From Candidatus Nitrosopumilus sp. (GTDB lineage: Archaea; Thermoproteota; Nitrososphaeria; Nitrososphaerales; Nitrosopumilaceae), in the NCBI GenBank assembly GCA_003331425.1, contig QOOS01000008.1, forward strand, positions 1 to 55,817: a stretch of 55,817 nt of DNA. The letters are read 5' to 3'. Shown here piece after piece: positions 1-55,817 of the stretch (positions are counted from its first letter, which is position 1; the number at the start of each line of letters is the position of its first letter). The notes under the pieces were generated by a model. It did no database searches and was not told where the DNA came from. It saw only the letters and a program-made list of their open reading frames with translations. The translations under genes were made by a program, and so were the position numbers.

Positions 1-544
1 TAGTTCCATCAGAATTAATTCTCAAAATTTTTCCAGCTAGAGAAGACAAATCTTGAGACAATTCAGGATTAATTGCATCACCAGTTGAAATATACAGTTT
101 TTGATCTGGACCAAACTTTATTCTTCCACCATCATGCCAAGGAGCACCAGGGATACCATCAAGAATTAACTGTTTGTTAGAAAGAGTGTACTCATCAACT
201 TCAAAACTAAAAACTTTGTTTTGATAAAATTCAAGTTCTAAATTTGTTTGATACACGTAAATTTTCTTATTTTCTTCAAATTCAGGATGTAATGCAAGAC
301 CCAACGTACCACCCTCAACAGATCCGCTTTTGGGGAAAGTATAGATGACATTTGCAACTCCAGATTCACTCATTTTCCATATACGGCCATCCCTTTCTGT
401 AAAGTAAGTATCACCATTAGGTCCAAACACTATTTCCCAAGGATTGTTTAGTCCATCTACTATTACGTCAGAATTCAAATCAGCAAATGCAGGCAACATC
501 ATTGAAAAAATTGAAATAGATAAAATCACAAACAAAAATCTCAT
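1..544 (-). CDS. PQQ-dependent sugar dehydrogenase (glucose/sorbosone type), N-terminal part
   Basis: The start (about 181 residues) of a secreted protein that runs off the left edge of the window. It opens with a hydrophobic signal peptide (MRFLFVILSISIF, cleavage likely after PAFA) followed by beta-propeller sequence typical of the soluble glucose/sorbosone dehydrogenase family: DGLNNPWEIVFGPNGDTYFTER, then LALHPEF and the PWHDGGRIKFGPD blade motif. Members oxidise aldose sugars using PQQ, although archaeal relatives are often of unproven substrate and may lack PQQ. A TATA-like stretch lies about 28 nt upstream of the ATG. Family call is firm; substrate is not known. Confidence 0.85.
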   Translation of the reverse strand, partial: MRFLFVILSISIFSMMLPAFADLNSDVIVDGLNNPWEIVFGPNGDTYFTERDGRIWKMSESGVANVIYTFPKSGSVEGGTLGLALHPEFEENKKIYVYQTNLELEFYQNKVFSFEVDEYTLSNKQLILDGIPGAPWHDGGRIKFGPDQKLYISTGDAINPELSQDLSSLAGKILRINSDGT

Positions 545-743
545 AATAGTATGAAAGTTTTTTTAGTTAAAATACTATGCAATAAATTCTAAAAATAATT
601 TCAATATTTTGTACAAACAAGAATTTTTTGATTAGTAATGTAAATTGTAAGTAAATTATGGATGAAACAAATTATGATTTGCCTTAGATCGATATTAGAT
701 TTGACCCTTTACCTTGAATATTTTCTTCATTGAGATTAAGCCT

Positions 744-836
744 ATGAGTTGTAAAAAAGGGTATGTCCATAATTTCGCATGGTTTGAAATTTTATCAAAA
801 AAGATGTGTATTAATTGTCAACAAGAAGAGGCCTAG
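744..836 (+). CDS. micro-protein (30 aa) with C..H..CxxC pattern
   Basis: A 30-residue reading frame, ATG to TAG, in the gap between the sugar dehydrogenase and purP. It has Cys3, His9 and a CINC pair (Cys22, Cys25), a spacing that could hold one zinc ion. An AT-rich TATA-like stretch (GAATATTTTC) is centred about 24 nt upstream of the ATG, which fits leaderless expression. I do not recognise a family. It could be chance, but the four potential metal ligands in 30 residues argue for a real gene. Confidence 0.4.
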   Translation: MSCKKGYVHNFAWFEILSKKMCINCQQEEA

Positions 837-855
837 TTTCTTTCAAAAATAATTT

Positions 856-1035
856 TTAGATTGAATCACTTTTTTCAGATATATTTTGTTCAATTGATTC
901 AGTAGATTCTTGTTCAATTGATTCAGTAGATTCTTTTTCCAATTTTCTTCGTTTAATCCATAACGAGATACCACAAACAGTCATAGCAGTTAGTAAAATT
1001 ACACCTGCCATTTGAAGTTCAAATGAATAAAACAT
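856..1035 (-). CDS. small single-pass membrane protein (59 aa)
   Basis: A 59-residue frame: a short N-terminus, one hydrophobic segment (about residues 9-26, AGVILLTAMTVCGISLW), a basic stop-transfer stretch IKRRK, and an acidic tail carrying a perfect tandem repeat ESTESIEQ/ESTESIEQ. The repeat is also visible in the DNA at about 888-933. The arrangement (TM, positive patch, charged cytosolic tail) is typical of small membrane accessory proteins in this group. No function can be assigned. It is divergent from purP. Confidence 0.6.
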   Translation of the reverse strand: MFYSFELQMAGVILLTAMTVCGISLWIKRRKLEKESTESIEQESTESIEQNISEKSDSI

Positions 1036-1112
1036 AGTTTGATTAAACTAGCATTTAAAAAAAACATTTTGGTATTTTCCGATCTATTATATTATAATTT
1101 TACATATATTAG

Positions 1113-2225
1113 ATGCCAATATTTACGCATAATATGATAAAAACATCTGAAATTAAGAAAATTGTTAATGATTATTCAGATGTAAAAATAGGTGTTCTTG
1201 GAAGTCATTCAGCCTTAGAAGTAATGGATGGTGCTAAAGATGAAAATTTTGAAACAACTGTTTTTTGCCAAAAGGGCAGAGAAGGACCTTATCAAAGATT
1301 CAACAGAATTGCAGACCAAATAGTAGTGTTAGATAAATTCAAAGATATGGCATCAGCTAAAAATCAAAAAATGTTAAGGGACTCAAATACAATTGTTGTT
1401 CCACATAGATCCCTTACAGTTTATCTCGGTTACAAAACAATTGAAGACAAATTTAAAGTTCCAATTTTTGGAAATAGAAAATTGTTTCAAGCTGAAGAAA
1501 GAACTGCAAAAAAAGGTCAGTATTATTTGTTAGAAAAAGCTAGAATCAAATATCCAAAATTATTCAAAGATCCAAAAAGAATCAATAAACCATCAATAGT
1601 TAAAGTTCAAGAAAAAAAAAGACCGTTAGAAAGAGCATTTTTTACAGTTTCATCATACAAGGACTATAAAGAAAAATCAGAAGAGAAAATCAAACAAGGT
1701 GTTATTGCAAGAAAAGATTTAGAGAAAGCCAGTATTGAAGAATTGGCAATAGGGACATACATGAATTTTAATTTCTTTCACACACCTATTTCAAATCAAG
1801 TAGATTTTATTGGAATTGAAAGAAGACTTCAAACAAACATTCATGACTATAATGCATTGCCAGCTAAAGAACAATTAGAAATGGATATAGATTTACAAAA
1901 TATAGAAGTAGGTCACACTCCAGCAAGCATCAGAGAATCTTTGCTTGAAAAAGTTCTAAAAATGGGAGATAAGTTTGTCTCTGCAGTTAAAAAAGAATAT
2001 GCTCCAGGCATAATTGGACCATTTTCATTACAAAGTGTCATTACAAAAGATCTAGAATTAATTGTATATGATGTATCATTACGAGTTCCAGGAAATCCAA
2101 TTGTTGCAACAACAAGCCCATATACAAAATACCAATACGGTCAAACATTTGGAGTTGGACGAAGAATTGCAATGGAAATTAAAAGAGCTCAAGAAGAAGA
2201 TCGTCTTGACGAGATAGTCACATAA
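1113..2225 (+). CDS. purP: FAICAR synthetase PurP (formate-dependent, IMP biosynthesis)
   Basis: The archaeal enzyme that formylates AICAR using formate and ATP, replacing the folate-dependent half of bacterial PurH in purine synthesis. The 370-residue length is close to the usual 350-360. N-terminal domain contains VKIGVLGSHSALEVMDGAKDE and the C-terminal ATP-grasp half contains GPFSLQSVITKDLE and the RVPGNPIVATTSPY segment, all typical of PurP. The true start is probably the second Met (position 1134): a TATA-like TACATATATT at 1101-1110 lies about 28 nt before it but only a few nt before 1113, which fits a leaderless transcript. Convergent, 4 nt apart, with the next gene. Confidence 0.93.
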   Translation: MPIFTHNMIKTSEIKKIVNDYSDVKIGVLGSHSALEVMDGAKDENFETTVFCQKGREGPYQRFNRIADQIVVLDKFKDMASAKNQKMLRDSNTIVVPHRSLTVYLGYKTIEDKFKVPIFGNRKLFQAEERTAKKGQYYLLEKARIKYPKLFKDPKRINKPSIVKVQEKKRPLERAFFTVSSYKDYKEKSEEKIKQGVIARKDLEKASIEELAIGTYMNFNFFHTPISNQVDFIGIERRLQTNIHDYNALPAKEQLEMDIDLQNIEVGHTPASIRESLLEKVLKMGDKFVSAVKKEYAPGIIGPFSLQSVITKDLELIVYDVSLRVPGNPIVATTSPYTKYQYGQTFGVGRRIAMEIKRAQEEDRLDEIVT

Positions 2226-2229
2226 CTAT

Positions 2230-2793
2230 TCAAATAGTATTTAATTTTCCAGTATGTGTTTTAAAATATTCTTGAAGTGCCACATTAGAACGAACATCTT
2301 TGTAAGAATCTAACATTGTATCCATAATTCGATTAATGTGATTTTGTAATCGTTTAATTCGTTGTTGTGCTATTGGATGTTGTAAAAGTCTAATTTTATC
2401 AAAATGATCAATTTTTGAAATCACTATTGTTATCCTATTGATTTCTTCTTGAATATGTTCAAGTAATTTCAATCCATCCTTACTAAAACCAAATCTCCCA
2501 CCATCACTCAACATTATTGTTGGGATCTTTTTGATCAGTTCAATTTCAAATTTTTGATATTCTAAGAAATTATCCATCATTAACGAAAATTGATCATGAC
2601 TTTGAGGCCTGTCTTGTTTTTTATAGAATAAATTATTTTTTAAAGTTCTAGATTCAAGAAATCCCATATAGGCAAGTCTTTGAATTGATTCAACTACTTC
2701 AGATTCATTACCACCACATCTTTCAACAATGTCTTTTAGTTCAATCCACTGAGAAGTACAAAATAAAATGTAATCATCATGAATCGTTACCAT
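2230..2793 (-). CDS. winged-helix domain protein, paralogue of the gene at 47798
   Basis: A 187-residue protein. Residues about 1-60 look like a winged-helix DNA-binding domain; the rest is helical with a basic stretch LQHPIAQQRIKRLQNHINRI. The whole length aligns by eye with the 183-residue protein at 47798-48349: shared start (IHDDYIL / IYDDRIL), shared QS.dQF centre, and shared Kl..H......R..R tail. It therefore belongs to a small two-member family in this genome. Likely a cytoplasmic transcription regulator; the target is unknown. ATG start. Confidence 0.6.
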   Translation of the reverse strand: MVTIHDDYILFCTSQWIELKDIVERCGGNESEVVESIQRLAYMGFLESRTLKNNLFYKKQDRPQSHDQFSLMMDNFLEYQKFEIELIKKIPTIMLSDGGRFGFSKDGLKLLEHIQEEINRITIVISKIDHFDKIRLLQHPIAQQRIKRLQNHINRIMDTMLDSYKDVRSNVALQEYFKTHTGKLNTI

Positions 2794-2874
2794 TGTACTA
2801 ACATGGATTGTATGGGATTTCTAATATGTTTAGGTAAAAGATTTGCATGAACTTTTCACATAAGAAATTAAATG

Positions 2875-2967
2875 GCGAAGCCCACTTAATTGCAGAACAT
2901 TAAGAGATTTCCTCTTGTGGTCAAGCGTTAAACGCCTGAGTGCCTTTTTCGTTCTGCGGGGCTACGC
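2875..2967 (-). ncRNA. candidate structured RNA (multi-branched, about 95 nt core)
   Basis: The gap between 2793 and 3279 contains a GC-richer island that folds strongly. Outer stem: 2875-2883 with 2958-2967 (GCGAAGCCC/GGGCTACGC, one mismatch). Inner closing stem: 2892-2898 with 2951-2957 (GCAGAAC/GTTCTGC, perfect). Two hairpins sit inside: 2902-2906/2912-2916 (AAGAG/CTCTT) and 2921-2927/2933-2939. The last hairpin is fully paired only if the minus strand is transcribed (G-U instead of A-C), and a TTATAATAA box occurs upstream on that strand near 3005-3015. Not a tRNA, 5S, SRP or RNase P RNA that I can recognise. Strand is inferred. Confidence 0.45.
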
Positions 2968-3278
2968 ACTTTATTCATTAGTTTTTGTAACTAACGACAT
3001 CATTTATTATAAGACATTCAAATATTTAACATTATCATATAATTATTTCAATTAATTATTGAATTTATTATAATTCTTAAAGTAAATATTATAAAAATAT
3101 GAAGAAAAGCATATTTTGATCGTAGAATATCAATGAATGTTAATTGGTTAGATAGGGGAATATGTTGAATACCTTTCATTCTAATTTCAGATGATTAAAA
3201 CGGTTTGACATCTGAAATGGATTGCTGATACCAATTAGCATTACAAACTTTATTGTGTGTAATTATTCATCAGAAAAC
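2968..3278. other. AT-rich intergenic stretch
   Basis: About 310 bases with no supported gene. It includes the putative promoter of the minus-strand RNA (TTATAATAA near 3005-3015 on the minus strand), a small inverted repeat TTAGTT..AACTAA at about 2978-2994, and otherwise very AT-rich sequence leading to the zinc-ribbon gene. A TTG-started extension of the following frame begins at 3222, but its translation before the ATG at 3279 does not look like protein. Confidence 0.4.
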
Positions 3279-3539
3279 ATGGGTAAAATGATATTTATCA
3301 AAGAAATAATCAGTATAGAAAAAGAACCAAGGCTTTGTCCAACCTGTCAAAAAGAAGATAGATTGGAGAAGGATTTGATTAGAGAAGAAAGGTCGGGAGG
3401 AAGAACAATCCTATGTTCACGATGTGAAGCACTCATTGTCATTACAACTAACAAATTGATAAATCCAGAATTGTCATCAATTAAAGGAGATACAATCATG
3501 CTGAAAGAACCACATTTGATACGCAAGGTTACGTATTAG
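3279..3539 (+). CDS. small zinc-ribbon protein of unknown function
   Basis: An 86-residue protein if started at the ATG at 3279. It carries two CxxC knuckles, CPTC and CSRC, about 26 residues apart, the layout of a zinc ribbon, followed by a short strand-rich tail. The frame is open back to a TTG at 3222 but those residues (LIPISITNFIV) are not convincing, so I prefer the ATG. No family recognised; zinc ribbons of this size commonly bind nucleic acid or partner proteins. Confidence 0.55.
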   Translation: MGKMIFIKEIISIEKEPRLCPTCQKEDRLEKDLIREERSGGRTILCSRCEALIVITTNKLINPELSSIKGDTIMLKEPHLIRKVTY

Positions 3540-3596
3540 ATTTACATTTTAAATCAATCAAAAAATAATTTCATAAATACCATAAATTATTAAAAA

Positions 3597-3896
3597 ATGG
3601 AAATGGACTCAAATTCTTTAGATGTTACAGATTATCTTATCCTTGGATCAATTACTAAAGGAATAACAAAGTATACCAATATTTTTAAAAACTGTAAAAA
3701 AACCAATGCAGGAAAATTCAAGGATCATGTCAATAAATTAGAAGAAATGAAGTTCATCACCATCGATAAAAAGGATAATTGGTTTACAAGAAATACAAAT
3801 CCTTCAATAATTTTAAAAGAAGAAGGACAAAAATTTGTTAAAGAAAATATTGAAAAAATTAATCAACAATGGGAATTAGCAAATACAGAAAAGTGA
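3597..3896 (+). CDS. predicted winged-helix protein (99 aa)
   Basis: A single-domain 99-residue protein. The order helix-helix-helix then a wing-like segment (FITIDKKDNWFTRN) and a C-terminal charged helix is the pattern of small archaeal winged-helix regulators; KFKDHVNKLEEMKFI would be the recognition part. No ligand-binding domain follows. The start follows a run of AT-rich sequence with TTAAAAA just upstream. Converges with the gene at 3903. Function unassigned. Confidence 0.55.
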   Translation: MEMDSNSLDVTDYLILGSITKGITKYTNIFKNCKKTNAGKFKDHVNKLEEMKFITIDKKDNWFTRNTNPSIILKEEGQKFVKENIEKINQQWELANTEK

Positions 3897-3902
3897 TAAT
3901 CA

Positions 3903-4151
3903 TTAATTCTCAGGTTTTGATAATAATTCCTTAATTACATATCCCCGTACATTAGCAAATTCCCAGTCTTTTAAATCAGCTAACCTACATTCTTCTTTAA
4001 TTATTAATCCAGCAAGACCATCACTCCAGATGTGACGTTTTAAATCATAAACTTCTACAATTTTTCCATGTTTTGTAATTTTAATAGCACCATGACATCT
4101 TTTGATAATTTTTATGGCTACCCGATGATAGATTTTTTCAAAATTTGTCAT
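3903..4151 (-). CDS. hypothetical protein (82 aa)
   Basis: An 82-residue basic protein with no recognised motif. The N-terminal half is rich in Lys, Arg and His (IKIIKRCHGAIKITKHGK), suggesting contact with nucleic acid, but this is only composition. It ends 7 nt from the convergent winged-helix gene. A plus-strand frame over the same DNA (4068-4259) has composition unlike protein and was discarded. Confidence 0.45.
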   Translation of the reverse strand: MTNFEKIYHRVAIKIIKRCHGAIKITKHGKIVEVYDLKRHIWSDGLAGLIIKEECRLADLKDWEFANVRGYVIKELLSKPEN

Positions 4152-4234
4152 AGTATAATAGAAATGATTTCATTTCAAAAAGCTTCTGGTCATTCATTCA
4201 ATAACAATATACATCACAATAGTCAATCATGGAT

Positions 4235-4300
4235 GCTGATGATTAATCAAACTCTCTAAGCTATACTGATAAAATGATGAGCATTGCCGAATTATGAAGC
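4235..4300 (+). ncRNA. candidate box C/D-like small RNA
   Basis: In the gap between 4151 and 4315 there is a C-box-like GCTGATGA (4235-4242), a D'-like CTGA (4266-4269), and a C'-like ATGATGA (4274-4280), followed by TTGCCGAATT and TGAAGC. A clear terminal D box is missing; CCGA at 4287-4290 is the nearest thing. The last 26 nt recur almost exactly at 17325-17351 in another intergenic gap with the same box order, which supports a functional RNA. Archaeal C/D RNAs guide 2'-O-methylation of rRNA and tRNA. Moderate to low certainty. Confidence 0.35.
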
Positions 4301-4314
4301 ATTTTAAAAATACA

Positions 4315-4524
4315 TTAACAATGATCAGACCCACAACCACAACCATCATCATTTTGAAGTGATCTTAGTTTTGTAATTGTTTCATCATGGATTTGAAGCA
4401 AATCTGTTGCTTGATTTTTTAAGTTTTCATCATTCCAGTTTTCTTTCTGCAATGATCTAACTGTTTCAATTATTTCGAGGTCAGTATTCAATATGCTGTC
4501 CATTAATTCTTCTTGTTTATTCAT
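4315..4524 (-). CDS. small protein with Cys-rich C-terminus (CGCGSDHC)
   Basis: A 69-residue protein: an acidic helical body of about 58 residues, then a terminal metal-ligand cluster CGCGSDHC. The end resembles metal-binding tails of small chaperone or redox-type proteins, but I do not recognise a family. It shares direction with the DUF151 gene just upstream (44 nt gap), so the two may be co-transcribed. Start is the ATG at 4524, giving MNKQEELMD. Confidence 0.5.
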   Translation of the reverse strand: MNKQEELMDSILNTDLEIIETVRSLQKENWNDENLKNQATDLLQIHDETITKLRSLQNDDGCGCGSDHC

Positions 4525-4567
4525 GAGTTATCATCAATATACTTAGAAAAAAACCATTCGAATGGAA

Positions 4568-4993
4568 TTATGCTTCCATTTGTTCTTTCAGTAGTTTTTT
4601 TCTTACTAAGATTGGAATTTTGTAATATGCACCTAGGGCCATTGCATCAGAAGCCCTATGATTTTTCAAAACTAAATCCTTCTTACCAGTAAAGTATAGA
4701 TTTGCTCGTAAAACATCTCCACTTTCATAAATTTTCACTTTTACAAGAGAAATTTCATTTTGCTCACAAATTTCTTCTATCATTCGATAAATTGATGGGG
4801 ATTGCTCACCTTCAGTTTCATCAAAACTTGAGATATGTTTTGCAACTTCTCCTGAAAAAGCACGCATATGAAATTCTTTACCATTATCAGCTTTTAGAAC
4901 AACCATCCCTTCTAAAGCATAAGGATCTACAAATCCCACATAATTAATTTTAACAGAATCATAATCAGGATCAGGAGCTTGATCAATTTCCAT
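4568..4993 (-). CDS. bifunctional nuclease family protein (DUF151)
   Basis: A 141-residue protein of the DUF151/BFN family. The family hallmark is seen in LVLKNHRASDAMALGAYYKIPILV, where the Asp-Ala-hydrophobic-Ala-Leu-Ala segment is conserved. Plant and bacterial members have been described as having RNase and DNase activity; archaeal members are not well characterised. Cytoplasmic. A TATA-like TATTTATAAA at 5021-5030 lies about 32 nt upstream of the ATG on the minus strand. Family call confident, biological role not. Confidence 0.8.
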   Translation of the reverse strand: MEIDQAPDPDYDSVKINYVGFVDPYALEGMVVLKADNGKEFHMRAFSGEVAKHISSFDETEGEQSPSIYRMIEEICEQNEISLVKVKIYESGDVLRANLYFTGKKDLVLKNHRASDAMALGAYYKIPILVRKKLLKEQMEA

Positions 4994-5125
4994 GTTATTA
5001 CGCTTAAAGTTAGCAGATATTATTTATAAAGATAGCAAAAAATGTGGATCTAAAATTAGATCATAAATTAATAGTTAATTAGACATGACCCCAAATTATT
5101 TAAAATCCCGATATAAGGAAGCATA

Positions 5126-6940
5126 ATGTCTACAAACCCAGAAAAAGCAGTTGCCTACGTCCTAAGTAAAAGTGTGACAGAATACATGGACAAAGATGTT
5201 TTGATGTTGGATCTAAAAACACTAACAAGAGAAGCAGCTACTATGTTACGTAATTATGAAACAGATGACATTGTTGTTATTGATTCTAAAAAATTTCCAG
5301 TAGGAATTGTTACAGATGAAGATATTCTAAGTAAAGTTAGTGACGCAACAGTTTATGCAGAATCCACAACATTAGAGCAAATAATGAGTAAACCACTTAT
5401 CACAATTAATGAAAAATCAACATTACAAGATGCATTACATATTATGCGAGACAATAATGTTAGAAAACTTCCAGTAGTTTCAAAAAAGAATCAAGTTCTT
5501 GGAATGATTCTTCAATCTACCATAGCAAATATTATCCGAAATGCAACAGCAACTACACCTCGACTTTTGAGTCCACCAGTAAAAGCAGTTTTAGGAAACT
5601 TGGGATTTGTATTACAATTTGCAGGAGTATTGCTGCTTGTTCCAGCAGTTGTTGCCACATTACTTGAAGATACGGTTACAGCATCAGGAATTTACTTAAC
5701 TACAGTGTTATTGCTTGTTACGGGATTTTTCTTGAATTCCTATGGTGAAAAATCAAGTCTTAATTTACAACAGGCGTCAATACTGGTGTTTTCAAGTTTA
5801 TTCTTACTGTCGTTATTTGGAACAATACCATATCTGTACGTATTTCCAAGTAATGAAACAAATGTTCAGGTATTTGCTGATGCATTCTTTTCCAGTGCAG
5901 CAGGATTCACAACAGGAGGAATTTCATTATTTGATGAACCTGAAAAGCTAAGTCAAAGTTTCACATTTTTTAGAAGTTATACACAGTTAGTCGGAGGAAT
6001 GAGTTTCATTTACTTAGTAATTACTGCATTTTATCCAGAATCAAAATTGCAAGCTATGCGTGGTTTTATTTCTGGAAAGACACTACACATGAAAGAACTT
6101 TTCCTTACGATTACAGTCATTTTTGCAATTTATATCGTAATTGTTGCATTCTTGTTGTATTTATTCGGAGAAAGAAACATCATAGATAATTTTTCTCTGG
6201 CGATGAGTACATTGTCTACTGGAGGATTTACACCCACATCGACAATTCTGGACGGACTTTTGTGGCAAGAGCACATTGTACTAATGGGGGCAATGATACT
6301 AGGAGCTTTACCATTTACATTCCACTATGCATTTGTTAGAAAAAAATTCTTGTCACCTAAATTAGGAAAGGAAGTACTAGCATATTTTGCAATTTTAGGT
6401 GGTGCTACACTAGTATTTGCATCAATTAGTGGATTAGATCCAATGCAAAGTGCATTTTATTCAGTATCAGCTAGTTCAACTGCTGGACTTCAAATGGAAA
6501 GTTTAGCAGGTCTAAGTGGAGGAGCTCATTCAATTCTAATAATTTTGATGTTTATTGGAGGATGTGGATTTTCAACCGCAGGGGGTTTGAAAATTTTTAG
6601 GTTATTCCATCTCAGAGACATCAAATCATTTATTTCAAAAGTTGGAAGATCAAAACTAACTAGCCAAAATAAAAAAGAAATTACTTCTACATTGATTATT
6701 CTTGCATTGTTTCCAACAATTTCTGCAATTACAGGAGCACATCTTGCAGCAATTGAAGATGTTCCATTTCAAGATGCATTTTTTGAAGCAGCAGGGATTA
6801 TTACCACAGGAGGATTATCTGCAGGAGTAATCGACAAAGATACTGATCCAGCTACGATGATAGTATTAGGATTTTTAATGATTTTTGGAAGATTGGAAAT
6901 AATAGCAATTATCTATATTTTTGTGCCTAGACTAAGTTAA
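5126..6940 (+). CDS. TrkH-type potassium transporter with N-terminal CBS-domain pair
   Basis: A 604-residue fusion. Residues about 15-140 are two CBS domains (VTEYMDKDVLML.. and IMSKPLITI..) that in other proteins bind adenine nucleotides. Residues 150-604 are a TrkH/KtrB-like K+ channel subunit with four pore loops: AAGFTTGG (about 258-265), STLSTGGFTP (about 361-370), SASSTAGLQ, and AGIITTGGLSAG. K+ uptake across the cytoplasmic membrane is expected, gated by the CBS part instead of, or in addition to, a separate TrkA/KtrA protein, none of which is adjacent. A TATA-like ATTATTTAAAAT lies about 26 nt before the ATG. Followed after 35 nt by a membrane protein on the same strand. Confidence 0.9.
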   Translation: MSTNPEKAVAYVLSKSVTEYMDKDVLMLDLKTLTREAATMLRNYETDDIVVIDSKKFPVGIVTDEDILSKVSDATVYAESTTLEQIMSKPLITINEKSTLQDALHIMRDNNVRKLPVVSKKNQVLGMILQSTIANIIRNATATTPRLLSPPVKAVLGNLGFVLQFAGVLLLVPAVVATLLEDTVTASGIYLTTVLLLVTGFFLNSYGEKSSLNLQQASILVFSSLFLLSLFGTIPYLYVFPSNETNVQVFADAFFSSAAGFTTGGISLFDEPEKLSQSFTFFRSYTQLVGGMSFIYLVITAFYPESKLQAMRGFISGKTLHMKELFLTITVIFAIYIVIVAFLLYLFGERNIIDNFSLAMSTLSTGGFTPTSTILDGLLWQEHIVLMGAMILGALPFTFHYAFVRKKFLSPKLGKEVLAYFAILGGATLVFASISGLDPMQSAFYSVSASSTAGLQMESLAGLSGGAHSILIILMFIGGCGFSTAGGLKIFRLFHLRDIKSFISKVGRSKLTSQNKKEITSTLIILALFPTISAITGAHLAAIEDVPFQDAFFEAAGIITTGGLSAGVIDKDTDPATMIVLGFLMIFGRLEIIAIIYIFVPRLS

Positions 6941-6975
6941 GATAGAATTTAATTTCACACCAAAATCAAGACATC

Positions 6976-7800
6976 ATGGAACAATCTAACCTAATCAACA
7001 AAGGAAAAAAAATGATAATTTTAGGATTTACGATTATAGGAGTTTTGTTTGTTCTGTATGGAAGATATCAAGATCCAGAACTTTTGACACCTAGTGCAAT
7101 TGATACAATTCAAAGAATTGCATACGGATTTTACATTACATTGGTAGCAGCATTTGGTGCAATTGCTATTGGAATTTTTAGGTATCATAAAGGAAAAGTC
7201 GAAACAAAAGGCAAAGATCTGTCAACAATTATTGCACTAGTAACATGGAACTCAAAATCAAGAAAGATCTTTTTGTCAACATTCATTGGATATGGAATAT
7301 TTTTTGCATTAATTTCAGGAACATTAGTTTATCAACCAGAAATTAATTTTACAACACATTACGGAGCATCAATTCCATCAGGGTTTATTGCACCATGTTG
7401 TGATGAACCAGGATACATGCCAAAAATAATAATCTACATTACAGAACATATTGGATTACAAATTATTCCAATTAATTTAGTACTACAAATTATTGTTTCA
7501 TATTTAGTTGGTCTTAACGTTTCAATTGCAGTAACAGCATATTCAATATCTAAAAAAGGTGGAGGAATTAGTACCATTGGTGCTGCAACAGGATTGTTTA
7601 TTGCATGTCCAACATGTGCGGGAACATTTTTATCAATTTTTATAGGAACTGCAAGCGGAATTGCATTGTCTGTGGCACTTTCACAAATGCAGACATTTTT
7701 GATTGGAATATCAATTCCCATTTTAATTGTAACACCATATCTGATGGCAAAGAAATTAAGAAATTCAGATGGAAGCTGTAAAATTAATTTTAAGAACTAA
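6976..7800 (+). CDS. polytopic membrane protein with CC and CPTC motifs
   Basis: A 274-residue protein with about six transmembrane segments. Two Cys motifs stand out: CCDEPGYMPK in an extramembrane loop around residue 140 and CPTC at the start of a later TM helix (about residue 212, ACPTCAGTF). Such pairs suggest metal binding or thiol redox chemistry in the membrane. It directly follows the CBS-TrkH gene and may be co-transcribed. I recognise no named family. Its last 11 nt overlap the convergent gene at 7790. Confidence 0.7.
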   Translation: MEQSNLINKGKKMIILGFTIIGVLFVLYGRYQDPELLTPSAIDTIQRIAYGFYITLVAAFGAIAIGIFRYHKGKVETKGKDLSTIIALVTWNSKSRKIFLSTFIGYGIFFALISGTLVYQPEINFTTHYGASIPSGFIAPCCDEPGYMPKIIIYITEHIGLQIIPINLVLQIIVSYLVGLNVSIAVTAYSISKKGGGISTIGAATGLFIACPTCAGTFLSIFIGTASGIALSVALSQMQTFLIGISIPILIVTPYLMAKKLRNSDGSCKINFKN

Positions 7801-8044
7801 ATGCCTTAACTTCAGGAATTTTATAATTACCAATATCATATCCGTCTCGCCTAAGATATTTCAAAGATAATTTGTAAATTAATTCATCATGATCAACTAC
7901 ATCCATTATTTCACTCCACAAAATTTTCTGATTATTTTTAATATTTTCCTTAAATTGAGGAATTAGTGATTCAGCAATAGATTTACACTCTTCCATTGTT
8001 TTTCCATTTTTGTAGGCACGTACTCGACTGTCACATGAATCCAT
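7790..8044 (-). CDS. hypothetical protein (84 aa)
   Basis: An 84-residue soluble protein, mixed charge, with Cys at positions 4 and 20. Sequence such as WSEIMDVVDHDELIYKLSLKYLRRDGYDIGNY reads as a compact helical domain. No family recognised. Its 3' end overlaps that of the membrane protein at 6976 by 11 nt, tail to tail, which is common in this compact genome. Confidence 0.5.
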   Translation of the reverse strand: MDSCDSRVRAYKNGKTMEECKSIAESLIPQFKENIKNNQKILWSEIMDVVDHDELIYKLSLKYLRRDGYDIGNYKIPEVKAFSS

Positions 8045-8122
8045 AGTTAAAATTTCTAAAAATAGTAAATAAACCTAATTTGAAAAGATGGTAACAAATA
8101 GTAGGAAAAAAGAAAATATGGA

Positions 8123-8377
8123 ATGGTAATTAGTTCTGCCCAGGAATATGTCGAATTTTTCATTAATTTGAATATGGGAAATGAGGTAAGTTTGTTAAGA
8201 TTTGCAAATAATGAAAAAATGGTACTAAAACAAAAATTAAAAAATAAAATAAATGAAAAAGAGCCAATTGAAAAAGGCATCAAAATTTTAGAGTCAATAA
8301 TTAAAGAAATTTCAGAAAATGGAGAACCGCAAGTATTAAGCAAATATCAAATATCAGATGAGAAAAATTATGGATAA
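8123..8377 (+). CDS. hypothetical helical protein (84 aa), first gene of a pair
   Basis: An 84-residue, lysine- and glutamate-rich helical protein. It overlaps the following winged-helix gene by 20 nt in another frame, so the two are very probably translated from one mRNA and may act together. The antisense frame at 8056-8343 is hydrophobic and Phe-rich in the way typical of a shadow of AT-rich coding DNA. No family recognised; a partner or effector of the next gene's product is a reasonable guess only. Confidence 0.5.
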   Translation: MVISSAQEYVEFFINLNMGNEVSLLRFANNEKMVLKQKLKNKINEKEPIEKGIKILESIIKEISENGEPQVLSKYQISDEKNYG

Positions 8378-8936
8378 AAATTCAGAAATTATTAGAACAG
8401 AAGTCATCAGAATTTTAAATGAAAGTGGAAAAATTCGAAGTAATGAATTAGCAAAAAGAGTTATCAAAAAAGTAGGTAGTGAAAAAACAGTTTATAGAGA
8501 AATTAGCGAATTAGTAGAATCAGGGGAAATAGAACGAACTATACACAGTAGATCACATATAGAATATGAATTAATTAATTTACATGAATCAGTTAATAAT
8601 CAATTAAAAAATTTGCATAATGAAGTGAACCTAATTTTCGAAGAAATTAGAAAATTTAACCAAACTAGTAAGGAAGAGAAATTTTCATATCATGAGCGAC
8701 TAAGAAATACAATTCACCTAATACACACAATACAGTCAACAGACAGTATCGTGAAATTACTATCATACTATCCAACATTCAAAAAAGATAGGATGTTTTC
8801 ACAAATTAAAAGAAAAATTAGTGATTGTTGGGAAATGATGATGAATAATATTATACACCAACCTGAAGAGAATTTTTTGAATGAAATAATTAATAATTTA
8901 CAAATGAAGGGTGGAAATCAAAATCATATCAATTAA
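8358..8936 (+). CDS. winged-helix regulator-like protein (192 aa)
   Basis: Residues about 10-75 form a helix-turn-helix/winged domain (SNELAKRVIKKVGSEKTVYREISELVESGEIE with a following wing). Residues 75-192 are helical, with a coiled-coil-like part (NNQLKNLHNEVNLIFEEIRKF) that could dimerise. The start may be ATG 8370 (MDKNSEII) rather than 8358. The gene overlaps the one before it and its last 4 nt overlap the convergent PIN-like gene. Probably a transcription factor; target unknown. Confidence 0.6.
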   Translation: MRKIMDKNSEIIRTEVIRILNESGKIRSNELAKRVIKKVGSEKTVYREISELVESGEIERTIHSRSHIEYELINLHESVNNQLKNLHNEVNLIFEEIRKFNQTSKEEKFSYHERLRNTIHLIHTIQSTDSIVKLLSYYPTFKKDRMFSQIKRKISDCWEMMMNNIIHQPEENFLNEIINNLQMKGGNQNHIN

Positions 8937-9205
8937 TAATTTTTTAATTTATTCAAAACAATATTGAAAATTGAATTATTATCTAATAGTACGTAAGGCA
9001 AATTATTTTCCTCACAAGCTTGACCACTTTCAGTGTCACGAGTAACCAAAATCATATTATTTTCTTTAGCATAATTTATCACCGAATAATCTGTTCTTAG
9101 TTTATGACCTTCCATGCGTAATTTTTTAACACTATAGGCATCAAAACCAAGTTCTTGAAGTTTTTCATCCCAACCATCATCCATTTCATCAATTAAGATT
9201 TTCAT
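8933..9205 (-). CDS. PIN-like nuclease domain protein (DUF5615/Mut7-C type)
   Basis: A 90-residue single-domain protein. It begins with the strand-acid motif MKILIDEMDD, continues with a helix (WDEKLQELGFDAYSV) and has the central NNMILVTRDTESG motif, followed by LPYVLLDNNS. This is the layout of the PIN-like DUF5615/Mut7-C proteins, where Asp residues in LIDEMDD and TRD would bind divalent metal. Relatives are suspected RNases, some in toxin-antitoxin pairs. No antitoxin-like gene precedes it, so a stand-alone RNase is as likely. Confidence 0.7.
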   Translation of the reverse strand: MKILIDEMDDGWDEKLQELGFDAYSVKKLRMEGHKLRTDYSVINYAKENNMILVTRDTESGQACEENNLPYVLLDNNSIFNIVLNKLKNY

Positions 9206-9351
9206 ATCATTATGAAATTAGTTTAGAATATTAGTTAATACGCACAATTTACAAAAATTGTATAACAAATTCATGAAAAAGATTTTTTTCAGCTAAACTA
9301 TGAGAAAAATTTTACATTAGAGAAGTAATAAAAATTTTTTAAATTGAGTTA

Positions 9352-9585
9352 ATGTCAAAAATAGAAGCATACGACATCAAAGCAAGAAAAAAAGTTATCA
9401 TGAATAATCCAAAACCATATTTAATGAAAAATGGATCATGGGCACTCAAAGGAACTAGTTCAGAAACCGGAATTTCACTATTTAGAATAGTGGGTAGAAA
9501 TAAACCAGAAATTTCTCAATCCCGATTTGAATCATTCAAAAATTTGTTTGTAAGTAGACAATGTGAATGTGAAAAAATCTGCTAG
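9352..9585 (+). CDS. DUF5679-like protein that has lost its zinc ligands
   Basis: A 77-residue protein. Residues 4-50 follow the DUF5679 pattern (EAY..K.R.K..M.NP......KNG..A..GT....G...FRI) but the four Cys are replaced: the first CxxC pair reads DIKA and the second is SSET. An intact member with both CxxC pairs is present at 26762. A C-terminal extension ending CECEKIC is extra. The family is a small zinc ribbon of unknown function. The start places EAY at residue 5, as in relatives. Confidence 0.65.
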   Translation: MSKIEAYDIKARKKVIMNNPKPYLMKNGSWALKGTSSETGISLFRIVGRNKPEISQSRFESFKNLFVSRQCECEKIC

Positions 9586-9636
9586 TTTATTTTTTTATAA
9601 AATTAAAAATTTAATTAAAGAAAATATTTTTCTAAA

Positions 9637-9909
9637 ATGATGACTGATTTAACTAATGATATAATTAGAGACATAATATTAGGAGAATTTTATAAAAGAT
9701 CACAAGGGAAATCAGAAATACCAAAAATTCACATGTATAATTTTCCACAGTTAAAAGAAATTGAAAACGAGGTAATTTTTCAAAATATAAAATATTTAAT
9801 TAATGAAGGTTTAGTCAGGGGTGGAATTGATCAAGATGAAAATCAGTCTTTTCCATGGATTACTAGATTAACGTCGTTAGGAATAAAATTTGTAGAAGAT
9901 AAAAAATAA
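9637..9909 (+). CDS. hypothetical protein, possible winged helix (90 aa)
   Basis: A 90-residue single-domain protein. The segment LKEIENEVIFQNIKYLINEGLVRGGIDQDEN followed by ITRLTSLGIKFVED reads as the last helix and wing of a winged-helix domain, similar in length to the other small wHTH proteins in this stretch. ATG at 9637 with a second Met next to it. It has the same direction as the next two genes, about 65 nt before them. No target can be suggested. Confidence 0.5.
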   Translation: MMTDLTNDIIRDIILGEFYKRSQGKSEIPKIHMYNFPQLKEIENEVIFQNIKYLINEGLVRGGIDQDENQSFPWITRLTSLGIKFVEDKK

Positions 9910-9973
9910 TAGAGTAAATTAGACTAAAATAAAAAAGATCAAGTACTTATTTCTAAAAATTATATGAAAGATA

Positions 9974-10207
9974 ATGGATGAAAAAAAAGAAGACAAATCT
10001 GAGGAATCAAAACAAAATCACATTACATATTACAAATCACTGAGTAAAATTATTGCAAATATGAATGAGGAGATAAATGAGGAAGGAGAACCTGCAATTA
10101 AAGAACATCTAAAAAGCAGGATTGATGCAATGGAAAAAGATAGAAAAAGAATCAGAGATTTATTTCCAGATATGAAAAAGGAAGAATGGGATGACAACGC
10201 CAACTGA
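9974..10207 (+). CDS. small charged helical protein (77 aa)
   Basis: A 77-residue, highly charged protein of coiled-coil character (KSRIDAMEKDRKRIRDLFPDMKKEEWDD). It overlaps the next gene by 17 nt, so translation of the two is probably coupled. No family recognised. Small charged helical pairs like this often form complexes, but nothing in the sequence identifies a partner beyond the neighbour. Confidence 0.5.
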   Translation: MDEKKEDKSEESKQNHITYYKSLSKIIANMNEEINEEGEPAIKEHLKSRIDAMEKDRKRIRDLFPDMKKEEWDDNAN

Positions 10208-10397
10208 AAAAAATCACAATAAACATCTAGATTTACTGCATGATTACAAAATACATCTAATAAAACAGGTGCAAGAATTAGAAAAAATGGATAAAAAATC
10301 AGAATTTTTAAAAGAATGGAATGAAATTACCATAAAAGATAGGAAAAAAGAAATTCAAGTGGTTGATAAAATTTTAAAAAATGTAATTAGATTTTAA
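10191..10397 (+). CDS. small charged helical protein (68 aa)
   Basis: A 68-residue, Lys- and Glu-rich protein predicted to be almost entirely helical, starting inside the end of the previous gene in a different frame. It has His residues near the N-terminus (HNKHLDLLHDYKIH) and no Cys. Likely a partner of the preceding product. Converges with the gene at 10394, overlapping it by 4 nt. Confidence 0.5.
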   Translation: MTTPTEKNHNKHLDLLHDYKIHLIKQVQELEKMDKKSEFLKEWNEITIKDRKKEIQVVDKILKNVIRF

Positions 10398-10747
10398 TCA
10401 TGATATTTCTGGCTTAAATCATAAAGTGAATTACAAATAAAATCCATATGTTCAATTGAAACACCGTCAATCCAAATTAATTCCTCATCAATACTAAAAT
10501 CATATAGTATATTTTTAAAATTTGAATTTACAAATATTTTTTCATTATTAATTAATTTCATTATTTCATTTAATTCAATCTTTGAAAAAACATAATCACA
10601 TGTCATCAAATCAACATTTACAGAATAATGTCCATGTAATGGATTAATTTTAGATTTTATGAACGGTTTTTTTTGTTGTTGACATTCTCTATAATGTTTA
10701 TCATATTCAAACATTTTAGAATCTGCAAGATATTTATGAAAAGTCAT
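10394..10747 (-). CDS. hypothetical protein (117 aa)
   Basis: A 117-residue soluble protein with mixed helix and strand character, ending FICNSLYDLSQKYHD. The motif INPLHGHYSVNVDLMTCDYVF may be a central sheet. No family recognised, no signal peptide, no membrane segment. Codon and base use match the neighbours. Its product shows no resemblance to the other small proteins here. Confidence 0.45.
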   Translation of the reverse strand: MTFHKYLADSKMFEYDKHYRECQQQKKPFIKSKINPLHGHYSVNVDLMTCDYVFSKIELNEIMKLINNEKIFVNSNFKNILYDFSIDEELIWIDGVSIEHMDFICNSLYDLSQKYHD

Positions 10748-10778
10748 GAGTTCTAATAGTTTTAATTTGAATTACAAA

Positions 10779-11159
10779 TCAGATATCTGAAGTAATTTTT
10801 TTAATTTTAGTAATTAATTTTATTTTTGTGCTCATTGGAGTTTCAGGTTCCATTGTGAAGAACACAATATTTCGTTTTGTGTAAATAACAAGTTGTGAAA
10901 CTTTTTCTCTTTCTACATGGATGTATCTAACTTTACCTAAGGAACGATCAAATTCTTTTCTCATGGTACGTCTTTGTGCTACTTGTTTACAAAAATGCTC
11001 TTCTTCTTTTTGAGAATTAAGACTGGTTTGACCTTTTTTCATTATACCCTCTCGGATATTTCCTTTAGCATCAATTATTGCTGCAAATCTCATTTTAGAG
11101 TTTAAACTAACTATTTCTTCTACAAGTTTAAGAAGATCAATTTTCTTCTTTGTAGTCAT
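10779..11159 (-). CDS. Roadblock/profilin-like protein (probably DUF6659 type)
   Basis: A 126-residue single-domain protein. LNSKMRFAAIIDAKGNIREGIMKKG followed by a helical segment and then strands VSQLVIYTKRNIVFFTMEP looks like the Roadblock/LC7 or profilin-like sandwich that senses or scaffolds small GTPases and kinases. Proteins of this look are repeated in thaumarchaeal genomes, where they are annotated as unknown. The identification with DUF6659 is from memory of the family and is not verified. Cytoplasmic. Confidence 0.6.
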   Translation of the reverse strand: MTTKKKIDLLKLVEEIVSLNSKMRFAAIIDAKGNIREGIMKKGQTSLNSQKEEEHFCKQVAQRRTMRKEFDRSLGKVRYIHVEREKVSQLVIYTKRNIVFFTMEPETPMSTKIKLITKIKKITSDI

Positions 11160-11254
11160 ACCACTACCATGTATTTTGTCAAATATAAGCCCTTAAAATA
11201 AAAAACACTGCCTAAGAAATGTCTGTTTATTAATTGCAAATTTAATTAAAAATT

Positions 11255-11479
11255 ATGAGAACAGGAATACCATGGATGATAATAGGTGGTAGCATGTTCA
11301 TTTTAGGATTAATTTTATTTTATTCAATTAGTCCTGAAAATAATGTAAATTTAGAAAATATAAAAAATATTGGTACATTTGTAGGCCTAACAGGTATCGG
11401 TGTAGCAGTTGCAGGAATCCTACTATTTTTAATCAATAGAAATCCTCAACCTATTAATGAAAATTACGATACACAGTAA
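11255..11479 (+). CDS. small membrane protein with two TM segments (74 aa)
   Basis: Two hydrophobic segments: residues about 5-24 (PWMIIGGSMFILGLILFY) and 42-63 (FVGLTGIGVAVAGILLFLI), joined by a short polar loop (SPENNVNLENIKN) and followed by a polar tail. A helical hairpin in the cytoplasmic membrane is predicted. No family recognised. Upstream is AT-rich with TTAATTAAA about 10-20 nt before the ATG. Confidence 0.55.
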   Translation: MRTGIPWMIIGGSMFILGLILFYSISPENNVNLENIKNIGTFVGLTGIGVAVAGILLFLINRNPQPINENYDTQ

Positions 11480-11561
11480 TTTCCAACAAATGACTAATTT
11501 TAAAAGAAAATAATATTCTAAAAAAATAAACTATAATAGTACAAAAAAAAGAATTTTGTAA

Positions 11562-11987
11562 ATGTCTGAAAAAATATGGTTAGGAGGAATTTATCTTAAA
11601 GAAGAGGGAGGATATAAAATAATTTTAAAATCTTTAACTCATTATAAAAAAAGATTACAATCTATCCATGCAAGTCCAGAAGTAAAACAGGCAGCTGCAA
11701 TGTTTGCCCCAGTATTACAATCACAAGCTAAAAAAAGAATTCCAATGATAGAAAGTGCTAAAGAAAATATTGAAAAATTTTTAGTTAATTCAAAAGCAGT
11801 AGAATCATTAGAACAAGATTTAGAGGTTATAGAAAAAGCATTGGAATGTAGAAAATCAGATATTGAGAAAGCAGAAAGTACATCTGAAGACTATTTCATT
11901 AAATTACTAAAAGATGTTGAAGAATCTAAAAAAGATTTACCAGAAATAGATAACGCATTATTGAAAATTAAGGCATATATTCAATAA
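11562..11987 (+). CDS. coiled-coil hypothetical protein (141 aa)
   Basis: A 141-residue protein that is predicted helical almost throughout, with long amphipathic stretches (AKENIEKFLVNSKAVESLEQ and IEKALECRKSDIEKAES). Weakly patterned heptads suggest an antiparallel coiled-coil bundle or oligomer. The N-terminus WLGGIYLKEEGGYKIILKSL is the only strand-like part. No family recognised; no signal peptide. Confidence 0.5.
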   Translation: MSEKIWLGGIYLKEEGGYKIILKSLTHYKKRLQSIHASPEVKQAAAMFAPVLQSQAKKRIPMIESAKENIEKFLVNSKAVESLEQDLEVIEKALECRKSDIEKAESTSEDYFIKLLKDVEESKKDLPEIDNALLKIKAYIQ

Positions 11988-11989
11988 TT

Positions 11990-12220
11990 TTACAAGCCTT
12001 GCAAATACCAATCATAGTAAGGTAGAAGCAATTTACATTGTTTTTTCTTTTCAGATTCAGATGAAAGTTCAACAATTTTTTTAATTTTCCCTTTAAGGTA
12101 TTCAACAGTCAAATTACTCTTAAATTCAAGCATAATTTGTTCCAAAATTTCTAAAAATTCATCAGATGCAGTATCTTCAAAATTATTTATAATATTTTGA
12201 ACTTTAATCTCTAATGTCAT
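11990..12220 (-). CDS. hypothetical protein (76 aa)
   Basis: A 76-residue acidic helical protein. Two Leu-rich helices (SDEFLEILEQIMLEFKSNLTVEYL) and a basic-aromatic tail (CKLLLPYYDWYLQGL) are visible. It lies 15 nt downstream of the gene at 12236 on the same strand, so the two probably share a transcript. Unknown family. Confidence 0.45.
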   Translation of the reverse strand: MTLEIKVQNIINNFEDTASDEFLEILEQIMLEFKSNLTVEYLKGKIKKIVELSSESEKKKQCKLLLPYYDWYLQGL

Positions 12221-12235
12221 AACAATTCATTATTT

Positions 12236-12475
12236 TTATTTAGATAATTTAAACAAATCTTCATCATCCCAAGTTAATCTAAATTTTCCAGTTACTCGAA
12301 ACATATTGAGTTTACCACCATCTTTGAAAATTAGTTTATAGTTTTTATGAGAAGTGTCCTCAATCTCCAGTGAAACATTATCTTTCTTAGTTTGAAAAAT
12401 TATAGGGTTGTTAGAAATTTGAGTCCATTCCTCATCATCAAAGTCTATGTAGAATTTTGTATATAGCAATCCCAT
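12236..12475 (-). CDS. hypothetical protein (79 aa), strand-rich
   Basis: A 79-residue protein made largely of beta strands by pattern (VSLEIEDTSHKNYKLIFKDG, KLNMFRVTGKFRLTWDD). It lies between the wHTH gene at 12522 and the small gene at 11990, all on the minus strand, so the three could be one operon under the operator at 13101-13125. No family recognised. Confidence 0.45.
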   Translation of the reverse strand: MGLLYTKFYIDFDDEEWTQISNNPIIFQTKKDNVSLEIEDTSHKNYKLIFKDGGKLNMFRVTGKFRLTWDDEDLFKLSK

Positions 12476-12521
12476 GAAATATGTTAGAAACTACCTGAAT
12501 AAAAACTAGATAAAATCAATT

Positions 12522-13097
12522 TTAAGAGTCATATTGTGGAACATTAACCTGGTGGTAACTAACAATAGTTGGAAAGATTAACTCGTAATCAACATCAGTT
12601 TTAATAATTTTAAAAAGTTGTGAAATTAATTGTTGGATCATCAAGTGTTCATCACGATACAATGTTTTTTTGGGATTTTTAATGGAATCCAGGATAGTAA
12701 ATCCAGTATCAGTCTGAAGTAAACTTTTCAAGAACATAGTTCCAATTAGAATTTTCTCATCAACATCCTTGTGGGGAAAAGATACATCCAGATTTTTAAT
12801 TTTTAATTTGATATCATGAAATGCTTTGTTTGTATTTTGTTCCAATCGTTGTTGAGATTTTTCCTTATAATTTGGTGTAGGAACATAAAATTTCATATTT
12901 CCTTTCTTTTTGACAAATAAGATTTCTTTTTCAATTAATGAATTGCGTGCATTTTCAAAAGTAGTTTTAGCCATATATTGAGGGACAATTAGTTTGATCA
13001 ATCCATTATGATGTAAATCAGGATTATCCTTAATGGATTGCAAAATAATTCTTTCACGCTCATAAATCTTAATGTTAGGCTTTAATTGACTCATCAT
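12522..13097 (-). CDS. winged-helix transcription regulator, probably autoregulated
   Basis: A 191-residue protein with an N-terminal winged helix (residues about 12-70, ILQSIKDNPDLHHNGLIKLI then TTFENARNSLIEKEIL and a wing KKKGNMKFYVP) and a helical C-terminal half likely for dimerisation or ligand sensing. The start may be ATG 13094 (MSQLK). Just upstream, three TAGGTC half-sites surround the TATA-like sequence (see 13101-13125), which suggests that the protein represses its own promoter. Downstream genes at 12236 and 11990 run the same way. Confidence 0.65.
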   Translation of the reverse strand: MMSQLKPNIKIYERERIILQSIKDNPDLHHNGLIKLIVPQYMAKTTFENARNSLIEKEILFVKKKGNMKFYVPTPNYKEKSQQRLEQNTNKAFHDIKLKIKNLDVSFPHKDVDEKILIGTMFLKSLLQTDTGFTILDSIKNPKKTLYRDEHLMIQQLISQLFKIIKTDVDYELIFPTIVSYHQVNVPQYDS

Positions 13098-13100
13098 ATT

Positions 13101-13125
13101 TAGGTCGACCTATATTAAATAGGTC
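13101..13125 (-). promoter_or_regulatory. operator with three TAGGTC half-sites over a TATA box
   Basis: TAGGTC (13101-13106) and its complement GACCTA (13107-13112) form a perfect 12-nt palindrome; a third half-site TAGGTC is at 13120-13125, so GACCTAT/ATAGGTC also forms a 7-nt inverted repeat with a 5-nt spacer. The AT-rich spacer TATTTAATATA on the minus strand is positioned like a TATA box about 18-22 nt before the start of the wHTH gene. Binding here would block transcription factor access. Direct sequence observation; regulatory role inferred. Confidence 0.65.
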
Positions 13126-13160
13126 ATGTATTAAGGTTTTTTGTTAAAAATTTAAAAAAA

Positions 13161-13307
13161 TTAACGGAATAATTCCAACTCTTCAAGAATTTTATTCATA
13201 TCGTGTTTCCAACGTCTCATTTTGTCTATATCATGAGGTCGATTATCTTCCAAATCCTTTTTCTTTTTCAATAATTCATCATATCTACGATTATCAACTC
13301 GAACCAT
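13161..13307 (-). CDS. small coiled-coil protein (48 aa)
   Basis: A 48-residue frame, ATG to TAA, filling most of the gap between the wHTH gene and EF-2. Highly charged and helical: MVRVDNRRYDELLKKKKDLE then a linker with Pro-His, then a second helix ending ELELFR. It looks like a helical hairpin. No family recognised. Same direction as EF-2, 25 nt downstream of its stop, so it may be read from the EF-2 promoter. Confidence 0.5.
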   Translation of the reverse strand: MVRVDNRRYDELLKKKKDLEDNRPHDIDKMRRWKHDMNKILEELELFR

Positions 13308-13332
13308 ATACAGAAATTAAAAACTAATGATA

Positions 13333-15525
13333 TTATTCTTTATCAATAAACTCGTTAACACCTGGTGGCTCAGGAGCTAATCCTTTTCTTTTTCTAATAT
13401 CTTCTACAGCTGTTTTTAACATAGATTTTGGAACTTCGGTCCATTCTTTAAAGGAAGTATTCCATGTTGCACGTCCTGCAGTTTGACCTCTCATAGCTTC
13501 AGATAAAGTAAAAGTTTCAGAAGCAGGTAATTCACCAATAACTATACTTGATGCACCTTTTTGTTGCATATCTAAAACTTTACCACGTTTACCAGAAAGT
13601 ATGGTTGCAACGTTTCCAACTAAATCAGTTGGTACACGAACTTCAATTGCAAGAGTTGGTTCTAAAACAGCAGTACCTGCAGTTAACAATGAACCCATAC
13701 AAGCTCTACGGGATGCAGGGCCTAATTGAGATAGACCTCTGTGAGCTGTATCCTCGTGAGGTACAAAGTGAGTAAAAATGAATTTACAATCTCTCATTTG
13801 CTCTTTACAAAGTGGGCCTTCTTTCATCACTTCATCAAATCCAGAATTAATAGAATCCGTAGATTCTTGAACAAATTGAACACCTTTTGTTCCGTTAATC
13901 AAGACATTACCACGAGAATCAAATCTCATTACTCTTTTGATGGTATCAGTATCCCAACCAGCACCTTTGAGTAAATCAGCAACTACTTTCTTATCTTTCA
14001 TATCACTAATTTCACCAGTTCTCAACATATGAGCAATTTCAGGTTCTAGAGGCTCTACTTTCATGAAAATTTTATTGTGTCTATTTGGAGATTTTGCCAT
14101 GATTGGTTCACAACCAGCTTTAACAGTTTCCCTATAGTTAATCAAAGGTTCAGATGTAATGATTTCACATTTTGCGTCTTGAATTCTATGTGTTGCAACA
14201 TCCAAGTGAAGTACACCCATTCCAGCAACAATAGTTTCCCCACTTTCCTCATCAATTTTTACAATCAAATTTGGATCCTCGATAGTTAATTGTCTTAAAA
14301 TTTCTACAAGTTTAGGTAAATCTTTTGGATGTTTAGGTTCAATTGCAATTTGAACAACAGGTTCTGAAACATATTTCACACCTTCAAACATTGGAATATC
14401 CTTAACAGAAGATAAAGTATTACCAGCACGACATTCAGTTAATCCCAATAATGCAGGAATGTTTCCAGCACCTAATTCTCCAACTTGTTCTCTTTGGTTA
14501 CCCATAAAGAAATTAACAGATTGAACTCTACCGTCTCTTTTTTCATCTATAATGTGAAGTGTTTGTCCATCCTTGATAGTTCCAGAAAATAATCTTCCAA
14601 TTGCAACAGGACCAGCTGCAGGATCCAATACCATGTTTACAACCATCATAATTGTTGGTCCATCATCCTCACCAGCAAGTAAGGCTTTTCCAACATCAGA
14701 TTCTAAATCACCTTTCCAAATTTGTGGAATTCTATATTTGATAGCATCTTTTGGTGCAGGATGATGTTTTACAACCATTCCGAGTACTGCATCAGCTAAA
14801 GGTGCTTTTTCTACTAGTTCAGGAAGTTTTTCTTCAGTGTAAGCATCAATTACATCTTTGAATGTTATTCCTCTCTCTTTCATTAAATCAGTGTTAATTG
14901 CCCAACGGTCTTTAGCAGAACCAAATGTTACACTTGCATCTTGAATTGATACTTTCCATTTTTCTTTGTATTCAGGTTCAGCGTAAGTATCAACTAATTG
15001 ATTGAAAGTGGAAACAACTTCTGCAAGTTGTGCTTGCATTTTTTCTGGAGTTAATCTCAATTCTTTGATTAATCTATCCACTTTATTGATAAACAAAACA
15101 GGTCTAACTCTTTCTTCAAGTGCCATTCTAGTGACAGTTTCAGTTTGAGTCATAATTCCTTCAACGGCATCACATACAACAACTGCACCGTCAATGGCTC
15201 TTAAACTTCGAATTACCCTTCCACTAAAATCAACGTGTCCAGGAGTATCAATCATGTTAATGACATAATCATTATCATTTTGAGAATAAAGTAAAGTTAC
15301 GTTAGCTTGGTAAATTGTAATTCCTCTTTCTTGTTCTTCTTTGTCAAAGTCCATTGCAAGTGCTTTACCAGCAGCAGAAGGGGCAATAATTCCAGAGTAA
15401 GCCAAAAGGCTGTCACTCATGGTTGTCTTACCATGGTCAACGTGTGCAATTACACCAAAGTTACGAATATTTTGTTTATTCTTGATAATTTTCATTACTT
15501 CTTGTGTTGACTTGAATTTTGCCAT
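13333..15525 (-). CDS. fusA: translation elongation factor EF-2
   Basis: A 730-residue archaeal EF-2, the GTPase that moves mRNA and tRNA through the ribosome. GTP-binding motifs are intact: AHVDHGKTT (G1, about residue 27), DTPGHVDF (G3, about 93), NKVDR (G4, about 147). Domain IV carries HEDTAHRGLSQ, in which the His of AHRG (about residue 596) is the position that becomes diphthamide in archaea and eukaryotes. Full length for the family. A strong TATA box lies 26 nt upstream of the ATG, fitting high leaderless expression. Confidence 0.97.
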   Translation of the reverse strand: MAKFKSTQEVMKIIKNKQNIRNFGVIAHVDHGKTTMSDSLLAYSGIIAPSAAGKALAMDFDKEEQERGITIYQANVTLLYSQNDNDYVINMIDTPGHVDFSGRVIRSLRAIDGAVVVCDAVEGIMTQTETVTRMALEERVRPVLFINKVDRLIKELRLTPEKMQAQLAEVVSTFNQLVDTYAEPEYKEKWKVSIQDASVTFGSAKDRWAINTDLMKERGITFKDVIDAYTEEKLPELVEKAPLADAVLGMVVKHHPAPKDAIKYRIPQIWKGDLESDVGKALLAGEDDGPTIMMVVNMVLDPAAGPVAIGRLFSGTIKDGQTLHIIDEKRDGRVQSVNFFMGNQREQVGELGAGNIPALLGLTECRAGNTLSSVKDIPMFEGVKYVSEPVVQIAIEPKHPKDLPKLVEILRQLTIEDPNLIVKIDEESGETIVAGMGVLHLDVATHRIQDAKCEIITSEPLINYRETVKAGCEPIMAKSPNRHNKIFMKVEPLEPEIAHMLRTGEISDMKDKKVVADLLKGAGWDTDTIKRVMRFDSRGNVLINGTKGVQFVQESTDSINSGFDEVMKEGPLCKEQMRDCKFIFTHFVPHEDTAHRGLSQLGPASRRACMGSLLTAGTAVLEPTLAIEVRVPTDLVGNVATILSGKRGKVLDMQQKGASSIVIGELPASETFTLSEAMRGQTAGRATWNTSFKEWTEVPKSMLKTAVEDIRKRKGLAPEPPGVNEFIDKE

Positions 15526-15545
15526 AATGCGAAAACCAGTCGAGC

Positions 15546-15555
15546 ATTATATAAT
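15546..15555 (-). promoter_or_regulatory. TATA box of the EF-2 gene
   Basis: The sequence ATTATATAAT is a perfect palindromic archaeal TATA element centred 25-26 nt upstream of the EF-2 start codon at 15525. This spacing places the transcription start at or within a few bases of the ATG, so a leaderless or nearly leaderless mRNA is expected. Confidence 0.7.
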
Positions 15556-15702
15556 GTATGTGATGTTTAGTCATGAAATTAAATTGTTAATATTTTCAAT
15601 CTTATAGAATTTGGAATTAAAAAAATCTGCACAAATGATCGTCACTAAATAAATTAGAATAGAATGATTTGGATTTTTATTACGATTGTTTAAAAAATAA
15701 GT

Positions 15703-16530
15703 ATGGAAATTTCAGTAGGACATACTCCCGATTCTGATGATGCATTCATGTTTTATGGAATGTTTACGGACAAAGTGCCATCCCCAGATTTTACTGTAAA
15801 TCATGTGATCGAAGATATAGAAAATTTGAATCTTAAGGCAACAAATCCAGAATTAGATGTAACTGCAGTTTCAGTCCATGCATGTGCATACATCCCAGGT
15901 TATACAATTCTAAGAAGCGGAGGAAGTTTTGGAATTAATTATGGTCCAATAGTTACAGCAAAAAAACAAATGACAATTGAAGAATTAAAAAAATGTAAAA
16001 TTGCAATTCCAGGAAAAATGACATCAGCATTTTTACTACTGCAACTAATGATAGGAAAATTTGACTATGTTGAAATGAATTTCAGCGATATTCCTAAAGC
16101 TGTAGAATCAGGAGAAGTAGATGTAGGCTTAGTAATTCATGAAACTCAATTATCATATGAGCAAGAAGGGAATGTAAAAATTTTAGATGTTGGAGAATGG
16201 TGGCATAAAACCACAAATGGTTTGCCAGTCCCATTAGGAATTAATGTGATGAAGACAGATTTAGGAATGGATACAATTGTTAAATTTGATAAATATTTAC
16301 AAGCATCAATTGAATTTGGAATAGAGAATTTTGATGATGCATTAGAATATGCCATGCAATATTCCAGGGGAAAAGAACGTCCTTTAATTGAAAAATTTGT
16401 TAAAATGTATGTAAATCCAGTTACTGTTAACATGGGTGACCCAGGTGAACAAGCAATTAGAAAATTGTTTGAGATGTCAAAAGAAAAAGGACTAGTTCCA
16501 GACTTTGAAATCAGTATTGCCACCAAGTAA
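15703..16530 (+). CDS. mqnD: MqnA/MqnD family protein, probable 1,4-dihydroxy-6-naphthoate synthase
   Basis: A 275-residue protein of the MqnA/MqnD periplasmic-binding-protein-like fold, without a signal peptide. It opens with SVGHTPDSDDAFMFYGM, the family's ligand-binding start, and has LDVTAVSVHACAYI and GGSFGINYGPIV, then EVDVGLVIHETQL. MqnD converts cyclic dehypoxanthine futalosine to 1,4-dihydroxy-6-naphthoate in the futalosine route to menaquinone. MqnA and MqnD are close relatives; the start motif and HE..L segment favour MqnD. A radical-SAM gene of the same pathway lies at 20259. Start is the ATG at 15703. Confidence 0.85.
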   Translation: MEISVGHTPDSDDAFMFYGMFTDKVPSPDFTVNHVIEDIENLNLKATNPELDVTAVSVHACAYIPGYTILRSGGSFGINYGPIVTAKKQMTIEELKKCKIAIPGKMTSAFLLLQLMIGKFDYVEMNFSDIPKAVESGEVDVGLVIHETQLSYEQEGNVKILDVGEWWHKTTNGLPVPLGINVMKTDLGMDTIVKFDKYLQASIEFGIENFDDALEYAMQYSRGKERPLIEKFVKMYVNPVTVNMGDPGEQAIRKLFEMSKEKGLVPDFEISIATK

Positions 16531-16557
16531 TTATAGAACAAAAAAAAATATCTGTTA

Positions 16558-16857
16558 ATGTCTGATGAACTTGATGGAGATGGTATTGGCGGAGCAGTTT
16601 TAGAAGTTTTAACAGGAAATGCATTTCGATTATTGGTAAGTCATACTAGAAAAGACAACAAAGGTGATTATGGAAAAACTGAAAAAATCATAATGGGATT
16701 AATCAAAGATGAAGAAGAAGGACAACGTCCAGAACAAACTAAAGAGGATTTGGAACGAGCATTAAAAGGCAAATTTGTCACATGCAAAGTTCAGTATAGA
16801 GATAAAAAAACAGATGCACTTGTTTGTAATGTATTTGTTCAACGACCACCAGAGTAG
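16558..16857 (+). CDS. conserved hypothetical protein (99 aa)
   Basis: A 99-residue protein following the MqnD-like gene after 27 nt on the same strand. It begins with an acidic segment and a glycine-rich stretch (DELDGDGIGGAVLEVLTG), then basic and strand-rich sequence (FVTCKVQYRDKKTDALVCNVFVQRPPE). Two Cys are in the last third. No family recognised. The location suggests co-expression with the quinone gene, but nothing in the sequence shows a shared role. Confidence 0.6.
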   Translation: MSDELDGDGIGGAVLEVLTGNAFRLLVSHTRKDNKGDYGKTEKIIMGLIKDEEEGQRPEQTKEDLERALKGKFVTCKVQYRDKKTDALVCNVFVQRPPE

Positions 16858-16889
16858 AGAACATTATTTTAAAATAATTTGAATAAGAA

Positions 16890-17213
16890 TTAATTTTTCA
16901 TTTTTTTGGACCATTTTTTCAAAAACATATGATGTTGTTCACCTGTGGAAGTGAGATCATAACCAACCAAGCCTTCTTTTTTGATAATCTCAACAACAAC
17001 GCCTTTTTTGACCATAATTTGTAAAGTAGGATCATTTTTGAAAGGATATCCAGAATTTTTGTTTAAAATTTTAAAATAATCCTGACCTTTAGTGGTTAAT
17101 CTAAAAACAATATTTTGTCGATTCTTATCATCGATAACAGGTTCTAAAATCCAATCATTTACTAAATCAGATAAAATTAGATTATCATCAGAATTATTTT
17201 TAATTTCATTCAC
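16890..17213 (-). CDS. predicted winged-helix protein (107 aa)
   Basis: A 107-residue protein. Segments LVNDWILEPVIDDKNRQNIVFRLTTKGQDYF and a second half MVKKGVVVEIIKKEGLVGYDLTSTGEQ both have the form of a wing preceded by a helix and ending in a T.(K/S)GQ or TSTGEQ turn, as seen at the C-terminal end of winged-helix domains. It may be two partial or interleaved wings. Probably DNA-binding; no effector domain. Unknown target. Confidence 0.5.
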   Translation of the reverse strand: MNEIKNNSDDNLILSDLVNDWILEPVIDDKNRQNIVFRLTTKGQDYFKILNKNSGYPFKNDPTLQIMVKKGVVVEIIKKEGLVGYDLTSTGEQHHMFLKKWSKKMKN

Positions 17214-17287
17214 ATATTTTAAAAAACTATACAGTATATGAAATTTGAATAGAAATATTTACTTTAAACAATGCAAAACAGTGGCTA

Positions 17288-17351
17288 ATGATGATACCAA
17301 CGGGTTCTATCTGATTCCTCAATTTGATGATACTTTGCCGAATTTTGAAGC
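17288..17351 (+). ncRNA. candidate box C/D-like small RNA
   Basis: In the gap between 17213 and the sdhD stop at 17360 there is ATGATGA (17288-17294, C-like), CTGA (17311-17314, D'-like) 16 nt later, and TTGATGA (17324-17330, C'-like), then TTGCCGAATT and TGAAGC. The final 27 nt match the element at 4275-4300 with few changes. A canonical final D box is not seen; CCGA at 17338-17341 takes its place. No ORF explains the sequence. Probably a guide RNA or another small RNA family; low to moderate certainty. Confidence 0.35.
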
Positions 17352-17359
17352 CGTATATT

Positions 17360-17716
17360 TTAAATCTGGATTTGGTTTGCAAGAATAATTGTCATTGTGC
17401 CATACACTATCAAAGATAATGCCGCAAGGAAACATCCCCAGTTCACCATCTTTTCATATTTGAATCCACTTCTATAATCAAGAAAGATACCTCTAAGACC
17501 ATTAAATCCATGAACAGATACTAAAATTAGTATTAATTCCAATAAAATGGCATAGCTCAAAGTTTGATAATTAGCAACTACAAATTCATACGATAATGAC
17601 GATGCAAAATTTCCTGTAGAAAATCGTACAGAGATATGTAATGCAACTAATCCAATTGCACCTAAAGCTGTACTATAGTGAATTTTCCTAATATGACTCT
17701 CTCTTATCCTTAACAT
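17360..17716 (-). CDS. sdhD: succinate dehydrogenase membrane subunit (SdhD-like)
   Basis: A 118-residue protein with three TM helices, starting at the ATG that overlaps the stop of sdhC (TAATG), so translation is coupled. LHISVRFSTG in the second helix and VHGFNGLRGIFLDY in the third resemble the conserved His and H-x-NG-R regions of Sdh cytochrome b/anchor subunits that bind haem and quinone. A longer reading frame to 17782 exists but its added residues lie inside sdhC. With SdhC it anchors complex II in the membrane and passes electrons from succinate to quinone. The catalytic sdhA and sdhB are not next to it. Confidence 0.85.
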   Translation of the reverse strand: MLRIRESHIRKIHYSTALGAIGLVALHISVRFSTGNFASSLSYEFVVANYQTLSYAILLELILILVSVHGFNGLRGIFLDYRSGFKYEKMVNWGCFLAALSLIVYGTMTIILANQIQI

Positions 17717-18060
17717 TAGAAAAACACATCCAACGCATAGTACAAAGCTAAAGCTGAAACACCCATTGTTACATAAATGCACAATCTATTTTTCTTACCC
17801 ATAGATTGAATTTGATAAGGATAATCCGGTCTTGCAGGAGTTCCAATTCCAAGTCCACCTTGCTGAAACATCAGTCTAATTCCATTGATTGCATGGAAAG
17901 TACCCAATGCAATCATCACAGATAACACCACAAAACCGGTAGGAGAATATGTCAAAAATAGCATCTGCCCCCAAGTCATACGATCAAGAATTGATATACC
18001 ATGAATTACATGTACAACAAAAAATACCAACAGATAGATTCCAGAAATTCTCATCATCAA
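17716..18060 (-). CDS. sdhC: succinate dehydrogenase cytochrome b subunit (SdhC-like)
   Basis: Three TM helices with SWLMMRISGIYLLVFFVVHVIHG (first helix) and GTFHAINGIRLMFQ (HxxNGxR, haem-ligand region), as in SdhC. The given start is the first canonical ATG, 114 residues. The frame stays open upstream to 18138 and encodes GIRAWFNPKGYGISRVSWL, which looks like the conserved N-terminus of this subunit, so the real protein is about 25 residues longer. A TATA box at 18157-18163 puts the transcript start near a CTG at 18135. No ATG, GTG or TTG exists in that part. Confidence 0.85.
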   Translation of the reverse strand: MMMRISGIYLLVFFVVHVIHGISILDRMTWGQMLFLTYSPTGFVVLSVMIALGTFHAINGIRLMFQQGGLGIGTPARPDYPYQIQSMGKKNRLCIYVTMGVSALALYYALDVFF

Positions 18061-18154
18061 CCAAGAAACTCTACTTATTCCATATCCTTTAGGATTAAAC
18101 CAAGCTCGAATTCCTTTTTTATTTTCTTTATTCAGAACTTAACTAATTTTTGGC

Positions 18155-18165
18155 AGTATATAGTA
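18155..18165 (-). promoter_or_regulatory. TATA box of the sdhCD genes
   Basis: On the minus strand the sequence ATACTATATACTG holds a TATA-like core (18157-18163) about 25 nt upstream of a CTG codon at 18135-18133, and about 100 nt upstream of the first ATG in the sdhC frame. This supports a transcript that begins right at the upstream, non-ATG part of the sdhC frame. Confidence 0.5.
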
Positions 18166-18226
18166 TGAAATTAGCATAAGGTACTGGTGCCAAAAATGAT
18201 ATAATACAGACAAGGAGGATAGTGGC

Positions 18227-18484
18227 ATGACAGATGATGTATGTGATCTTTGTAAGGGAGCAGGTACTTGGAATGGAAATCCATGTGTTTATTGTAATGG
18301 AACAGGAGAATGGAATCAAGCTGCTCAATCATACGTAAAAAATCATATTTGTCAGTGCATAACACTAGATAGAAAATTTTGTCCTGTATGTAACAAACCA
18401 TGTCATCACGATACAAGTTTAAGTCCAAAACAAACAATCGATTCAGGGCATGGAGGAATGTCAGTGCCTGAAATACCAATGTAA
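18227..18484 (+). CDS. DnaJ-type zinc-finger protein (85 aa)
   Basis: An 85-residue protein with CDLCKGAGTWNGNPCVYCNGTGEW, two CxxCxGxG repeats as in the central domain of DnaJ, and a second Cys cluster CQC....CPVCNKPCHH. No J domain or substrate-binding domain is attached. Free-standing DnaJ-like fingers bind zinc and can act in thiol redox or protein contacts. An AT-rich TATA-like stretch precedes by about 25-35 nt (ATAATACAG). Divergent from sdhCD. Confidence 0.75.
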   Translation: MTDDVCDLCKGAGTWNGNPCVYCNGTGEWNQAAQSYVKNHICQCITLDRKFCPVCNKPCHHDTSLSPKQTIDSGHGGMSVPEIPM

Positions 18485-18617
18485 TTAGTTAAATGAAAAA
18501 AATTAAAAATATTAGAAATTACACAGTATCAAACTAAAAAAAACTCAAATAAATTAAAAAATAATATAATTTTACAATGGTTTAATTACAACACAATGTG
18601 TTAAAAATTTAGAAATT

Positions 18618-18935
18618 ATGTCATACAATAGAGAAGATAGACAAATGTTTGACGCAAAATGCGGAGATTGTGGTACCGATTGTCAAGTACCATTTCAACC
18701 AAAAGAAGATAGACCTGTATATTGCAGAGAATGTTTCCAAAATCACAAACCAGCCCCAAGAAATAGAGACAGATTTGGTGGTAGACAAGGTGGAAGATTT
18801 GGTAGAAGAGACGATAGACCACGAGAAATGCATGACGCAAAATGCGGAGATTGTGGAAGTGATTGTCAAGTACCATTTCAACCAAAAGAAGACAGACCTG
18901 TATATTGCAGAGATTGTTTCCAAAATCACAGATAA
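18618..18935 (+). CDS. tandem CxxC zinc-ribbon protein with an RG-rich linker
   Basis: A 105-residue protein: two nearly identical zinc ribbons (residues about 12-43 and 73-104), each with CGDCG..C and VYCR(E/D)CF, joined by an Arg/Gly-rich linker (RDRFGGRQGGRFGRRDDRP) that resembles RGG RNA-binding sequence. The DNA repeats 18651-18746 and 18834-18929 (96 nt each) differ at only five positions, a recent duplication. Proteins of this type are proposed RNA-binding or cold-responsive factors; function here unproven. Upstream there is a TATA-like AATATAATTTT, then a short leader; a strong hairpin follows the stop. Confidence 0.75.
   Translation: MSYNREDRQMFDAKCGDCGTDCQVPFQPKEDRPVYCRECFQNHKPAPRNRDRFGGRQGGRFGRRDDRPREMHDAKCGDCGSDCQVPFQPKEDRPVYCRDCFQNHR
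18651..18746 (+). repeat. tandem coding repeat, copy 1 (zinc ribbon 1)
   Basis: First of two 96-nt units inside the zinc-ribbon gene; the second is 18834-18929. They match at 91 of 96 positions by my count, with the differences at a three-base cluster after TGTGG, one GAT/GAC and one GAA/GAT codon. Confidence 0.85.
18834..18929 (+). repeat. tandem coding repeat, copy 2 (zinc ribbon 2)
   Basis: Second 96-nt unit of the duplication described at 18651-18746. The two units are separated by 87 nt that encode the Arg/Gly-rich linker. The reading frame is conserved, so both copies are translated. Confidence 0.85.
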
Positions 18936-18940
18936 TACAA

Positions 18941-18975
18941 ACAAATTGTTTTGAGAAAAACGCTCAAAACTTTGT
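18941..18975 (+). terminator. hairpin terminator after the zinc-ribbon gene
   Basis: Starting 6 nt after the stop codon, TTTTGAG (18949-18955) pairs with CTCAAAA (18963-18969), and ACAAA (18941-18945) with TTTGT (18971-18975), giving a 12-bp interrupted stem. A T-rich stretch (CTTTTATTAAATTTTT) follows. This is a stronger stem-loop than at most gene ends in the window and may also stabilise the mRNA 3' end. Confidence 0.6.
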
Positions 18976-19087
18976 AACTTTTATTAAATTTTTAAAAAAA
19001 TAACCTTGTCGCACAATAAAAAGTGTAATTAAAAAGATTCAAAAAAATGATTCCCTAATATATGATGGAATTTAATTAATTCATAGA

Positions 19088-19366
19088 ATGGTTCTTGTAA
19101 ATAAAAAAATGTTAGCAGGAGGAATGGCAATGGTAATTGTTGGATTAGTATTAACAATTAACATCAATGCAGCGGTTCCAATAGGTCAAGCAGGAATGAC
19201 CGAAGAGGAAAAATTGGATTTAATGTTAGCAGAGCAAGAAAATGAAGATTACAATACACTAGCAGGGATTTTGTTCGGATTAGGATTTTTACTAGTATTG
19301 ATTAGTTTTGGAGCAAGAAGGAAGAAAGGTAAATCAACAAAAACGGTAGAGAAAAAAGCAGAATAA
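19088..19366 (+). CDS. small membrane protein (92 aa)
   Basis: Two hydrophobic segments: residues about 7-25 (KMLAGGMAMVIVGLVLTI, uncleaved or signal-like) and 57-75 (LAGILFGLGFLLVLISFGA), then a basic tail ARRKKGKS..KTVEKKAE. Between them is a 30-residue acidic extracytoplasmic loop (MTEEEKLDLMLAEQENEDY). Basic residues after TM2 put both ends in the cytoplasm. No family recognised. Confidence 0.65.
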   Translation: MVLVNKKMLAGGMAMVIVGLVLTININAAVPIGQAGMTEEEKLDLMLAEQENEDYNTLAGILFGLGFLLVLISFGARRKKGKSTKTVEKKAE

Positions 19367-19407
19367 CTTAATGTTCTAAATTAAAATTGAATTTAATAAT
19401 TTATTTT

Positions 19408-19743
19408 TTAATTCCGATGAATTATTTTTGCAATTACCCAATACATAATTACAATTGGAGGAAAAACATAGATGCTTGTACCTCCAAACCAATCAAGAAT
19501 ATCAAACATCCCATTAGGGTTCAGATAGTCTTCAATCATAGGAATGTCATATGTGTTATTTACATAATCCATACCAATTGCAAATCCAGAAGCTATAATT
19601 CCAAGAACAACACAATTTCTACCCAATTTATCATATTGACGACCTTGTTTTCTCAAGATAATCATCGCAATCAGACCACCAATAATACTTCCAAAAGCAG
19701 GTAGTAAATAATACAAATTACTTTTTGATTTTAAATTAGACAC
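19408..19743 (-). CDS. membrane protein with three TM segments (111 aa)
   Basis: Hydrophobic segments at residues about 11-28 (YLLPAFGSIIGGLIAMII), 44-58 (CVVLGIIASGFAIGM) and 88-106 (IYVFPPIVIMYWVIAKII), with a basic loop LRKQGRQYDKLGR between the first two. No catalytic motif is visible. Its start lies about 50 nt from the proposed RNA at 19790, reading the other way. Function unknown. Confidence 0.6.
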   Translation of the reverse strand: MSNLKSKSNLYYLLPAFGSIIGGLIAMIILRKQGRQYDKLGRNCVVLGIIASGFAIGMDYVNNTYDIPMIEDYLNPNGMFDILDWFGGTSIYVFPPIVIMYWVIAKIIHRN

Positions 19744-19765
19744 AATTGATGCCCCGTTTTAGTTT

Positions 19766-19774
19766 GTTTTATAC
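19766..19774 (+). promoter_or_regulatory. TATA-like box before the 19.8 kb RNA
   Basis: TTTTATACA at 19767-19775 is centred about 25 nt before the first base of helix 1 of the candidate RNA (19793), the normal archaeal TATA-to-start distance. This is the main reason for placing that RNA on the plus strand. Confidence 0.45.
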
Positions 19775-19789
19775 ATCACTATGTGTGTA

Positions 19790-19925
19790 TTCAATTACGT
19801 TTGATTCCAAAATCGCGTTAACCAATTCGGGTTAACAAAACGTAATTAAGTGAAGAACGGAACTCTCCATTCTTCATGAGATTGAGAGAGCCTCTTCAGT
19901 TCTTTCAATCTCGCTTTTCATAAAC
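19790..19925 (+). ncRNA. candidate structured RNA with four stems (about 120-135 nt)
   Basis: A 200-nt gap with no ORF holds four stems in a row. Helix 1: AATTACGTTT (19793-19802) with AAACGTAATT (19838-19847), 10 bp; helix 2 inside it: GTTAACC (19817-19823) with GGTTAAC (19830-19836), 7 bp; helix 3: GAAGAA.GG (19852-19860) with CC.TTCTTC (19867-19875); helix 4: GAGATTGA (19878-19885) with TCAATCTC (19905-19912), 8 bp. A TATA box about 25 nt upstream and a T-rich tail (GCTTTTCATAAACTATTTTAAA) frame it. No known RNA family is recognised. It lies just upstream of the DUF77 gene, so a leader/regulatory role is also possible. Confidence 0.6.
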
Positions 19926-19956
19926 TATTTTAAATTTTAAATTGTTAAAAAACAAC

Positions 19957-20262
19957 ATGATACAAGCAGAAATTAGCATATATCCATTAGCAACAAAGAC
20001 CACCAGTGTTAGTTTCTACATTGCTAAAGCAATAGAATCAATAAAAAATATAGAAAATTTAAGATACGAAATTAATTCCATGGGAACAATTTTGGAATCA
20101 GATGACATGGACATAATCAACAAATCATCTAAAAGTATGATAGAGGCAATTCATCATTTGGGAATAAACAGAGTCGAAGTAATTATAAAAATAGATTCAA
20201 GGACAGATAAACATCAAAAAATGGAAGAAAAAATAGATTCAATAAAAAAACAAATGGATTAA
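19957..20262 (+). CDS. MTH1187/YkoF-type thiamine-binding-like protein (DUF77)
   Basis: A 101-residue ferredoxin-fold protein: MIQAEISIYPLATKTTSVS (strand 1), ESIKNIENLRYEINSMGTILE (helix and strand), HHLGINRVEVIIKIDSR (last strand), typical of DUF77. Relatives bind thiamine or related molecules, or have unknown roles. A TTG at 19942 would add five residues; the ATG at 19957 matches the family start. The gene directly follows the folded RNA at 19790-19925, which could therefore be its leader; I see no THI-box riboswitch core there. Confidence 0.75.
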   Translation: MIQAEISIYPLATKTTSVSFYIAKAIESIKNIENLRYEINSMGTILESDDMDIINKSSKSMIEAIHHLGINRVEVIIKIDSRTDKHQKMEEKIDSIKKQMD

Positions 20263-21374
20263 AATTGTTTTAAAATTCCAAAATGAGTATTTCTTTGAGC
20301 AGGTTTTCGGCCAATTTCTTTGACCATGGTAGCTAATTCATCAACAGAAGATGTAGTAGGTTTTCCTGCAGCACGATAAATTTCTTCAGAGAATGCAGTT
20401 CCAACTAGATCACTTCCACCATTGGATAGTGCAACTTGAGCTAATTTTTTACCATAAGCAACCCAATAAACAGAGATATTGTTTAGGGTATTTGCAAGCA
20501 TCAACCTAGATAATGCAGTGATTCTCAAATCATATACCGAAGAACATTCATTATTTACCAAATTATCTTGTTCCAATTCAGTATTATCTAAACTAAATTT
20601 TAAAGGAATTAAAGTTACAAAGCCATTTGTTTTCTTTTGTAGCTCACGAATTTTTATTAAATGATCAACAATATGTTCAGGTTTTTCAATGTGACCGTAT
20701 AACATTGTTACATTACTTTGAATTCCCATTGTATGAGCTTCTTCAATGACATCCAACCATTGTTGTCCAGTACATTTACCACGAACAATTTTACCACGTA
20801 CATCAGGATGGAATAATTCTGCACCTCCACCAGGCATTGAATCTAATCCAGCAGTTTTCAAACGAGATAAAATTTCCTTAGTAGAATTTTTTGTTAGTTT
20901 AGATAAGAAATGAATTTCTGCTGCAGTTAATGCCTTGATGTTTAATTCAGGATGACTTGTTTTGATAGTTTTCATCATATCTTCATAATATTCTAAAGGA
21001 AGGTCAGGATGAAATCCACCAACAATATGTACTTCTGTTGCACCCATTTGTTTGGCAATTCCAACACGTTGTTCAATTTCTTTAGGAGTTAAGGTATATG
21101 CATCATCCTCATCTCCTTTTCGATAAAATGCACACATCTGACAACTAGCAGCACAAACATTTGTGTAATTCATGTAATATGACGCAGCAAATGTTACAGT
21201 GTCACCAACTAATTTTTTTCGAGTAGAATCTGCAACTGCACCAAGTAAATGTAAATTATCATAATCCATCAATTCCAAACCATCTTTGTAAGATAACTCA
21301 TCACCGGCTAAAGCACGATCTAACGCCTGAGAGTCACCTACAAGTTGCTCTAACATACAATCAGACATCCTCAT
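20259..21374 (-). CDS. mqnE: aminofutalosine synthase-type radical SAM enzyme (MqnE)
   Basis: A 371-residue radical SAM protein with the CxxxCxxC iron-sulphur motif CAASCQMC (Cys74, 78, 81). It has GFHPDLPLEYYEDM and GLDSMPGGGAELFHPDVRGKI, which favour MqnE over the related MqnC and CofH. MqnE makes aminodeoxyfutalosine from chorismate-derived enolpyruvyl benzoate and SAM, an early step to menaquinone; the MqnD-like gene is at 15703. The start is probably the second Met (21368): a TATA-like element near 21388-21395 lies about 23 nt before it. Stop overlaps the DUF77 gene by 4 nt. Confidence 0.85.
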   Translation of the reverse strand: MRMSDCMLEQLVGDSQALDRALAGDELSYKDGLELMDYDNLHLLGAVADSTRKKLVGDTVTFAASYYMNYTNVCAASCQMCAFYRKGDEDDAYTLTPKEIEQRVGIAKQMGATEVHIVGGFHPDLPLEYYEDMMKTIKTSHPELNIKALTAAEIHFLSKLTKNSTKEILSRLKTAGLDSMPGGGAELFHPDVRGKIVRGKCTGQQWLDVIEEAHTMGIQSNVTMLYGHIEKPEHIVDHLIKIRELQKKTNGFVTLIPLKFSLDNTELEQDNLVNNECSSVYDLRITALSRLMLANTLNNISVYWVAYGKKLAQVALSNGGSDLVGTAFSEEIYRAAGKPTTSSVDELATMVKEIGRKPAQRNTHFGILKQF

Positions 21375-21430
21375 AAGGATATATTCCTTATACTCTCAAG
21401 AAATAAGTAACCAGTAAAATCAGAATATTT

Positions 21431-21604
21431 GTGGTACTTCCATTAATTGACGAACATAAACCAAAATGCTACTTATGTCATGAAGGTTTTGAAAATATTG
21501 AAAAACTTAGAGAACATCAAAATTTGAAACATAAGGATTTCTTTGAAACAAATGAAACACAAACTAACAGAGAACCTGCACCAGGGGATGTTACAGTTTT
21601 TTAG
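21431..21604 (+). CDS. small C2H2 zinc-finger protein (57 aa)
   Basis: A 57-residue frame with a GTG start. It carries one classical C2H2 finger: CYLC, 12 residues, then HQNLKH (C-x2-C-x12-H-x4-H), in KCYLCHEGFENIEKLREHQN. A polar tail ends PAPGDVTVF. Single C2H2 fingers of this size occur in archaea and may bind nucleic acid. The last 14 nt overlap the convergent TPR gene. Too short for common gene callers. The pattern is so typical that I regard it as real, but the exact start is uncertain. Confidence 0.65.
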   Translation: MVLPLIDEHKPKCYLCHEGFENIEKLREHQNLKHKDFFETNETQTNREPAPGDVTVF

Positions 21605-22223
21605 AATTTGAGTTAATTGATTTCAAAAGTTCCTGCGCAGTATCTTTAGAAATTTGGGCCAAAGTACAATGCTCGTCAATAGATAATGCCTTTTTAAAAC
21701 AACTAATAGATTCAGTAAGATTACCTAGTTCACCTAAAGAAAGTCCTTTGTATGCAAGAGCCATGGAATATTTTGGATCAATTTTTAATGCTTCATCGTA
21801 GCAAACAATTGCATCAAAATATTGTTCACTCAAATGTAATGCAGAACCTTTGTTAATCAGAGCATCAATATTTTTAGGAGATAATTCAAGAGCTTTATCA
21901 AAACTACGTATTGACAATTTGATTCGACCAAGAATTTGCAAAGTAACCCCCTTATCAATTAAAGCAGAAATATTTTTTGGATCAATTTTTAAAATTAAAT
22001 TATAGAATTCAATGGCTTTTAAAAAATTTTCATCATCAATGCAATCGTTTGCTTTTAAAAATAACTCAACTAATTCTTTATTCAATAAATCACCTAATTC
22101 ATTGTTAATAATATAGTGATCCTCAGTTTGAATTTCATTTTGTTGAATTGAGAGTAGTTTTAACATACAGAAAATTGAAATTTTTTGAATTAAAGTACGA
22201 GTAATTTCAACATAACCTATCAA
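21591..22223 (-). CDS. TPR-repeat protein (210 aa)
   Basis: Four tetratricopeptide repeats of 34 residues run from about residue 58 to 195, each with the A..Y..AL..DP pattern (for example NFLKAIEFYNLILKIDPKN, YFDAIVCYDEALKIDPKYS). The first 50 residues are unlike TPR; the start could be a later Met (MLKLLSIQQ). TPR arrays are protein-protein scaffolds. Other TPR genes are at 22439 and 44087. Partner unknown. Confidence 0.75.
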   Translation of the reverse strand: MIGYVEITRTLIQKISIFCMLKLLSIQQNEIQTEDHYIINNELGDLLNKELVELFLKANDCIDDENFLKAIEFYNLILKIDPKNISALIDKGVTLQILGRIKLSIRSFDKALELSPKNIDALINKGSALHLSEQYFDAIVCYDEALKIDPKYSMALAYKGLSLGELGNLTESISCFKKALSIDEHCTLAQISKDTAQELLKSINSNSKKL

Positions 22224-22285
22224 AGCAGGTTAAATGAAATTAGGCTCAAATAATTATAAAAATGAATTAAAAGAGTTTAATTCAT

Positions 22286-22384
22286 TCATTGACAATCCTT
22301 GCATTCAGGATCAGTGCAGACAGGATTGTGTTTTCCATCACGTGTAGGATGGGCTGTATCTCTACGTCTTTGTGTTCTTGTCAT
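22286..22384 (-). CDS. micro-protein (32 aa) with CTDPECKDC tail
   Basis: A 32-residue frame, ATG to TGA: a basic N-terminal half (MTRTQRRRDTAHPTRDGKH) and the Cys cluster CTDPECKDC at the end, with His12 and His20 as further possible ligands. It sits alone in the gap between two TPR genes on the same strand. It resembles other tiny Cys proteins in this window. No family recognised. Confidence 0.5.
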   Translation of the reverse strand: MTRTQRRRDTAHPTRDGKHNPVCTDPECKDCQ

Positions 22385-22438
22385 AACAATAGATGGTTTT
22401 CATAATTAAAAAGGTTAATTCAAAAATATACATAGTAA

Positions 22439-22666
22439 TTATGAGGAAAATTTGTCTCTAGGATCTAGTTTTAGAGAATTGTTAAAACATTCCATAGATT
22501 CAGCATAACGTCCTAAGCTTCGTAGCGCAGCACCCTTGTAGTTCCATAAATCAGGATTTTTTGGGTCAAGTAATAACGCCTGTTCAAAATAAGACAAGGC
22601 ATTGTTAAAATCACCATTTTCTAATAGAGATTTACCAGAAGATACAAGTTCATCAATTTTATTCAT
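22439..22666 (-). CDS. small TPR protein (75 aa)
   Basis: A 75-residue protein that is essentially two TPR units: NGDFNNALSYFEQALLLDPKNP and LGRYAESMECFNNSLKLDPRD. A short N-terminal helix (MNKIDELVSSGKSLLE) precedes. Two repeats are few for a stable solenoid, so dimerisation or binding to another TPR protein is likely. Same strand as the larger TPR gene downstream at 21591. Confidence 0.75.
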   Translation of the reverse strand: MNKIDELVSSGKSLLENGDFNNALSYFEQALLLDPKNPDLWNYKGAALRSLGRYAESMECFNNSLKLDPRDKFSS

Positions 22667-22783
22667 ATTATTTGAAAGATTGTGTATGTATTAAATTTGA
22701 ACATATAGCAACAAAAAAGATTAATGAAAAATATACGACTAAATAGAACAAATTGTTATTTTCAATAACATAGGATTAACAAA

Positions 22784-23338
22784 ATGAATGCAATTAAAAT
22801 TTTTATAATTTTAGTAATTACAATTGGGGCAGTACAAACAGTAAGTGCTCAAGATAATGATTCTGGAAGAGAATTAAAAATATCAGATGATGAAAAAATC
22901 ATTTTATTTGCAGGTTTTTCTATTGCAGTGATTGCAATATTTTTATTTTTAGCTAGAGATGTCATATTAAGGAAAAAGACCACATACGATAAACAAGAAC
23001 ATGATTCAAAAAAGGATAGAACATATGAAAAATATCATTCAGATTGGGGAGACGATTATGAAGAAATTGGAAAGCGAGGAAACACTAAACAAGAAAAAGA
23101 GTTTAGAGATGAATTGGCAAATGAAAACTTACCTGATTATTATGAAATTTTAGGAGTAAAAAAAGATGCATCCGCAGAACAGATTAAAAAAAGTTTTAGA
23201 GAATTGGCAAAGAAAACTCATCCGGATAAAACCAAAGAAGATTCTGAAGAAGAAATGATTAAAATCAATAAGGCATATGAAATACTATCAGATGAAAAAT
23301 CAAAAGAAAAGTATGACAGATATTTTAAATCAAATTAA
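22784..23338 (+). CDS. membrane-anchored J-domain protein
   Basis: A 184-residue protein: signal-like N-terminus (1-22, ending VSAQ), one TM helix (about 38-60), a charged linker, and a complete J domain at the C-terminus (118-181) with the HPD motif at 146-148 (THPDKT). J domains stimulate Hsp70 (DnaK) ATPase. The charge pattern (RDVILRKK after the TM) puts the J domain in the cytoplasm, so it may recruit DnaK to the inner face of the membrane. No zinc or substrate-binding domain, so it is not DnaJ itself. Confidence 0.85.
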   Translation: MNAIKIFIILVITIGAVQTVSAQDNDSGRELKISDDEKIILFAGFSIAVIAIFLFLARDVILRKKTTYDKQEHDSKKDRTYEKYHSDWGDDYEEIGKRGNTKQEKEFRDELANENLPDYYEILGVKKDASAEQIKKSFRELAKKTHPDKTKEDSEEEMIKINKAYEILSDEKSKEKYDRYFKSN

Positions 23339-23739
23339 AGTAATTCCAATTTAATAATTATCATACTCAATTCAATTGAATCTGGAGTTTGAACACTATT
23401 AGTTAAATTGGTTAAAATTTCCAAAGACGTCAGTTTTCCGTCTAATGCAATGGAAGTGGATATTTTTAATTCACCAAATTCAGTGTTAGGACCAAGCATT
23501 TTTTTCGTAAGTAATGGAACAACAGAGAGGTCTTTGATTGCACCTTTCATTTTGTATGCATATTTTTCAGAAAAATATACACCACCACGGGTAGTAGGTT
23601 CGTTTACAGGTACAGATGAATTTTCAATTGAAACATTAACTAATACATAATCATCATCATTAAGATGAAGTGTAAATTTAGGGGAGTTATTAGTAGTAAA
23701 ATTCATCAAATTCTCAAATAAATTAGAATCAACAGACAT
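23335..23739 (-). CDS. conserved hypothetical protein (134 aa)
   Basis: A 134-residue beta-rich protein with no Cys and no signal peptide (PKFTLHLNDDDYVLVNVSIE, AYKMKGAIKDLSVVPLLTKK, FGELKISTSIALDGKL). The alternation of strands suggests a compact barrel or sandwich. It ends 4 nt inside the stop region of the J-protein gene, tail to tail. No family recognised. Confidence 0.55.
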   Translation of the reverse strand: MSVDSNLFENLMNFTTNNSPKFTLHLNDDDYVLVNVSIENSSVPVNEPTTRGGVYFSEKYAYKMKGAIKDLSVVPLLTKKMLGPNTEFGELKISTSIALDGKLTSLEILTNLTNSVQTPDSIELSMIIIKLELL

Positions 23740-23865
23740 GAAAAAAATTTCAAAACTAAATTATTGAATCTTGTGATTAAAAATTAGAAAAATATCGATC
23801 ATTTTAGTCATCATTGCAAAATTTCTTGGAATATATTTAAAAACTCAAATTATGATCGAACAATA

Positions 23866-25182
23866 ATGCAAGAACTAGCAAATACTCATTCAATGAGAAA
23901 TGAGATTCTTAGTTTAATGGCACAACATGGATTAGAAAATGACTGTTATCTAGAAATGCTAGATTATACAATTGACCTATTTGATAGTCAAGGTTTAGGA
24001 ACAGAGTATTATGGATATCACAATATCAATCACGAATTAGAAGTAACATACGTATCATTACTAGCAGTTAATCAAAAAAAAATTAAATTCACTGAAGAAG
24101 ATAAAAAGTATCTTTACGTTGCAGCGTTATTTCATGATTTTGATCCACAAAAAAGCGTGGATAAACCACACGAAGAAAGTGTATTGAAATTTATTTCTGA
24201 AGATAAAAAACTCAGAGAATTATTAGTTTCTGCAGATATAGACCTGGAAATAATCAAAGTATTGATATTAAGAACTACATATCCATGGGCTGGAGAATTA
24301 AAGAAGAATGCAGAAATAGAAATTAAGAAATGCTTTGAAAAATCAGAAAAAACTAGAAACAGTTTAGCGTTACAAGAACACATAATGGAAATTGGATGGT
24401 ACTTGTCAGTAGTAGATAGAATTAGTGGTTATGCATTAGGAGATTTTACAAAAGCAATGGAGATGGCAAAAATGAATGCACATGCACTTGCATGGAGACC
24501 ATCAATAATAATAAGAACAGCAGTAGCATATTTTGAAGAAATATTAAACAAAGAGACTGAAATTGCACAAACAATTCTCAGAACTTTACCAAAAGAAATG
24601 AGAAAGAATTTTTTCGATACAGTACTATCGTTCATGAAGATGCGAGAGCAAGAAGTATGTATTCAAGCAGATTTTGCTTATGAAAATCTCAAATTAGTTC
24701 CAACCATTGAAAATCAAACTTCTTTAGAGGATCCAGAATTTGCTCAAAAATTATACGACATATTTTTAGAATTGCCAAAACCATTACAATTTGGAAAAGA
24801 GAATTTCAAGGAATCAATTAAAGATAAAGATACAATCATCAACACTTTGAGATTAAATGACAGTAATGGAGAAATCATAGGATTTTCAAAAGGTGGTCCA
24901 CTTGAAAAATACCAATTACGTGAAGAAATCAGAGATGAGAATTTTGGCTTAAAAAATACCATATTTTTAGAGCCTTTAGCACTGAAAATGGGGTATTGGG
25001 GACTACGTGGCGGTAGTGAAATGAGACACATGTTCATCATGCAAGCACATTCTATGAAATACAAGTATTTGACAAGTTTTGCATTACGAGATGTAGTAAG
25101 AGCAAGAATTACTAAAGAGGATGCAGAATTTGTACAATTATTTGATCCAGAAAGATGGGATTACTATAGAGTAAAATTATAA
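23866..25182 (+). CDS. HD-domain protein with a C-terminal acetyltransferase-like region
   Basis: A 438-residue protein. Residues about 45-200 are an HD phosphohydrolase-type domain: HNINHELEVT (His52, His56), FHDFDP (His90-Asp91) and a later VVDRISGY Asp, the metal ligands of the HD fold. Residues about 300-438 (IIGFSKGGPLEKY, TIFLEPLALKMGYWGLRGG, KYLTSFALRDVVRAR) look like a GNAT-type N-acetyltransferase fold, though this is by pattern only. The combination suggests a cytoplasmic regulator or modification enzyme. A TATA-like ATATATTTAAAA lies about 28 nt upstream. The next gene starts 7 nt after its stop, so they are one operon. Confidence 0.7.
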   Translation: MQELANTHSMRNEILSLMAQHGLENDCYLEMLDYTIDLFDSQGLGTEYYGYHNINHELEVTYVSLLAVNQKKIKFTEEDKKYLYVAALFHDFDPQKSVDKPHEESVLKFISEDKKLRELLVSADIDLEIIKVLILRTTYPWAGELKKNAEIEIKKCFEKSEKTRNSLALQEHIMEIGWYLSVVDRISGYALGDFTKAMEMAKMNAHALAWRPSIIIRTAVAYFEEILNKETEIAQTILRTLPKEMRKNFFDTVLSFMKMREQEVCIQADFAYENLKLVPTIENQTSLEDPEFAQKLYDIFLELPKPLQFGKENFKESIKDKDTIINTLRLNDSNGEIIGFSKGGPLEKYQLREEIRDENFGLKNTIFLEPLALKMGYWGLRGGSEMRHMFIMQAHSMKYKYLTSFALRDVVRARITKEDAEFVQLFDPERWDYYRVKL

Positions 25183-25189
25183 AAAATAA

Positions 25190-26638
25190 ATGAAAGAATC
25201 ACTTCTAAAAATACTTGAATCCAAGATTAAAGGGGAGGTACATAATGAAAAACATTTCAAAAAATTTTATTCAGTAGATTCAAGCTCGTATCAAATAATT
25301 CCACAGATCATAGTGATTCCAATTAATGAAGAAGATGTTATCAAAACAATCAAAATTGCAAAAAAATATGGAACATCAGTAACAGTAAGAGGAGCAGGAA
25401 CTGGATTAGTAGGAAGTGCATTAAATTATGGAATAATTATAGATATGAAAAAAATTAATTCAATTAGAATTAATAAAAAATCTGCAATAGTTGGCTCTGG
25501 AGTTTTAAAAGGAAAATTAGATATAGAATTACAAAAAAAAGGAAAATTTTTTCCACCAAATCCTTCAATTGGAAATTTTTGTTCCCTAGGAGGAATGTTA
25601 GGAAACAATTCAAGTGGAAGTAGAAGTATAAAATATGGTAGTACAATAGACAACGTTAAAGAAATCACATTCATTGATGGAAACGGTAAAAAAATTACAT
25701 TACCAAAAAATAAGCAAATTAGTAAAAAAATATTTCAAAATATAAAAATAGATAACAACAACATCCCTAAAACTTCTAAAAATTCTTCAGGATATCAAAT
25801 AAAGAAAATTACATCAGAAGAAAATACTCACAAAATAATTATTGGTTCTGAAGGAACGCTAGGAATTATTATTTCAGCAAAATTAAATATTTTAGACATA
25901 CCAAAAAAGAGAATTTTGTACATAATTGAATACAAATCAATTTTTGAGGCAGCAAAAAACAGTCAATTAATAGCTAAAACAGCACCTTCAACGCTTGAAT
26001 TTGTAGATAAAAATACCCTAAAACACATCAAATTTAATTTTGATAAATCAGCACAGTGTTTACTTTTTGTAGAATATGATGAAAATATAAAAAATACTCA
26101 AAATGAATTGAAATCAATTATTTCAGGTAAAATTATTCAAAAACTTGACACAAATTCAGATATGAAAACATGGTGGAGACATAGAGATTCATCATTACAC
26201 TATAGTTTGAAATCAATTAAAACAGAATTAAGAATTCCACACATTATTGAGGATGCTGCAGTACCACTAGTTAAGATGTCTAAAGTATTTTCAGTATTGA
26301 AAAATATTGAAAAAAAATACAAAGTAAAAACAATAATCTACGGACACATAGGAAATGGAAATATCCATGTCAGATTAATTTCTAAAAGAAAGAATACAAA
26401 ATTGATTAAAAATATTGCAATTGAGTATTTTAACGAAGTAATCAAAAACGAAGGAACAATTTCAGCTGAGCATGGAGATGGACTTGCACGTTCGGAATTT
26501 ATAAAAAAACAATACGGAGTGATAAATTATCAAACATTTAAAAAAATTAAACATGTATTAGATCCAGATTTTATTTTAAATCCTGGAAAAATTATTACAA
26601 AAAAAAGTACAGTGGTAAAAAATTTAAAAAAATATTAA
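25190..26638 (+). CDS. FAD-linked oxidase, glycolate oxidase GlcD / D-lactate dehydrogenase type
   Basis: A 482-residue flavoprotein. The FAD-binding PCMH domain (about 35-215) has TVRGAGTGLVGSALNYGIIIDM and NNSSGSRSIKYGSTIDNV; the FAD-oxidase C-terminal domain ends with YGHIGNGNIHVRLI and SAEHGDGLARS, then LDPDFILNPGKI. These are marks of GlcD/D-lactate dehydrogenase. It would oxidise a 2-hydroxy acid. No iron-sulphur partner (GlcF) is adjacent. It follows the HD-domain gene by 7 nt. Substrate cannot be told from the sequence. Confidence 0.85.
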   Translation: MKESLLKILESKIKGEVHNEKHFKKFYSVDSSSYQIIPQIIVIPINEEDVIKTIKIAKKYGTSVTVRGAGTGLVGSALNYGIIIDMKKINSIRINKKSAIVGSGVLKGKLDIELQKKGKFFPPNPSIGNFCSLGGMLGNNSSGSRSIKYGSTIDNVKEITFIDGNGKKITLPKNKQISKKIFQNIKIDNNNIPKTSKNSSGYQIKKITSEENTHKIIIGSEGTLGIIISAKLNILDIPKKRILYIIEYKSIFEAAKNSQLIAKTAPSTLEFVDKNTLKHIKFNFDKSAQCLLFVEYDENIKNTQNELKSIISGKIIQKLDTNSDMKTWWRHRDSSLHYSLKSIKTELRIPHIIEDAAVPLVKMSKVFSVLKNIEKKYKVKTIIYGHIGNGNIHVRLISKRKNTKLIKNIAIEYFNEVIKNEGTISAEHGDGLARSEFIKKQYGVINYQTFKKIKHVLDPDFILNPGKIITKKSTVVKNLKKY

Positions 26639-26761
26639 ATTTTTGAATAACCGATACGAAAAAAATGGTTTAGGATCATAAAAATTGAGATCGGATATTT
26701 GCCTATTAGTAAAAAAAGTTCAACAACTTCTCGCTAATATAAGAACGAGCCTACAAAGATC

Positions 26762-26905
26762 ATGACAATAGGATATTGTGTCAAGTGCAGAGACAAACGA
26801 GAAATCGGTAGTCCAGCACCATACACCATGAAAAATGGAAAACCTGCAATTAAAGGCACATGCCCAACATGCAGTACAGCCATTTTCAGAATAGGTAGAG
26901 GATAA
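26762..26905 (+). CDS. DUF5679 zinc-ribbon protein (47 aa)
   Basis: A 47-residue protein with both zinc knuckles intact: CVKC near the start and CPTC near the end, with the family pattern YCVKCRDKREI...YTMKNGKPAIKGTCPTCSTAIFRIG. Length matches the family. A minus-strand frame over the same place (26734-26916) is a shadow. An upstream TATA-like CTAATATAAG lies about 25 nt before the ATG. A Cys-less relative is at 9352. Function of the family unknown. Confidence 0.85.
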   Translation: MTIGYCVKCRDKREIGSPAPYTMKNGKPAIKGTCPTCSTAIFRIGRG

Positions 26906-26928
26906 GGATTTTTCAAAAACCCAATCTT

Positions 26929-27171
26929 CTAGTTACTAGATAGGCCTTGCCATAGCGAAAGCAATGGCGACGGATCTTTTTCAATTTCTTGAGTAATTCT
27001 ATTTTTTAGAACAAATGAAAAATTTTCAATTGCATCTTCTCCACCATCATCAAAAATTTCTTGACCAATCTCTTTGATTCGAGCATGTTTTTGATCTATT
27101 TCAGAAGAATCAGGATTTTGTAAACAAAAAGTCATTAAATCAATTAATTCCTCTTCAAGCATCATATCCAT
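26929..27171 (-). CDS. conserved hypothetical acidic protein (80 aa)
   Basis: An 80-residue acidic helical protein (LEEELIDLMTFCLQNPDSSE, FDDGGEDAIENFSFVLKNRI). The start could be either of two nearby Met residues. It is 41 nt downstream of superoxide dismutase on the same strand and could be co-transcribed with it. No motif identifies a function. Confidence 0.55.
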   Translation of the reverse strand: MDMMLEEELIDLMTFCLQNPDSSEIDQKHARIKEIGQEIFDDGGEDAIENFSFVLKNRITQEIEKDPSPLLSLWQGLSSN

Positions 27172-27212
27172 ACATTAAGACCAAAGTAATTCTTAATGAA
27201 TCTTTTTTCAAA

Positions 27213-27833
27213 TTAAAAAATTTCTTCAAATCTGTTTGTAACATAATCCCAATTAATTACATTCCACCAAGATTCAACATAATCAGGTCGTTTGTTTTGG
27301 TAATTAAGATAGTATGCATGCTCCCACATGTCAATTCCTAAAAGAGGTGTTTTTTGTAATGTCCAAGGACTGTCCTGATTAGGAGTAGTAATAATTTCAA
27401 TTTTATGATATGTTTCATTAAAAACTAACCAACACCAACCACTACCTTCAATAGAAATTGCTTTTTGAGAGAAAATTTTTTTAAAATTATCAAAATTATC
27501 AAAATAGACATCAATTTGATCTTCTAATTTTCCACCAGGAACTTTATCACTTTTAGGAGTTAAAGTTTCCCAAAATAATCTATGATTTTCAAAACCACCA
27601 CCAAAAAAATTAATGGATTTTTGGCCTGATTCAGGAAGTGAATGCAATTCAGATAAAATTGCAGAAATGTATTTTGGATGAGATGTGGCACCCATTTCAG
27701 CAAGAGATGTGTTTAGACCATCAACGTATGCCTGATGATGTTTTAAATGATGTATTTTCATAGTTTCTTGATCAAAATAAGGCTCTAATTCATCATAATC
27801 GTAGGGCAATCTTGGAAGTTGGTAAAGAACCAT
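27213..27833 (-). CDS. sod: superoxide dismutase (Fe/Mn family)
   Basis: A 206-residue cytoplasmic Fe/Mn superoxide dismutase, which turns superoxide into oxygen and peroxide. Conserved segments: YQLPRLPYDYDELEPY, IHHLKHHQAYVDGLN (metal-binding His), NHRLFWETL, EGSGWCWLVF and GIDMWEHAYYLNYQ, in which Asp and His of DMWEHAYY are metal ligands. Family-typical length. Divergent from a wHTH gene with 47 nt between starts and a shared TATA region, so its expression may be under that regulator. Metal preference cannot be read safely. Confidence 0.95.
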   Translation of the reverse strand: MVLYQLPRLPYDYDELEPYFDQETMKIHHLKHHQAYVDGLNTSLAEMGATSHPKYISAILSELHSLPESGQKSINFFGGGFENHRLFWETLTPKSDKVPGGKLEDQIDVYFDNFDNFKKIFSQKAISIEGSGWCWLVFNETYHKIEIITTPNQDSPWTLQKTPLLGIDMWEHAYYLNYQNKRPDYVESWWNVINWDYVTNRFEEIF

Positions 27834-27853
27834 AGAAAGAAAAAGATAATCAA

Positions 27854-27864
27854 CATATATTATT
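27854..27864. promoter_or_regulatory. shared TATA region of sod and the divergent wHTH gene
   Basis: The 47-nt gap between start codons contains one AT-rich palindrome-like CATATATTATT. It is centred about 26 nt before the sod ATG (27833, minus) and 22 nt before the wHTH ATG (27881, plus), so one element can serve both directions. No second TATA candidate of equal quality is present. Confidence 0.5.
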
Positions 27865-27880
27865 CAAACTAAAGTAACCC

Positions 27881-28495
27881 ATGAGGAAATTAGGTACAAT
27901 AGATTTAGAAATTTTACAGTTAGCAGTTAATCAAAATGGAACATTTAATGAAACCCATTTAGAGAATTCAAAACTAAAAAGACACGGAGTAGGAAAAATT
28001 TTAGATACATTAGCTTCACTAAAAGATAGAAAATTTATTTCAATGAATGATAATGGTTCTTTTACAATTACAGAATTAGCTAAAGAAATTCTTTGGAGTT
28101 CAAAAATTCCAATATGGGCAAAAATTTTAAGATTATTACAAATCAAATCATGTGATTTACAACAAATCATAGAAACAATAAACAGTTCAGAAGAGAAAAT
28201 TTTTAATGAATTAGAGCAATTAAGAAAAAATCAGCTTGTTTTAATGTCGCCACAACGTCAAGATGAAAAGTTAATCAAAGTTTATGAAATTCTACCAGAA
28301 GGAATCGAAGTGATTGATAAAACAGAAACGCAGGGTTTTGAAAATATCAATTTTGGAAAAAATGAACCAGAAGGAGAAATAATAGGAACAATTGATGAGA
28401 TCATAAATGAAATACAGAAACTAAGTTGTTCAGACAATGAAAAAAACAACATTACAAAAAAATTAGAATTATTGAAAAACAAATTAGAAATCTAA
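27881..28495 (+). CDS. winged-helix protein divergent from sod (204 aa)
   Basis: A 204-residue protein with two winged-helix-like parts: residues about 5-70 (IDLEILQLAVNQNGTFNETH, HGVGKILDTLASLKDRKFIS and a wing) and about 75-130 (LQQIIETINSSEEKIFNELEQLRKNQLVL), then a helical tail with a coiled coil at the end. It is placed back to back with superoxide dismutase, so it could control that gene, but there is no Cys that would make it a redox sensor. Unnamed family. Confidence 0.6.
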   Translation: MRKLGTIDLEILQLAVNQNGTFNETHLENSKLKRHGVGKILDTLASLKDRKFISMNDNGSFTITELAKEILWSSKIPIWAKILRLLQIKSCDLQQIIETINSSEEKIFNELEQLRKNQLVLMSPQRQDEKLIKVYEILPEGIEVIDKTETQGFENINFGKNEPEGEIIGTIDEIINEIQKLSCSDNEKNNITKKLELLKNKLEI

Positions 28496-28519
28496 TAATA
28501 ATAAAATTTTAAAATTCAA

Positions 28520-28912
28520 TTAAGGGTGTGAGCAAAGTTCGGCTAAAACTCCGCTTAATGATTTTGGATGGATAAAAGTGACTTTAGTTCCTGCAGAGCC
28601 AGGTCTAATTTTACCTAAAAATTGAATCCCACAGCCTTCCATTCTTTCAACTTCACCTTCAATATTACTAGTGTCTAATGCCATATGATGAAGTCCTGGA
28701 CCCTTTTTATCTAAAAATTTCTTAATTGGACTAGAATCATTTGTTGGTTGCATTAATTCAATTCGACCATTCTCTAATGCAATTATAGCAACTTTCACTC
28801 CTTCAGATTCCACAGTCTCAAATTCAATTTCATCAACACCTAATGCTTGTTGATAGATTTTTGCGGATTCTTCAACATCATTTACTGCAATTGCAATATG
28901 ATCAATTTTCAA
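28520..28912 (-). CDS. mce: methylmalonyl-CoA epimerase
   Basis: A 130-residue vicinal-oxygen-chelate (glyoxalase-like) protein that interconverts (S)- and (R)-methylmalonyl-CoA. Metal-ligand features: DHIAIAV at the start, GLHHMALDT in the middle, LAELCSH at the end. The start codon is TTG (28912-28910), placed directly after the mutase stop TAA, with a GGAGG at 28921-28925 on the minus strand giving a Shine-Dalgarno spacing of 8 nt; translation is probably coupled to the mutase. Part of the 3HP/4HB carbon-fixation cycle in ammonia-oxidising archaea. Confidence 0.93.
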   Translation of the reverse strand: MKIDHIAIAVNDVEESAKIYQQALGVDEIEFETVESEGVKVAIIALENGRIELMQPTNDSSPIKKFLDKKGPGLHHMALDTSNIEGEVERMEGCGIQFLGKIRPGSAGTKVTFIHPKSLSGVLAELCSHP

Positions 28913-30514
28913 TTAAAATACCTCCTTTGGACGATATTCTCCAAAGACTTCTCTGAAAGTATTACTAATTTCACCAGTTGTTGCAAATGCCTTTGCAGCA
29001 GTTACAATGTAAGGCATTAGATTTTCTTCAGTATCAGCAGCACTTTGCATTGCAGACAATGCTTTTTCTAATTTTTTAGAATCTCTATCTGCACGTAATT
29101 TTTTTAATGCTTTCTTTTGTTGAATTTCAATTCTATCATCTATTCGGAGTAATTCTGGTTGTTCCTCTTCTTCTGAATACTTGTTAACACCAACAATCAC
29201 TCTATCTGCATCATCAGTTTCTTTCTTTAAGCGATATGCATTTGCTCTAATTTCAGATTGGAAGAATCCTTTTTCAATTGCTTTTACTGAACCGCCCATT
29301 TTTTCAATCTTCTTCAAATATTTCCAAACATCTGCTTCAATTTGGTCACATAATTCTTCTAAATAATATGAACCAGCAAGAGGATCTGCAGTTTTAGTTA
29401 TTCCACTCTCATGTGCAACAATTTGTTGTGTTCTCAATGCAATTTTTGCGGATTCTTGAGTTGGAAGAGCCAATGCCTCATCTCTAGAATTAGTATGGAG
29501 TGATTGGGTTCCGCCTGCAACTGCAGCCATAGTTTGTATGGCAACTCGAACAATGTTGTTGTTTGGTTGTTGTGCAGTTAAAGATTCACCACTAGTTTGA
29601 GTATGGAATTTTAATTGTAATGAACGAGGGTTCTTTGCATGGAATTTTTCTTTCAATATTTTTGCATAAACTTTTCTTGCAACTCTAAATTTAGCAACTT
29701 CTTCAAAGAATTCAATAGTGCAGCAGAAGAAAAATGATAAACGTGGTGCAAAGTCATCAATTTTCAATCCCTTATCCAAACAAGTTTGAATATATGCAAT
29801 AGCATTTGCCAATGTGAATGCAATTTCTTGTGTTGCGGTACAACCAGCTTCTCTCATATGATATCCAGAAATAGAAACAGGATACCAAGATGGAACTTTT
29901 TCTGCACAATATTCAATCATATCACCAATTAATCTCATTGATGGTTGTGGAGGATAGATGTAGGTATTACGTGCAATGTATTCTTTTAGAATATCATTTT
30001 GAGTTGTTCCTCTAAGTTCATGACTTTTGAAACCTTGAGATTCACCAACTGCAATGTAATATGCAAGTAATGTTGATGCAGTAGAATTAATGGTCATAGA
30101 TGAACTAACTTTTCCAAGAGGAATTCCGTCAAAAGCAGTCATCATATCTTTGATGGATGTAATTGACACTCCAACTTTTCCAACTTCACCCTCTGCTTGT
30201 GGGGAATCAGAATCATATCCAATTTGAGTAGGTAAATCAAATGCCATACTAAGGCCAGTTTGACCTTTTTCAAGCATGAATTTGAAACGTTCATTAGTTA
30301 ATTTTGCATCACCGAATCCGGAATATTGTCTCATAGTCCAAAATCTTTCACGGAACATTCCAGGGTGAATTCCTCTTGTGAATGGATATTTTCCTGCATC
30401 TTCAGTAGGTCTCTTTTTAGAAGATTTTTGATAAATTCGTTTTACAGAATACTCTGAATCAGTGAAAACTTTCTTTTCAGGTACTTTGGATTTAGTTACT
30501 TTCTTTGTTGCCAT
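28913..30514 (-). CDS. mcmA1: methylmalonyl-CoA mutase, large (catalytic) subunit
   Basis: A 533-residue TIM-barrel subunit of the adenosylcobalamin-dependent mutase. Family hallmarks: YPFTRGIHPGMFRERFWTM, GLSMAFDLPTQIGYDSD, HELRGTTQNDILKEYIARN, and GYHMREAGCTATQEIAFTL. The cobalamin-binding domain is not in this chain but in a separate gene at 35859, as usual in archaea. It isomerises (R)-methylmalonyl-CoA to succinyl-CoA in the cytoplasm. Operon order meaB, mcmA, mce on the minus strand with 4-nt and 0-nt gaps. Confidence 0.96.
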   Translation of the reverse strand: MATKKVTKSKVPEKKVFTDSEYSVKRIYQKSSKKRPTEDAGKYPFTRGIHPGMFRERFWTMRQYSGFGDAKLTNERFKFMLEKGQTGLSMAFDLPTQIGYDSDSPQAEGEVGKVGVSITSIKDMMTAFDGIPLGKVSSSMTINSTASTLLAYYIAVGESQGFKSHELRGTTQNDILKEYIARNTYIYPPQPSMRLIGDMIEYCAEKVPSWYPVSISGYHMREAGCTATQEIAFTLANAIAYIQTCLDKGLKIDDFAPRLSFFFCCTIEFFEEVAKFRVARKVYAKILKEKFHAKNPRSLQLKFHTQTSGESLTAQQPNNNIVRVAIQTMAAVAGGTQSLHTNSRDEALALPTQESAKIALRTQQIVAHESGITKTADPLAGSYYLEELCDQIEADVWKYLKKIEKMGGSVKAIEKGFFQSEIRANAYRLKKETDDADRVIVGVNKYSEEEEQPELLRIDDRIEIQQKKALKKLRADRDSKKLEKALSAMQSAADTEENLMPYIVTAAKAFATTGEISNTFREVFGEYRPKEVF

Positions 30515-30518
30515 AATA

Positions 30519-31436
30519 TCACTTCATCATAGATTTGCTAATTTTATCAGCTGCAGTAAATGGGTCCATTTTTTTAGAATTTATTTTTTTAAGATAATTT
30601 GAGAAAGATTTGTTAGATTGCATCATTTCTTCAACCTTTTCATTAATGTTATTTAAAACAATGTCTTTCAATTCGGCTTCAAAACGTTCAAGATCCTTTT
30701 CTTCTTTGAATTTCTTTTTTATAGTCATCATGTCCTTGAGAGTTTTTGCAAAAACGGTAATTCCAGCATTTTTTTTAACTGAGGTTTTTAAAATTGTAGG
30801 ATTTCTATCTGAATCTCCAATAAAATCGCGTACTGCATCAAATAGTTGATTTGTTCCAGGAAGATCACTTTTGTTCACCAGATAAATATCTCCAATCTCA
30901 GTCAATCCAGCTTTAATTGTTTGAATACTATCTCCAGTATTTGGATTGAAAACAACTACAGTAATATCAGCAATATTTGCAATTTCTACTTCAGTTTGTC
31001 CAGCTCCAACACTTTCAATAATTATGGGGTTAAAGCCAGCATATTCTAAAATACGAATACTATTTCTTAAAGATCTTGAAACAGCTCCAGTTGCACCTCT
31101 AGAAGCAATACTACGAATATAAGTTCCAGAATCAGTTGATTCAGTCATTCTAACTCTATCACCTAAAATTGCACCACCAGTTACATGACTAGTAGGATCA
31201 ATAGCCAATACAGCTGGTTTTGAACCAAGTTTTTTTAAGGAAATTGCAGTTTTGTTAATTAATGAACTTTTTCCAGCTCCAGCTGGACCAGTAATTCCAA
31301 TAATGGTGGATTTTCCAGTTTCTTTAAAAATTTTTTTTAATATTTTCCTTGTTTCTTTTTGATCATTTTCAACAATAGTGATAGCTTTGGCAATTGCACC
31401 ACGTTTTCCTTTTTTTAAATCAGAAAGTAAGTCCAC
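30519..31436 (-). CDS. meaB: MeaB-type G-protein chaperone of methylmalonyl-CoA mutase
   Basis: A 305-residue P-loop GTPase (MeaB/ArgK family) with GITGPAGAGKSSLINK (Walker A, near residue 42), LAIDPTSHVTGGAILGDRVRM, IIIESVGAGQTEVEIANIAD (Walker B/G3 region) and LVNKSD (G4). It gates cobalamin loading and protects the mutase. The first gene of the meaB-mcmA-mce cluster. Older annotations call such proteins arginine/ornithine transport kinase (ArgK), which is not its role here. Confidence 0.93.
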   Translation of the reverse strand: MDLLSDLKKGKRGAIAKAITIVENDQKETRKILKKIFKETGKSTIIGITGPAGAGKSSLINKTAISLKKLGSKPAVLAIDPTSHVTGGAILGDRVRMTESTDSGTYIRSIASRGATGAVSRSLRNSIRILEYAGFNPIIIESVGAGQTEVEIANIADITVVVFNPNTGDSIQTIKAGLTEIGDIYLVNKSDLPGTNQLFDAVRDFIGDSDRNPTILKTSVKKNAGITVFAKTLKDMMTIKKKFKEEKDLERFEAELKDIVLNNINEKVEEMMQSNKSFSNYLKKINSKKMDPFTAADKISKSMMK

Positions 31437-31479
31437 TAGAAATATGATTTAGAAGGTACAATAAAATCTTGTATGCGAT

Positions 31480-31887
31480 CTAAGAAGGATCATAAATTAT
31501 GTTTGGTACCGGAGTATTCATTTCATGAATTTCAGTCTTAATTTGAACATGACCAAAGTCCTCATGTTCAACTTCTAAAACAATTGGATGAATCGCCCAA
31601 CCATATTTGGGTTTATTTGGAAATTCTACAATTTCAATAAATTCAGAATCAGTAAAAGATTTTTGAAATGAATTTTCCATTCCAAGAATTTCAAGAACTA
31701 CAGATGTAGTTTTTTCAGATTTATCAAAATAAGAAATTTCAACATAACCAGTCTCATAGTAAATAGCTTCTACACTAAAATTTTGACGAAGAGGTTCTTT
31801 GTCATCAGTTGCACCACCAGTTAAAAATACAAGTGCTAAAACAGTGAAAACACCTAGAAATATTGGAGGGCCTAATTTTTTAGCCAT
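31480..31887 (-). CDS. hypothetical protein with N-terminal membrane anchor (135 aa)
   Basis: A 135-residue protein with one N-terminal hydrophobic segment (residues about 7-25, PIFLGVFTVLALVFLTGGA) and an extracytoplasmic beta-rich domain (FSVEAIYYETGYVEISYFD, FGHVQIKTEIHEM) ending NIIYDPS. The segment may be an anchor or a signal peptide. It overlaps the end of the aminopeptidase gene by 8 nt on the same strand, so the two are co-transcribed. No family recognised. Confidence 0.6.
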   Translation of the reverse strand: MAKKLGPPIFLGVFTVLALVFLTGGATDDKEPLRQNFSVEAIYYETGYVEISYFDKSEKTTSVVLEILGMENSFQKSFTDSEFIEIVEFPNKPKYGWAIHPIVLEVEHEDFGHVQIKTEIHEMNTPVPNIIYDPS

Positions 31888-34381
31888 TTTTGAATTCTTT
31901 ACGCATTGTTCTTAAAAATTTAGAATTAATACGAATTCTTTCTAAAGTTTGTTTTTGAGTTCGTTCAGTTCCAGGAGTAGGATTCTTTTTGAAAAATAAT
32001 TTAATTTCTTTTTCCATTGAATCATCTGCCACGCCTGCAATACTGGCAACAATCCTATTAAACAAAGGATTTCCATGTCCAACTTTCTTATTGATTTTTT
32101 TCCAATTTTTCTTCAACCATGGCCACAAAATCTTATCACCATAAGGATTAGCGGCAATTTTCATAATAGGTAATTGCATATTTTGAGATCTTACTTCAGA
32201 TGTTTGAGAGAAATCTAGAGTTTTTGCAAGGAGTTTTTTATCTTGGAATCCACACATTGCACCTAAGAAACGAAGTTTTTCTTCCATTGTTTTTGAGTTT
32301 GTGTATAATTTTTTTAATTCATTGAAAGTTTTTGAATTTCCATTCCAAGCTGCAATTGAGCAAATTGGTTCAATTAAATCAGGAGATAAACTACGAGGAG
32401 ATTTTAAGAATTTTTTATATTTTTCAATTGCAACATCAGTGACAGAATCATCATTCATCTTTCCTAGTACAGAGATTGTAAAAGAACGCAATAGTGCGTC
32501 AGTGTGTTTATCACTTTTTCTTGGTTCCCAACCAAGATTAGACAAAATTTTTCTAAAGTAGTTTATTGCATAACTACGAATTTCTTCTACGAATTTTTCA
32601 TTAAATGAACGGAAATACAAGGATGCTAAATTGTGTGCAACATTAACAGATGCAAGATAACTGTCTTCATCAAAATAGGCATCAGAGAAATCTAGATAAT
32701 TTCTAACTTGTTCATCTCCAGAAACACAGAGTGAAAACAAATCATTTTGAACTGCCCATCTGTCAATTGGAGGAATACGTTTTTCATCAACTAACATTTT
32801 TAGATCAAGTAGAATTCCTTCATCATACTTTACACGATAGAATCCTTTTCGGCCATAATTTGCAACAAACCCAATTGTATTTTTAGGCAATTTCACAGAC
32901 ATAGATTTTTTTGTAAATAATTTGTTGGAAATTTCTTTTTCCAAGCCTAAAGATAATGGAATTGACCACAAACCTTTGCTGAATTTAGAATTGGGTTCAA
33001 GTAAGTATCGTTTTTGTTTGATTTTTAGATTATTGCCGTTTTGATTAATTTCAACAAGAGGGAATCCAGGTTGCTTTAGCCAAGTATTGATCATTGAAGT
33101 TACAGGCATTTTGGAAGCTTTGCCAATTGCATCCCACAAATCCTGACCTTTAGCATTTTTATATTTGAAATCTGAAAGATATTTTTTTAATCCTTTTTGG
33201 AAGTTAGGTTCACCAACATAATTTTCCAACATTCGCAATACACATCCACCCTTATCATACGAAATTGCATCAAAAATTTCACGGATTTCAGCAGGAGATT
33301 TAACATCCACATCAATTGGGTGAGTTGTTTTCAATGAATCCAATCCCATTGCCACATTCATTGCATCCTCAACAAATTGATTCCACAAATCCCATTCAGG
33401 ATAAAATTTATCAACAAATTTAGTTGCCATAAAAGTAGCAAAACTTTCATTCAACCATAAATCATTCCACCATTTCATAGTAACCAAATTGCCAAACCAC
33501 ATGTGTGCAATTTCATGAGATATTACTTCTGCAATGAATTGTTTAGTTCTAGTGGAAGATGTTTTTGGATCATAAAGTAAAATTGTTTCTCTGAAAGTAA
33601 TTGCACCCCAGTTCTCCATTGCACCTGCAGCGAAATCAGGAACAGCAATTAAATCAAGTTTAGGTAGAGGGAATTTAATTCCAAAATATTTCTCATATGA
33701 AGTAAGAAGTTTCTTTCCAAGTTCTAAAGAGAATTTACCTTTTGAAGTATTTCCTTTTGTTGTAACAACTCTAATCTGAATTTTTCCAGCTCTTCCTGTT
33801 AGGTATTCAAATTCACCAACTCCAAGATAAATCAAATAAGTTGAAACAAGAGGAGTTTTTTGAAAATGATAAGTAGTTTTATTGCCAGTTTTTTTCTTAG
33901 TTTTGATAGGCATGTTAGATATTGCAGTAAATTTGTTTTCTGCAATAATAGAAATATCATAAGTTGCTTTAGCTTCAGGCTCATCCCAACAAGGAAAAGC
34001 GCGTCTTGCATCTGCAGCTTCAAATTGTGTTGTTGCAAGATATTTTGTTTTTCCATTTTGTTGATATTTACTTCGATAAAATCCCAATAATCTGTCATTT
34101 AAAATTCCTTCAAATTCTAAATGAACAGTACATGAACCACGTATTTTTTCTCCAAGTTTAATTTCTAATTCTTCCTTTTTTTCATTTGTTTTTGGAGACG
34201 ATTTGATTATTTTTCCTCCAGATTTCACAATACAAGATTTTATTTTTAATTCAGCACAATTCATTCGAATTACATTTACAGATTTTTTACAATTGACAGA
34301 AATAGTTTCCAGACCAGTAAAAGTGAATTTTTTTAGATCTGGTTCAAAAGTTAGATTGTAATTTGTAGGACTAGTATCCAT
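31880..34381 (-). CDS. M1-family zinc aminopeptidase (tricorn-interacting-factor type)
   Basis: An 833-residue M1 peptidase. The N-terminal domain (about 1-185) is the saddle-like beta domain; the catalytic domain has the substrate motif GAMEN (FAAGAMENWGAITFRE) and the zinc site HEIAHMWFGN with a downstream Glu in NESFA. The C-terminal half is the helical ERAP-like domain. It removes N-terminal residues from peptides made by the proteasome. No signal peptide, so cytoplasmic. Full length for the family. Start ATG at 34381. Confidence 0.93.
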   Translation of the reverse strand: MDTSPTNYNLTFEPDLKKFTFTGLETISVNCKKSVNVIRMNCAELKIKSCIVKSGGKIIKSSPKTNEKKEELEIKLGEKIRGSCTVHLEFEGILNDRLLGFYRSKYQQNGKTKYLATTQFEAADARRAFPCWDEPEAKATYDISIIAENKFTAISNMPIKTKKKTGNKTTYHFQKTPLVSTYLIYLGVGEFEYLTGRAGKIQIRVVTTKGNTSKGKFSLELGKKLLTSYEKYFGIKFPLPKLDLIAVPDFAAGAMENWGAITFRETILLYDPKTSSTRTKQFIAEVISHEIAHMWFGNLVTMKWWNDLWLNESFATFMATKFVDKFYPEWDLWNQFVEDAMNVAMGLDSLKTTHPIDVDVKSPAEIREIFDAISYDKGGCVLRMLENYVGEPNFQKGLKKYLSDFKYKNAKGQDLWDAIGKASKMPVTSMINTWLKQPGFPLVEINQNGNNLKIKQKRYLLEPNSKFSKGLWSIPLSLGLEKEISNKLFTKKSMSVKLPKNTIGFVANYGRKGFYRVKYDEGILLDLKMLVDEKRIPPIDRWAVQNDLFSLCVSGDEQVRNYLDFSDAYFDEDSYLASVNVAHNLASLYFRSFNEKFVEEIRSYAINYFRKILSNLGWEPRKSDKHTDALLRSFTISVLGKMNDDSVTDVAIEKYKKFLKSPRSLSPDLIEPICSIAAWNGNSKTFNELKKLYTNSKTMEEKLRFLGAMCGFQDKKLLAKTLDFSQTSEVRSQNMQLPIMKIAANPYGDKILWPWLKKNWKKINKKVGHGNPLFNRIVASIAGVADDSMEKEIKLFFKKNPTPGTERTQKQTLERIRINSKFLRTMRKEFKNG

Positions 34382-34448
34382 AACTTATAGAAAATTTTAG
34401 GCTTTATGTAGATTTTCTATATGTCAAAATAATCAAAAATTATTAAAA

Positions 34449-35378
34449 TTATTCAGAAGAATCTTCTGTTTTAGGAGCTTGATCAGCTTTCAAGCCTTTG
34501 TATCTATTTCTGATTGTTACTTCAGTTACTCCTGCAGCTTCTGCAAGGTCACGTTGAGTGATAGATACTCCATTTTTTACACAAGAGAGATACAATGCAG
34601 TTGCTGCAAGCCCCATAGGATCTTTACCTGCAGATTCTTTTCGTTCTTGAGCTTCTTTCAATACTTTAACTGCATAACGTTTAGTTTTTTCAGAAATTTC
34701 TAACTTACTTGAAATTCGTGCAATACATTGAATTGAATCAACCACAGGCATCTTCAATTCTAATTCGTGATGCAATAATCGATAGCATCTTGCAATGTCT
34801 TTTCTTTTAACATTTGCTGAATCTGCTATATCTTTTAGAGTTCTAGGGGTTTCGGTATCTCTACATGCAGCATATAACGATGCAGCAATCATTGCAGAAA
34901 TGGAACGACCTCTAACTAATTTTTTCTCTAATGCTTTTCTGTAAATATAAGCTGCTTTTTCAAGAACATTTGCAGGAACTGAAACTTTATCTTTTAATTT
35001 ATTTAAATCACTTAGTGCTTGTCTGAGATTTCTATCAACAGGTTCATGAACTTGACTTCTGCTGTCCCAAGTTCTAAGACGTTCAATTGTACTTTTCATT
35101 GAAGTTGATAATGGTTTTCCAGATGCATCTTTGTTTAATGGATTGATAACAGTGGATAATCCCATGTCATGTATCATTAATGATGAAGGGGCACCTGTTC
35201 TAGCTGGATCCGCACCACCATCTTTTTGAAATGATCTCCATTCAGGTCCAGATTCTTGAGATTTTTCTGAAACCACATAACCACATTTTGAACAAAATTG
35301 TTCTCCAGTAACATCATCAGTAAGAAGAGAATTTTTTCCACAACGTAAACAACTTGGTGTTGAATTGGCAGCAACCAT
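34449..35378 (-). CDS. tfb: transcription initiation factor TFB
   Basis: A 309-residue archaeal TFIIB homologue. The N-terminal zinc ribbon uses CLRCGK and CSKCG (about residues 10-35), followed by the B-finger/reader (GPEWRSF) and two cyclin-like repeats (about 110-200 and 205-300). The second repeat ends with the BRE-contact helix-turn-helix QRDLAEAAGVTEVTIRNRYK. It recruits RNA polymerase to TBP-bound promoters. Thaumarchaea carry several TFB copies; this is one. The Alba gene follows 10 nt upstream on the same strand. Confidence 0.96.
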   Translation of the reverse strand: MVAANSTPSCLRCGKNSLLTDDVTGEQFCSKCGYVVSEKSQESGPEWRSFQKDGGADPARTGAPSSLMIHDMGLSTVINPLNKDASGKPLSTSMKSTIERLRTWDSRSQVHEPVDRNLRQALSDLNKLKDKVSVPANVLEKAAYIYRKALEKKLVRGRSISAMIAASLYAACRDTETPRTLKDIADSANVKRKDIARCYRLLHHELELKMPVVDSIQCIARISSKLEISEKTKRYAVKVLKEAQERKESAGKDPMGLAATALYLSCVKNGVSITQRDLAEAAGVTEVTIRNRYKGLKADQAPKTEDSSE

Positions 35379-35388
35379 TTTGATTACC

Positions 35389-35673
35389 CTAAGAATTTTT
35401 CCTAGTTATAGTAATTTCAATTGTTGAGACATCCCTATTTCTTCCATCAGTAGAAACAAGAGATTCAGAATTTATTGAAACATTACTAATTTCAAATGCA
35501 GGATGTGTTTTCTTTAATACTACTTGTGAAACATCAATTGCAATTGAAGTAGTCAATCCCCTTGCTTTGATAGTAACTTTAGGTTTAGTGGCTAATTGAA
35601 CAATTGTAGATGTAACATAGGTCATTAATGGTTTTTTACCGACGAAAATTGTATCATTTGAGTTATTAGACAT
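35389..35673 (-). CDS. alba: Alba DNA/RNA-binding chromatin protein
   Basis: A 94-residue Alba: IFVGKKPLMTYVTSTIVQL at the start, KARGLTTSIAIDVSQVV in the middle (the loop and helix of the fold), and EITITRKN at the end. It binds DNA or RNA as a dimer. The lysine pair GKKPLM corresponds to the usual KP(V/L)M nucleic-acid region, which is acetylated in some archaea. Upstream of tfb on the same strand (10-nt gap). A TATA-like TTTAAATTA lies 26 nt upstream of the ATG. Confidence 0.93.
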   Translation of the reverse strand: MSNNSNDTIFVGKKPLMTYVTSTIVQLATKPKVTIKARGLTTSIAIDVSQVVLKKTHPAFEISNVSINSESLVSTDGRNRDVSTIEITITRKNS

Positions 35674-35858
35674 ACAGGAGTAATTTTCAGGTCTAATTTA
35701 AACAGATAGTTCAAATGATCAAAATCAATTAAACGGCCAGATAATGTGAGATCTCAATCGATCAGTCAATTTGATTAAATTCAATGAGTAGTATGCATGA
35801 ATTTAGATTTTTGATACAAAGACTAAACCTTTTAAAATATACATTATAGAACGAAATT

Positions 35859-36281
35859 ATGAAACAAAAAGCAGCATCACGAAATATCAAAATTTTAGTT
35901 GCAAAATTGGGTCTTGACGGACATGATAGAGGGGCACTAGTCTTGTGTCGAGCATTTAGAGATGCAGGAATGGAAGTCATCTATTCAGGATTGTTTGCAA
36001 CACCAGACAGAATTGCACAGATTGTAGAAGATGAAGACGTAGATGCAGTTGCAATGAGTTTGTTAAATGGAGCACACGGAACATTGTTTCCAAGAGTCGT
36101 TAAAACTCTCAAAAAGAAAGGAATCAAGGATGTGTTAATTGTAGGCGGAGGAGTAATTCCAGAAATTGATCATAAAGATTTAGTTAAATCAGGAGTTGAC
36201 CACGTGTTTGGTCCAGGTACACCATTACCAACAATTATTGATCATATCAATACAGGCGTATCTAAATTAAGAAAAATATAA
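35859..36281 (+). CDS. mcmA2: methylmalonyl-CoA mutase small (cobalamin-binding) subunit
   Basis: A 140-residue B12-binding domain with the base-off DxHxxG motif in KLGLDGHDRGALV, and the later S-x-L and GG motifs (AMSLLNGAHG, IVGGGVI). It carries the adenosylcobalamin that the large subunit (28913-30514) needs. It stands apart from that gene, separated by 5.3 kb with the aminopeptidase, TFB and Alba between. A TATA-like TTTTAAAATATA is about 24 nt before the ATG, so it has its own promoter. Confidence 0.95.
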   Translation: MKQKAASRNIKILVAKLGLDGHDRGALVLCRAFRDAGMEVIYSGLFATPDRIAQIVEDEDVDAVAMSLLNGAHGTLFPRVVKTLKKKGIKDVLIVGGGVIPEIDHKDLVKSGVDHVFGPGTPLPTIIDHINTGVSKLRKI

Positions 36282-36293
36282 AATAAAAAAAGA

Positions 36294-37292
36294 TTATTCT
36301 GTGGAATCAGGCCACATCATTTTTCGCATTTCTTTACCAACTTTTTCAATTTGGTGTTCATCATTTTGTTTCATGTATTGATCAAATGCCTCTGAACCTT
36401 TTGACTGATATTCAGATATCCACTCGTTGTTGAAAGTACCGTCTTGAATCATGGTAAGAACTTTTTTCATGTTAGCTTTGCTTGCAGCATCCATAACAAT
36501 TGGTCCACGCGTTAAACCACCATATCTAGCAGTTTCACTTACACGTCTCCACATACCATTAATTCCATATCTTTGAATCATGTCGACAATTAGTTTGAGT
36601 TCATGTAAAACTTCAAAGTATGCGATTTCTGGTTGATATCCTCCTTCAACTAGAGTTTCAAATGCATTTGTTACCATAGAAGCTGCACCGCCACAAAGGT
36701 CTGCTTGTTCACCGAACCAATCAGTTTCAACTTCTTCTTTGAAAGCAGTTTTGATTAATCCAGCTCTTGCACTACCAATTGCTTTTGCAATTCCTAAAGT
36801 TCTGTCCCAAGCTTTTCCTGTAAAGTCTTGTTCGACTGCAACAATAGATGGGGTACCAAAGTTATCAAGATAAGTTTCTCGAACTTTAGAACCTGGTCCT
36901 TTTGGAGCAACCATAATAAGATCTACATTACTTGGTGCTTCAATCCATTTCCAATAGATTGCAGCTGCATGAGAAAATGACAATGCTTTTCCTTCTGAAA
37001 GATTTGGTGCGATTTCATCTTTGTAAATTTGACCCTGAATCATATCTGGAAGTAAGATGTGAATAATGTCTCCTTGTTTAGTTGCTTCTGCAACAGACAT
37101 TACTTTATGACCATCAGCTTCGGCTTTTTTCCAGCTTTTTCCACCTTCTTTAAGACCGACAATAACATTGAGACCAGAGTCTTTCATGTTATTTGCTTGA
37201 GCATCACCTTGAATTCCATAACCGATTACAGCGATTGTTTGATCCTTAATTGGATCTAGACTGATTTCGTTATCTTTCCATGTTTTTGCCAT
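36294..37292 (-). CDS. ilvC: ketol-acid reductoisomerase (class I)
   Basis: A 332-residue KARI that makes dihydroxy acids in valine, leucine and isoleucine synthesis. NADPH-binding start IAVIGYGIQGDAQANNMKDSG; active-site region PKGPGSKVRETY, and the C-terminal ETDWFGEQADLCGGAASMV with the metal-binding acidic residues and DELKLIVDMIQRYGI. Length fits the short class I form. A TATA-like TTAATATTT is about 24 nt upstream. Convergent with the cobalamin subunit gene, 12 nt apart. Confidence 0.96.
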   Translation of the reverse strand: MAKTWKDNEISLDPIKDQTIAVIGYGIQGDAQANNMKDSGLNVIVGLKEGGKSWKKAEADGHKVMSVAEATKQGDIIHILLPDMIQGQIYKDEIAPNLSEGKALSFSHAAAIYWKWIEAPSNVDLIMVAPKGPGSKVRETYLDNFGTPSIVAVEQDFTGKAWDRTLGIAKAIGSARAGLIKTAFKEEVETDWFGEQADLCGGAASMVTNAFETLVEGGYQPEIAYFEVLHELKLIVDMIQRYGINGMWRRVSETARYGGLTRGPIVMDAASKANMKKVLTMIQDGTFNNEWISEYQSKGSEAFDQYMKQNDEHQIEKVGKEMRKMMWPDSTE

Positions 37293-37349
37293 AAGGTGTC
37301 TAAAGGATTAGCAAATATTAACCATGAAAATACATTCAGAGTGAAAAAA

Positions 37350-37469
37350 CTAGATTTCAATTACATTGTCACAAGAACGACATTTGACAGTAACCTTTTC
37401 TCCTGGAAGTCTTATGAATCTTTTAGAACCACATTTGGGGCAAATTGGACATGAACGTGCTGGCTCCAT
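37350..37469 (-). CDS. tiny zinc-ribbon protein (39 aa)
   Basis: A 39-residue frame, ATG to TAG, with two CxxC pairs: CPICPKCG and CRSC, 18 residues apart (MEPARSCPICPKCGSKRF, ..VTVKCRSCDNVIEI). This is a complete small zinc ribbon like those of ribosomal L37Ae-like or transcription proteins. It is 37 nt downstream of the EF-Tu-like gene on the same strand, so they may be one operon. Unnamed; likely nucleic-acid or ribosome related by fold only. Confidence 0.7.
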   Translation of the reverse strand: MEPARSCPICPKCGSKRFIRLPGEKVTVKCRSCDNVIEI

Positions 37470-37506
37470 CAAATAGTTAGGAGATGATAGATTTTATTAA
37501 ATTACG

Positions 37507-38427
37507 CTATAGAATTTTTCCACTGCCTAAAATTCTGATAGTAGTAGATTCAGGTTTTAAAATAACTGCAATATCATTTTTTTTACAAACAATAGGTTTC
37601 TCAAAAACTAATTTTAATGGAGTTATGGAAGAAAACTTTGCAGCTTTAGTTTGTAATCCAATATTTACAAGGCAGCCTTGATTTTCAGTAATTTCACTTT
37701 TGTAAAATGGACTTTTCTCAAAATCAAGTTCAATTTCAGTTTTAATTTCAACTGCATCCTCAACAGAAATTACATCACCGCGTCCAACTTCATCAGGTTT
37801 TGCACCCTTTACTGCAAGACCTACTCTAGCAGGGCAAATGGATTCAGAGACAGGATCATCGTGCATTTGAATTGATTTTATTAAAACATCAATGTTGTGA
37901 GGATATAATTTCAGATTATCATATTGTTTGATTGTTCCATTGGATACTTTTCCTAAAATAACAGTTCCAACACCTTTGACATCAAAACAATGATCAATTA
38001 ATAATTCAGCAGGATTATCATTTGTAATTGGTTCAAGAGCATTCATCTCTTCTTTAATCTTGTCTTGTTCAACACGGGTATAATTTTCAACAACAGTTCC
38101 CTTAATCATCATGTTTAGTTTTGATTCATCAACATCAAATGTATGAGACAAAATCCCTTTTTCCTTTTTTAATGAATCCAAAGCAATTATTTGTTCGCCA
38201 GTGAATTTATCTAATTTATCTACATGAAATATCACATATTCAGCCAAATTAATTGCCTGAAACAAAGGCTGAATTTTTTCAGGAAATCCATTTGGGATGA
38301 CCCAAGTTTTGATAACATCAGATTCTTTTCGATCATAAAGAGTCAAATCAGACTCGGTACCTTTTTTTCCAAATTCTGATGCAAGATCTTGCTTACCTAA
38401 TACAACAAAATTGATAGATTTTACCAT
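37507..38427 (-). CDS. SelB/EF-Tu-like protein without a GTP-binding P-loop
   Basis: A 306-residue translation-factor-like protein. Residues about 1-130 occupy the place of a G domain but the P-loop G-x4-GK(S/T) is missing (the start reads INFVVLGKQDLASEFGKKG) and no DxxG is seen; only HVDKLDKFTGEQ recalls NKxD. Residues about 140-230 are a normal domain II (HCFDVKGVGTVILGKVSNG then KSIQMHDDPV), and a domain III follows, ending TTIRILGSGKIL. So it is a relative of archaeal SelB-like factors that probably no longer hydrolyses GTP. It may be a ribosome or tRNA-binding factor. Confidence 0.75.
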   Translation of the reverse strand: MVKSINFVVLGKQDLASEFGKKGTESDLTLYDRKESDVIKTWVIPNGFPEKIQPLFQAINLAEYVIFHVDKLDKFTGEQIIALDSLKKEKGILSHTFDVDESKLNMMIKGTVVENYTRVEQDKIKEEMNALEPITNDNPAELLIDHCFDVKGVGTVILGKVSNGTIKQYDNLKLYPHNIDVLIKSIQMHDDPVSESICPARVGLAVKGAKPDEVGRGDVISVEDAVEIKTEIELDFEKSPFYKSEITENQGCLVNIGLQTKAAKFSSITPLKLVFEKPIVCKKNDIAVILKPESTTIRILGSGKIL

Positions 38428-38480
38428 AATAATAAAACAAAAAAATCGTTCTTATGAATTTTTGAATTTAAAATAAATGA

Positions 38481-38615
38481 TCAATGCTTGTGATTTTTGA
38501 TACAGCTATCACAATATTCATTTCCACATTCATCACAAGAAATTAGCTGTCCTGGCCTATATCCTGTAAAACATTCATCACAACTTGTGCCATTCATATC
38601 ACAATTTAGAAGCAT
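38481..38615 (-). CDS. tiny Cys-rich zinc-finger protein (44 aa)
   Basis: A 44-residue frame with three CxxC-type pairs: CDMNGTSCDEC, SCDECGNEYC and CDSCIKNHKH. The layout (three pairs plus two terminal His) recalls RING, FYVE or B-box-like cross-brace folds with two zinc ions. ATG to TGA in the gap between the pseudo-GTPase and the hydrolase, same strand as both. No family recognised. Confidence 0.7.
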   Translation of the reverse strand: MLLNCDMNGTSCDECFTGYRPGQLISCDECGNEYCDSCIKNHKH

Positions 38616-38671
38616 AATTTTAAAAAGATTTTACTGTTTGAGGGTAAATTTAGGCAGGATTTAAAATAAAA

Positions 38672-39424
38672 TTACGGAAATTTTTTCAGTACAGATGCAT
38701 AACTTGCAAATCTATGATTTTTAGGTTTCAGCAAAATTTGAGTGTATTTTGAAACAGGTTTTCCAGTTGCTCCATTAAGCCCCAAAGGACCATTAACAAA
38801 TTTTTCCTTTTCTGCCCAACCTAAAACCTCATCAGATGGAGCATAGTGGTTAACAATTTTTTTCTTTACGATATTTTGAAGAGTTTTTCCATATTTTTTT
38901 GAAGAAGGAACATCATCAGTAATAGATGCACCAAAAAAATATACTCCTTCTACAATTTCAAAATTACTTTTCTTTTTTGCAAGATATTCCAAAGTACTCA
39001 AGATAACCTGAGTACCAAGAGAGTGTCCAATTAAACGAATTTTTGTATTAGGGCTATCAGATTTGAAATCTTCAATAAATTTCCCCAAGTTACGTCCATT
39101 TTTCTTTGCAATAACTTGTCCTGCCGCCAATGATCTTTTTGCATATTTCAGTAAATGAGCACCCGTAGTGTTTGAATCATAACTATATCCAATTACAGGA
39201 TAAGAGTACCCCAATTTTTTTAGTTTATTTTTTGCCAAAATAACTTTTGCAATTGCTCCAGCATTATCATTTCTCAAACCATGAATCATTATTGTTAATT
39301 CTTTTGAATCAATTAATTTTTTGAAATCTTGTTTTGGATACAGATAGTATGAATTATTTTTGATAGTTTTTCCATTTAGTAAATTATAGTATCCACGAGT
39401 TGAAATTCTTGGGACAGGTTTCAT
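38672..39424 (-). CDS. alpha/beta hydrolase-like protein
   Basis: A 250-residue cytoplasmic protein with the nucleophile elbow GHSLGTQV (IRLIGHSLGTQVILSTLEYL, Ser near the middle), an oxyanion-type MIHGLRND near residue 46, and a C-terminal region with NHYAPSDEVLGWAE that could supply the catalytic Asp and a final His (KNHRFASY). The family (alpha/beta hydrolases, DUF726/DUF900-like) includes lipases and esterases; the substrate is unknown. It starts 3 nt before the stop of metG, so it is in the same operon. Confidence 0.8.
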   Translation of the reverse strand: MKPVPRISTRGYYNLLNGKTIKNNSYYLYPKQDFKKLIDSKELTIMIHGLRNDNAGAIAKVILAKNKLKKLGYSYPVIGYSYDSNTTGAHLLKYAKRSLAAGQVIAKKNGRNLGKFIEDFKSDSPNTKIRLIGHSLGTQVILSTLEYLAKKKSNFEIVEGVYFFGASITDDVPSSKKYGKTLQNIVKKKIVNHYAPSDEVLGWAEKEKFVNGPLGLNGATGKPVSKYTQILLKPKNHRFASYASVLKKFP

Positions 39425-39426
39425 AA

Positions 39427-41082
39427 TTATTCAGATGGACCTAATTCTTTTTTGTATTTTTCAATATCAGATTTTTCAATTCTTGCAAACAATGGTGAAG
39501 CGTCACCAAGTGTGTGTCCAGATGAAATACCCAATTCAGATTGAGAAGACCACGACATATCAGCCACATTTCCATCAAGGCCTAATTGTTCCCAAATTTT
39601 TTGGGCAGACTCAGGCACAAATGGGAATATAGCAATGGCAAAACTCCTAACTGCATTTACAGATAGATATACACAATTTGCAGTTCCAGGACCATTTTTC
39701 CAAGGTTCCTTGTGTTGGAAATACTGATTGAAAAATGAAGAAACCTCCATAATTTTCTTTAATGCCCTATCCAAGTGGTTTTGCTCCATTAAAGTAGAAA
39801 CATCAGTAGCAAGGGATTTTATTTTTTGTTCTGCTTCAGAATCTTTTTCATCAAATGATTCAATTTCAGGAATTTGTCCATCAAATGATTTTTTTGTAAA
39901 TCCTAAAGCACGATTAACAAAATTTCCTAAATTACCAATTAATTCAGAATTTATTCTAGTTGTAAAATCATCCCAGTCAAAATTCAAATCATCTTGGGAG
40001 TAGGGATTAATAGAAACAAGATAAAATCTCAAGTAATCTGCAGGATAGTATTGTAAAAATTGTTTTAATCCAATGTACCAATTTCTACTCTTAGATATTT
40101 TTTTTCCTTGAAGTGTAAGATGACCTCTAGTTGGAATGTAGGTAGGTAATTTGAATTCTTTATTGATTCCCAATCTCATTGCAGGTAAGAATAGATAATG
40201 ATGATACACGATATCTTTTCCAATAAAATGATAAATGTCTGCAGAGTTCCAAAACTCTTTTCCATCTATTCCCTTATCATTGAGAAATTTTAATGCAGTA
40301 GAAATGTATGCAAGGTGATTATCAAACCACCCATAGAATACTTTACCATCTGCATTATCAAGTGGAACAGGAACACCCCAAGGAATATCTCTAGTAATAT
40401 CCCAATCAATTAATCCAGATTTAATCCAGTTTTGAACATATTTTTTGACATCCTTTTGAAGAGTGGTAGTTTCTTCCAACCATTCAGATAATGAATCACC
40501 AAAATTTTTGAGTTTGAAAAAGTAATGATTAGTTTTTTCCTTTGTCGGAGTTTGGCCACAAAGAGAACATTTTGGATCAGTAATCTCTTCAGGTACACGC
40601 CCACAACTCTCACATAAATCAGAATATTGATCCTCAGCCTTGCAATGAGGGCAAATTCCTTTCACATATCTGTCAGGAAGGAATTTTTTATCATTATTGC
40701 AATAAAATTGGATTATTTCCTTTTCATAAATATGACCAGCGTCATTTAATTTCTTAAAAACATCTTGTACAAAGGAGATATTTTCTGAAGAGCTTGTTTT
40801 GTAGAAATAATCAAAATTAATTCCAAATGCAGTAAAATCATCATAATCACGTTTATTCCAATGAGCAACATAATCAGCAGGAGTTTTACCTTGTTTTTCA
40901 GACTGAATTAGGATAGGAGTTCCAAAATCATCAGATGCACAGACATAGTATGCTTCAACCCCGTTTTGTTTTAGAAATCTTGTAGTTACATCTGCTGGAA
41001 GATACGTAGATGCAACATGACCCAAGTGGATCTCACCATTTGCATATGGCAATGCACTTGTAATTATAGCTCTTTTATTCAT
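39427..41082 (-). CDS. metG: methionyl-tRNA synthetase
   Basis: A 551-residue class I synthetase that charges tRNA-Met. HIGH-like motif in NGEIHLGHVAST, KMSKS-like KISKSRNW, and a zinc knuckle with four Cys pairs (CPHC, CESCG, CSLCG). The reading frame is open to 41127, but the family start is MNKRAIITSALPYANG, which begins at 41082. No C-terminal tRNA-binding (EMAP-like) domain is attached. It precedes the hydrolase gene with 2 nt between. Confidence 0.96.
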   Translation of the reverse strand: MNKRAIITSALPYANGEIHLGHVASTYLPADVTTRFLKQNGVEAYYVCASDDFGTPILIQSEKQGKTPADYVAHWNKRDYDDFTAFGINFDYFYKTSSSENISFVQDVFKKLNDAGHIYEKEIIQFYCNNDKKFLPDRYVKGICPHCKAEDQYSDLCESCGRVPEEITDPKCSLCGQTPTKEKTNHYFFKLKNFGDSLSEWLEETTTLQKDVKKYVQNWIKSGLIDWDITRDIPWGVPVPLDNADGKVFYGWFDNHLAYISTALKFLNDKGIDGKEFWNSADIYHFIGKDIVYHHYLFLPAMRLGINKEFKLPTYIPTRGHLTLQGKKISKSRNWYIGLKQFLQYYPADYLRFYLVSINPYSQDDLNFDWDDFTTRINSELIGNLGNFVNRALGFTKKSFDGQIPEIESFDEKDSEAEQKIKSLATDVSTLMEQNHLDRALKKIMEVSSFFNQYFQHKEPWKNGPGTANCVYLSVNAVRSFAIAIFPFVPESAQKIWEQLGLDGNVADMSWSSQSELGISSGHTLGDASPLFARIEKSDIEKYKKELGPSE

Positions 41083-41206
41083 GATACAGTTCTCAAAAGT
41101 AAAATCGGAGTTAAGAAGTTTTACCACGAAGGGAACACGTCGTTAAACAACATCATTGCCTGAAATCAATTAATTTCATAAATATGGCATATTATGGAGA
41201 AAGATA

Positions 41207-42178
41207 TTGAAATCTCTATTGATTATTGCAATAGTAGCAGTTGCTATGATTGGAGTTATGGTTCCAAATGTTTTTGCTGAAACTTCTCCAGAACAAGCAA
41301 AACCCATACCTGCATCTACATTAGAATGTGAATATGGAATTCCAGATGAATATTGTAAACAGTTGATATCCCAAAAAGATACTGATGAAGAGTTAAATAA
41401 ATTAAATAAATTAAAAAAATTAATTCCAGATAATTATAATATTTTGTCAAGTCAAATTGAATTAGATAGTTCGGGTATTGTCAAATGGCGTCAGATAAGT
41501 GCTGATGCAATTAGAAGTAATGATATGGATAATGGGGGAATTTTACTTGCACAATATGATGACAACGATAGTTTGTTGACTGCTTTTAAAATACTAAAAA
41601 ATAGTGTTGAAAATCCGGAAAATGTATCTTACTTGTCTGCAACATGTGTTGAAGGATGGCACGAAAAACAATGGAAAACAATGCTCTGTCTTAAAGATGA
41701 CATGTTCATAATGACTGGAAATAATTTTGGTGAAAGTAAATCGGTAATGAAACAAATACTGAATAAAATAGACGACACATTATCTTTACCTAAAATAGAA
41801 AATTCTAAAGACGGTGGTTGTCTAATTGCTACAGCAACATACGGTAGTGAATTAGCTCCGCAAGTTCAAATGCTTAGAGAAATTCGTGACAATCAATTGA
41901 TGAACACAGAAACTGGCTCATCTTTCATGAGCACATTCAACGATATCTATTACTCATTTAGCCCAATTATTGCTGATTATGAGCGTGAAAGTCCAATCTT
42001 CAAAGAGATTGTAAAGATTACAATTACTCCAATGATTAGTTCACTCTCACTAATGGAAAATGCTGAATCTGAATCTGAAGTATTGGGAATTGGAATCTCA
42101 GTAATTATGTTGAATTTGGGAATGTATCTTGGTATTCCAGCTATTGTTGTAGTTGGAATTAGAAAATCCATTTTTTAA
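41207..42178 (+). CDS. exported protein with C-terminal CFI-box domain
   Basis: A 323-residue protein with TTG start and a signal peptide (KSLLIIAIVAVAMIGVMVPNVFA, cleavage after FAE or so). The middle is a secreted domain with four Cys. From about residue 204, GGCLIATATYGSELAPQVQ, it has the conserved CFI-box C-terminal domain, followed by YSFSPIIADYERESPIFKE and a final TM helix (about 290-318) with a short basic end. Such domains are found on surface proteins in these archaea. An ATG 13 nt upstream is in a different frame. Function unknown. Confidence 0.75.
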   Translation: MKSLLIIAIVAVAMIGVMVPNVFAETSPEQAKPIPASTLECEYGIPDEYCKQLISQKDTDEELNKLNKLKKLIPDNYNILSSQIELDSSGIVKWRQISADAIRSNDMDNGGILLAQYDDNDSLLTAFKILKNSVENPENVSYLSATCVEGWHEKQWKTMLCLKDDMFIMTGNNFGESKSVMKQILNKIDDTLSLPKIENSKDGGCLIATATYGSELAPQVQMLREIRDNQLMNTETGSSFMSTFNDIYYSFSPIIADYERESPIFKEIVKITITPMISSLSLMENAESESEVLGIGISVIMLNLGMYLGIPAIVVVGIRKSIF

Positions 42179-42194
42179 AACAAAAATTATTTTA

Positions 42195-42380
42195 TCAAAT
42201 CCCAAATGTTTGAGATTTATCCTCACATTTTGGACATTTCAATCCATTAGTCTTAGAACCACAGTTTTTACATTTTAATTCTACTCCCATTACATCACGT
42301 GAAGGTGTCTTTACAGCTTTAACAATTAGTATTACTACAATTAGAGCCACAATTGCAATTCCTATCCATAGTAATACCAT
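42195..42380 (-). CDS. TM plus zinc-ribbon protein (61 aa)
   Basis: A 61-residue protein: one TM helix (residues about 3-23, LLWIGIAIVALIVVILIVKAV) followed by a zinc ribbon CKNCGSKTNGLKCPKCEDK facing the cytoplasm by the positive-inside rule. The small size and layout suggest a membrane-tethered adaptor. Convergent with the CFI-box gene (16 nt). No family recognised. Confidence 0.65.
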   Translation of the reverse strand: MVLLWIGIAIVALIVVILIVKAVKTPSRDVMGVELKCKNCGSKTNGLKCPKCEDKSQTFGI

Positions 42381-42460
42381 CTATTATTCAATACACAATG
42401 ATCATAGAAAAACTCTCTTGTAAAAGCAGAATATGAGTCTGAGGTGGTTTAACTAAGTCT

Positions 42461-43702
42461 CTACCAGTTATTTGCGTATTTTACTTGTTCTGGAGTTAAT
42501 TTATCAATTTTAACATCCATAGCCTTCAATGCATCAAATGCAATTTGAATATCAATTTCTTTTGGAACATCAATAATTTTATTTTCCATTTTTTTGTGAT
42601 TCTTTAAGATATACAATACAGACAAAAGTTGGTTTGAAAATGATTGTGCCATAACTTCAGGAGGATGTCCTTCTGCAGATACCAAGTTAGCAAGACGTCC
42701 TTGTCCAATCAAGTAAACTTTTTTACCATTTTTCAAAATACATTCATCAAGTGTTGGTCTAACTTCTTTAACGGATTTTGATTTCTTTAGTAAAAATTCA
42801 GCATCAATTTCAACATCAAAGTGTCCAACGTTACCCATAATTGCACCATCTTTCATTTTTAAGATGTGTTCTTTTCTAATTACACTAGTCATTCCAGTAC
42901 ATGTGATAAACATGTCACCAATTTTTGCTGCTTGTGCCATTGGCATTACTTCAAATCCATCCATGTGAGCTTCTAATGCTTTTACAGGATCAACTTCAGT
43001 TACAATTACTTTAGAGCCCATTCCACGGCATCTAGATGCGACACCACGTCCGACCCATCCGTAACCAACTACTACAACACGTTTAGATGCCATTAGTAAG
43101 TTCATGGCACGCAAGTAACCGTCAATTGTACTTTGACCAGTACCATATTGGTTGTCAAACATATGTTTGGTTACAGCTTCATTTACTAAGATTACAGGGT
43201 ATCGTAATTTTCCTTGATTTTCTACTGCTCTAATTCTAGTTACACCTGCAGTAGTTTCTTCAGTTGCTCCTAAAACTTCCATGTCTTTGAATCTTTTATC
43301 AAAATGTGCTTTGATATTCATGTCTGCACCATCATCAGTTAGAATTGTTGGTTTGTGTTTGAGTACTTGATCAATTGACCAATCATAGTCTTTTACAGAT
43401 TGTCCATGCCATGCATAAACATTGATTCCCTGTGAAGCCAAAAATGCAGCAATGTTATCTTGTGTGGTTAGAGGATTACCGCCACAAACTGCAACTGTTG
43501 CACCCAATTCTTTTGCACCCATTAGTAAAACAGAAGTTTCTTTTGTAACGTGTAAACAAAAACCAAGGGTAATTCCCTTGAGAGGTTTTGATTTTTTTAA
43601 TCGATTAATTGTATTATCCAGAATTTGCATATGAGATCTAGCCCATTCGTAAGAGAGTTTTCCTTCTTTGATCAGTTTTGGACTAGACTTTACTTTACTC
43701 AT
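42461..43702 (-). CDS. ahcY: S-adenosylhomocysteine hydrolase
   Basis: A 413-residue enzyme that splits S-adenosylhomocysteine into adenosine and homocysteine, keeping methylation running. NAD site VVVVGYGWVGRGVASRCRGMG; active-site segments ILTDDGADM, EETTAGV, NEAVTKHMFDNQYGTGQS, and C-terminal NLVSAEGHPPEVM. The family start is MSKVKSSPKLIKEG; an ORF extension of 70 residues upstream is not protein-like. A TATA-like TTTATACT lies about 27 nt before this ATG. Confidence 0.96.
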   Translation of the reverse strand: MSKVKSSPKLIKEGKLSYEWARSHMQILDNTINRLKKSKPLKGITLGFCLHVTKETSVLLMGAKELGATVAVCGGNPLTTQDNIAAFLASQGINVYAWHGQSVKDYDWSIDQVLKHKPTILTDDGADMNIKAHFDKRFKDMEVLGATEETTAGVTRIRAVENQGKLRYPVILVNEAVTKHMFDNQYGTGQSTIDGYLRAMNLLMASKRVVVVGYGWVGRGVASRCRGMGSKVIVTEVDPVKALEAHMDGFEVMPMAQAAKIGDMFITCTGMTSVIRKEHILKMKDGAIMGNVGHFDVEIDAEFLLKKSKSVKEVRPTLDECILKNGKKVYLIGQGRLANLVSAEGHPPEVMAQSFSNQLLSVLYILKNHKKMENKIIDVPKEIDIQIAFDALKAMDVKIDKLTPEQVKYANNW

Positions 43703-43724
43703 AATAATTTGCCCTCTCGGGGAG

Positions 43725-43756
43725 TATAAAATGCTATCATGCGAATGTAAATAAAT
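43725..43756. promoter_or_regulatory. divergent TATA boxes of ahcY and the Rieske gene
   Basis: The 75-nt gap between starts contains two TATA-like boxes, one per direction: ATTTTATACTC on the minus strand, centred near 43729 (27 nt before the ahcY ATG), and TAAATAAATG on the plus strand, centred near 43752 (26 nt before the Rieske ATG). Both spacings fit leaderless transcription. A small GC-rich inverted repeat (CCCTCTCGGGGAG) lies between the first box and ahcY, possibly an operator. Confidence 0.5.
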
Positions 43757-43777
43757 GACAAATAATTCAATAAACCA

Positions 43778-44080
43778 ATGGCATGGAAGAAAATTGCAGA
43801 TAAAGGCGATGTGCCAACAGGCGGAGGTAAGGCATTCAAAATTGATGGTAAACAAATTGCAATTTTTAATCAAGATGGCTATCATGCCATGGATGATCTT
43901 TGTGTGCATCAAGACGGATCAATTGCACCAGGTAAACTAGAGGGAGACATTGTAGAATGTCCATTACATTTCTGGCACTACAATATCAAAACAGGGGAAT
44001 TAGTCGATTATCTCAAAGATGTCAAATTAGAGACATACAAAGTTGAGAAAAGAGATGACGGTCTATACGTAGACATTTAG
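43778..44080 (+). CDS. Rieske [2Fe-2S] protein, soluble (NirD/ferredoxin type)
   Basis: A 100-residue protein with the two Rieske ligand pairs CVHQDGS (Cys42, His44) and CPLHFWHYN (Cys61, His64). There is no signal peptide or membrane anchor, so it is a soluble cytoplasmic ferredoxin or small subunit similar to NirD rather than a bc1 subunit. Electron carrier; its partner oxidoreductase is not adjacent. Start ATG at 43778. Confidence 0.9.
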   Translation: MAWKKIADKGDVPTGGGKAFKIDGKQIAIFNQDGYHAMDDLCVHQDGSIAPGKLEGDIVECPLHFWHYNIKTGELVDYLKDVKLETYKVEKRDDGLYVDI

Positions 44081-44086
44081 AAAAAA

Positions 44087-44578
44087 TCAACTAGTAATTT
44101 CTTTAAATTCATTTAATACTTTGATATCAACAAAATCAACATCACATTTTGCTTGAGTTTTATACGAAGAATCTATTTTGATTAATTCTGACAAAATTGC
44201 CAAACCATCTTTAACATTACCAGATTTAATTACTGAAGAGGATTTATTGTATAATGCAGTCTTATTTTGGGGCTTAATTTTCAGTACAATGTCAAAACAT
44301 CCGATAGCCACATCATACTGTCCAATGTTATGATGACACAAGCCCTTATTCAGTAATGCCAGTAAATTTTCTTTTTCTTGCAAAAGAACTTTCTCATAAC
44401 AAATTATCGCCTCATCAAATCTACCAAACCTTCCAAAAATATTACCTTTTTTTAGTAATGCCTCAAGATGTGCAGGATTTTGATCAAGAACTTTTTGATA
44501 AAAAGATAATGCCTCTTTTGGATTATCTAGATTTAATGATCTTTGGCCATCGCTCAATAATTTTGCTATTTCAGACAT
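44087..44578 (-). CDS. TPR-repeat protein (163 aa)
   Basis: Four TPR units from about residue 5: LDNPKEALSFYQKVLDQNPA, FGRFDEAIICYEKVLLQEKEN, IGQYDVAIGCFDIVLKIKPQN and a weaker fourth. The start MSEIAKLLSDGQ at 44578 is preferred; the frame is open five residues further (44593), overlapping the end of the methyltransferase gene on the same strand. A scaffold protein with unknown partner, the third TPR gene in the window. Confidence 0.75.
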   Translation of the reverse strand: MSEIAKLLSDGQRSLNLDNPKEALSFYQKVLDQNPAHLEALLKKGNIFGRFGRFDEAIICYEKVLLQEKENLLALLNKGLCHHNIGQYDVAIGCFDIVLKIKPQNKTALYNKSSSVIKSGNVKDGLAILSELIKIDSSYKTQAKCDVDFVDIKVLNEFKEITS

Positions 44579-44589
44579 AACGAAAAACC

Positions 44590-45348
44590 TCAAGTAATTA
44601 CATTAACAAACACATTTCCAAATGTAAAACATTTGTCATCAATAGTTACATCAATTGAAATGGGTTCTAGAGAGGTATCCAACATAGATTTAATTTCATT
44701 TTTGGTAAACCACTGACTTCTAAAACCAATACTATTGTGAAAAACTCTATTTGTTTCATCAAAAGAATCATCATCTATTTGTTTAATCATTGGTAGCATA
44801 GAATGATACAGTTTTGGTGCAACAAAGCCAAAATCATCTCCATTAAACATGGTCAAAATTACCAATCCATTTTTTCCAGCAATAGTTTTCATATTGTTAA
44901 TGAAGCTTAGTCGTTTATCAGAGGGAACCACACCCATCGTATTATATGAACACATTACAATGTTGGAATTTTTTAACTCAAAGTATTGAGATAGTTTTGA
45001 ATCAGTTAGATCATATTTTAAAAAAGTTATTTCCGATAAACCATTATGAGAAATATTTTTCTGATTTGCATAATTCAACATAGAATCAGAATTTTCAACA
45101 CCAAAAAATTCAATTGAGTTATTGCGTAATTTTTTGTCCAGTGCAAAAACTACTCTACCAGTACCAGCACCCATATCAATTATTGAGAAATTTTTGTGTG
45201 AATCACTATGTTTTTGGCATAAAGTGTTTAGAATTTCAATTTCTTTTTTAAGATAATTAATAATTAAGGGATTTTGGTTGTCTTCCACACTTTTATCATA
45301 ATCAGCAGCCAATCCATCCCAGGATTTATTATCCATAAATTTCTCCAT
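44590..45348 (-). CDS. class I SAM-dependent methyltransferase
   Basis: A 252-residue protein. The SAM-binding motif I is IIDMGAGTGRVVFALD, motif II follows with FGVENSDSML, and the later SNIVMCSYNTMGVV corresponds to motif IV; C-terminal beta-rich part closes the substrate pocket. A small-molecule or protein methyltransferase; the substrate cannot be told. The start may be MDNKSWDGLA, four residues in. Upstream of the TPR gene on the same strand. Confidence 0.8.
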   Translation of the reverse strand: MEKFMDNKSWDGLAADYDKSVEDNQNPLIINYLKKEIEILNTLCQKHSDSHKNFSIIDMGAGTGRVVFALDKKLRNNSIEFFGVENSDSMLNYANQKNISHNGLSEITFLKYDLTDSKLSQYFELKNSNIVMCSYNTMGVVPSDKRLSFINNMKTIAGKNGLVILTMFNGDDFGFVAPKLYHSMLPMIKQIDDDSFDETNRVFHNSIGFRSQWFTKNEIKSMLDTSLEPISIDVTIDDKCFTFGNVFVNVIT

Positions 45349-45440
45349 TTTTCAATTAATTTAAAGTCTAAGATGATTATCCGATTAAAGACTAGTATTA
45401 CAGTTCAATTAATATTCCAAGAAATTTTTTAGAAATATCA

Positions 45441-46232
45441 TTGAATCAAGACATCATAAACAAAATAATTTCTCAAGATTATGCTTCAATTACAAATAAA
45501 ATTGAAGAGTTTATGGAGAATGAATTAAAGAAAAATAATTCAAAAGGGATTATTTTAGGACTAAGCGGAGGAATTGATTCAGCAGTTTTAACATACATTT
45601 GTAAAAGAAAATTCAAAGAAAAAACACTTGCATTAATCATGCCAGATACGGATATCACACCTAATAGTGAAACTGAAGATGCAATGAAAATAATCAGTTT
45701 GACAGGAATTGAACATAAACTAATCGACATAAAGCCAATTGTAAATGAATATTCCATGTATTTGGTACCTAATGAGAAATCAAAAGGAAATCTCAGAGCA
45801 AGAATTAGATCAAACATACTCTACTATTATGCAAATATTGAAAATTATTTGGTACTAGGTTCCAGTGATAAAAGCGAATATCTGATTGGATACTTTACAA
45901 AATATGGAGATGGTGCATCAGATATGACACCAATTGTTTCATTGTATAAATTACAAGTTAGAGAAATTGCAAAATACTTGGGAATACCAGAAAACATAAT
46001 ATCAAAAAAGAGTAGCCCACATCTTTGGAAAGATCATGAAGCAGAAGCAGAACTAGGCACACAATACGAAGAAGTAGACTCAATTTTGTATTGTCTTATT
46101 GAAAACGGACTTTCAATTCAAGAGACGGTAGAGGCAACGGGGATAGACAAAGAGATAGTTGAAAAAATTTATAATTTAAACATAAACAGTGAACATAAAA
46201 GATTACTACCACAAAAATATGATATAAAATAA
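45441..46232 (+). CDS. nadE: NH3-dependent NAD+ synthetase
   Basis: A 263-residue NadE that amidates nicotinic acid adenine dinucleotide using ATP and ammonia, the last step of NAD synthesis. PP-loop motif LGLSGGIDSAV at about residue 39, then IMPDTDITPN and the later GSSDKSEYLIGYFTKYGDGASDM, RIKKSSPHLWKDHEAE-like region, all family-typical. No glutaminase domain, so free ammonia is the donor, which suits an ammonia oxidiser. TTG start. The cysS ATG follows after one base. Confidence 0.95.
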   Translation: MNQDIINKIISQDYASITNKIEEFMENELKKNNSKGIILGLSGGIDSAVLTYICKRKFKEKTLALIMPDTDITPNSETEDAMKIISLTGIEHKLIDIKPIVNEYSMYLVPNEKSKGNLRARIRSNILYYYANIENYLVLGSSDKSEYLIGYFTKYGDGASDMTPIVSLYKLQVREIAKYLGIPENIISKKSSPHLWKDHEAEAELGTQYEEVDSILYCLIENGLSIQETVEATGIDKEIVEKIYNLNINSEHKRLLPQKYDIK

Positions 46233-46233
46233 T

Positions 46234-47622
46234 ATGAATATTCAAGATACATTATCTAATACCGAACAAAAATTAGACAATTCAGAGAAAATTAAGATTT
46301 ACCTTTGTGGGGTGACGGTTTATGATGAGTCACATATAGGACACGCCAGAACAATTATTGTATTTGACGTATTAAGAAAATATTTAGAAAGTAAGAAGCA
46401 ACAAGTGGAATTAATTCAAAACTTTACAGATGTGGATGACAAAATAATCAATCGAGCAAAAGATGAAAAAGTATCAGCGCAAGAAATAAGCAAAAGGTAT
46501 ATCGATAATTATTTCAGAGATTTTGATAAATTAAACATTCAACGTGCGACAAACTATCCTAAAGCAACAGAACATATTGATGACATTATTGAATTTATAA
46601 AAAAATTAATTGAAAAGGGAATTGCATATGTTTCAGAAAATGGAGTATATTTTTCAGTATCAAAATTTCCAGAGTATGGAAAACTATCTAAGAAAAAAAT
46701 TGATGAGTTAAAATCAGGTTCCAGAATACAAATTGATGAGACAAAAAAAGATCCACTGGATTTTGCAGTATGGAAATTTTCAGACATTGAACCATTATGG
46801 GATAGTCCATGGGGAAAGGGTAGACCAGGATGGCATATCGAGTGCTCAGTTATGAGTATGAAGTATCTTGGCGGGAATTTTGACATTCATGGAGGAGGAA
46901 GAGACCTAATTTTTCCACATCACGAAAATGAGATTGCACAGTCTGAAGCACACTCGGATTGTAAATTTGCCAAAATTTGGATGCATGTAGGAATGGTAAC
47001 TATAACAGGAGAGAAAATGTCTAAATCCTTAGGTAATACAAAATCAATCAAGCACGTATTAGAAAATTGGGGACCAAACATAATTAGATTATTTTGTTTA
47101 TCAGGGCATTATTCAAAAGTAATAGACTATTCTGAAGAAATGCTAAAAGAAAACATTACAAAATGGAGACAAGTAGAAACATGTTACTTTGAATTAATTC
47201 ACGCCAACAGTAATGAGCAAGAAGACATTTCAGATAAAATTAAAAACATTAGTTTAGAATTTGACAAGTCATTAGAAGATGATTTAAACACACATCTGGC
47301 ATTATCAACATTTTTTCAACTTGTTAAAGAAACAAACAGATTGGCAGCATCAGAAAAACTAGGAATAGAAAATGCGCAAATCATAATGAAGGAATTTGAA
47401 AGAATTTCAAATATTTTGGGATTAGAAGTTCCTAAAATGAATCAAGAAGAAAAACAAGAAATCGATAATTTGATATCAAATAGAGAAAAATTACGAGAAG
47501 AAAAACAATTTGAAAAAGCTGATCAAATTAGAGATGAATTAAATGAAATGAATATAGAACTAATTGATCATAAAGGAAAAACAATTTGGATGAAAAAAGA
47601 GAAAATCAAAAAAGATTGTTAA
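46234..47622 (+). CDS. cysS: cysteinyl-tRNA synthetase
   Basis: A 462-residue class I synthetase with the HIGH motif in YDESHIGHARTI, the zinc ligand Cys in YLCGVTVYD, GWHIECSVM and HHENEIAQSEAH, and the KMSKS motif GEKMSKSLGN. The C-terminal anticodon-binding region is shortish but present. It is downstream of nadE (1-nt gap) and is clearly co-transcribed. Full length for the family. Confidence 0.96.
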   Translation: MNIQDTLSNTEQKLDNSEKIKIYLCGVTVYDESHIGHARTIIVFDVLRKYLESKKQQVELIQNFTDVDDKIINRAKDEKVSAQEISKRYIDNYFRDFDKLNIQRATNYPKATEHIDDIIEFIKKLIEKGIAYVSENGVYFSVSKFPEYGKLSKKKIDELKSGSRIQIDETKKDPLDFAVWKFSDIEPLWDSPWGKGRPGWHIECSVMSMKYLGGNFDIHGGGRDLIFPHHENEIAQSEAHSDCKFAKIWMHVGMVTITGEKMSKSLGNTKSIKHVLENWGPNIIRLFCLSGHYSKVIDYSEEMLKENITKWRQVETCYFELIHANSNEQEDISDKIKNISLEFDKSLEDDLNTHLALSTFFQLVKETNRLAASEKLGIENAQIIMKEFERISNILGLEVPKMNQEEKQEIDNLISNREKLREEKQFEKADQIRDELNEMNIELIDHKGKTIWMKKEKIKKDC

Positions 47623-47797
47623 AAAATTAATTAAATTTATTTTCATACGCCAATTTTGATGATTAAGTCATTAACAAACACAATATTATTTTTTCACTAT
47701 GTCTAAGCCCAATAGTGGTGTGAAATATTTAGATTTGTAACATAGAATGAATATCAAGTAAACTGATTTAACTAGTAGTATTTGAAATAATACCAAG

Positions 47798-48349
47798 TTG
47801 ACAGGAATTTACGACGATAGAATATTGAGTTTTACCAATGAGTGGATTAACACAAACGACCTGTGTAGGCTCGTAAAAGGGGATAGAACGAGGATAATTC
47901 CTGCCTGCAAGGAATTAGTCGAGTTGGGATATTTGGATATGAAAACAGATGGATATGTCAAACGTTACAAAAGATTAGACAAAGCCCAAAGTCAAAAACA
48001 GTTTGATCATTTGATAGAACTTTTTGAATCTAACAAACTGATTGCAATAGATGAAATTAACGAAATGAAAACCATTGTAACAAAAAAAGGAATTCTAACA
48101 AAACGAGGGGAAGCATTACTTGATTGGATTCAATCAGAATTAATTGATAGATCTTTCATGGTTATGACACGATTAAAGTATCAAGATACATTGAAGCTAC
48201 TACCACACAGTGTAGTTAACAAAAGATTACAAAGAATTGATCAATTTGTTGACAGTGTTATGAAATCATTAGCTCCTTTGAAACAAGAAAAACTAATTTT
48301 AGAAAGATTTCAAAATCATACTCACAAACTAGAACCATTCAAGATTTAA
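47798..48349 (+). CDS. winged-helix domain protein, paralogue of the gene at 2230
   Basis: A 183-residue protein, TTG start (TTGACAGG), paralogous over its whole length to the one at 2230-2793. N-terminal winged helix (residues about 1-60: YDDRILSFTNEWINTNDLCR then GDRTRIIPACKELVELGYL), helical C-terminal domain with VVNKRLQRIDQFVDSVMKSL. A GTATT/AATAC inverted repeat is seen just upstream (about 47779-47794) and may be an operator. Probably a transcription factor; target unknown. Confidence 0.6.
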   Translation: MTGIYDDRILSFTNEWINTNDLCRLVKGDRTRIIPACKELVELGYLDMKTDGYVKRYKRLDKAQSQKQFDHLIELFESNKLIAIDEINEMKTIVTKKGILTKRGEALLDWIQSELIDRSFMVMTRLKYQDTLKLLPHSVVNKRLQRIDQFVDSVMKSLAPLKQEKLILERFQNHTHKLEPFKI

Positions 48350-48410
48350 TTTTATTTTTTAATGATAGTACGTATAGATAATACACTTACAAGCTTAAGC
48401 GATGACAGAA

Positions 48411-49016
48411 TTAGTTGAATTTATTTTTAAAAACTACTTCATCCAAGCTCAATTGACCGCCACGTTGTTTTGCAGGTTCAAGGGATTTACCAACAACAAT
48501 CATTAAAACAATCAAGTGATCATCTGGAAGTTCAATAATTTTTGCCATTTCGTCATAATCAAATCCAACCATAGGACATGAATCAAGTCCCATTTGTCTT
48601 GCAGCAAGCATTATAGTTTGACCGGCAAATCCACAAGATCGAATTGCCTCATCACGTCTATTCTGAGGACTATCAGAATATTTTTTTTCCAAAGATGCTT
48701 TTACTAATTCCTGTTTTTCAGTAGGATGATTCTGCCAATATCTCAAAGGATCATCTTTCCAAGCACTCATGTTTCCACACAGCAAAATGACTAAGGAGCC
48801 ATCAACGGGTTGTGCCTGATTTCGAGCAGCGATTCCAATTTTTTCTTTAATTGACTGGTCAGTAACGGTAACAAATCTCCAGTTTTGTTGATTATAACTA
48901 GTGGGGGAGAGAATAGTTAACTTCATCAGGGAATCGACCTCCTCAGAAGTCATTTTATGATTAGGATCAAATTTCTTAATTGCACGTCTGCTAGATATTG
49001 CTTCAAAGGTATCCAT
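48411..49016 (-). CDS. nitroreductase-family flavoprotein
   Basis: A 201-residue FMN-dependent protein of the nitroreductase family: FEAISSRRAIKKFDPN (FMN-binding Arg pair), LSPTSYNQQNWRFVTVTD, and CGFAGQTIMLAARQMGLDSCPMVGF, GKSLEPAKQRGG near the end. It reduces quinones, nitro compounds or similar with NAD(P)H; the substrate is unknown. Cytoplasmic. Start ATG at 49016. No obvious operon partner. Confidence 0.88.
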   Translation of the reverse strand: MDTFEAISSRRAIKKFDPNHKMTSEEVDSLMKLTILSPTSYNQQNWRFVTVTDQSIKEKIGIAARNQAQPVDGSLVILLCGNMSAWKDDPLRYWQNHPTEKQELVKASLEKKYSDSPQNRRDEAIRSCGFAGQTIMLAARQMGLDSCPMVGFDYDEMAKIIELPDDHLIVLMIVVGKSLEPAKQRGGQLSLDEVVFKNKFN

Positions 49017-49125
49017 GTACTAACCAATTTCAATTATCAATTTAATTGATTCCAAATTAACGAGAAATGATCGAGTATATTACAAGATAACCTTTGTTTC
49101 ATATATTCAAATTAAAAAAAAAGTC

Positions 49126-49599
49126 ATGGGAATTCAAGATTTAAATAAATTATTTGAAATTCATAGAGAAATTAAAAAAATTGATACAGAAAATAATTTT
49201 AATTTTGTAATAGATACAGATACGAAAGAAGGAAAGACAAGAATTGTGATTGACGAGTATGGAGCATGGAAAAAAACACCGTGTTTAACAGAAGAACAAG
49301 CATTAGAATTTAGAAAAAAAGGATATAGACAATTTGTTCCAGATCTGATCGATTTTAAAAATAAATTGATAATTGAATATCAAGAAGAATGTAAAGGTAG
49401 ACAAGGAATACTAAGAAGGCGAGGTAAAATTAACAAAAAAGGCCATGATGAGTTTAGTGACGAAGATAAAGATATTTTCTATGAGTTAGCAAATTTTAAT
49501 CAATTAAAAATTTGGGAAAACACAGATGTTAAAGAACAAAGAAAAGAAATGAAAGAATTTTTAGAAATATTTGCTTCTAAAAATAATTTTAAAAATTAG
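49126..49599 (+). CDS. hypothetical protein (157 aa)
   Basis: A 157-residue soluble, charged protein. The N-terminal half contains an alternating strand section (NFNFVIDTDTKEGKTRIVID, FVPDLIDFKNKLIIEYQE) and a basic patch (GRQGILRRRGKINKKGHDE) in the middle. The string DTDTKEGKTRIVIDEYG followed by a second acidic strand could suggest a nuclease-like core (FVPDLIDFKNKLIIEYQEE resembles a VSR/restriction-type D..D/E.K pattern), but this is only resemblance. No family is recognised. Confidence 0.5.
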   Translation: MGIQDLNKLFEIHREIKKIDTENNFNFVIDTDTKEGKTRIVIDEYGAWKKTPCLTEEQALEFRKKGYRQFVPDLIDFKNKLIIEYQEECKGRQGILRRRGKINKKGHDEFSDEDKDIFYELANFNQLKIWENTDVKEQRKEMKEFLEIFASKNNFKN

Positions 49600-49620
49600 A
49601 AATTAATAAAAAAAATACAG

Positions 49621-49719
49621 TTATGGTAGTGGTTCGTGTCCACGTTTGTAGCCACTCCATTTTCTATATTCATAATCAGTTAATGGTGTGTCACAGCCAC
49701 ATTTACAAAATGTTTTCAT
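49621..49719 (-). CDS. micro-protein (32 aa) with CKCGC motif
   Basis: A 32-residue frame, ATG to TAA: MKTFCKCGC near the start, then aromatic and basic residues and a terminal GHEPLP. Three Cys within five residues plus His29 could bind zinc. It lies alone on the minus strand in the gap between the 157-residue protein and the SNF2 helicase. No family recognised. Confidence 0.45.
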   Translation of the reverse strand: MKTFCKCGCDTPLTDYEYRKWSGYKRGHEPLP

Positions 49720-49838
49720 AATAATGCTAAGAAACAATATCTATTTTTAGATTATCTTTAATTCAAACTAGCTATTGATCAACACCATTTCGATTTATAG
49801 AGATCAAAATGATCGGACAATAAAGAAAATTAACAAAA

Positions 49839-51563
49839 TTATTTGGAGTGTATTTTATCCTGAATTTGTGCTAAAATTAAAGCAGCTTTGTCCTTATTTT
49901 CATAAGTATCAACAGTTTCATCCATAATTGCGTCAATTTCATAACTTTTGTCAACCAAAATACTAGCAACATGGTCATCCAACGTACCATTGCCGATCAG
50001 ATAATATGCAAACACAGTATTTTTTTGACCGATTCTGTGAAGTCTATCCTCAGCTTGTCTATGAATGGCAGGACTCCAATCTAGTTCTGCAAAAATTACA
50101 TATTTTGCTTTGGTTAAATTAATACCAACATTACCAGCACGAATACCTGCAATCATTAATTTAGATTCACCTTTTTGGAATTTGTCAATTTGATCTTGTC
50201 TTGTAGAATCAGTTTGTCCACCAATAATTGAGACAGGTGAAAACTCTTGTAGACTTTCATGAAGTAATTTGTGAATTACTTTGTGATGACAAAATACAAC
50301 AACGCTTTCTTCAATTTCCATAATATTTTTTACAAAATTAATTACATGAGGCAATTTTGCAACACCTGCAATTTGGCGTTCACTTTGAATTGCTCTGTGA
50401 TATGATGCAGATTTTGAAAATTCAGTCTGAGCTTCTTTTTGTTCATTTTCAAGTTTTTTCCAGATTTTATCTAATTCTTCAAGATAGTAATCAGTATCAG
50501 ATGCAATTACTTCCTTGTATCTTACTTTATCTTTTAATTCCTTTAGTACGTCAGCCTTCTTTCTTCTGAGCATTACATGTTTTTGTAATTCATTTCTTAA
50601 TGATGCACGTTTGTTTTCTAAAACAATTGCTTTTCCTTTATCATTAACGTAACAAAAGTACTCACAAAATTCTTTAAAGCTTCCCAATAAACCAGGTTTC
50701 AAAATATCAATAATTGGCCAAATTTCAGAACCCCGATTATAGATTGGAGTTCCAGATAATCCTATTCTATATTGAACAGTAGGTAAAGCAGCAAGTTTTT
50801 TCACAGCTTTATATTTTTGAGTAGTTTTTGACCTCAAATTATGAACCTCATCACAAACAATAGTACGAATTCCTACTTGCTCTAGATCACCAGAACGTTT
50901 GAGCAATAATTCATAATTAATAACGTAAATGTCAGTTTTAGGAAGTTCTTTAGATTTACCAGTTCGAATTAATGTGACACTAGGAGAATTAGATTCAAGA
51001 ATTCTACCATTTCTACTTTTTTTCTTAAGAAATTTTTCTATTTCACGTTCCCAGTTGTTTAAAGTTACCAAAGGAGCTACAATTAGAACAGGGAATGTTT
51101 GTTTTTCTGTCGAAACATAAGATAACGTTTGAACTGTTTTACCCAGACCCATTTCATCAGCTAACAATGCATTGCCAGAGGATTTTAGCAAAAAATCCAG
51201 ACCTTCTTTTTGGAAATTCATCAATTTACCTCTAAACTGTTCGCCAGGTTTTGCACGTTTCAGTTTGTGTTTAATTGGAGGCAATGTTGGTTTTGGAGCA
51301 TATGTTTTTACAATTTTTCTTTGCCACACAGTTTTAGATAATATTTCTAATGGGAATCGATCCATCAAGAGTTTTAGTTGTTTAATGCTATCAGTAGAAT
51401 CCTCGATAATTACTTCATTTTCATTTTCACCATACCAAGCCTTAGAGGATAAACTAGAAATTTTGTCAATAGCTAGTTTACCAGTGATCTTCCAGCACCA
51501 TAATTTGGAATACTTGTCTTGAACGTATTCCAACGTACCAAAGTTTTCTAGCGATGTGGTCAT
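49839..51563 (-). CDS. SNF2-family helicase/ATPase
   Basis: A 574-residue SF2 ATPase of the SNF2 type. The N-terminal 100 residues are specific; then LLADEMGLGKTVQTLSYV (motif I), VCDEVHNLRSKT (motif II, DEVH), GLSGTPIYNRG (III), and in the second lobe VVFCHHKVIHK, MIAGIRAGNVGINLTKA and QAEDRLHRIGQ (V/VI). It translocates on double-stranded DNA or remodels protein-DNA complexes. No nuclease or methyltransferase neighbour points to a restriction system. Start ATG at 51563. Confidence 0.9.
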   Translation of the reverse strand: MTTSLENFGTLEYVQDKYSKLWCWKITGKLAIDKISSLSSKAWYGENENEVIIEDSTDSIKQLKLLMDRFPLEILSKTVWQRKIVKTYAPKPTLPPIKHKLKRAKPGEQFRGKLMNFQKEGLDFLLKSSGNALLADEMGLGKTVQTLSYVSTEKQTFPVLIVAPLVTLNNWEREIEKFLKKKSRNGRILESNSPSVTLIRTGKSKELPKTDIYVINYELLLKRSGDLEQVGIRTIVCDEVHNLRSKTTQKYKAVKKLAALPTVQYRIGLSGTPIYNRGSEIWPIIDILKPGLLGSFKEFCEYFCYVNDKGKAIVLENKRASLRNELQKHVMLRRKKADVLKELKDKVRYKEVIASDTDYYLEELDKIWKKLENEQKEAQTEFSKSASYHRAIQSERQIAGVAKLPHVINFVKNIMEIEESVVVFCHHKVIHKLLHESLQEFSPVSIIGGQTDSTRQDQIDKFQKGESKLMIAGIRAGNVGINLTKAKYVIFAELDWSPAIHRQAEDRLHRIGQKNTVFAYYLIGNGTLDDHVASILVDKSYEIDAIMDETVDTYENKDKAALILAQIQDKIHSK

Positions 51564-51770
51564 AATTTGTAGCTAGAAATTTTTTTTGTCTTATGAATCT
51601 TCAGGTTGTAAAAAATATTTTGAAAAAAAATAAAAAATCAAGAAGAGTTAAAATATAACATTAATTGCAAATTATGGAATAAAATAAAAATATACGTAGG
51701 CTCAAATTTCTTAAAAATTTATAATATTTAATGAAAAAAATTTGAAAAACCAACATACGTTTAAAATTAA

Positions 51771-52469
51771 ATGAAAATTATCAAAAATATGGAATTTATT
51801 CAAACCAGAGATCCAAATATCAAAAAACCCATCATCATTGCAGCCATGCAAGATATGGGAAATGTAGGTAGCATAGTTATCAATTTCATTAATCAATCAT
51901 TAAAGACAGAGTCATTTAGAACCGCTAAAGTTTCATTTCCAACATACGTAATAGACAATGGAGGAAGCATTGATCTTCCAAATGAAAGTTGGGATTACAA
52001 ATTCACAGATGATCTAATAATATTTGGAGGAGGGAAAGGACAACCTCAAAACAATAATGAATTGAATTTGTTGTGTCAAGACGTAATAGATGTTGCAAAA
52101 AAACATTCTGCAAAATTCATTTACACATTAGGAGGATTTCACACAAATAGGATTTTAAAAAATGATCCTAAAACATACGTGACCACAACAACTACAGAAC
52201 TTAAAAAACAAATGGAGAAATTGAATTTAGATTTAACTCCTCAAAAATCATTAATTTCAGGATTCAATGGATTGATTCTAGGATTTGCAAAACAACATGA
52301 CATTCAAGGAATTGGAATGTATGGAGAAATAAACCAACCAGAAATTCCACAATACAGAGCAGCAATTAGCATAATCAAAACAATTGAAAAACTAACATAT
52401 AGAAAATTGGGAAATACCGAGGAATTAGAAATGTTAGCACAAGAAATGGACCAAAAATTTAGAAATTAA
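51771..52469 (+). CDS. PAC2-family protein (proteasome assembly chaperone-like)
   Basis: A 232-residue protein of the archaeal PAC2 family: IIAAMQDMGNVGSIVINFIN, FPTYVIDNGGSIDLPN, and IYTLGGFHTNRI, with GFNGLILGFAKQHDIQGIG. Archaeal members bind the proteasome or its precursors. The second Met (MEFIQTRDPN, 9 residues later) is an alternative start. Its stop overlaps that of the tiny zinc-finger gene at 52466 on the other strand. Confidence 0.85.
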   Translation: MKIIKNMEFIQTRDPNIKKPIIIAAMQDMGNVGSIVINFINQSLKTESFRTAKVSFPTYVIDNGGSIDLPNESWDYKFTDDLIIFGGGKGQPQNNNELNLLCQDVIDVAKKHSAKFIYTLGGFHTNRILKNDPKTYVTTTTTELKKQMEKLNLDLTPQKSLISGFNGLILGFAKQHDIQGIGMYGEINQPEIPQYRAAISIIKTIEKLTYRKLGNTEELEMLAQEMDQKFRN

Positions 52470-52612
52470 TTAGCTCTGTAATGAGATTTTCCAACTTCAT
52501 GAGGTTGGGTATTTTCATCATGACAATCACAACTGCATAAGTGGGTTTTGTGATTATTCATACAATCAATGCATTCAAAGTGTTTTCTAGCTTCACATGC
52601 CGCACAAATCAT
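52466..52612 (-). CDS. tiny Cys/His-rich zinc-finger protein (48 aa)
   Basis: A 48-residue frame: CAAC, CIDC, CSCDCHD and several His (about seven Cys and six His in the first 36 residues), with MICAACEARKHFECIDCMNN at the start. Enough ligands for two zinc ions in a B-box-like or treble-clef fold. Tail-to-tail with the PAC2 gene, stops overlapping. No family recognised. Confidence 0.65.
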   Translation of the reverse strand: MICAACEARKHFECIDCMNNHKTHLCSCDCHDENTQPHEVGKSHYRAN

Positions 52613-52690
52613 AATTAATTATCACCATTAGATGAATTTGAATATTTCTTTAATTAAAGAGTTTTTAAGGCAAATAAAAAAAGCACATTA

Positions 52691-53029
52691 TTGAAAGTCT
52701 ATCACAAATCATCATGTATCACATGTAAAAAAACAATCACAGAGATTGAAAGAATGAAGATAGATGTGGAATCAAGGGACTTTTTCAAAGATCCATTTAC
52801 AGAAACAGAGTTAAAAAAAATTATTAAAATGACAGGAAAAAAACCACAAGAATTACTTCGAAAGAGAGACAAAACATACAAAGAAATGAAATTGGATCAA
52901 ACCAAAAAATCAGATTCTGAAATTATCAAACTCATGGTAAAATATCCAGGGTTAATTTTACGTCCAATTGTAATTTTAAAAAATAAAGCACTAGTAGGAA
53001 AATTAGACCCTAAAGAAATAAAGAATTAA
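52691..53029 (+). CDS. ArsC/Spx-family thioredoxin-fold protein
   Basis: A 112-residue protein of the ArsC/Spx/YffB family: KVYHKSSCITCKKTITEIER at the start (CxxC-like redox site), DFFKDPFTETELKKII, and KYPGLILRPIVILKNKALVG at the end, where the RP motif is conserved. Members reduce arsenate or regulate transcription through a thiol; this one is closer to ArsC-related reductases. TTG start. It overlaps the SWIM gene by 4 nt, tail to tail. Confidence 0.85.
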   Translation: MKVYHKSSCITCKKTITEIERMKIDVESRDFFKDPFTETELKKIIKMTGKKPQELLRKRDKTYKEMKLDQTKKSDSEIIKLMVKYPGLILRPIVILKNKALVGKLDPKEIKN

Positions 53030-53292
53030 TCAGAATTCTCTTTTTTAAAAATTCTAATTGCCTCCAAATGAGAACAATTAGCTTTTTGCCCATTTCCATG
53101 ATGGAATTTATAGTAATTTTTGAATCCAAAGCATTCACAAGTATCAGAGGTTACAAAATATGATTTGTTTGGGTCAGAAGAAGAACGGATTTGAAACAAG
53201 TCATCTTCAATTTTGGATATACAGCCATCATCAACGAGTTTTTTTGCTTTTTTGATAGTAGCAGGACTGCTCATAATATATGCAAAGTCCAA
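53026..53292 (-). CDS. SWIM zinc-finger protein (88 aa)
   Basis: An 88-residue protein with the SWIM motif CxC-x(n)-CxH: TCECFGF then NCSHLEAIRIF. The finger is preceded by YFVTSDT and a strand-rich part, with a helical N-terminus (TIKKAKKLVDDGCISKIEDD). The start may be Met7 (MSSPATIKKA). Stand-alone SWIM fingers are known in archaea and are thought to bind DNA or proteins. Function unassigned. Confidence 0.7.
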   Translation of the reverse strand: MDFAYIMSSPATIKKAKKLVDDGCISKIEDDLFQIRSSSDPNKSYFVTSDTCECFGFKNYYKFHHGNGQKANCSHLEAIRIFKKENSD

Positions 53293-53330
53293 TAATGAAT
53301 TAATTTCTTACCATTTGATTTTAAAAAATC

Positions 53331-54701
53331 CTAATTGTTTATCAAATGCTCAATTGAGACAATCATGTCACCCATTGAAATTCTATCTTCAGATACCCAC
53401 AAAGCTAGGTTTGCAACCCAAGGTGGTAACTGTTCATCTGCAATTCCCAAAATTTCTGCAAGCTCTGAAACATCCTGTGTTGAACCAGTCCAATCTGAAA
53501 CCACATCATTGAGCATTGACTCGTCATAGAAACCCAACACTTTTTGGTTTACATTTGATTCAAAAACTAATGGTTCGTTTCCTGCAACCTTCAAAGTTAG
53601 TGGAAGTGCAACCTTAAAGAAATTTCCTGAACGGTCTGTAGCTTGAACCCAAACATCAGTTGTCTGCATGGGTTGCAAGAATTTCATCTTAAAGGATATG
53701 GTAAATGTTCCAACTAGTCCATCAAGGTTTGGTGCTTGTCCGCCTTCAACATACTCTGCAGACTCTTGTATTGTAATATCAGCAGGACTCCATTCTACTG
53801 TTTGATCATAATCATAAAACAAATCATCGCCAGTGTTGTGCCATTCATAAAATGTTGTACTAACTTTTCCATACTCGTCAAAATTGTTTGCATAAAAATT
53901 ATTCATGTCATTAGGTTTGGTTAAGAAATTCGTATACGTTCCACTGTCTGCAATTTTTTCCAAAGTTCTATTATCAGTAAGTTCTAAAATTATCTCTACT
54001 TCATCACCAGGGTCTGCAATTATTGGAGTGATGTCATCATCAAACATTGGGTATGGAGTGTCTTGTTCAAAGTGCCAAATTTCACTGGATGTAGATATGC
54101 GTTGAGTGTCAGAATTTTGAGATGTGATATGAACCTCAACTTTGGTTAGTTTTGGTGCCTCACAGTCATAACATGTATCTGAACTGCTCTCTTTTTCTTC
54201 CCCTGTTGTAGAATCTTCAGAGGATACTAAAGCTGTAAAGACTATTGTTCCTGAATCACCAACAGCTACGCCGTTACTTGCATCACTCATTGAGACTCCG
54301 CGCACGTTATTAGCACCTACATTTGTTGTTGTAGCAGCAGTCCAAGTGTCACCGCCATCACTAGTGAATACTATTGTTCCATCACTCCCAACAGCTACAC
54401 CGTTACTTGCATCACCCATTGAGACTCCGTTCATGGAAGTGGTACCTACATTAGTTGTAGTAGGAATAGTCCAAGTGTCACCGCCATCACTAGTGAATAC
54501 TATTGTTCCTGCAGCACCAACAGCTACACCGTTACTTGCATCACTCATTGAGACTTCGTGCAGGTGAGTGGTACCTACATTAGTTGTAGTAGCAGCAGTC
54601 CAAGTATCAGCTGCAAATGCATCAGATGGCACATGAACAAGTAATGAGGATACGGCAAACAACATGATAAGCAAATGAATGCGACTCTTTCCAAGTTTCA
54701 T
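53331..54701 (-). CDS. exported repeat protein with three Ycf48/BNR-like units
   Basis: A 456-residue secreted protein: signal peptide (1-31, ending DAFAA), then three 43-residue repeats (32-74, 75-117, 118-160) each with DTWT..TTTNVG, VSM.DASNGVAVG and GTIVFTSDGG, the signature of beta-propeller blades in Ycf48-like/photosystem-assembly and BNR proteins. Only three blades are present, too few for a closed propeller, so the unit may be truncated or oligomeric. The rest (161-456) is an extracytoplasmic domain rich in Asp and Thr of unrecognised fold. Near-identical repeats suggest recent duplication. Confidence 0.7.
   Translation of the reverse strand: MKLGKSRIHLLIMLFAVSSLLVHVPSDAFAADTWTAATTTNVGTTHLHEVSMSDASNGVAVGAAGTIVFTSDGGDTWTIPTTTNVGTTSMNGVSMGDASNGVAVGSDGTIVFTSDGGDTWTAATTTNVGANNVRGVSMSDASNGVAVGDSGTIVFTALVSSEDSTTGEEKESSSDTCYDCEAPKLTKVEVHITSQNSDTQRISTSSEIWHFEQDTPYPMFDDDITPIIADPGDEVEIILELTDNRTLEKIADSGTYTNFLTKPNDMNNFYANNFDEYGKVSTTFYEWHNTGDDLFYDYDQTVEWSPADITIQESAEYVEGGQAPNLDGLVGTFTISFKMKFLQPMQTTDVWVQATDRSGNFFKVALPLTLKVAGNEPLVFESNVNQKVLGFYDESMLNDVVSDWTGSTQDVSELAEILGIADEQLPPWVANLALWVSEDRISMGDMIVSIEHLINN
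54222..54608 (-). repeat. three tandem 129-nt coding repeats
   Basis: Three consecutive 129-nt units in the exported repeat protein: about 54480-54608, 54351-54479, 54222-54350. Each encodes 43 residues with the same blade pattern; by eye the protein units are mostly identical at the core VSM.DASNGVAVG and GTIVFT positions. The repeats are in frame and translated, so this is not a CRISPR or a simple satellite. Confidence 0.8.
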
Positions 54702-54849
54702 AAGATCTGATCGAAGATTTTTCTAGTATGTATAATTTTCAAAAATATTAGGCACAAATATTGCAAAATTAGCCTAAAATACAATGTAACGAGAATTGAC
54801 TGACTCTAATAATATTATAAACGATTTCTAACAAAAATCAATATTGAGT

Positions 54850-55817
54850 ATGAAAAAATACATTGCCAAACGCGCAGCTACAATGTTTGGTGTTTTACTA
54901 ATCACATTACTAATCACAATAATGCTTGTCGGCTCCAACATGGATACAATTCTAAAACAAGGAGTGGTGTTTCAAGTCAGATCAGAAATTACTGAAAATC
55001 CCGAAATAGCTCAAAGTTTTTCATCAGTGCAAGAGTTTGAAGGATATATTCAAGATAGAACAGATGAACGGATCAAAACTTTAGGTTTGGATGAGCCGTG
55101 GTACTCTCCACAAAGAATTGGATTGACAATGTATAAAATAATTTTATTAGACTTTGGACAGGCTACTTTTCTAACTAGTGATGTTGGCTCATCAGATGTA
55201 AAAGACATTATTTTTGAAAAACTTCCAAGAACAATTCTACTATTTACTACAGCTACAATTTTAATTTCAATTATAGGAATTTTTGTTGGAGCACTATCTG
55301 CAAGCAAGATTGGCTCAACAGTTGATAGGATAACATCAAGTTTTGCAATAATTAGTTCAAGTTTTCCGGTTTGGTGGATTGGAATGCTGATGATATTTTT
55401 ATTTGCATTTACGTATCAAATTTTTCCAGCAAGGGCAACGCCAGATATTTTGCCATCAGACCCAGGATACATTGGTTCTTTGTTGTACCACATGACTTTA
55501 CCGTTAATTACAATTGTAATGATAGGTTTTGGTTCATGGGCATATCTTGTAAGAAATTTTATGGTAGGAATTATGCAAGAAGATTTTATCACAGCAAAAA
55601 AAGCAATTGGAATCAAACAAAGCAAAATCACATACACACATGCATTAAAAAATGCAGCACCACCAATTATTACAATTTTAGCACTCAGTTTATCTGGCTC
55701 ACTAGGCGGCGCAATAATTACAGAAGCAGTATTTGATTGGCCAGGCATGGGAAGATTGTACTTTGAGGCAATTACAGTCATGGATTTGCCAGTGATAATT
55801 GGAGCAACGTACATCCT
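54850..55817 (+). CDS. peptide/nickel-type ABC transporter permease (DppB/OppB), N-terminal part
   Basis: The first 322 residues of a permease that runs off the right edge. It starts MKKYIAKRAATMFGVLLITL, has the usual large extracytoplasmic loop after TM1, then the binding-protein-dependent transport domain with LPRTILLFTTATIL, a P-V-W-W-I-G segment and the EAA loop ITAKKAIGIKQSKI, ending FDWPGMGRLYFEAI. The EAA loop contacts the ATPase. The substrate and other subunits lie outside the window. ATG at 54850. Confidence 0.9.
   Translation, partial: MKKYIAKRAATMFGVLLITLLITIMLVGSNMDTILKQGVVFQVRSEITENPEIAQSFSSVQEFEGYIQDRTDERIKTLGLDEPWYSPQRIGLTMYKIILLDFGQATFLTSDVGSSDVKDIIFEKLPRTILLFTTATILISIIGIFVGALSASKIGSTVDRITSSFAIISSSFPVWWIGMLMIFLFAFTYQIFPARATPDILPSDPGYIGSLLYHMTLPLITIVMIGFGSWAYLVRNFMVGIMQEDFITAKKAIGIKQSKITYTHALKNAAPPIITILALSLSGSLGGAIITEAVFDWPGMGRLYFEAITVMDLPVIIGATYI

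Follow-up and report, generated by a model that had tools for sequence, protein, structure and literature searches.

The minus strand of the window (the whole 55,817-nt stretch of DNA that was analysed) almost certainly encodes a small structured RNA, ∼136 nt in length. The gene occurs across the family Nitrosopumilaceae, its fold is preserved through compensatory base changes, and it begins with a very short open reading frame (ORF) of 8–9 codons located downstream of a TATA box. The preservation of this micro-ORF suggests that the ribosome itself may help to control the RNA. The features of the window copy are listed in Table 1.

Table 1. Coordinates in the window of the RNA gene, its promoter and its structural elements
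Feature	Position	Strand	Observation
TATA box TTAAATA	3023..3029	-	its first T precedes the ATG by 29 nt
Whole RNA gene, ∼136 nt	2865..3000	-	covariance-model match at 2865-3002
Predicted leaderless micro-ORF, ATG TCG TTA GTT ACA AAA ACT AAT GAA TAA (MSLVTKTNE, then stop)	2971..3000	-	comparison of copies
Hairpin 1, built from the codons of the micro-ORF	2974..2998	-	double-sided changes in 6/8 pairs
P1 5′ strand (closing stem)	2958..2967	-	begins 3 nt past the stop codon; double-sided changes in 5/10 pairs; 96.8% paired
P2 5′ strand GCAGAAC	2951..2957	-	double-sided changes in 6/7 pairs; 97.3% paired
Conserved single-stranded junction GAAAAAGGCAC	2940..2950	-	largely conserved in alignment A1
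P3 hairpin, loop variable with indels of 1–2 nt	2921..2939	-	double-sided changes in 5/5 counted pairs (alignment)
P4 hairpin AAGAG-GAAAU-CUCUU, sequence highly conserved	2902..2916	-	98.9% paired
P2 3′ strand GUUCUGC	2892..2898	-	fold and covariation
P1 3′ strand GUGGGCUUCGC, one bulged U	2875..2885	-	covariation and covariance-model match
U-rich 3′ end, probable termination site	2864..2873	-	T-rich past P1 in nearly all Nitrosopumilus copies

Two covariance models were built, R1 from 25 copies of the RNA and R2 from 54 more diverse copies, and both match the window copy (R1, E = 5e-34 with the whole genome searched; R2, E = 1e-30 with the window searched). A first-pass annotation of this DNA had placed a multi-branched RNA element here, in a gap without an ORF, and the domain that it described was recovered. 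Only small mechanical ORFs lie in the gap, and both closing stems sit exactly at the positions given for them, with P1 pairing 2958–2967 and 2875–2883 (GCGUAGCCC/GGGCUUCGC, one U-U mismatch) and the perfect 7 bp P2 pairing 2951–2957 and 2892–2898 (GCAGAAC/GUUCUGC). The two enclosed hairpins are P3 and P4, and the proposed minus-strand direction is correct, with the promoter, the covariance model and the ORF in agreement. The extent, however, was incomplete, as the gene reaches ∼3000 and includes an additional 5′ hairpin and micro-ORF, with the TATA box at 3023–3029. The earlier reading was also made without the second gene copy described below, and without evidence to tell an independent gene from a 5′ UTR element. 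When the region 2865–2980 was folded, the minus strand gave a minimum free energy of −36.1 kcal/mol (z −3.85; 1/200 shuffles as good) and the plus strand a z of −2.92. Coding potential was rejected for the three-way-junction domain formed by P1–P4, which is considered non-coding because the indels in P3 are 1–2 nt in length.

Comparison of copies supports the same structure. RNAalifold predicted this fold from the alignment alone, with no structure supplied. In alignment A1, 94.5% of cells are paired compared with 36–46% in slid controls, and the corresponding values for alignment A2 (53 distinct rows) are 92.8% and 37–47%. Moreover, double-sided changes are seen in 24 of the 35 pairs of A2 (8–10 in slid controls) and its covariation score is 0.300 (0.048–0.079 in controls), with none of the measures reached by any shuffle. 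A2 was fitted to the covariance model, so its counts lean towards that model; A1 was not fitted. Compensatory changes in P1 and P2, which had been proposed as the check on the element, are present in both stems in A1 and in A2.

R1 matches 155 of the 167 Nitrosopumilaceae genomes, representing 17 of 20 genera and usually with two copies each, and R2 adds two genomes of the family that R1 missed. Outside the Nitrosopumilaceae, R1 gave no match in the families of the class that were sampled, nor did R2 in 22 genomes of other families. BLASTN with the element covered 61 related genomes and detected it in 32, which belong to a single genus and mostly have two copies. Carriers identified by name include Nitrosopumilus salaria BD31, Nitrosarchaeum sp. 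BD3, Ca. Nitrosomarinus and Ca. Nitrosomaritimum. The first-pass annotation had made its reading depend on conservation in related genomes, and relatives were indeed found by both BLASTN and R1; its suggestion of a new lineage-specific RNA is strengthened by the occurrence throughout the Nitrosopumilaceae, the lack of matches in the other families searched, the lack of an Rfam family and the compensatory changes. Its placing of the DNA in Nitrosopumilus was correct as well. Together, these data support an RNA that is family-wide in, and lineage-specific to, the Nitrosopumilaceae. A viral origin was considered for 7 IMG/VR contigs that matched a loose pattern and was rejected, as neither R1 nor R2 matches those contigs. 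Phage and plasmid searches gave no match to the RNA.

By synteny, the RNA loci form two clusters with different surroundings. At locus B the RNA lies between a divergent short-chain dehydrogenase (SDR) gene and a convergent gene, the 3′ end of which abuts the RNA, and a Snf7/CdvB-like gene is nearby (Pfam E 3e-5, narrowly short of the cut-off). The convergent neighbour (L032:4298–4747, minus strand) encodes a conserved small putative secreted protein with no Pfam match, and is convergent with the locus B RNA in nearly all genomes compared. Locus B is probably ancestral, because it is present in most genera. Locus A, to which the window copy belongs, adjoins a PurP-like gene (DUF1246/DUF1297) that is convergent in other genomes; among the genomes compared, only that of the window has a 187-aa ORF with no Pfam match (2230–2793, minus strand) between the RNA and PurP. 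Downstream of the RNA, no gene in the same orientation is conserved, and the neighbour on that side is convergent at both loci. Because the neighbours are convergent or differ, the RNA is an independent gene rather than the leader of a neighbour, and the gene order points with high confidence to an independent transcript. Assignment to a riboswitch or cis leader class was rejected in the absence of a conserved place upstream of a co-directional gene.

The second copy in the genome of the window is located on another contig (G000:C1:213166–213303, plus strand; L032:4167–4304) and is 88% identical by BLASTN. Its micro-ORF encodes MSKVVISID and differs from that of the window copy, while the inner domain is almost identical. 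In the clade of the window, where there are two copies per genome, identity is 0.91–1.00 for the inner domain (identical in G006) and 0.50–0.70 for the ORFs. This pattern looks like partial gene conversion, which suggests that both copies may share a partner and differ in their 5′ inputs.

In the copies, 136 of ∼143 matches to the exact TTAAATA motif lie 29 nt before the ATG position. Few protein genes have this exact motif, and in 5/7 of them the spacing is 27–29 nt, which is a leaderless spacing. We infer that transcription of the RNA starts at the AUG or a few bases from it, so that the RNA would be leaderless. At the other end of the gene, the U-rich stretch 2864–2873 is the probable termination site. 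Weakly conserved AT-rich blocks are found ∼10–50 nt upstream of the TATA box at both loci (examples at locus A are TTACAATA and TTgaAATAATT), as is a CTATAnTAA-like element between the TATA box and the ATG. These are possibly regulatory or proximal promoter elements.

Known classes of RNA were compared with the gene. The first-pass annotation had regarded an Rfam hit as telling against a new RNA; no match at gathering score was found in the window (Rfam 15), and relaxing the threshold to E 5 at the locus yielded none either. Its statement that no tRNA, SRP or RNase P signature fits agrees with the ARAGORN search, which found neither tRNA nor tmRNA, and with the location elsewhere of the archaeal SRP RNA (RF01857; C1:280783–281094) and RNase P RNA (RF00373; C9:164769–165048) of this genome, both of which were rejected as identities for the element. 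SRP RNA is normally present once per genome. Unlike the tag ORF of tmRNA, the ORF here is 5′ terminal and has its own start codon. H/ACA guide RNAs have an ANA box close to the 3′ end of a hairpin that contains a guide pocket, and reading of the alignments excluded this class, there being no conserved ANA box and a single multi-branched domain; the conserved 3′ end is ACGCC, followed by runs of U or A. The C and D boxes of C/D guide RNAs are RUGAUGA and CUGA, respectively, and this class was also rejected on the alignments, where UGAUG...CUGA occurs in some copies only and UAAUG...CUAA is commoner; a C/D-type kink-turn at UGAUG...CUGA is likewise not kept across copies. Anti-Shine-Dalgarno pairing of AAAAAGGUGAUCA is suggestive in a few copies and was rejected, the element being mostly CAAT and not TGAT. 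Complementarity of the RNA to 16S or 23S rRNA was no better than shuffled. No description of a comparable ncRNA of Nitrosopumilus or Thaumarchaeota was found in the literature searched, although subscription journals lay outside this search and an earlier report is possible.

An ORF of 8–9 codons is present in 150/150 distinct copies, some of which carry an extra ATG in front (in the window copy a further in-frame ATG is at 3003). A script called 147 of the 150 ORFs, and the other 3 failed the stem pattern only. ATG, 8 sense codons and a stop are found in 140 copies (TAA in 90, TAG in 42 and TGA in 8), copies without ATG have an in-frame GTG or TTG instead, and the distance from stop to P1 is 3–4 nt in 142/147 copies. 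Parsimony on a tree built from the RNA part gives 20 changes among stop codons, all stop-to-stop and none to a sense codon, a count that can be inflated by partial gene conversion between copies. If changes were free, no more than roughly a third to a half of them would be expected to keep a stop; by this rough estimate the chance of 20/20 stops being kept does not exceed about one in a million. Moreover, 69/69 distinct ORFs are intact compared with a mean of 58.7 and a maximum of 67 in 2000 column shuffles, a control that leaves relatedness in and whose 140 copies are the ones already intact in the standard register. The copies were gathered with models that include the 5′ part. In addition, 15 remote R2 copies keep the ORF (L228, L231 and L232 by eye). 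In L232 the 5′ sequence is unrelated and the ORF is kept (GTG...TAA, VIVESLQMA), with a TATA box 28 nt off and a stop-to-P1 distance of 4 nt.

The peptide sequence is conserved loosely at best. Changes at the three codon positions of the ORF number 106/131/86, so that third positions are not the fastest and purifying selection on the peptide is not supported. K3-D4 recurs in the peptides of remote copies (MRKDANSGD, MQKDAKSTA, MRKDVNPNK, MHKDISSEA), with AAA or AAG and GAT or GAC used as alternative codons, and the peptide of locus A copies reads MSLV... Because the peptide is poorly conserved, a functional peptide is not supported, and the case for translation is that of start and stop conservation alone. 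From this conservation it is likely that the micro-ORF is translated.

The same 30 nt serve as both ORF and hairpin 1. Indeed, each of the 84 distinct ORFs folds more stably than its codon-shuffled versions do on average (−6.7 compared with −2.2 kcal/mol). The remote copies L228, L234 and L235 have a weak hairpin 1 (−1.5 to −3.7) but retain the ORF. The ORF seems to be the more basic constraint, because it persists where hairpin 1 is weak.

In bacterial leader-peptide attenuators (such as tnaC and ermBL) a very short ORF is translated and a downstream gene is controlled in cis. The RNA described here is attenuator-like in that its short ORF is placed where a ribosome could control the neighbouring stem, but unlike attenuators it has no conserved downstream gene. 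The closest known system is sRNA154 of Methanosarcina mazei, a nitrogen-regulating sRNA with a conserved leaderless 20-aa sORF (nt 4–66) that is proposed to be dual-function (PMC11456600). Both are archaeal sRNAs with a small ORF in the 5′ part, leaderless in sRNA154 and predicted to be so here; as judged from synteny, promoter and 3′ end, the present RNA would likewise be a stand-alone small RNA gene, and its 5′ ORF is conserved. However, it belongs to another lineage, no sequence relation is claimed, and its ORF has 8–9 codons, lies inside a hairpin, ends 3–4 nt before the three-way-junction domain and encodes a peptide that is not conserved. In Haloferax volcanii, sRNAs with ribosome occupancy have been described, several of them without detectable protein (PMC12482152). 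Those sRNAs were defined by Ribo-seq, whereas the present RNA is known from genomes alone, and the two with the highest occupancy, SHOxi and sRNA_61, lack a stop codon (PMC12482152), which the present RNA always contains. Thalassoarchaea ncRNA 1 (Tan1), from Euryarchaeota, is a structured lineage-specific marine archaeal ncRNA of 229 nt, with no micro-ORF mentioned in the description consulted (PMC5069720); its lineage and length differ from those of the present RNA.

The reading favoured here, tentatively and with slightly less than even confidence, is that the sRNA acts in trans and carries a leaderless micro-ORF that is translated, with the ribosome gating the fold via hairpin 1 and P1. An RNA of ∼136 nt would be made from its own TATA promoter, starting at or near the AUG and therefore leaderless, and a ribosome would read the 8–9 codons and terminate 3–4 nt before P1. 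Given the known size of ribosome footprints, a stop this close to P1 would place the base of that stem under the ribosome during termination. The effector would be the three-way-junction domain P1–P4, with its highly conserved P2, GAAAAAGG junction and P4, acting in trans, most likely via a protein or RNA partner. The ribosome would be the input: translating or terminating, it would open hairpin 1 and cover the 5′ base of P1, such that the folding of the effector, its stability or its accessibility to a partner would track the translational state of the cell. Within this hypothesis, action in trans is probable, while gating by the ribosome is plausible but more speculative. A trans-acting, micro-ORF-controlled RNA is favoured because of the sRNA154 and Haloferax precedents and the anatomy of the RNA. 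It is rather doubtful, but conceivable, that the RNA is a stand-alone translation-state sensor, in which a ribosome on the nine-codon ORF, and not a metabolite or peptide, would switch a trans-acting RNA with no downstream gene.

The presence of the ORF in all copies, the recurrence of K3-D4 with alternative codons in remote copies and the sRNA154 precedent (PMC11456600) would also fit a dual-function RNA, combining a functional micropeptide (∼M-x-K-D-x-x-S/P-x-D) with a separate regulatory structured part, as proposed for M. mazei sRNA154. This is unlikely, however, as locus A peptides begin MSLV, change is not fastest at third codon positions, 8–9 residues are very short and the codons are constrained by hairpin 1. 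Alternatively, the leaderless AUG might recruit ribosomes on which the junction domain then acts, as a decoy or in hibernation or translation regulation, with the early stop merely keeping ribosomes off the fold. The leaderless ORF, the stop fixed beside P1 and the ribosome-occupied H. volcanii sRNAs without detected protein (PMC12482152) are consistent with such docking, which nevertheless appears improbable when complementarity to 16S/23S rRNA is not above shuffled.

Hairpin 1 is itself conserved and many of its columns vary little, as would be expected if the RNA were a plain structured sRNA or RNP scaffold and the ATG–stop pair an untranslated by-product of conserved bases around hairpin 1 (initiator, loop-flanking motifs). 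The 20 interchanges of TAA, TAG and TGA with no sense codon, the replacement of a lost ATG by GTG or TTG, and the frame kept in remote copies whose hairpin 1 is weak or of unrelated sequence all argue against this view and make it quite improbable. It is extremely unlikely that the RNA acts in cis on the 187-aa gene at 2230–2793, as a riboswitch or attenuator in its 5′ UTR. That gene lies ∼70 nt downstream on the same strand in the window genome, but the other genomes compared lack it at this place, the RNA is followed by a convergent gene at both loci, and the RNA has its own promoter and U-rich 3′ end.

Marine ammonia-oxidising archaea belong mainly to the Nitrosopumilaceae, a family that ranks among the most abundant archaeal groups in the ocean and drives ammonia oxidation. 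No regulatory RNA of the family is described in the literature searched. Being family-wide, usually two-copy, driven by a TATA promoter and covarying in its fold, the RNA is an obvious candidate for a core regulator or RNP, and its conserved, predicted leaderless nine-codon ORF leads one to expect a ribosome footprint at the 5′ end. If the trans-acting, ribosome-gated reading is true, a translation-coupled class would be added to archaeal sRNAs. The covariance model also provides the means to annotate a gene that Rfam-based annotation has missed in nearly every genome of the family. Two contigs that carry the RNA with thaumarchaeal neighbours and are labelled Hyphomicrobiales and Chitinophagaceae (L179 and L184) look like misbinned MAG contigs. 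Copies L228, L234 and L235, from genus g34, form a divergent paralogue class without the GAGAGGAAAUCUCUC hairpin, in which P1 and the micro-ORF are retained and the peptide begins M-[RQ]-K-D-A.

Follow-up and report, generated by a model that had tools for sequence, protein, structure and literature searches.

Among small RNAs described from archaea, sRNA162 of Methanosarcina mazei masks a ribosome-binding site (PMC3510493), and Tan1 is an abundant 229-nt non-coding RNA of marine group II Euryarchaeota that was seen in RNA-seq (PMC5069720). For Nitrosopumilus-type archaea, which are major ammonia oxidizers of the ocean, the open-licence literature describes neither an RNA such as the one reported here nor any regulatory RNA, although an earlier mention in the N. 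maritimus genome paper is possible. We analysed a stretch of 55,817 nt from Candidatus Nitrosopumilus sp. (the window) and think it quite probable that one of its genes, standing alone on the + strand from ∼19793 to ∼19921, has its own TATA promoter and specifies a structured non-coding RNA of ∼125-135 nt that acts in trans (Table 1). Comparison of the sequences supports a real structured RNA, its strand, the conservation of its promoter and its independence from the neighboring DUF77 gene; that the RNA is transcribed as a separate molecule and has a role in trans is inferred.

Table 1. Features of the RNA gene and its immediate neighborhood in the window.
Feature	Position	Strand	Basis or remark
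Structured RNA gene, modelled extent	19793..19921	+	z -7.9; 38 copies; 13 covarying pairs; G-U strand
TATA-type promoter element, RNA gene	19763..19777	+	TTTTATA 19767-19773; kept 22-24 nt before modelled start
Domain I, three-way junction	19793..19847	+	Fold; covariation in P3
P1, 10 bp	19793-19802/19838-19847	+	Fold
P2, 4 bp, GATT/AATC	19803-19806/19811-19814	+	Fold; never varies
P3, 7 bp	19817-19823/19830-19836	+	Fold and covariation
Hairpin II, 8+3 bp around 1x1 internal loop	19850..19877	+	Fold, alignment; near-invariant GGA/TCTCC tip
Hairpin III, 14 bp, C/U-rich loop	19878..19912	+	Fold; two-sided changes in 4/14 pairs
T-run after hairpin III, likely 3' end	19913..19921	+	CGCTTTTCA in window; putative termination
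TATA-like element of DUF77 gene, TTTTAAAT	19928..19935	+	22-29 nt before ATG; putative promoter
DUF77/thiamine-binding protein gene	19957..20262	+	PF01910, TIGR00106; neighbor, outside RNA unit
111-aa membrane-type protein, divergently transcribed	19408..19743	-	Cluster c5 adjoining RNA, G000-type and G011-type loci

Fold, covariation and promoter

The stems proposed in the initial annotation for positions 19790-19925 were recovered where it had placed them: the + strand folds with a minimum free energy of -46.9 kcal/mol, compared with -21.3 ± 3.2 kcal/mol for dinucleotide shuffles (z -7.9), and none of 200 shuffles was equally stable, in agreement with the claim that four such stems exceed chance expectation. 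The description of the stems as lying in a row was correct only in part, in that all four exist but the 10-bp stem has the 7-bp stem within it, and a short fifth stem, P2, had been missed. The predicted order is a three-way junction (P1, P2 and P3) followed by hairpin II and then hairpin III. A convincing ORF was not found in the gap, which had rightly been called ORF-free; a 23-codon frame of type 2 copies amounts to at most 11 codons in the window's group.

The covariation to which the initial annotation had tied its proposal is present. In an alignment of 38 copies from Nitrosopumilus-type genomes, which was fitted to the structure, pairing is kept in 98.4% of the cells of 40 pairs, and two-sided changes are seen in 13 of these pairs (82 cells); none of 500 shuffles matched either measure, and slid-structure controls were paired in 35-54% of cells. 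A structure-blind MAFFT alignment of 16 copies gave 97.8% paired cells and 12 pairs with two-sided changes. P3 is the best-supported helix, with such changes in five of its seven pairs. P2 is invariant across the copies, leaving covariation to speak neither for nor against its pairing, and because it never varies a sequence-specific contact is suggested. With G-U pairs in 146 cells of the + strand, compared with three cells of A-C (the equivalent of G-U on the - strand), the + strand is the RNA. On these alignments the family can be taken as a real, conserved and structured RNA.

The TATA-like box reported ahead of the first stem was confirmed, with the best match lying 20-26 nt before it, as was the T-rich tail after the last stem, and the RNA does end short of the DUF77 gene on the same strand, ∼32-45 nt from its ATG. 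Copies whose genomic surroundings are unrelated keep such a box 22-24 nt upstream of the modelled start of the RNA, as read by eye on the copy sequences, and it comes in two flavors, TTTATTTTATAC and TAGTTTTTACAT. The usual archaeal TATA spacing would put initiation at the base of P1. Most copies carry a short T-run after hairpin III, and the covariance model match to the window copy covers 19791-19921. The RNA element thus seems to have its own promoter conserved along with it. Homology between unrelated contexts usually extends from about -36 to about +140, and since it spans only promoter, RNA and tail it points to a stand-alone RNA gene.

Distribution and changing genomic address

In a DNA search, 15 of 61 genomes, including the window's own, proved to carry the element, and all of them belong to the window's genus. 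With a covariance model built from 16 copies (R1), 39 of the 95 genomes in the genus gave a match at E ≤ 0.1, 36 of them with intact copies; among the matches, two weak ones (G113 and G009) were set aside and one (G103) is decayed. G113 (35.5 bits) was rejected as a divergent homologue, its DNA being absent from every other genome of the genus, and G009 (23.8 bits) was dropped as a weak match. Over 400 genomes of the order R1 matched in one of 66 genera, the window's own, with none in the 65 other sampled genera. Several closed genomes of the genus lack the RNA, and a second model with laxer filters gave only noise of 16-17 bits; the absence from closed genomes is real at that sensitivity, and hence the RNA is not essential. 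Scanning named genomes with a sequence pattern yielded 30 stretches from records with titles such as Nitrosopumilus, Nitrosomarinus, Thaumarchaeota or uncultured archaeon, which fit the assignment of the window to an ammonia-oxidizing archaeon, plus one "Phycisphaerae". The last, contig JAJDDX010000194.1 (L107), filed under Phycisphaerae bacterium, carries the RNA beside a Nitrosopumilus-type ArgS and other genes, and is most simply a mis-binned contig. Collections of phages, plasmids and viral contigs gave no match. The RNA gene is normally single-copy.

The copies fall into 17 groups by collinear neighbors, some of which are singletons on short contigs. When 1.5-kb flanks of 19 carriers were compared, only 10-11 of the 171 genome pairs shared a neighbor on the same side and strand, giving 12-13 groups, whereas for the SRP RNA control (RF01857, in 19 of the same 24 genomes searched) all 171 pairs did so and formed one group. 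Because the SRP RNA neighborhood is fixed, the changing neighborhood is a property of this RNA gene, and the independence from any neighboring gene is as expected of a trans-acting small RNA. The address differs in all of the single-contig genomes (G006, G007, G022, G035 and G083), and assembly error is therefore not the cause of the changes. Movement is also seen locally: in G083 the RNA occupies a different gap of the neighborhood in which the window's clade has it, with the strand reversed, and further local shifts distinguish G110 from G035, G005 from G008, and G032 from G007. The longest repeats in the flanks averaged 7.6 and 7.9 nt, compared with 7.1 nt in shuffles; neither terminal inverted repeats nor target duplications in the flanks of the copies stand out from the shuffles. 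An ArgS-adjacent site is occupied in G035 and G010 and RNA-free in G007, G032 and G002; because the extra DNA in the occupied genomes exceeds the RNA unit, the precise moved unit is not established there.

Several observations concern the DNA around the copies. In several contexts (L057, L058, L060 and L063) the DNA immediately 5' of the RNA resembles the C-terminus of CFI-box-CTERM proteins (NF041770); the gene is intact in G022 (L063), with apparent remnants in G080, G091 and G092, and this DNA is a possible recombination handle. The 111-aa protein, which had no match in Pfam or NCBIfam, accompanies the RNA in two differing contexts (G000-type and G011-type), and the two may therefore have moved together. 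Farther out, the window encodes a radical SAM protein of the CofH/MqnC/MqnE group (20259-21374, - strand), scoring below the equivalog cut-offs of all three, and a 105-aa protein (18618-18935, + strand) with two treble-clef zinc fingers (PF23477) and an RG-rich linker between them.

Carriers and non-carriers are interspersed in a tree of ArgS and CofH, which is approximate and includes one evident mis-picked frame (G035). RNA and ArgS distances are correlated over 17 carriers (r 0.56, p 0.0004), although within type 2 the correlation falls short of significance (r 0.28, p 0.11). In the window copy and that of G028, domain I is of type 1 and hairpin III resembles type 2: in the window, domain I is 90% identical to type 1 compared with 74% to type 2, whereas hairpin III is 91% identical to type 2 copies compared with 80% to its own clade. 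The window copy is thus a possible mosaic, by recombination or by ancestral retention. The G103 copy (L090 106-234) has kept its promoter and overall length but differs from a type 2 copy by 14 substitutions, and 8 of its 40 pairs are broken, compared with none in the comparison copies checked. It is a decaying copy, from which it follows that the RNA gene can be lost.

The DUF77 gene and alternative readings

The downstream gene starts with an ATG at 19957 (PF01910, E 5.5e-24), and it and the upstream gene (window 19088-19366) adjoin in most genomes examined. The gap between the upstream match and DUF77 is 48-50 bp and RNA-free in ten relatives (G064, G032, G066, G002, G080, G078, G088, G007, G033 and G094), and was computed as 70 bp, also RNA-free, in G095 and G082, where the upstream match ended early. 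In most of these RNA-free gaps TTTTAATC occurs about 27 nt 5' of where DUF77 begins, and its counterpart in the window is the TTTTAAAT element 3' of the RNA, which looks like a leaderless promoter belonging to DUF77 itself. Because the upstream gene and DUF77 are adjacent in relatives that lack the RNA, the RNA appears to have been placed between two old neighbors, leaving the apparent DUF77 promoter intact.

These arrangements bear on the choice, offered in the initial annotation, between a free RNA and a regulatory leader of DUF77. The covariation, a promoter of its own at constant spacing and the persistence of the unit beside unrelated genes favor the free RNA. A 5' leader or riboswitch of the thiamine-binding gene would explain the shared strand, the short distance to the ATG and the retention of the arrangement in nine genomes of the window's clade, but it is very improbable given that DUF77 follows the same upstream gene at ∼50 bp, RNA-free, in 10 relatives (12 with the two shortened matches), that a TATA-like element of DUF77 lies between RNA and gene, and that in many carriers the RNA, in one orientation or the other, adjoins unrelated genes and is nowhere near DUF77; the consistent position upstream of DUF77 expected of a cis-acting leader was not found. 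We regard a guide RNA of the C/D or H/ACA class as equally improbable. Such a guide is a stand-alone small archaeal RNA of fitting size, yet no copy contains a C box (RUGAUGA), a paired, conserved D box (CUGA) was not found (a lone CTGA occurs in few type 1 copies), the aligned copies have a CGCTTTT-type sequence after hairpin III and no ACA after the hairpins, and Rfam offers no match. Least probable of all is a short mRNA for a conserved peptide (MKNGFSPFFMRL...): the 23-codon frame can be read through in many type 2 copies, but it is frameshifted or truncated in others of that type (G032, G094, G110, G070, G071 and G086) and reaches at most 11 codons in type 1 copies including the window, its start codon varies, and the sequence changes follow base pairing. 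Against Rfam 15 there was no gathering-level match anywhere in the window, and permissive matches at the site fell far below the cut-offs. We rate the RNA as a new family, with an unusual relocating habit.

The mobility itself allows of a further alternative. REP and MITE sequences are short mobile elements with hairpins, and a non-autonomous DNA element of this kind, the hairpins of which serve transposition rather than RNA function, would account for the patchy presence, the frequent change of address and the local hops and inversions. We consider it unlikely, given that the unit is normally single-copy and without terminal inverted repeats or target duplications above shuffle level, that phages, plasmids and viral contigs hold no match, and that the strand-specific G-U covariation and fixed-spacing promoter indicate selection on an RNA. 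The gene could also be both RNA gene and mobile element. It is conceivable, if on balance doubtful, that the unit of promoter, RNA and tail is an autonomous accessory RNA gene, subject to gain, loss and relocation both nearby and far away, with no transposase encoded or visibly borrowed, and whose own RNA or hairpin structure might drive the movement.

Proposed function and comparison with known systems

In the reading we prefer, that of a stand-alone RNA gene, the TATA promoter would yield a discrete transcript of 125-135 nt that acts in trans as an accessory regulatory small RNA. A protein or other partner would be bound by the invariant elements, namely P2 and the GGA/TCTCC sequence at the tip of hairpin II; the C/U-rich tips of this hairpin and of hairpin III could pair with purine-rich sites in mRNAs, and the gene itself, normally single-copy and missing from many relatives, would relocate between intergenic gaps. 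By analogy, the dispensability, the invariant P2 and GGA/TCTCC sequences and the exposed C/U-rich tips would suit a small RNA with an accessory regulatory role. A protein partner was not found, nor did one complementarity search yield a credible target signal: the complement of the invariant P2 sequence, tried as a target motif and rejected, had more matches than a reversed control, but the motif reads as common codons (e.g. AAG ATT TTA GGA ATC), and an orthologous target was not established.

Existing RNA-seq data allow an immediate check of the family, as its ends are defined, a covariance model is available, and both carriers and closed non-carriers exist. The changing address raises a separate question, namely by what means a single-copy gene of ∼170 bp that lacks the hallmarks of a transposon relocates in genomes whose SRP RNA gene stays in place.

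Of the described systems, sRNA162 (PMC3510493) is similarly a small intergenic RNA gene with its own promoter and a proposed action on RNAs via exposed stretches. Unlike the RNA described here, it pairs by an unstructured linker and has proven targets, whereas this RNA is almost fully structured and changes its genomic address; any sequence relation between the two was judged via Rfam only. Archaeal SRP RNA (RF01857) is likewise a stand-alone structured RNA gene, but differs in its fixed neighborhood and in its fold. Tan1 (PMC5069720), compared by description only, is also an unclassified structured non-coding RNA of a marine archaeon, although from another phylum, of another length, and known from RNA-seq where the present RNA is known from sequence. 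REP and MITE elements share with it the short hairpin-rich unit that changes place, from which this RNA is set apart by its single copy, its own promoter, its strand-specific covariation and its lack of terminal repeats.

Follow-up and report, generated by a model that had tools for sequence, protein, structure and literature searches.

Genes and features at the locus

The window, a stretch of 55,817 nucleotides of contig QOOS01000008.1 from Candidatus Nitrosopumilus sp., carries the gene for aSelBL, a protein related to the elongation factors SelB and EF-Tu, and the gene for a 39-aa zinc ribbon, whose start lies 37 nt past the aSelBL stop on the same strand, an arrangement that the first-pass annotation had described correctly (Table 1).

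Table 1. Features of the aSelBL locus, in window coordinates
Feature	Position	Strand	Basis
aSelBL (SelB/EF-Tu-like pseudo-GTPase), 306 aa	37507..38427	(-)	ORF with ATG start; match to MM1309 3wnb; AlphaFold model
Residues 11-19, expected P-loop (G1) position	38371..38397	(-)	Pairwise alignment with MM1309 against the P-loop residues in PMC4329189; 39-sequence alignment
Residues 20-28, GKKGTESDL, putative switch I/G2 remnant	38344..38370	(-)	Conservation; MM1309 contacts from PMC4329189
Asp145-His146, putative aminoacyl-pocket pair	37990..37995	(-)	PMC3037878 and ungapped alignment to 4ac9
EF-Tu domain II core, residues 154-220, with Arg201 and Arg216	37768..37968	(-)	PF03144 E 2.4e-10; conserved columns
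39-aa zinc ribbon with two CxxC pairs; neighbour	37350..37469	(-)	ATG at 37469, stop ends 37350

Pfam recognises EF-Tu domain 2 alone in the 306-aa protein (PF03144, residues 154-220, E 2.4e-10) and has no match for its domain III, and the NCBIfam SelB model TIGR00475 matches residues 124-294 (2.5e-18) at 66 bits, far under its cut-off of 242. Domain III is covered by a structural match that runs across all 306 residues, and domains II and III are thus SelB/EF-Tu-like, as had been proposed. The modelled chain stops with domain III and has no C-terminal extension, so that a SECIS-related domain is missing. The GTPase signatures are absent as well, there being no GxxxxGK[ST] in the protein, no DxxG or DxPGH at the G3 place and no NKxD at the G4 place. 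When PF00009 was run over the whole genome it matched five other proteins, with aSelBL not among them. The description of an EF-Tu/SelB-like factor whose GTPase domain is dead therefore holds, and it fits a family that has already been published.

What, then, is this protein? In a phmmer comparison with the PDB, the Methanosarcina mazei protein MM1309 scores best (3wnb, E 1.6e-30), followed by aSelB (7e-15). An AlphaFold model built from 39 homologues has a closed three-domain shape and is confident throughout (pLDDT 95.7, pTM 0.93), including the N-terminal pseudo-G domain for which a structure prediction had been suggested and which takes the MM1309 fold. VIA-align places the model on 3wnb with a Z of 39.2 and 1.7 Å over 302 residues, the next structures being aIF2-gamma, SelB, EF1A and EF-Tu near Z 31 (runner-up 31.9), and Foldseek likewise ranks MM1309 first. 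The window protein is almost certainly the Nitrosopumilus member of aSelBL/aEF-X, a SelB paralogue without the SECIS-recognition domain. The earlier idea of a new type of factor consequently falls, as the family was described in 2011 by Atkinson, Hauryliuk and Tenson, with Nitrosopumilus maritimus in the table and the broken G domain discussed (PMC3037878; see also PMC4329189), and the window adds a further species to it.

With the divergent branch of that family, characterised by a G1 deletion, KGT in place of RGITI and a conserved aminoacyl pocket (PMC3037878), the window protein shares three domains, the lack of a C-terminal SECIS domain, the G1 deletion, the KGTxx motif for G2, the pocket residues Asp145, His146 and Arg201, and a nearby MetRS as in Thaumarchaeota, and nothing essential sets it apart. 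MM1309 (3wnb, 3wnc, 3wnd; PMC4329189) has the same fold, 30 % identity, the GKKGT switch-I remnant and the lock residues, but retains a modified P-loop and binds GTP. Relative to MM1309, the window protein lacks about six residues between its first strand and GKKGT in the pairwise alignment, in the stretch by which MM1309 holds the phosphates (Lys11-Ser16) (PMC4329189). Archaeal SelB (M. maripaludis 4ac9, 4acb; Z 31.7) is alike in domains I-III and in the aminoacyl-pocket residues, Asp145-His146 having its counterpart in Asp191-His192 (PMC3037878), but it carries Sec-tRNA and has, besides an intact P-loop, DxPGH and NKxD, a SECIS-related domain at its C-terminus. Archaeal SelD is reported to be confined to Methanococcales and Methanopyrus (PMC3037878). 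Finally, EF1A/EF-Tu and aIF2-gamma have the overall three-domain fold in common with the window protein (Z about 31) but are true GTPases with a nucleotide-driven cycle; the GTPase motifs G1-G4 are missing here.

The zinc ribbon and the gene neighbourhood

The ribbon is found in 24/24 Nitrosopumilaceae genomes of the order sample and in 44/61 genomes of a wider family sample, some of whose members are incomplete, and no curated family clearly matches it. Together with the occurrence of full-length aSelBL in 30/30 Nitrosopumilaceae genomes of the phylum sample, this establishes both genes as real. A partnership between the two had been proposed from their adjacency, which is common but variable: among 80 named Nitrosopumilaceae loci listed, 41 have the ribbon no more than 60 nt downstream of aSelBL, nine of them with the two genes overlapping by 4 nt, as would suit an obligate two-protein complex. 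Against such a complex, the ribbon follows an NMNAT in 21 of these loci and another spacer in 8 (with 4 undetermined), and is not seen within 2.4 kb of aSelBL in 6.

The intervening gene in many Nitrosopumilus relatives, lying between aSelBL and the ribbon, encodes a nicotinamide-nucleotide adenylyltransferase (NMNAT; NF002243, E 1.3e-57), the stop codon of which often overlaps the ribbon start. In the 61-genome sample, compared by position, a full-length NMNAT-1 is followed by the ribbon no more than 30 nt downstream in 23/23 Nitrosopumilaceae genomes. In the genomes examined from Nitrososphaeraceae and neighbouring groups the genes run MetRS-NMNAT-ribbon, with ilvC next in several and aSelBL elsewhere, and in Nitrososphaeraceae and some Nitrosopumilaceae examined the ribbon and aSelBL are far apart or on different contigs. 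These linkage counts weaken the case for an obligate partner, and an obligate complex is very unlikely. Within the family the ribbon tracks the full NMNAT even where aSelBL is elsewhere, so that the adjacency stands but gives the partnership no specific support; the ribbon is probably a neighbour of aSelBL and not its dedicated partner, which clears away a likely false lead, and a loose functional link between them is conceivable. The adjacency is best explained as the remnant of an older cluster, the one NMNAT-type gene left in the genome of the window being a distant paralogue (33 % identity), with the result that the ribbon ended up beside aSelBL. A ribbon downstream of NMNAT also occurs at L012 2456-3105 and L082 9246-9895.

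The MetRS gene, reported upstream of aSelBL in three of four thaumarchaea (PMC3037878), was considered as a functional clue and set aside, as MetRS-NMNAT-ribbon(-ilvC) also occurs in lineages where aSelBL is elsewhere, from which it follows that the cluster probably existed before aSelBL moved into it. Just upstream of aSelBL, at 38481-38615 (-), lies a 44-aa Cys/His-rich peptide that is B-box-like, with a weak Pfam match only. Some ten close Nitrosopumilus relatives have conserved it; elsewhere among the relatives it has decayed or is absent. Directly upstream of CysRS there is a NAD-synthetase-like gene, identified by eye from the sequence (45441-47622 (+) for the pair), such that genes for NAD and for aminoacyl-tRNA (NAD-synthetase-like, NMNAT, MetRS, CysRS) share a neighbourhood. 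No Rfam element was matched in 35000-48000, and the window holds no tRNA gene.

Motif loss and conservation across the lineage

Beyond the Nitrosopumilaceae, nearly all Nitrososphaeraceae sampled have aSelBL, as do scattered further families, the family of part of the sampled genomes being assigned from named relatives and kinship. It occurs across an archaeal family that ranks among the most abundant in the ocean, and is missing from the genomes of one genus of a sister family (f2 g10), which indicates that its function is dispensable. A copy 89 % identical to that of the window, on a contig labelled as a Phycisphaerae bacterium (JAJDDX010000030.1), is probably a binning error.

Orthologues with an intact P-loop would have pointed to a local loss. 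Of 74 homologous ORFs that were read, some 70 of them distinct and four repeating other loci, none has GxxxxGK[ST], DxPGH at G3 or NKxD at G4; a chance [NT]KxD occurs elsewhere in the sequence of a few relatives, and stretches resembling a degraded P-loop are restricted to some deep relatives (GSNVTQKT, GSDAETKS). Judged from these reading frames, the loss of the P-loop within the phylum is ancient and general. The more distant methanogen homologues still have a P-loop, modified by a K to R change, and do bind GTP (PMC4329189), so that a statement of no GTP binding applies at most to the divergent branch.

The loss of every GTPase motif could in principle mark a decaying SelB copy with its G domain under relaxed selection. 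However, the gene is retained throughout the sampled Nitrosopumilaceae, its switch-I remnant is well conserved, and its pseudo-G domain has a median pairwise dN/dS of 0.07 across 16 gapless Nitrosopumilaceae coding sequences, as low as in domain II (0.089) and domain III (0.088), values that are approximate since dS is near saturation and of which only the comparison between domains is meaningful. The pseudo-G domain is thus under purifying selection and not decaying; relaxed selection was rejected and decay is given almost no credence.

Within the pseudo-G domain, conservation is highest at GKKGTxSD (residues 20-27), with Lys21 in 39/39 sequences of the alignment. In the MM1309 crystal the former switch I lies away from the nucleotide and lines the aminoacyl pocket, and this stretch touches His179, Arg234 and Arg249 of domain II (PMC4329189), residues that an ungapped alignment places at His146, Arg201 and Arg216 of the window protein. 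Of these, Arg201 is invariant, Arg216 is conserved and His146 is present in 27/39, while Asp145 is present in 39/39. The 12 sequences that lack His146 belong mostly to Sulfolobales-like and deep Nitrososphaerales-like groups, and the pocket is therefore not uniform. Thr/Ser24, His146 and Arg216 are all kept in 27/39 sequences; Thr/Ser24 is lost in 9/39, all nine of which also lack His146 and six of which lack Arg216. This pattern is suggestive of the switch-I remnant and its domain II contacts tending to be kept or lost together, a covariation that is confounded by phylogeny in that the losses are confined to two or three clades.

A possible nucleotide-free aminoacyl-tRNA binder

What a broken SelB is for is a vague question, which the data here sharpen to something testable, namely whether aSelBL that lacks a P-loop can bind Cys-tRNA when no GTP is present. 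The reading preferred here, tentatively and at a little short of an even chance, is that aSelBL acts as a closed, nucleotide-free binder of aminoacyl-tRNA, probably Cys-tRNA-Cys, which it would protect or carry. A single aminoacyl-tRNA would have its acceptor end held between the pseudo-G domain and domain II, with the P-loop deleted and binding taking place without a GTP/GDP switch. GKKGTxSD would dock on His146, Arg201 and Arg216 of domain II, thereby keeping the molecule in a closed, GTP-like shape, and would also contribute part of the amino-acid pocket. The labile aminoacyl-tRNA would in this way be protected or carried, and perhaps passed to the ribosome or EF1A. On this reading switch I, once a nucleotide sensor, would have become a fixed clasp.

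The proposal draws on family membership, fold, lineage-wide motif loss, purifying selection and the retained lock and pocket residues observed here and, by analogy, on the M. mazei homologue, from which alone come the binding of GTP unhydrolysed, the protection of Cys-tRNA, with a half-life of Cys-tRNA-Cys that rises from 80 to 300 min (PMC4329189), and the lock contacts in the crystal. For Nitrosopumilus we infer both nucleotide independence and Cys specificity. The pocket residues in question also accommodate selenocysteine in SelB, and Cys-tRNA-Cys was the only ligand tried with MM1309, which makes the specificity tentative. That aSelBL is an aminoacyl-tRNA carrier operating without any nucleotide, with switch I as a permanent lock on domain II, throughout the sampled Nitrosopumilaceae, which are ammonia oxidisers, is possible and more doubtful. 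Binding of aminoacyl-tRNA without GTP by a P-loop-less aSelBL would, if true, be new, the rest being already known; no experimental follow-up of the family after 2015 was found in the open-access literature searched.

Two other roles have to be weighed. MM1309 binds GTP with a Kd of 0.43 µM and has no GTPase activity (PMC4329189), and the ribosome-contact patches of domain II in aSelBL are reported to be conserved (PMC3037878), which would suit an alternative ribosomal elongation factor that holds a nucleotide at its degenerate site, as conservative aSelBL does, and supplies the A site with Cys-tRNA or other tRNAs. Such a factor is unlikely here, given that the MM1309 phosphate contacts lie in the very stretch that is deleted, the G4 motif was not found and the catalytic His is absent in all. 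A role outside translation, in tRNA maturation or as a structural subunit with the EF-Tu fold serving as a tRNA or protein scaffold, is held to be equally improbable: no function has been shown in Nitrososphaeria and the neighbours are mixed (MetRS, CysRS, NMNAT, ilvC), but invariant Asp145 and Arg201 would be needless for a mere scaffold and the neighbourhood is not specific to aSelBL.

With regard to the supply of the putative ligand of a Cys-tRNA binder, the genome has an ordinary CysRS and SepRS similarity is only sub-threshold, which implies that Cys-tRNA-Cys is made by the direct route. The CysRS gene lies in the window at 46234-47622, 8 kb from aSelBL, and is 5-18 kb from it in 21/24 Nitrosopumilaceae. 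Where aSelBL lies elsewhere (Nitrososphaeraceae, G029, G089) CysRS stays near the ribbon, so that its closeness to aSelBL is a legacy of the older cluster and was discounted as support for the Cys-tRNA idea, CysRS tracking the ribbon and not aSelBL. As a separate observation, a second, divergent CysRS-like paralogue (33-36 % identity) is encoded at G089:C1:1051710-1052804 and G029:C10:195399-196505, respectively 7 kb and 20 kb from the relocated aSelBL.
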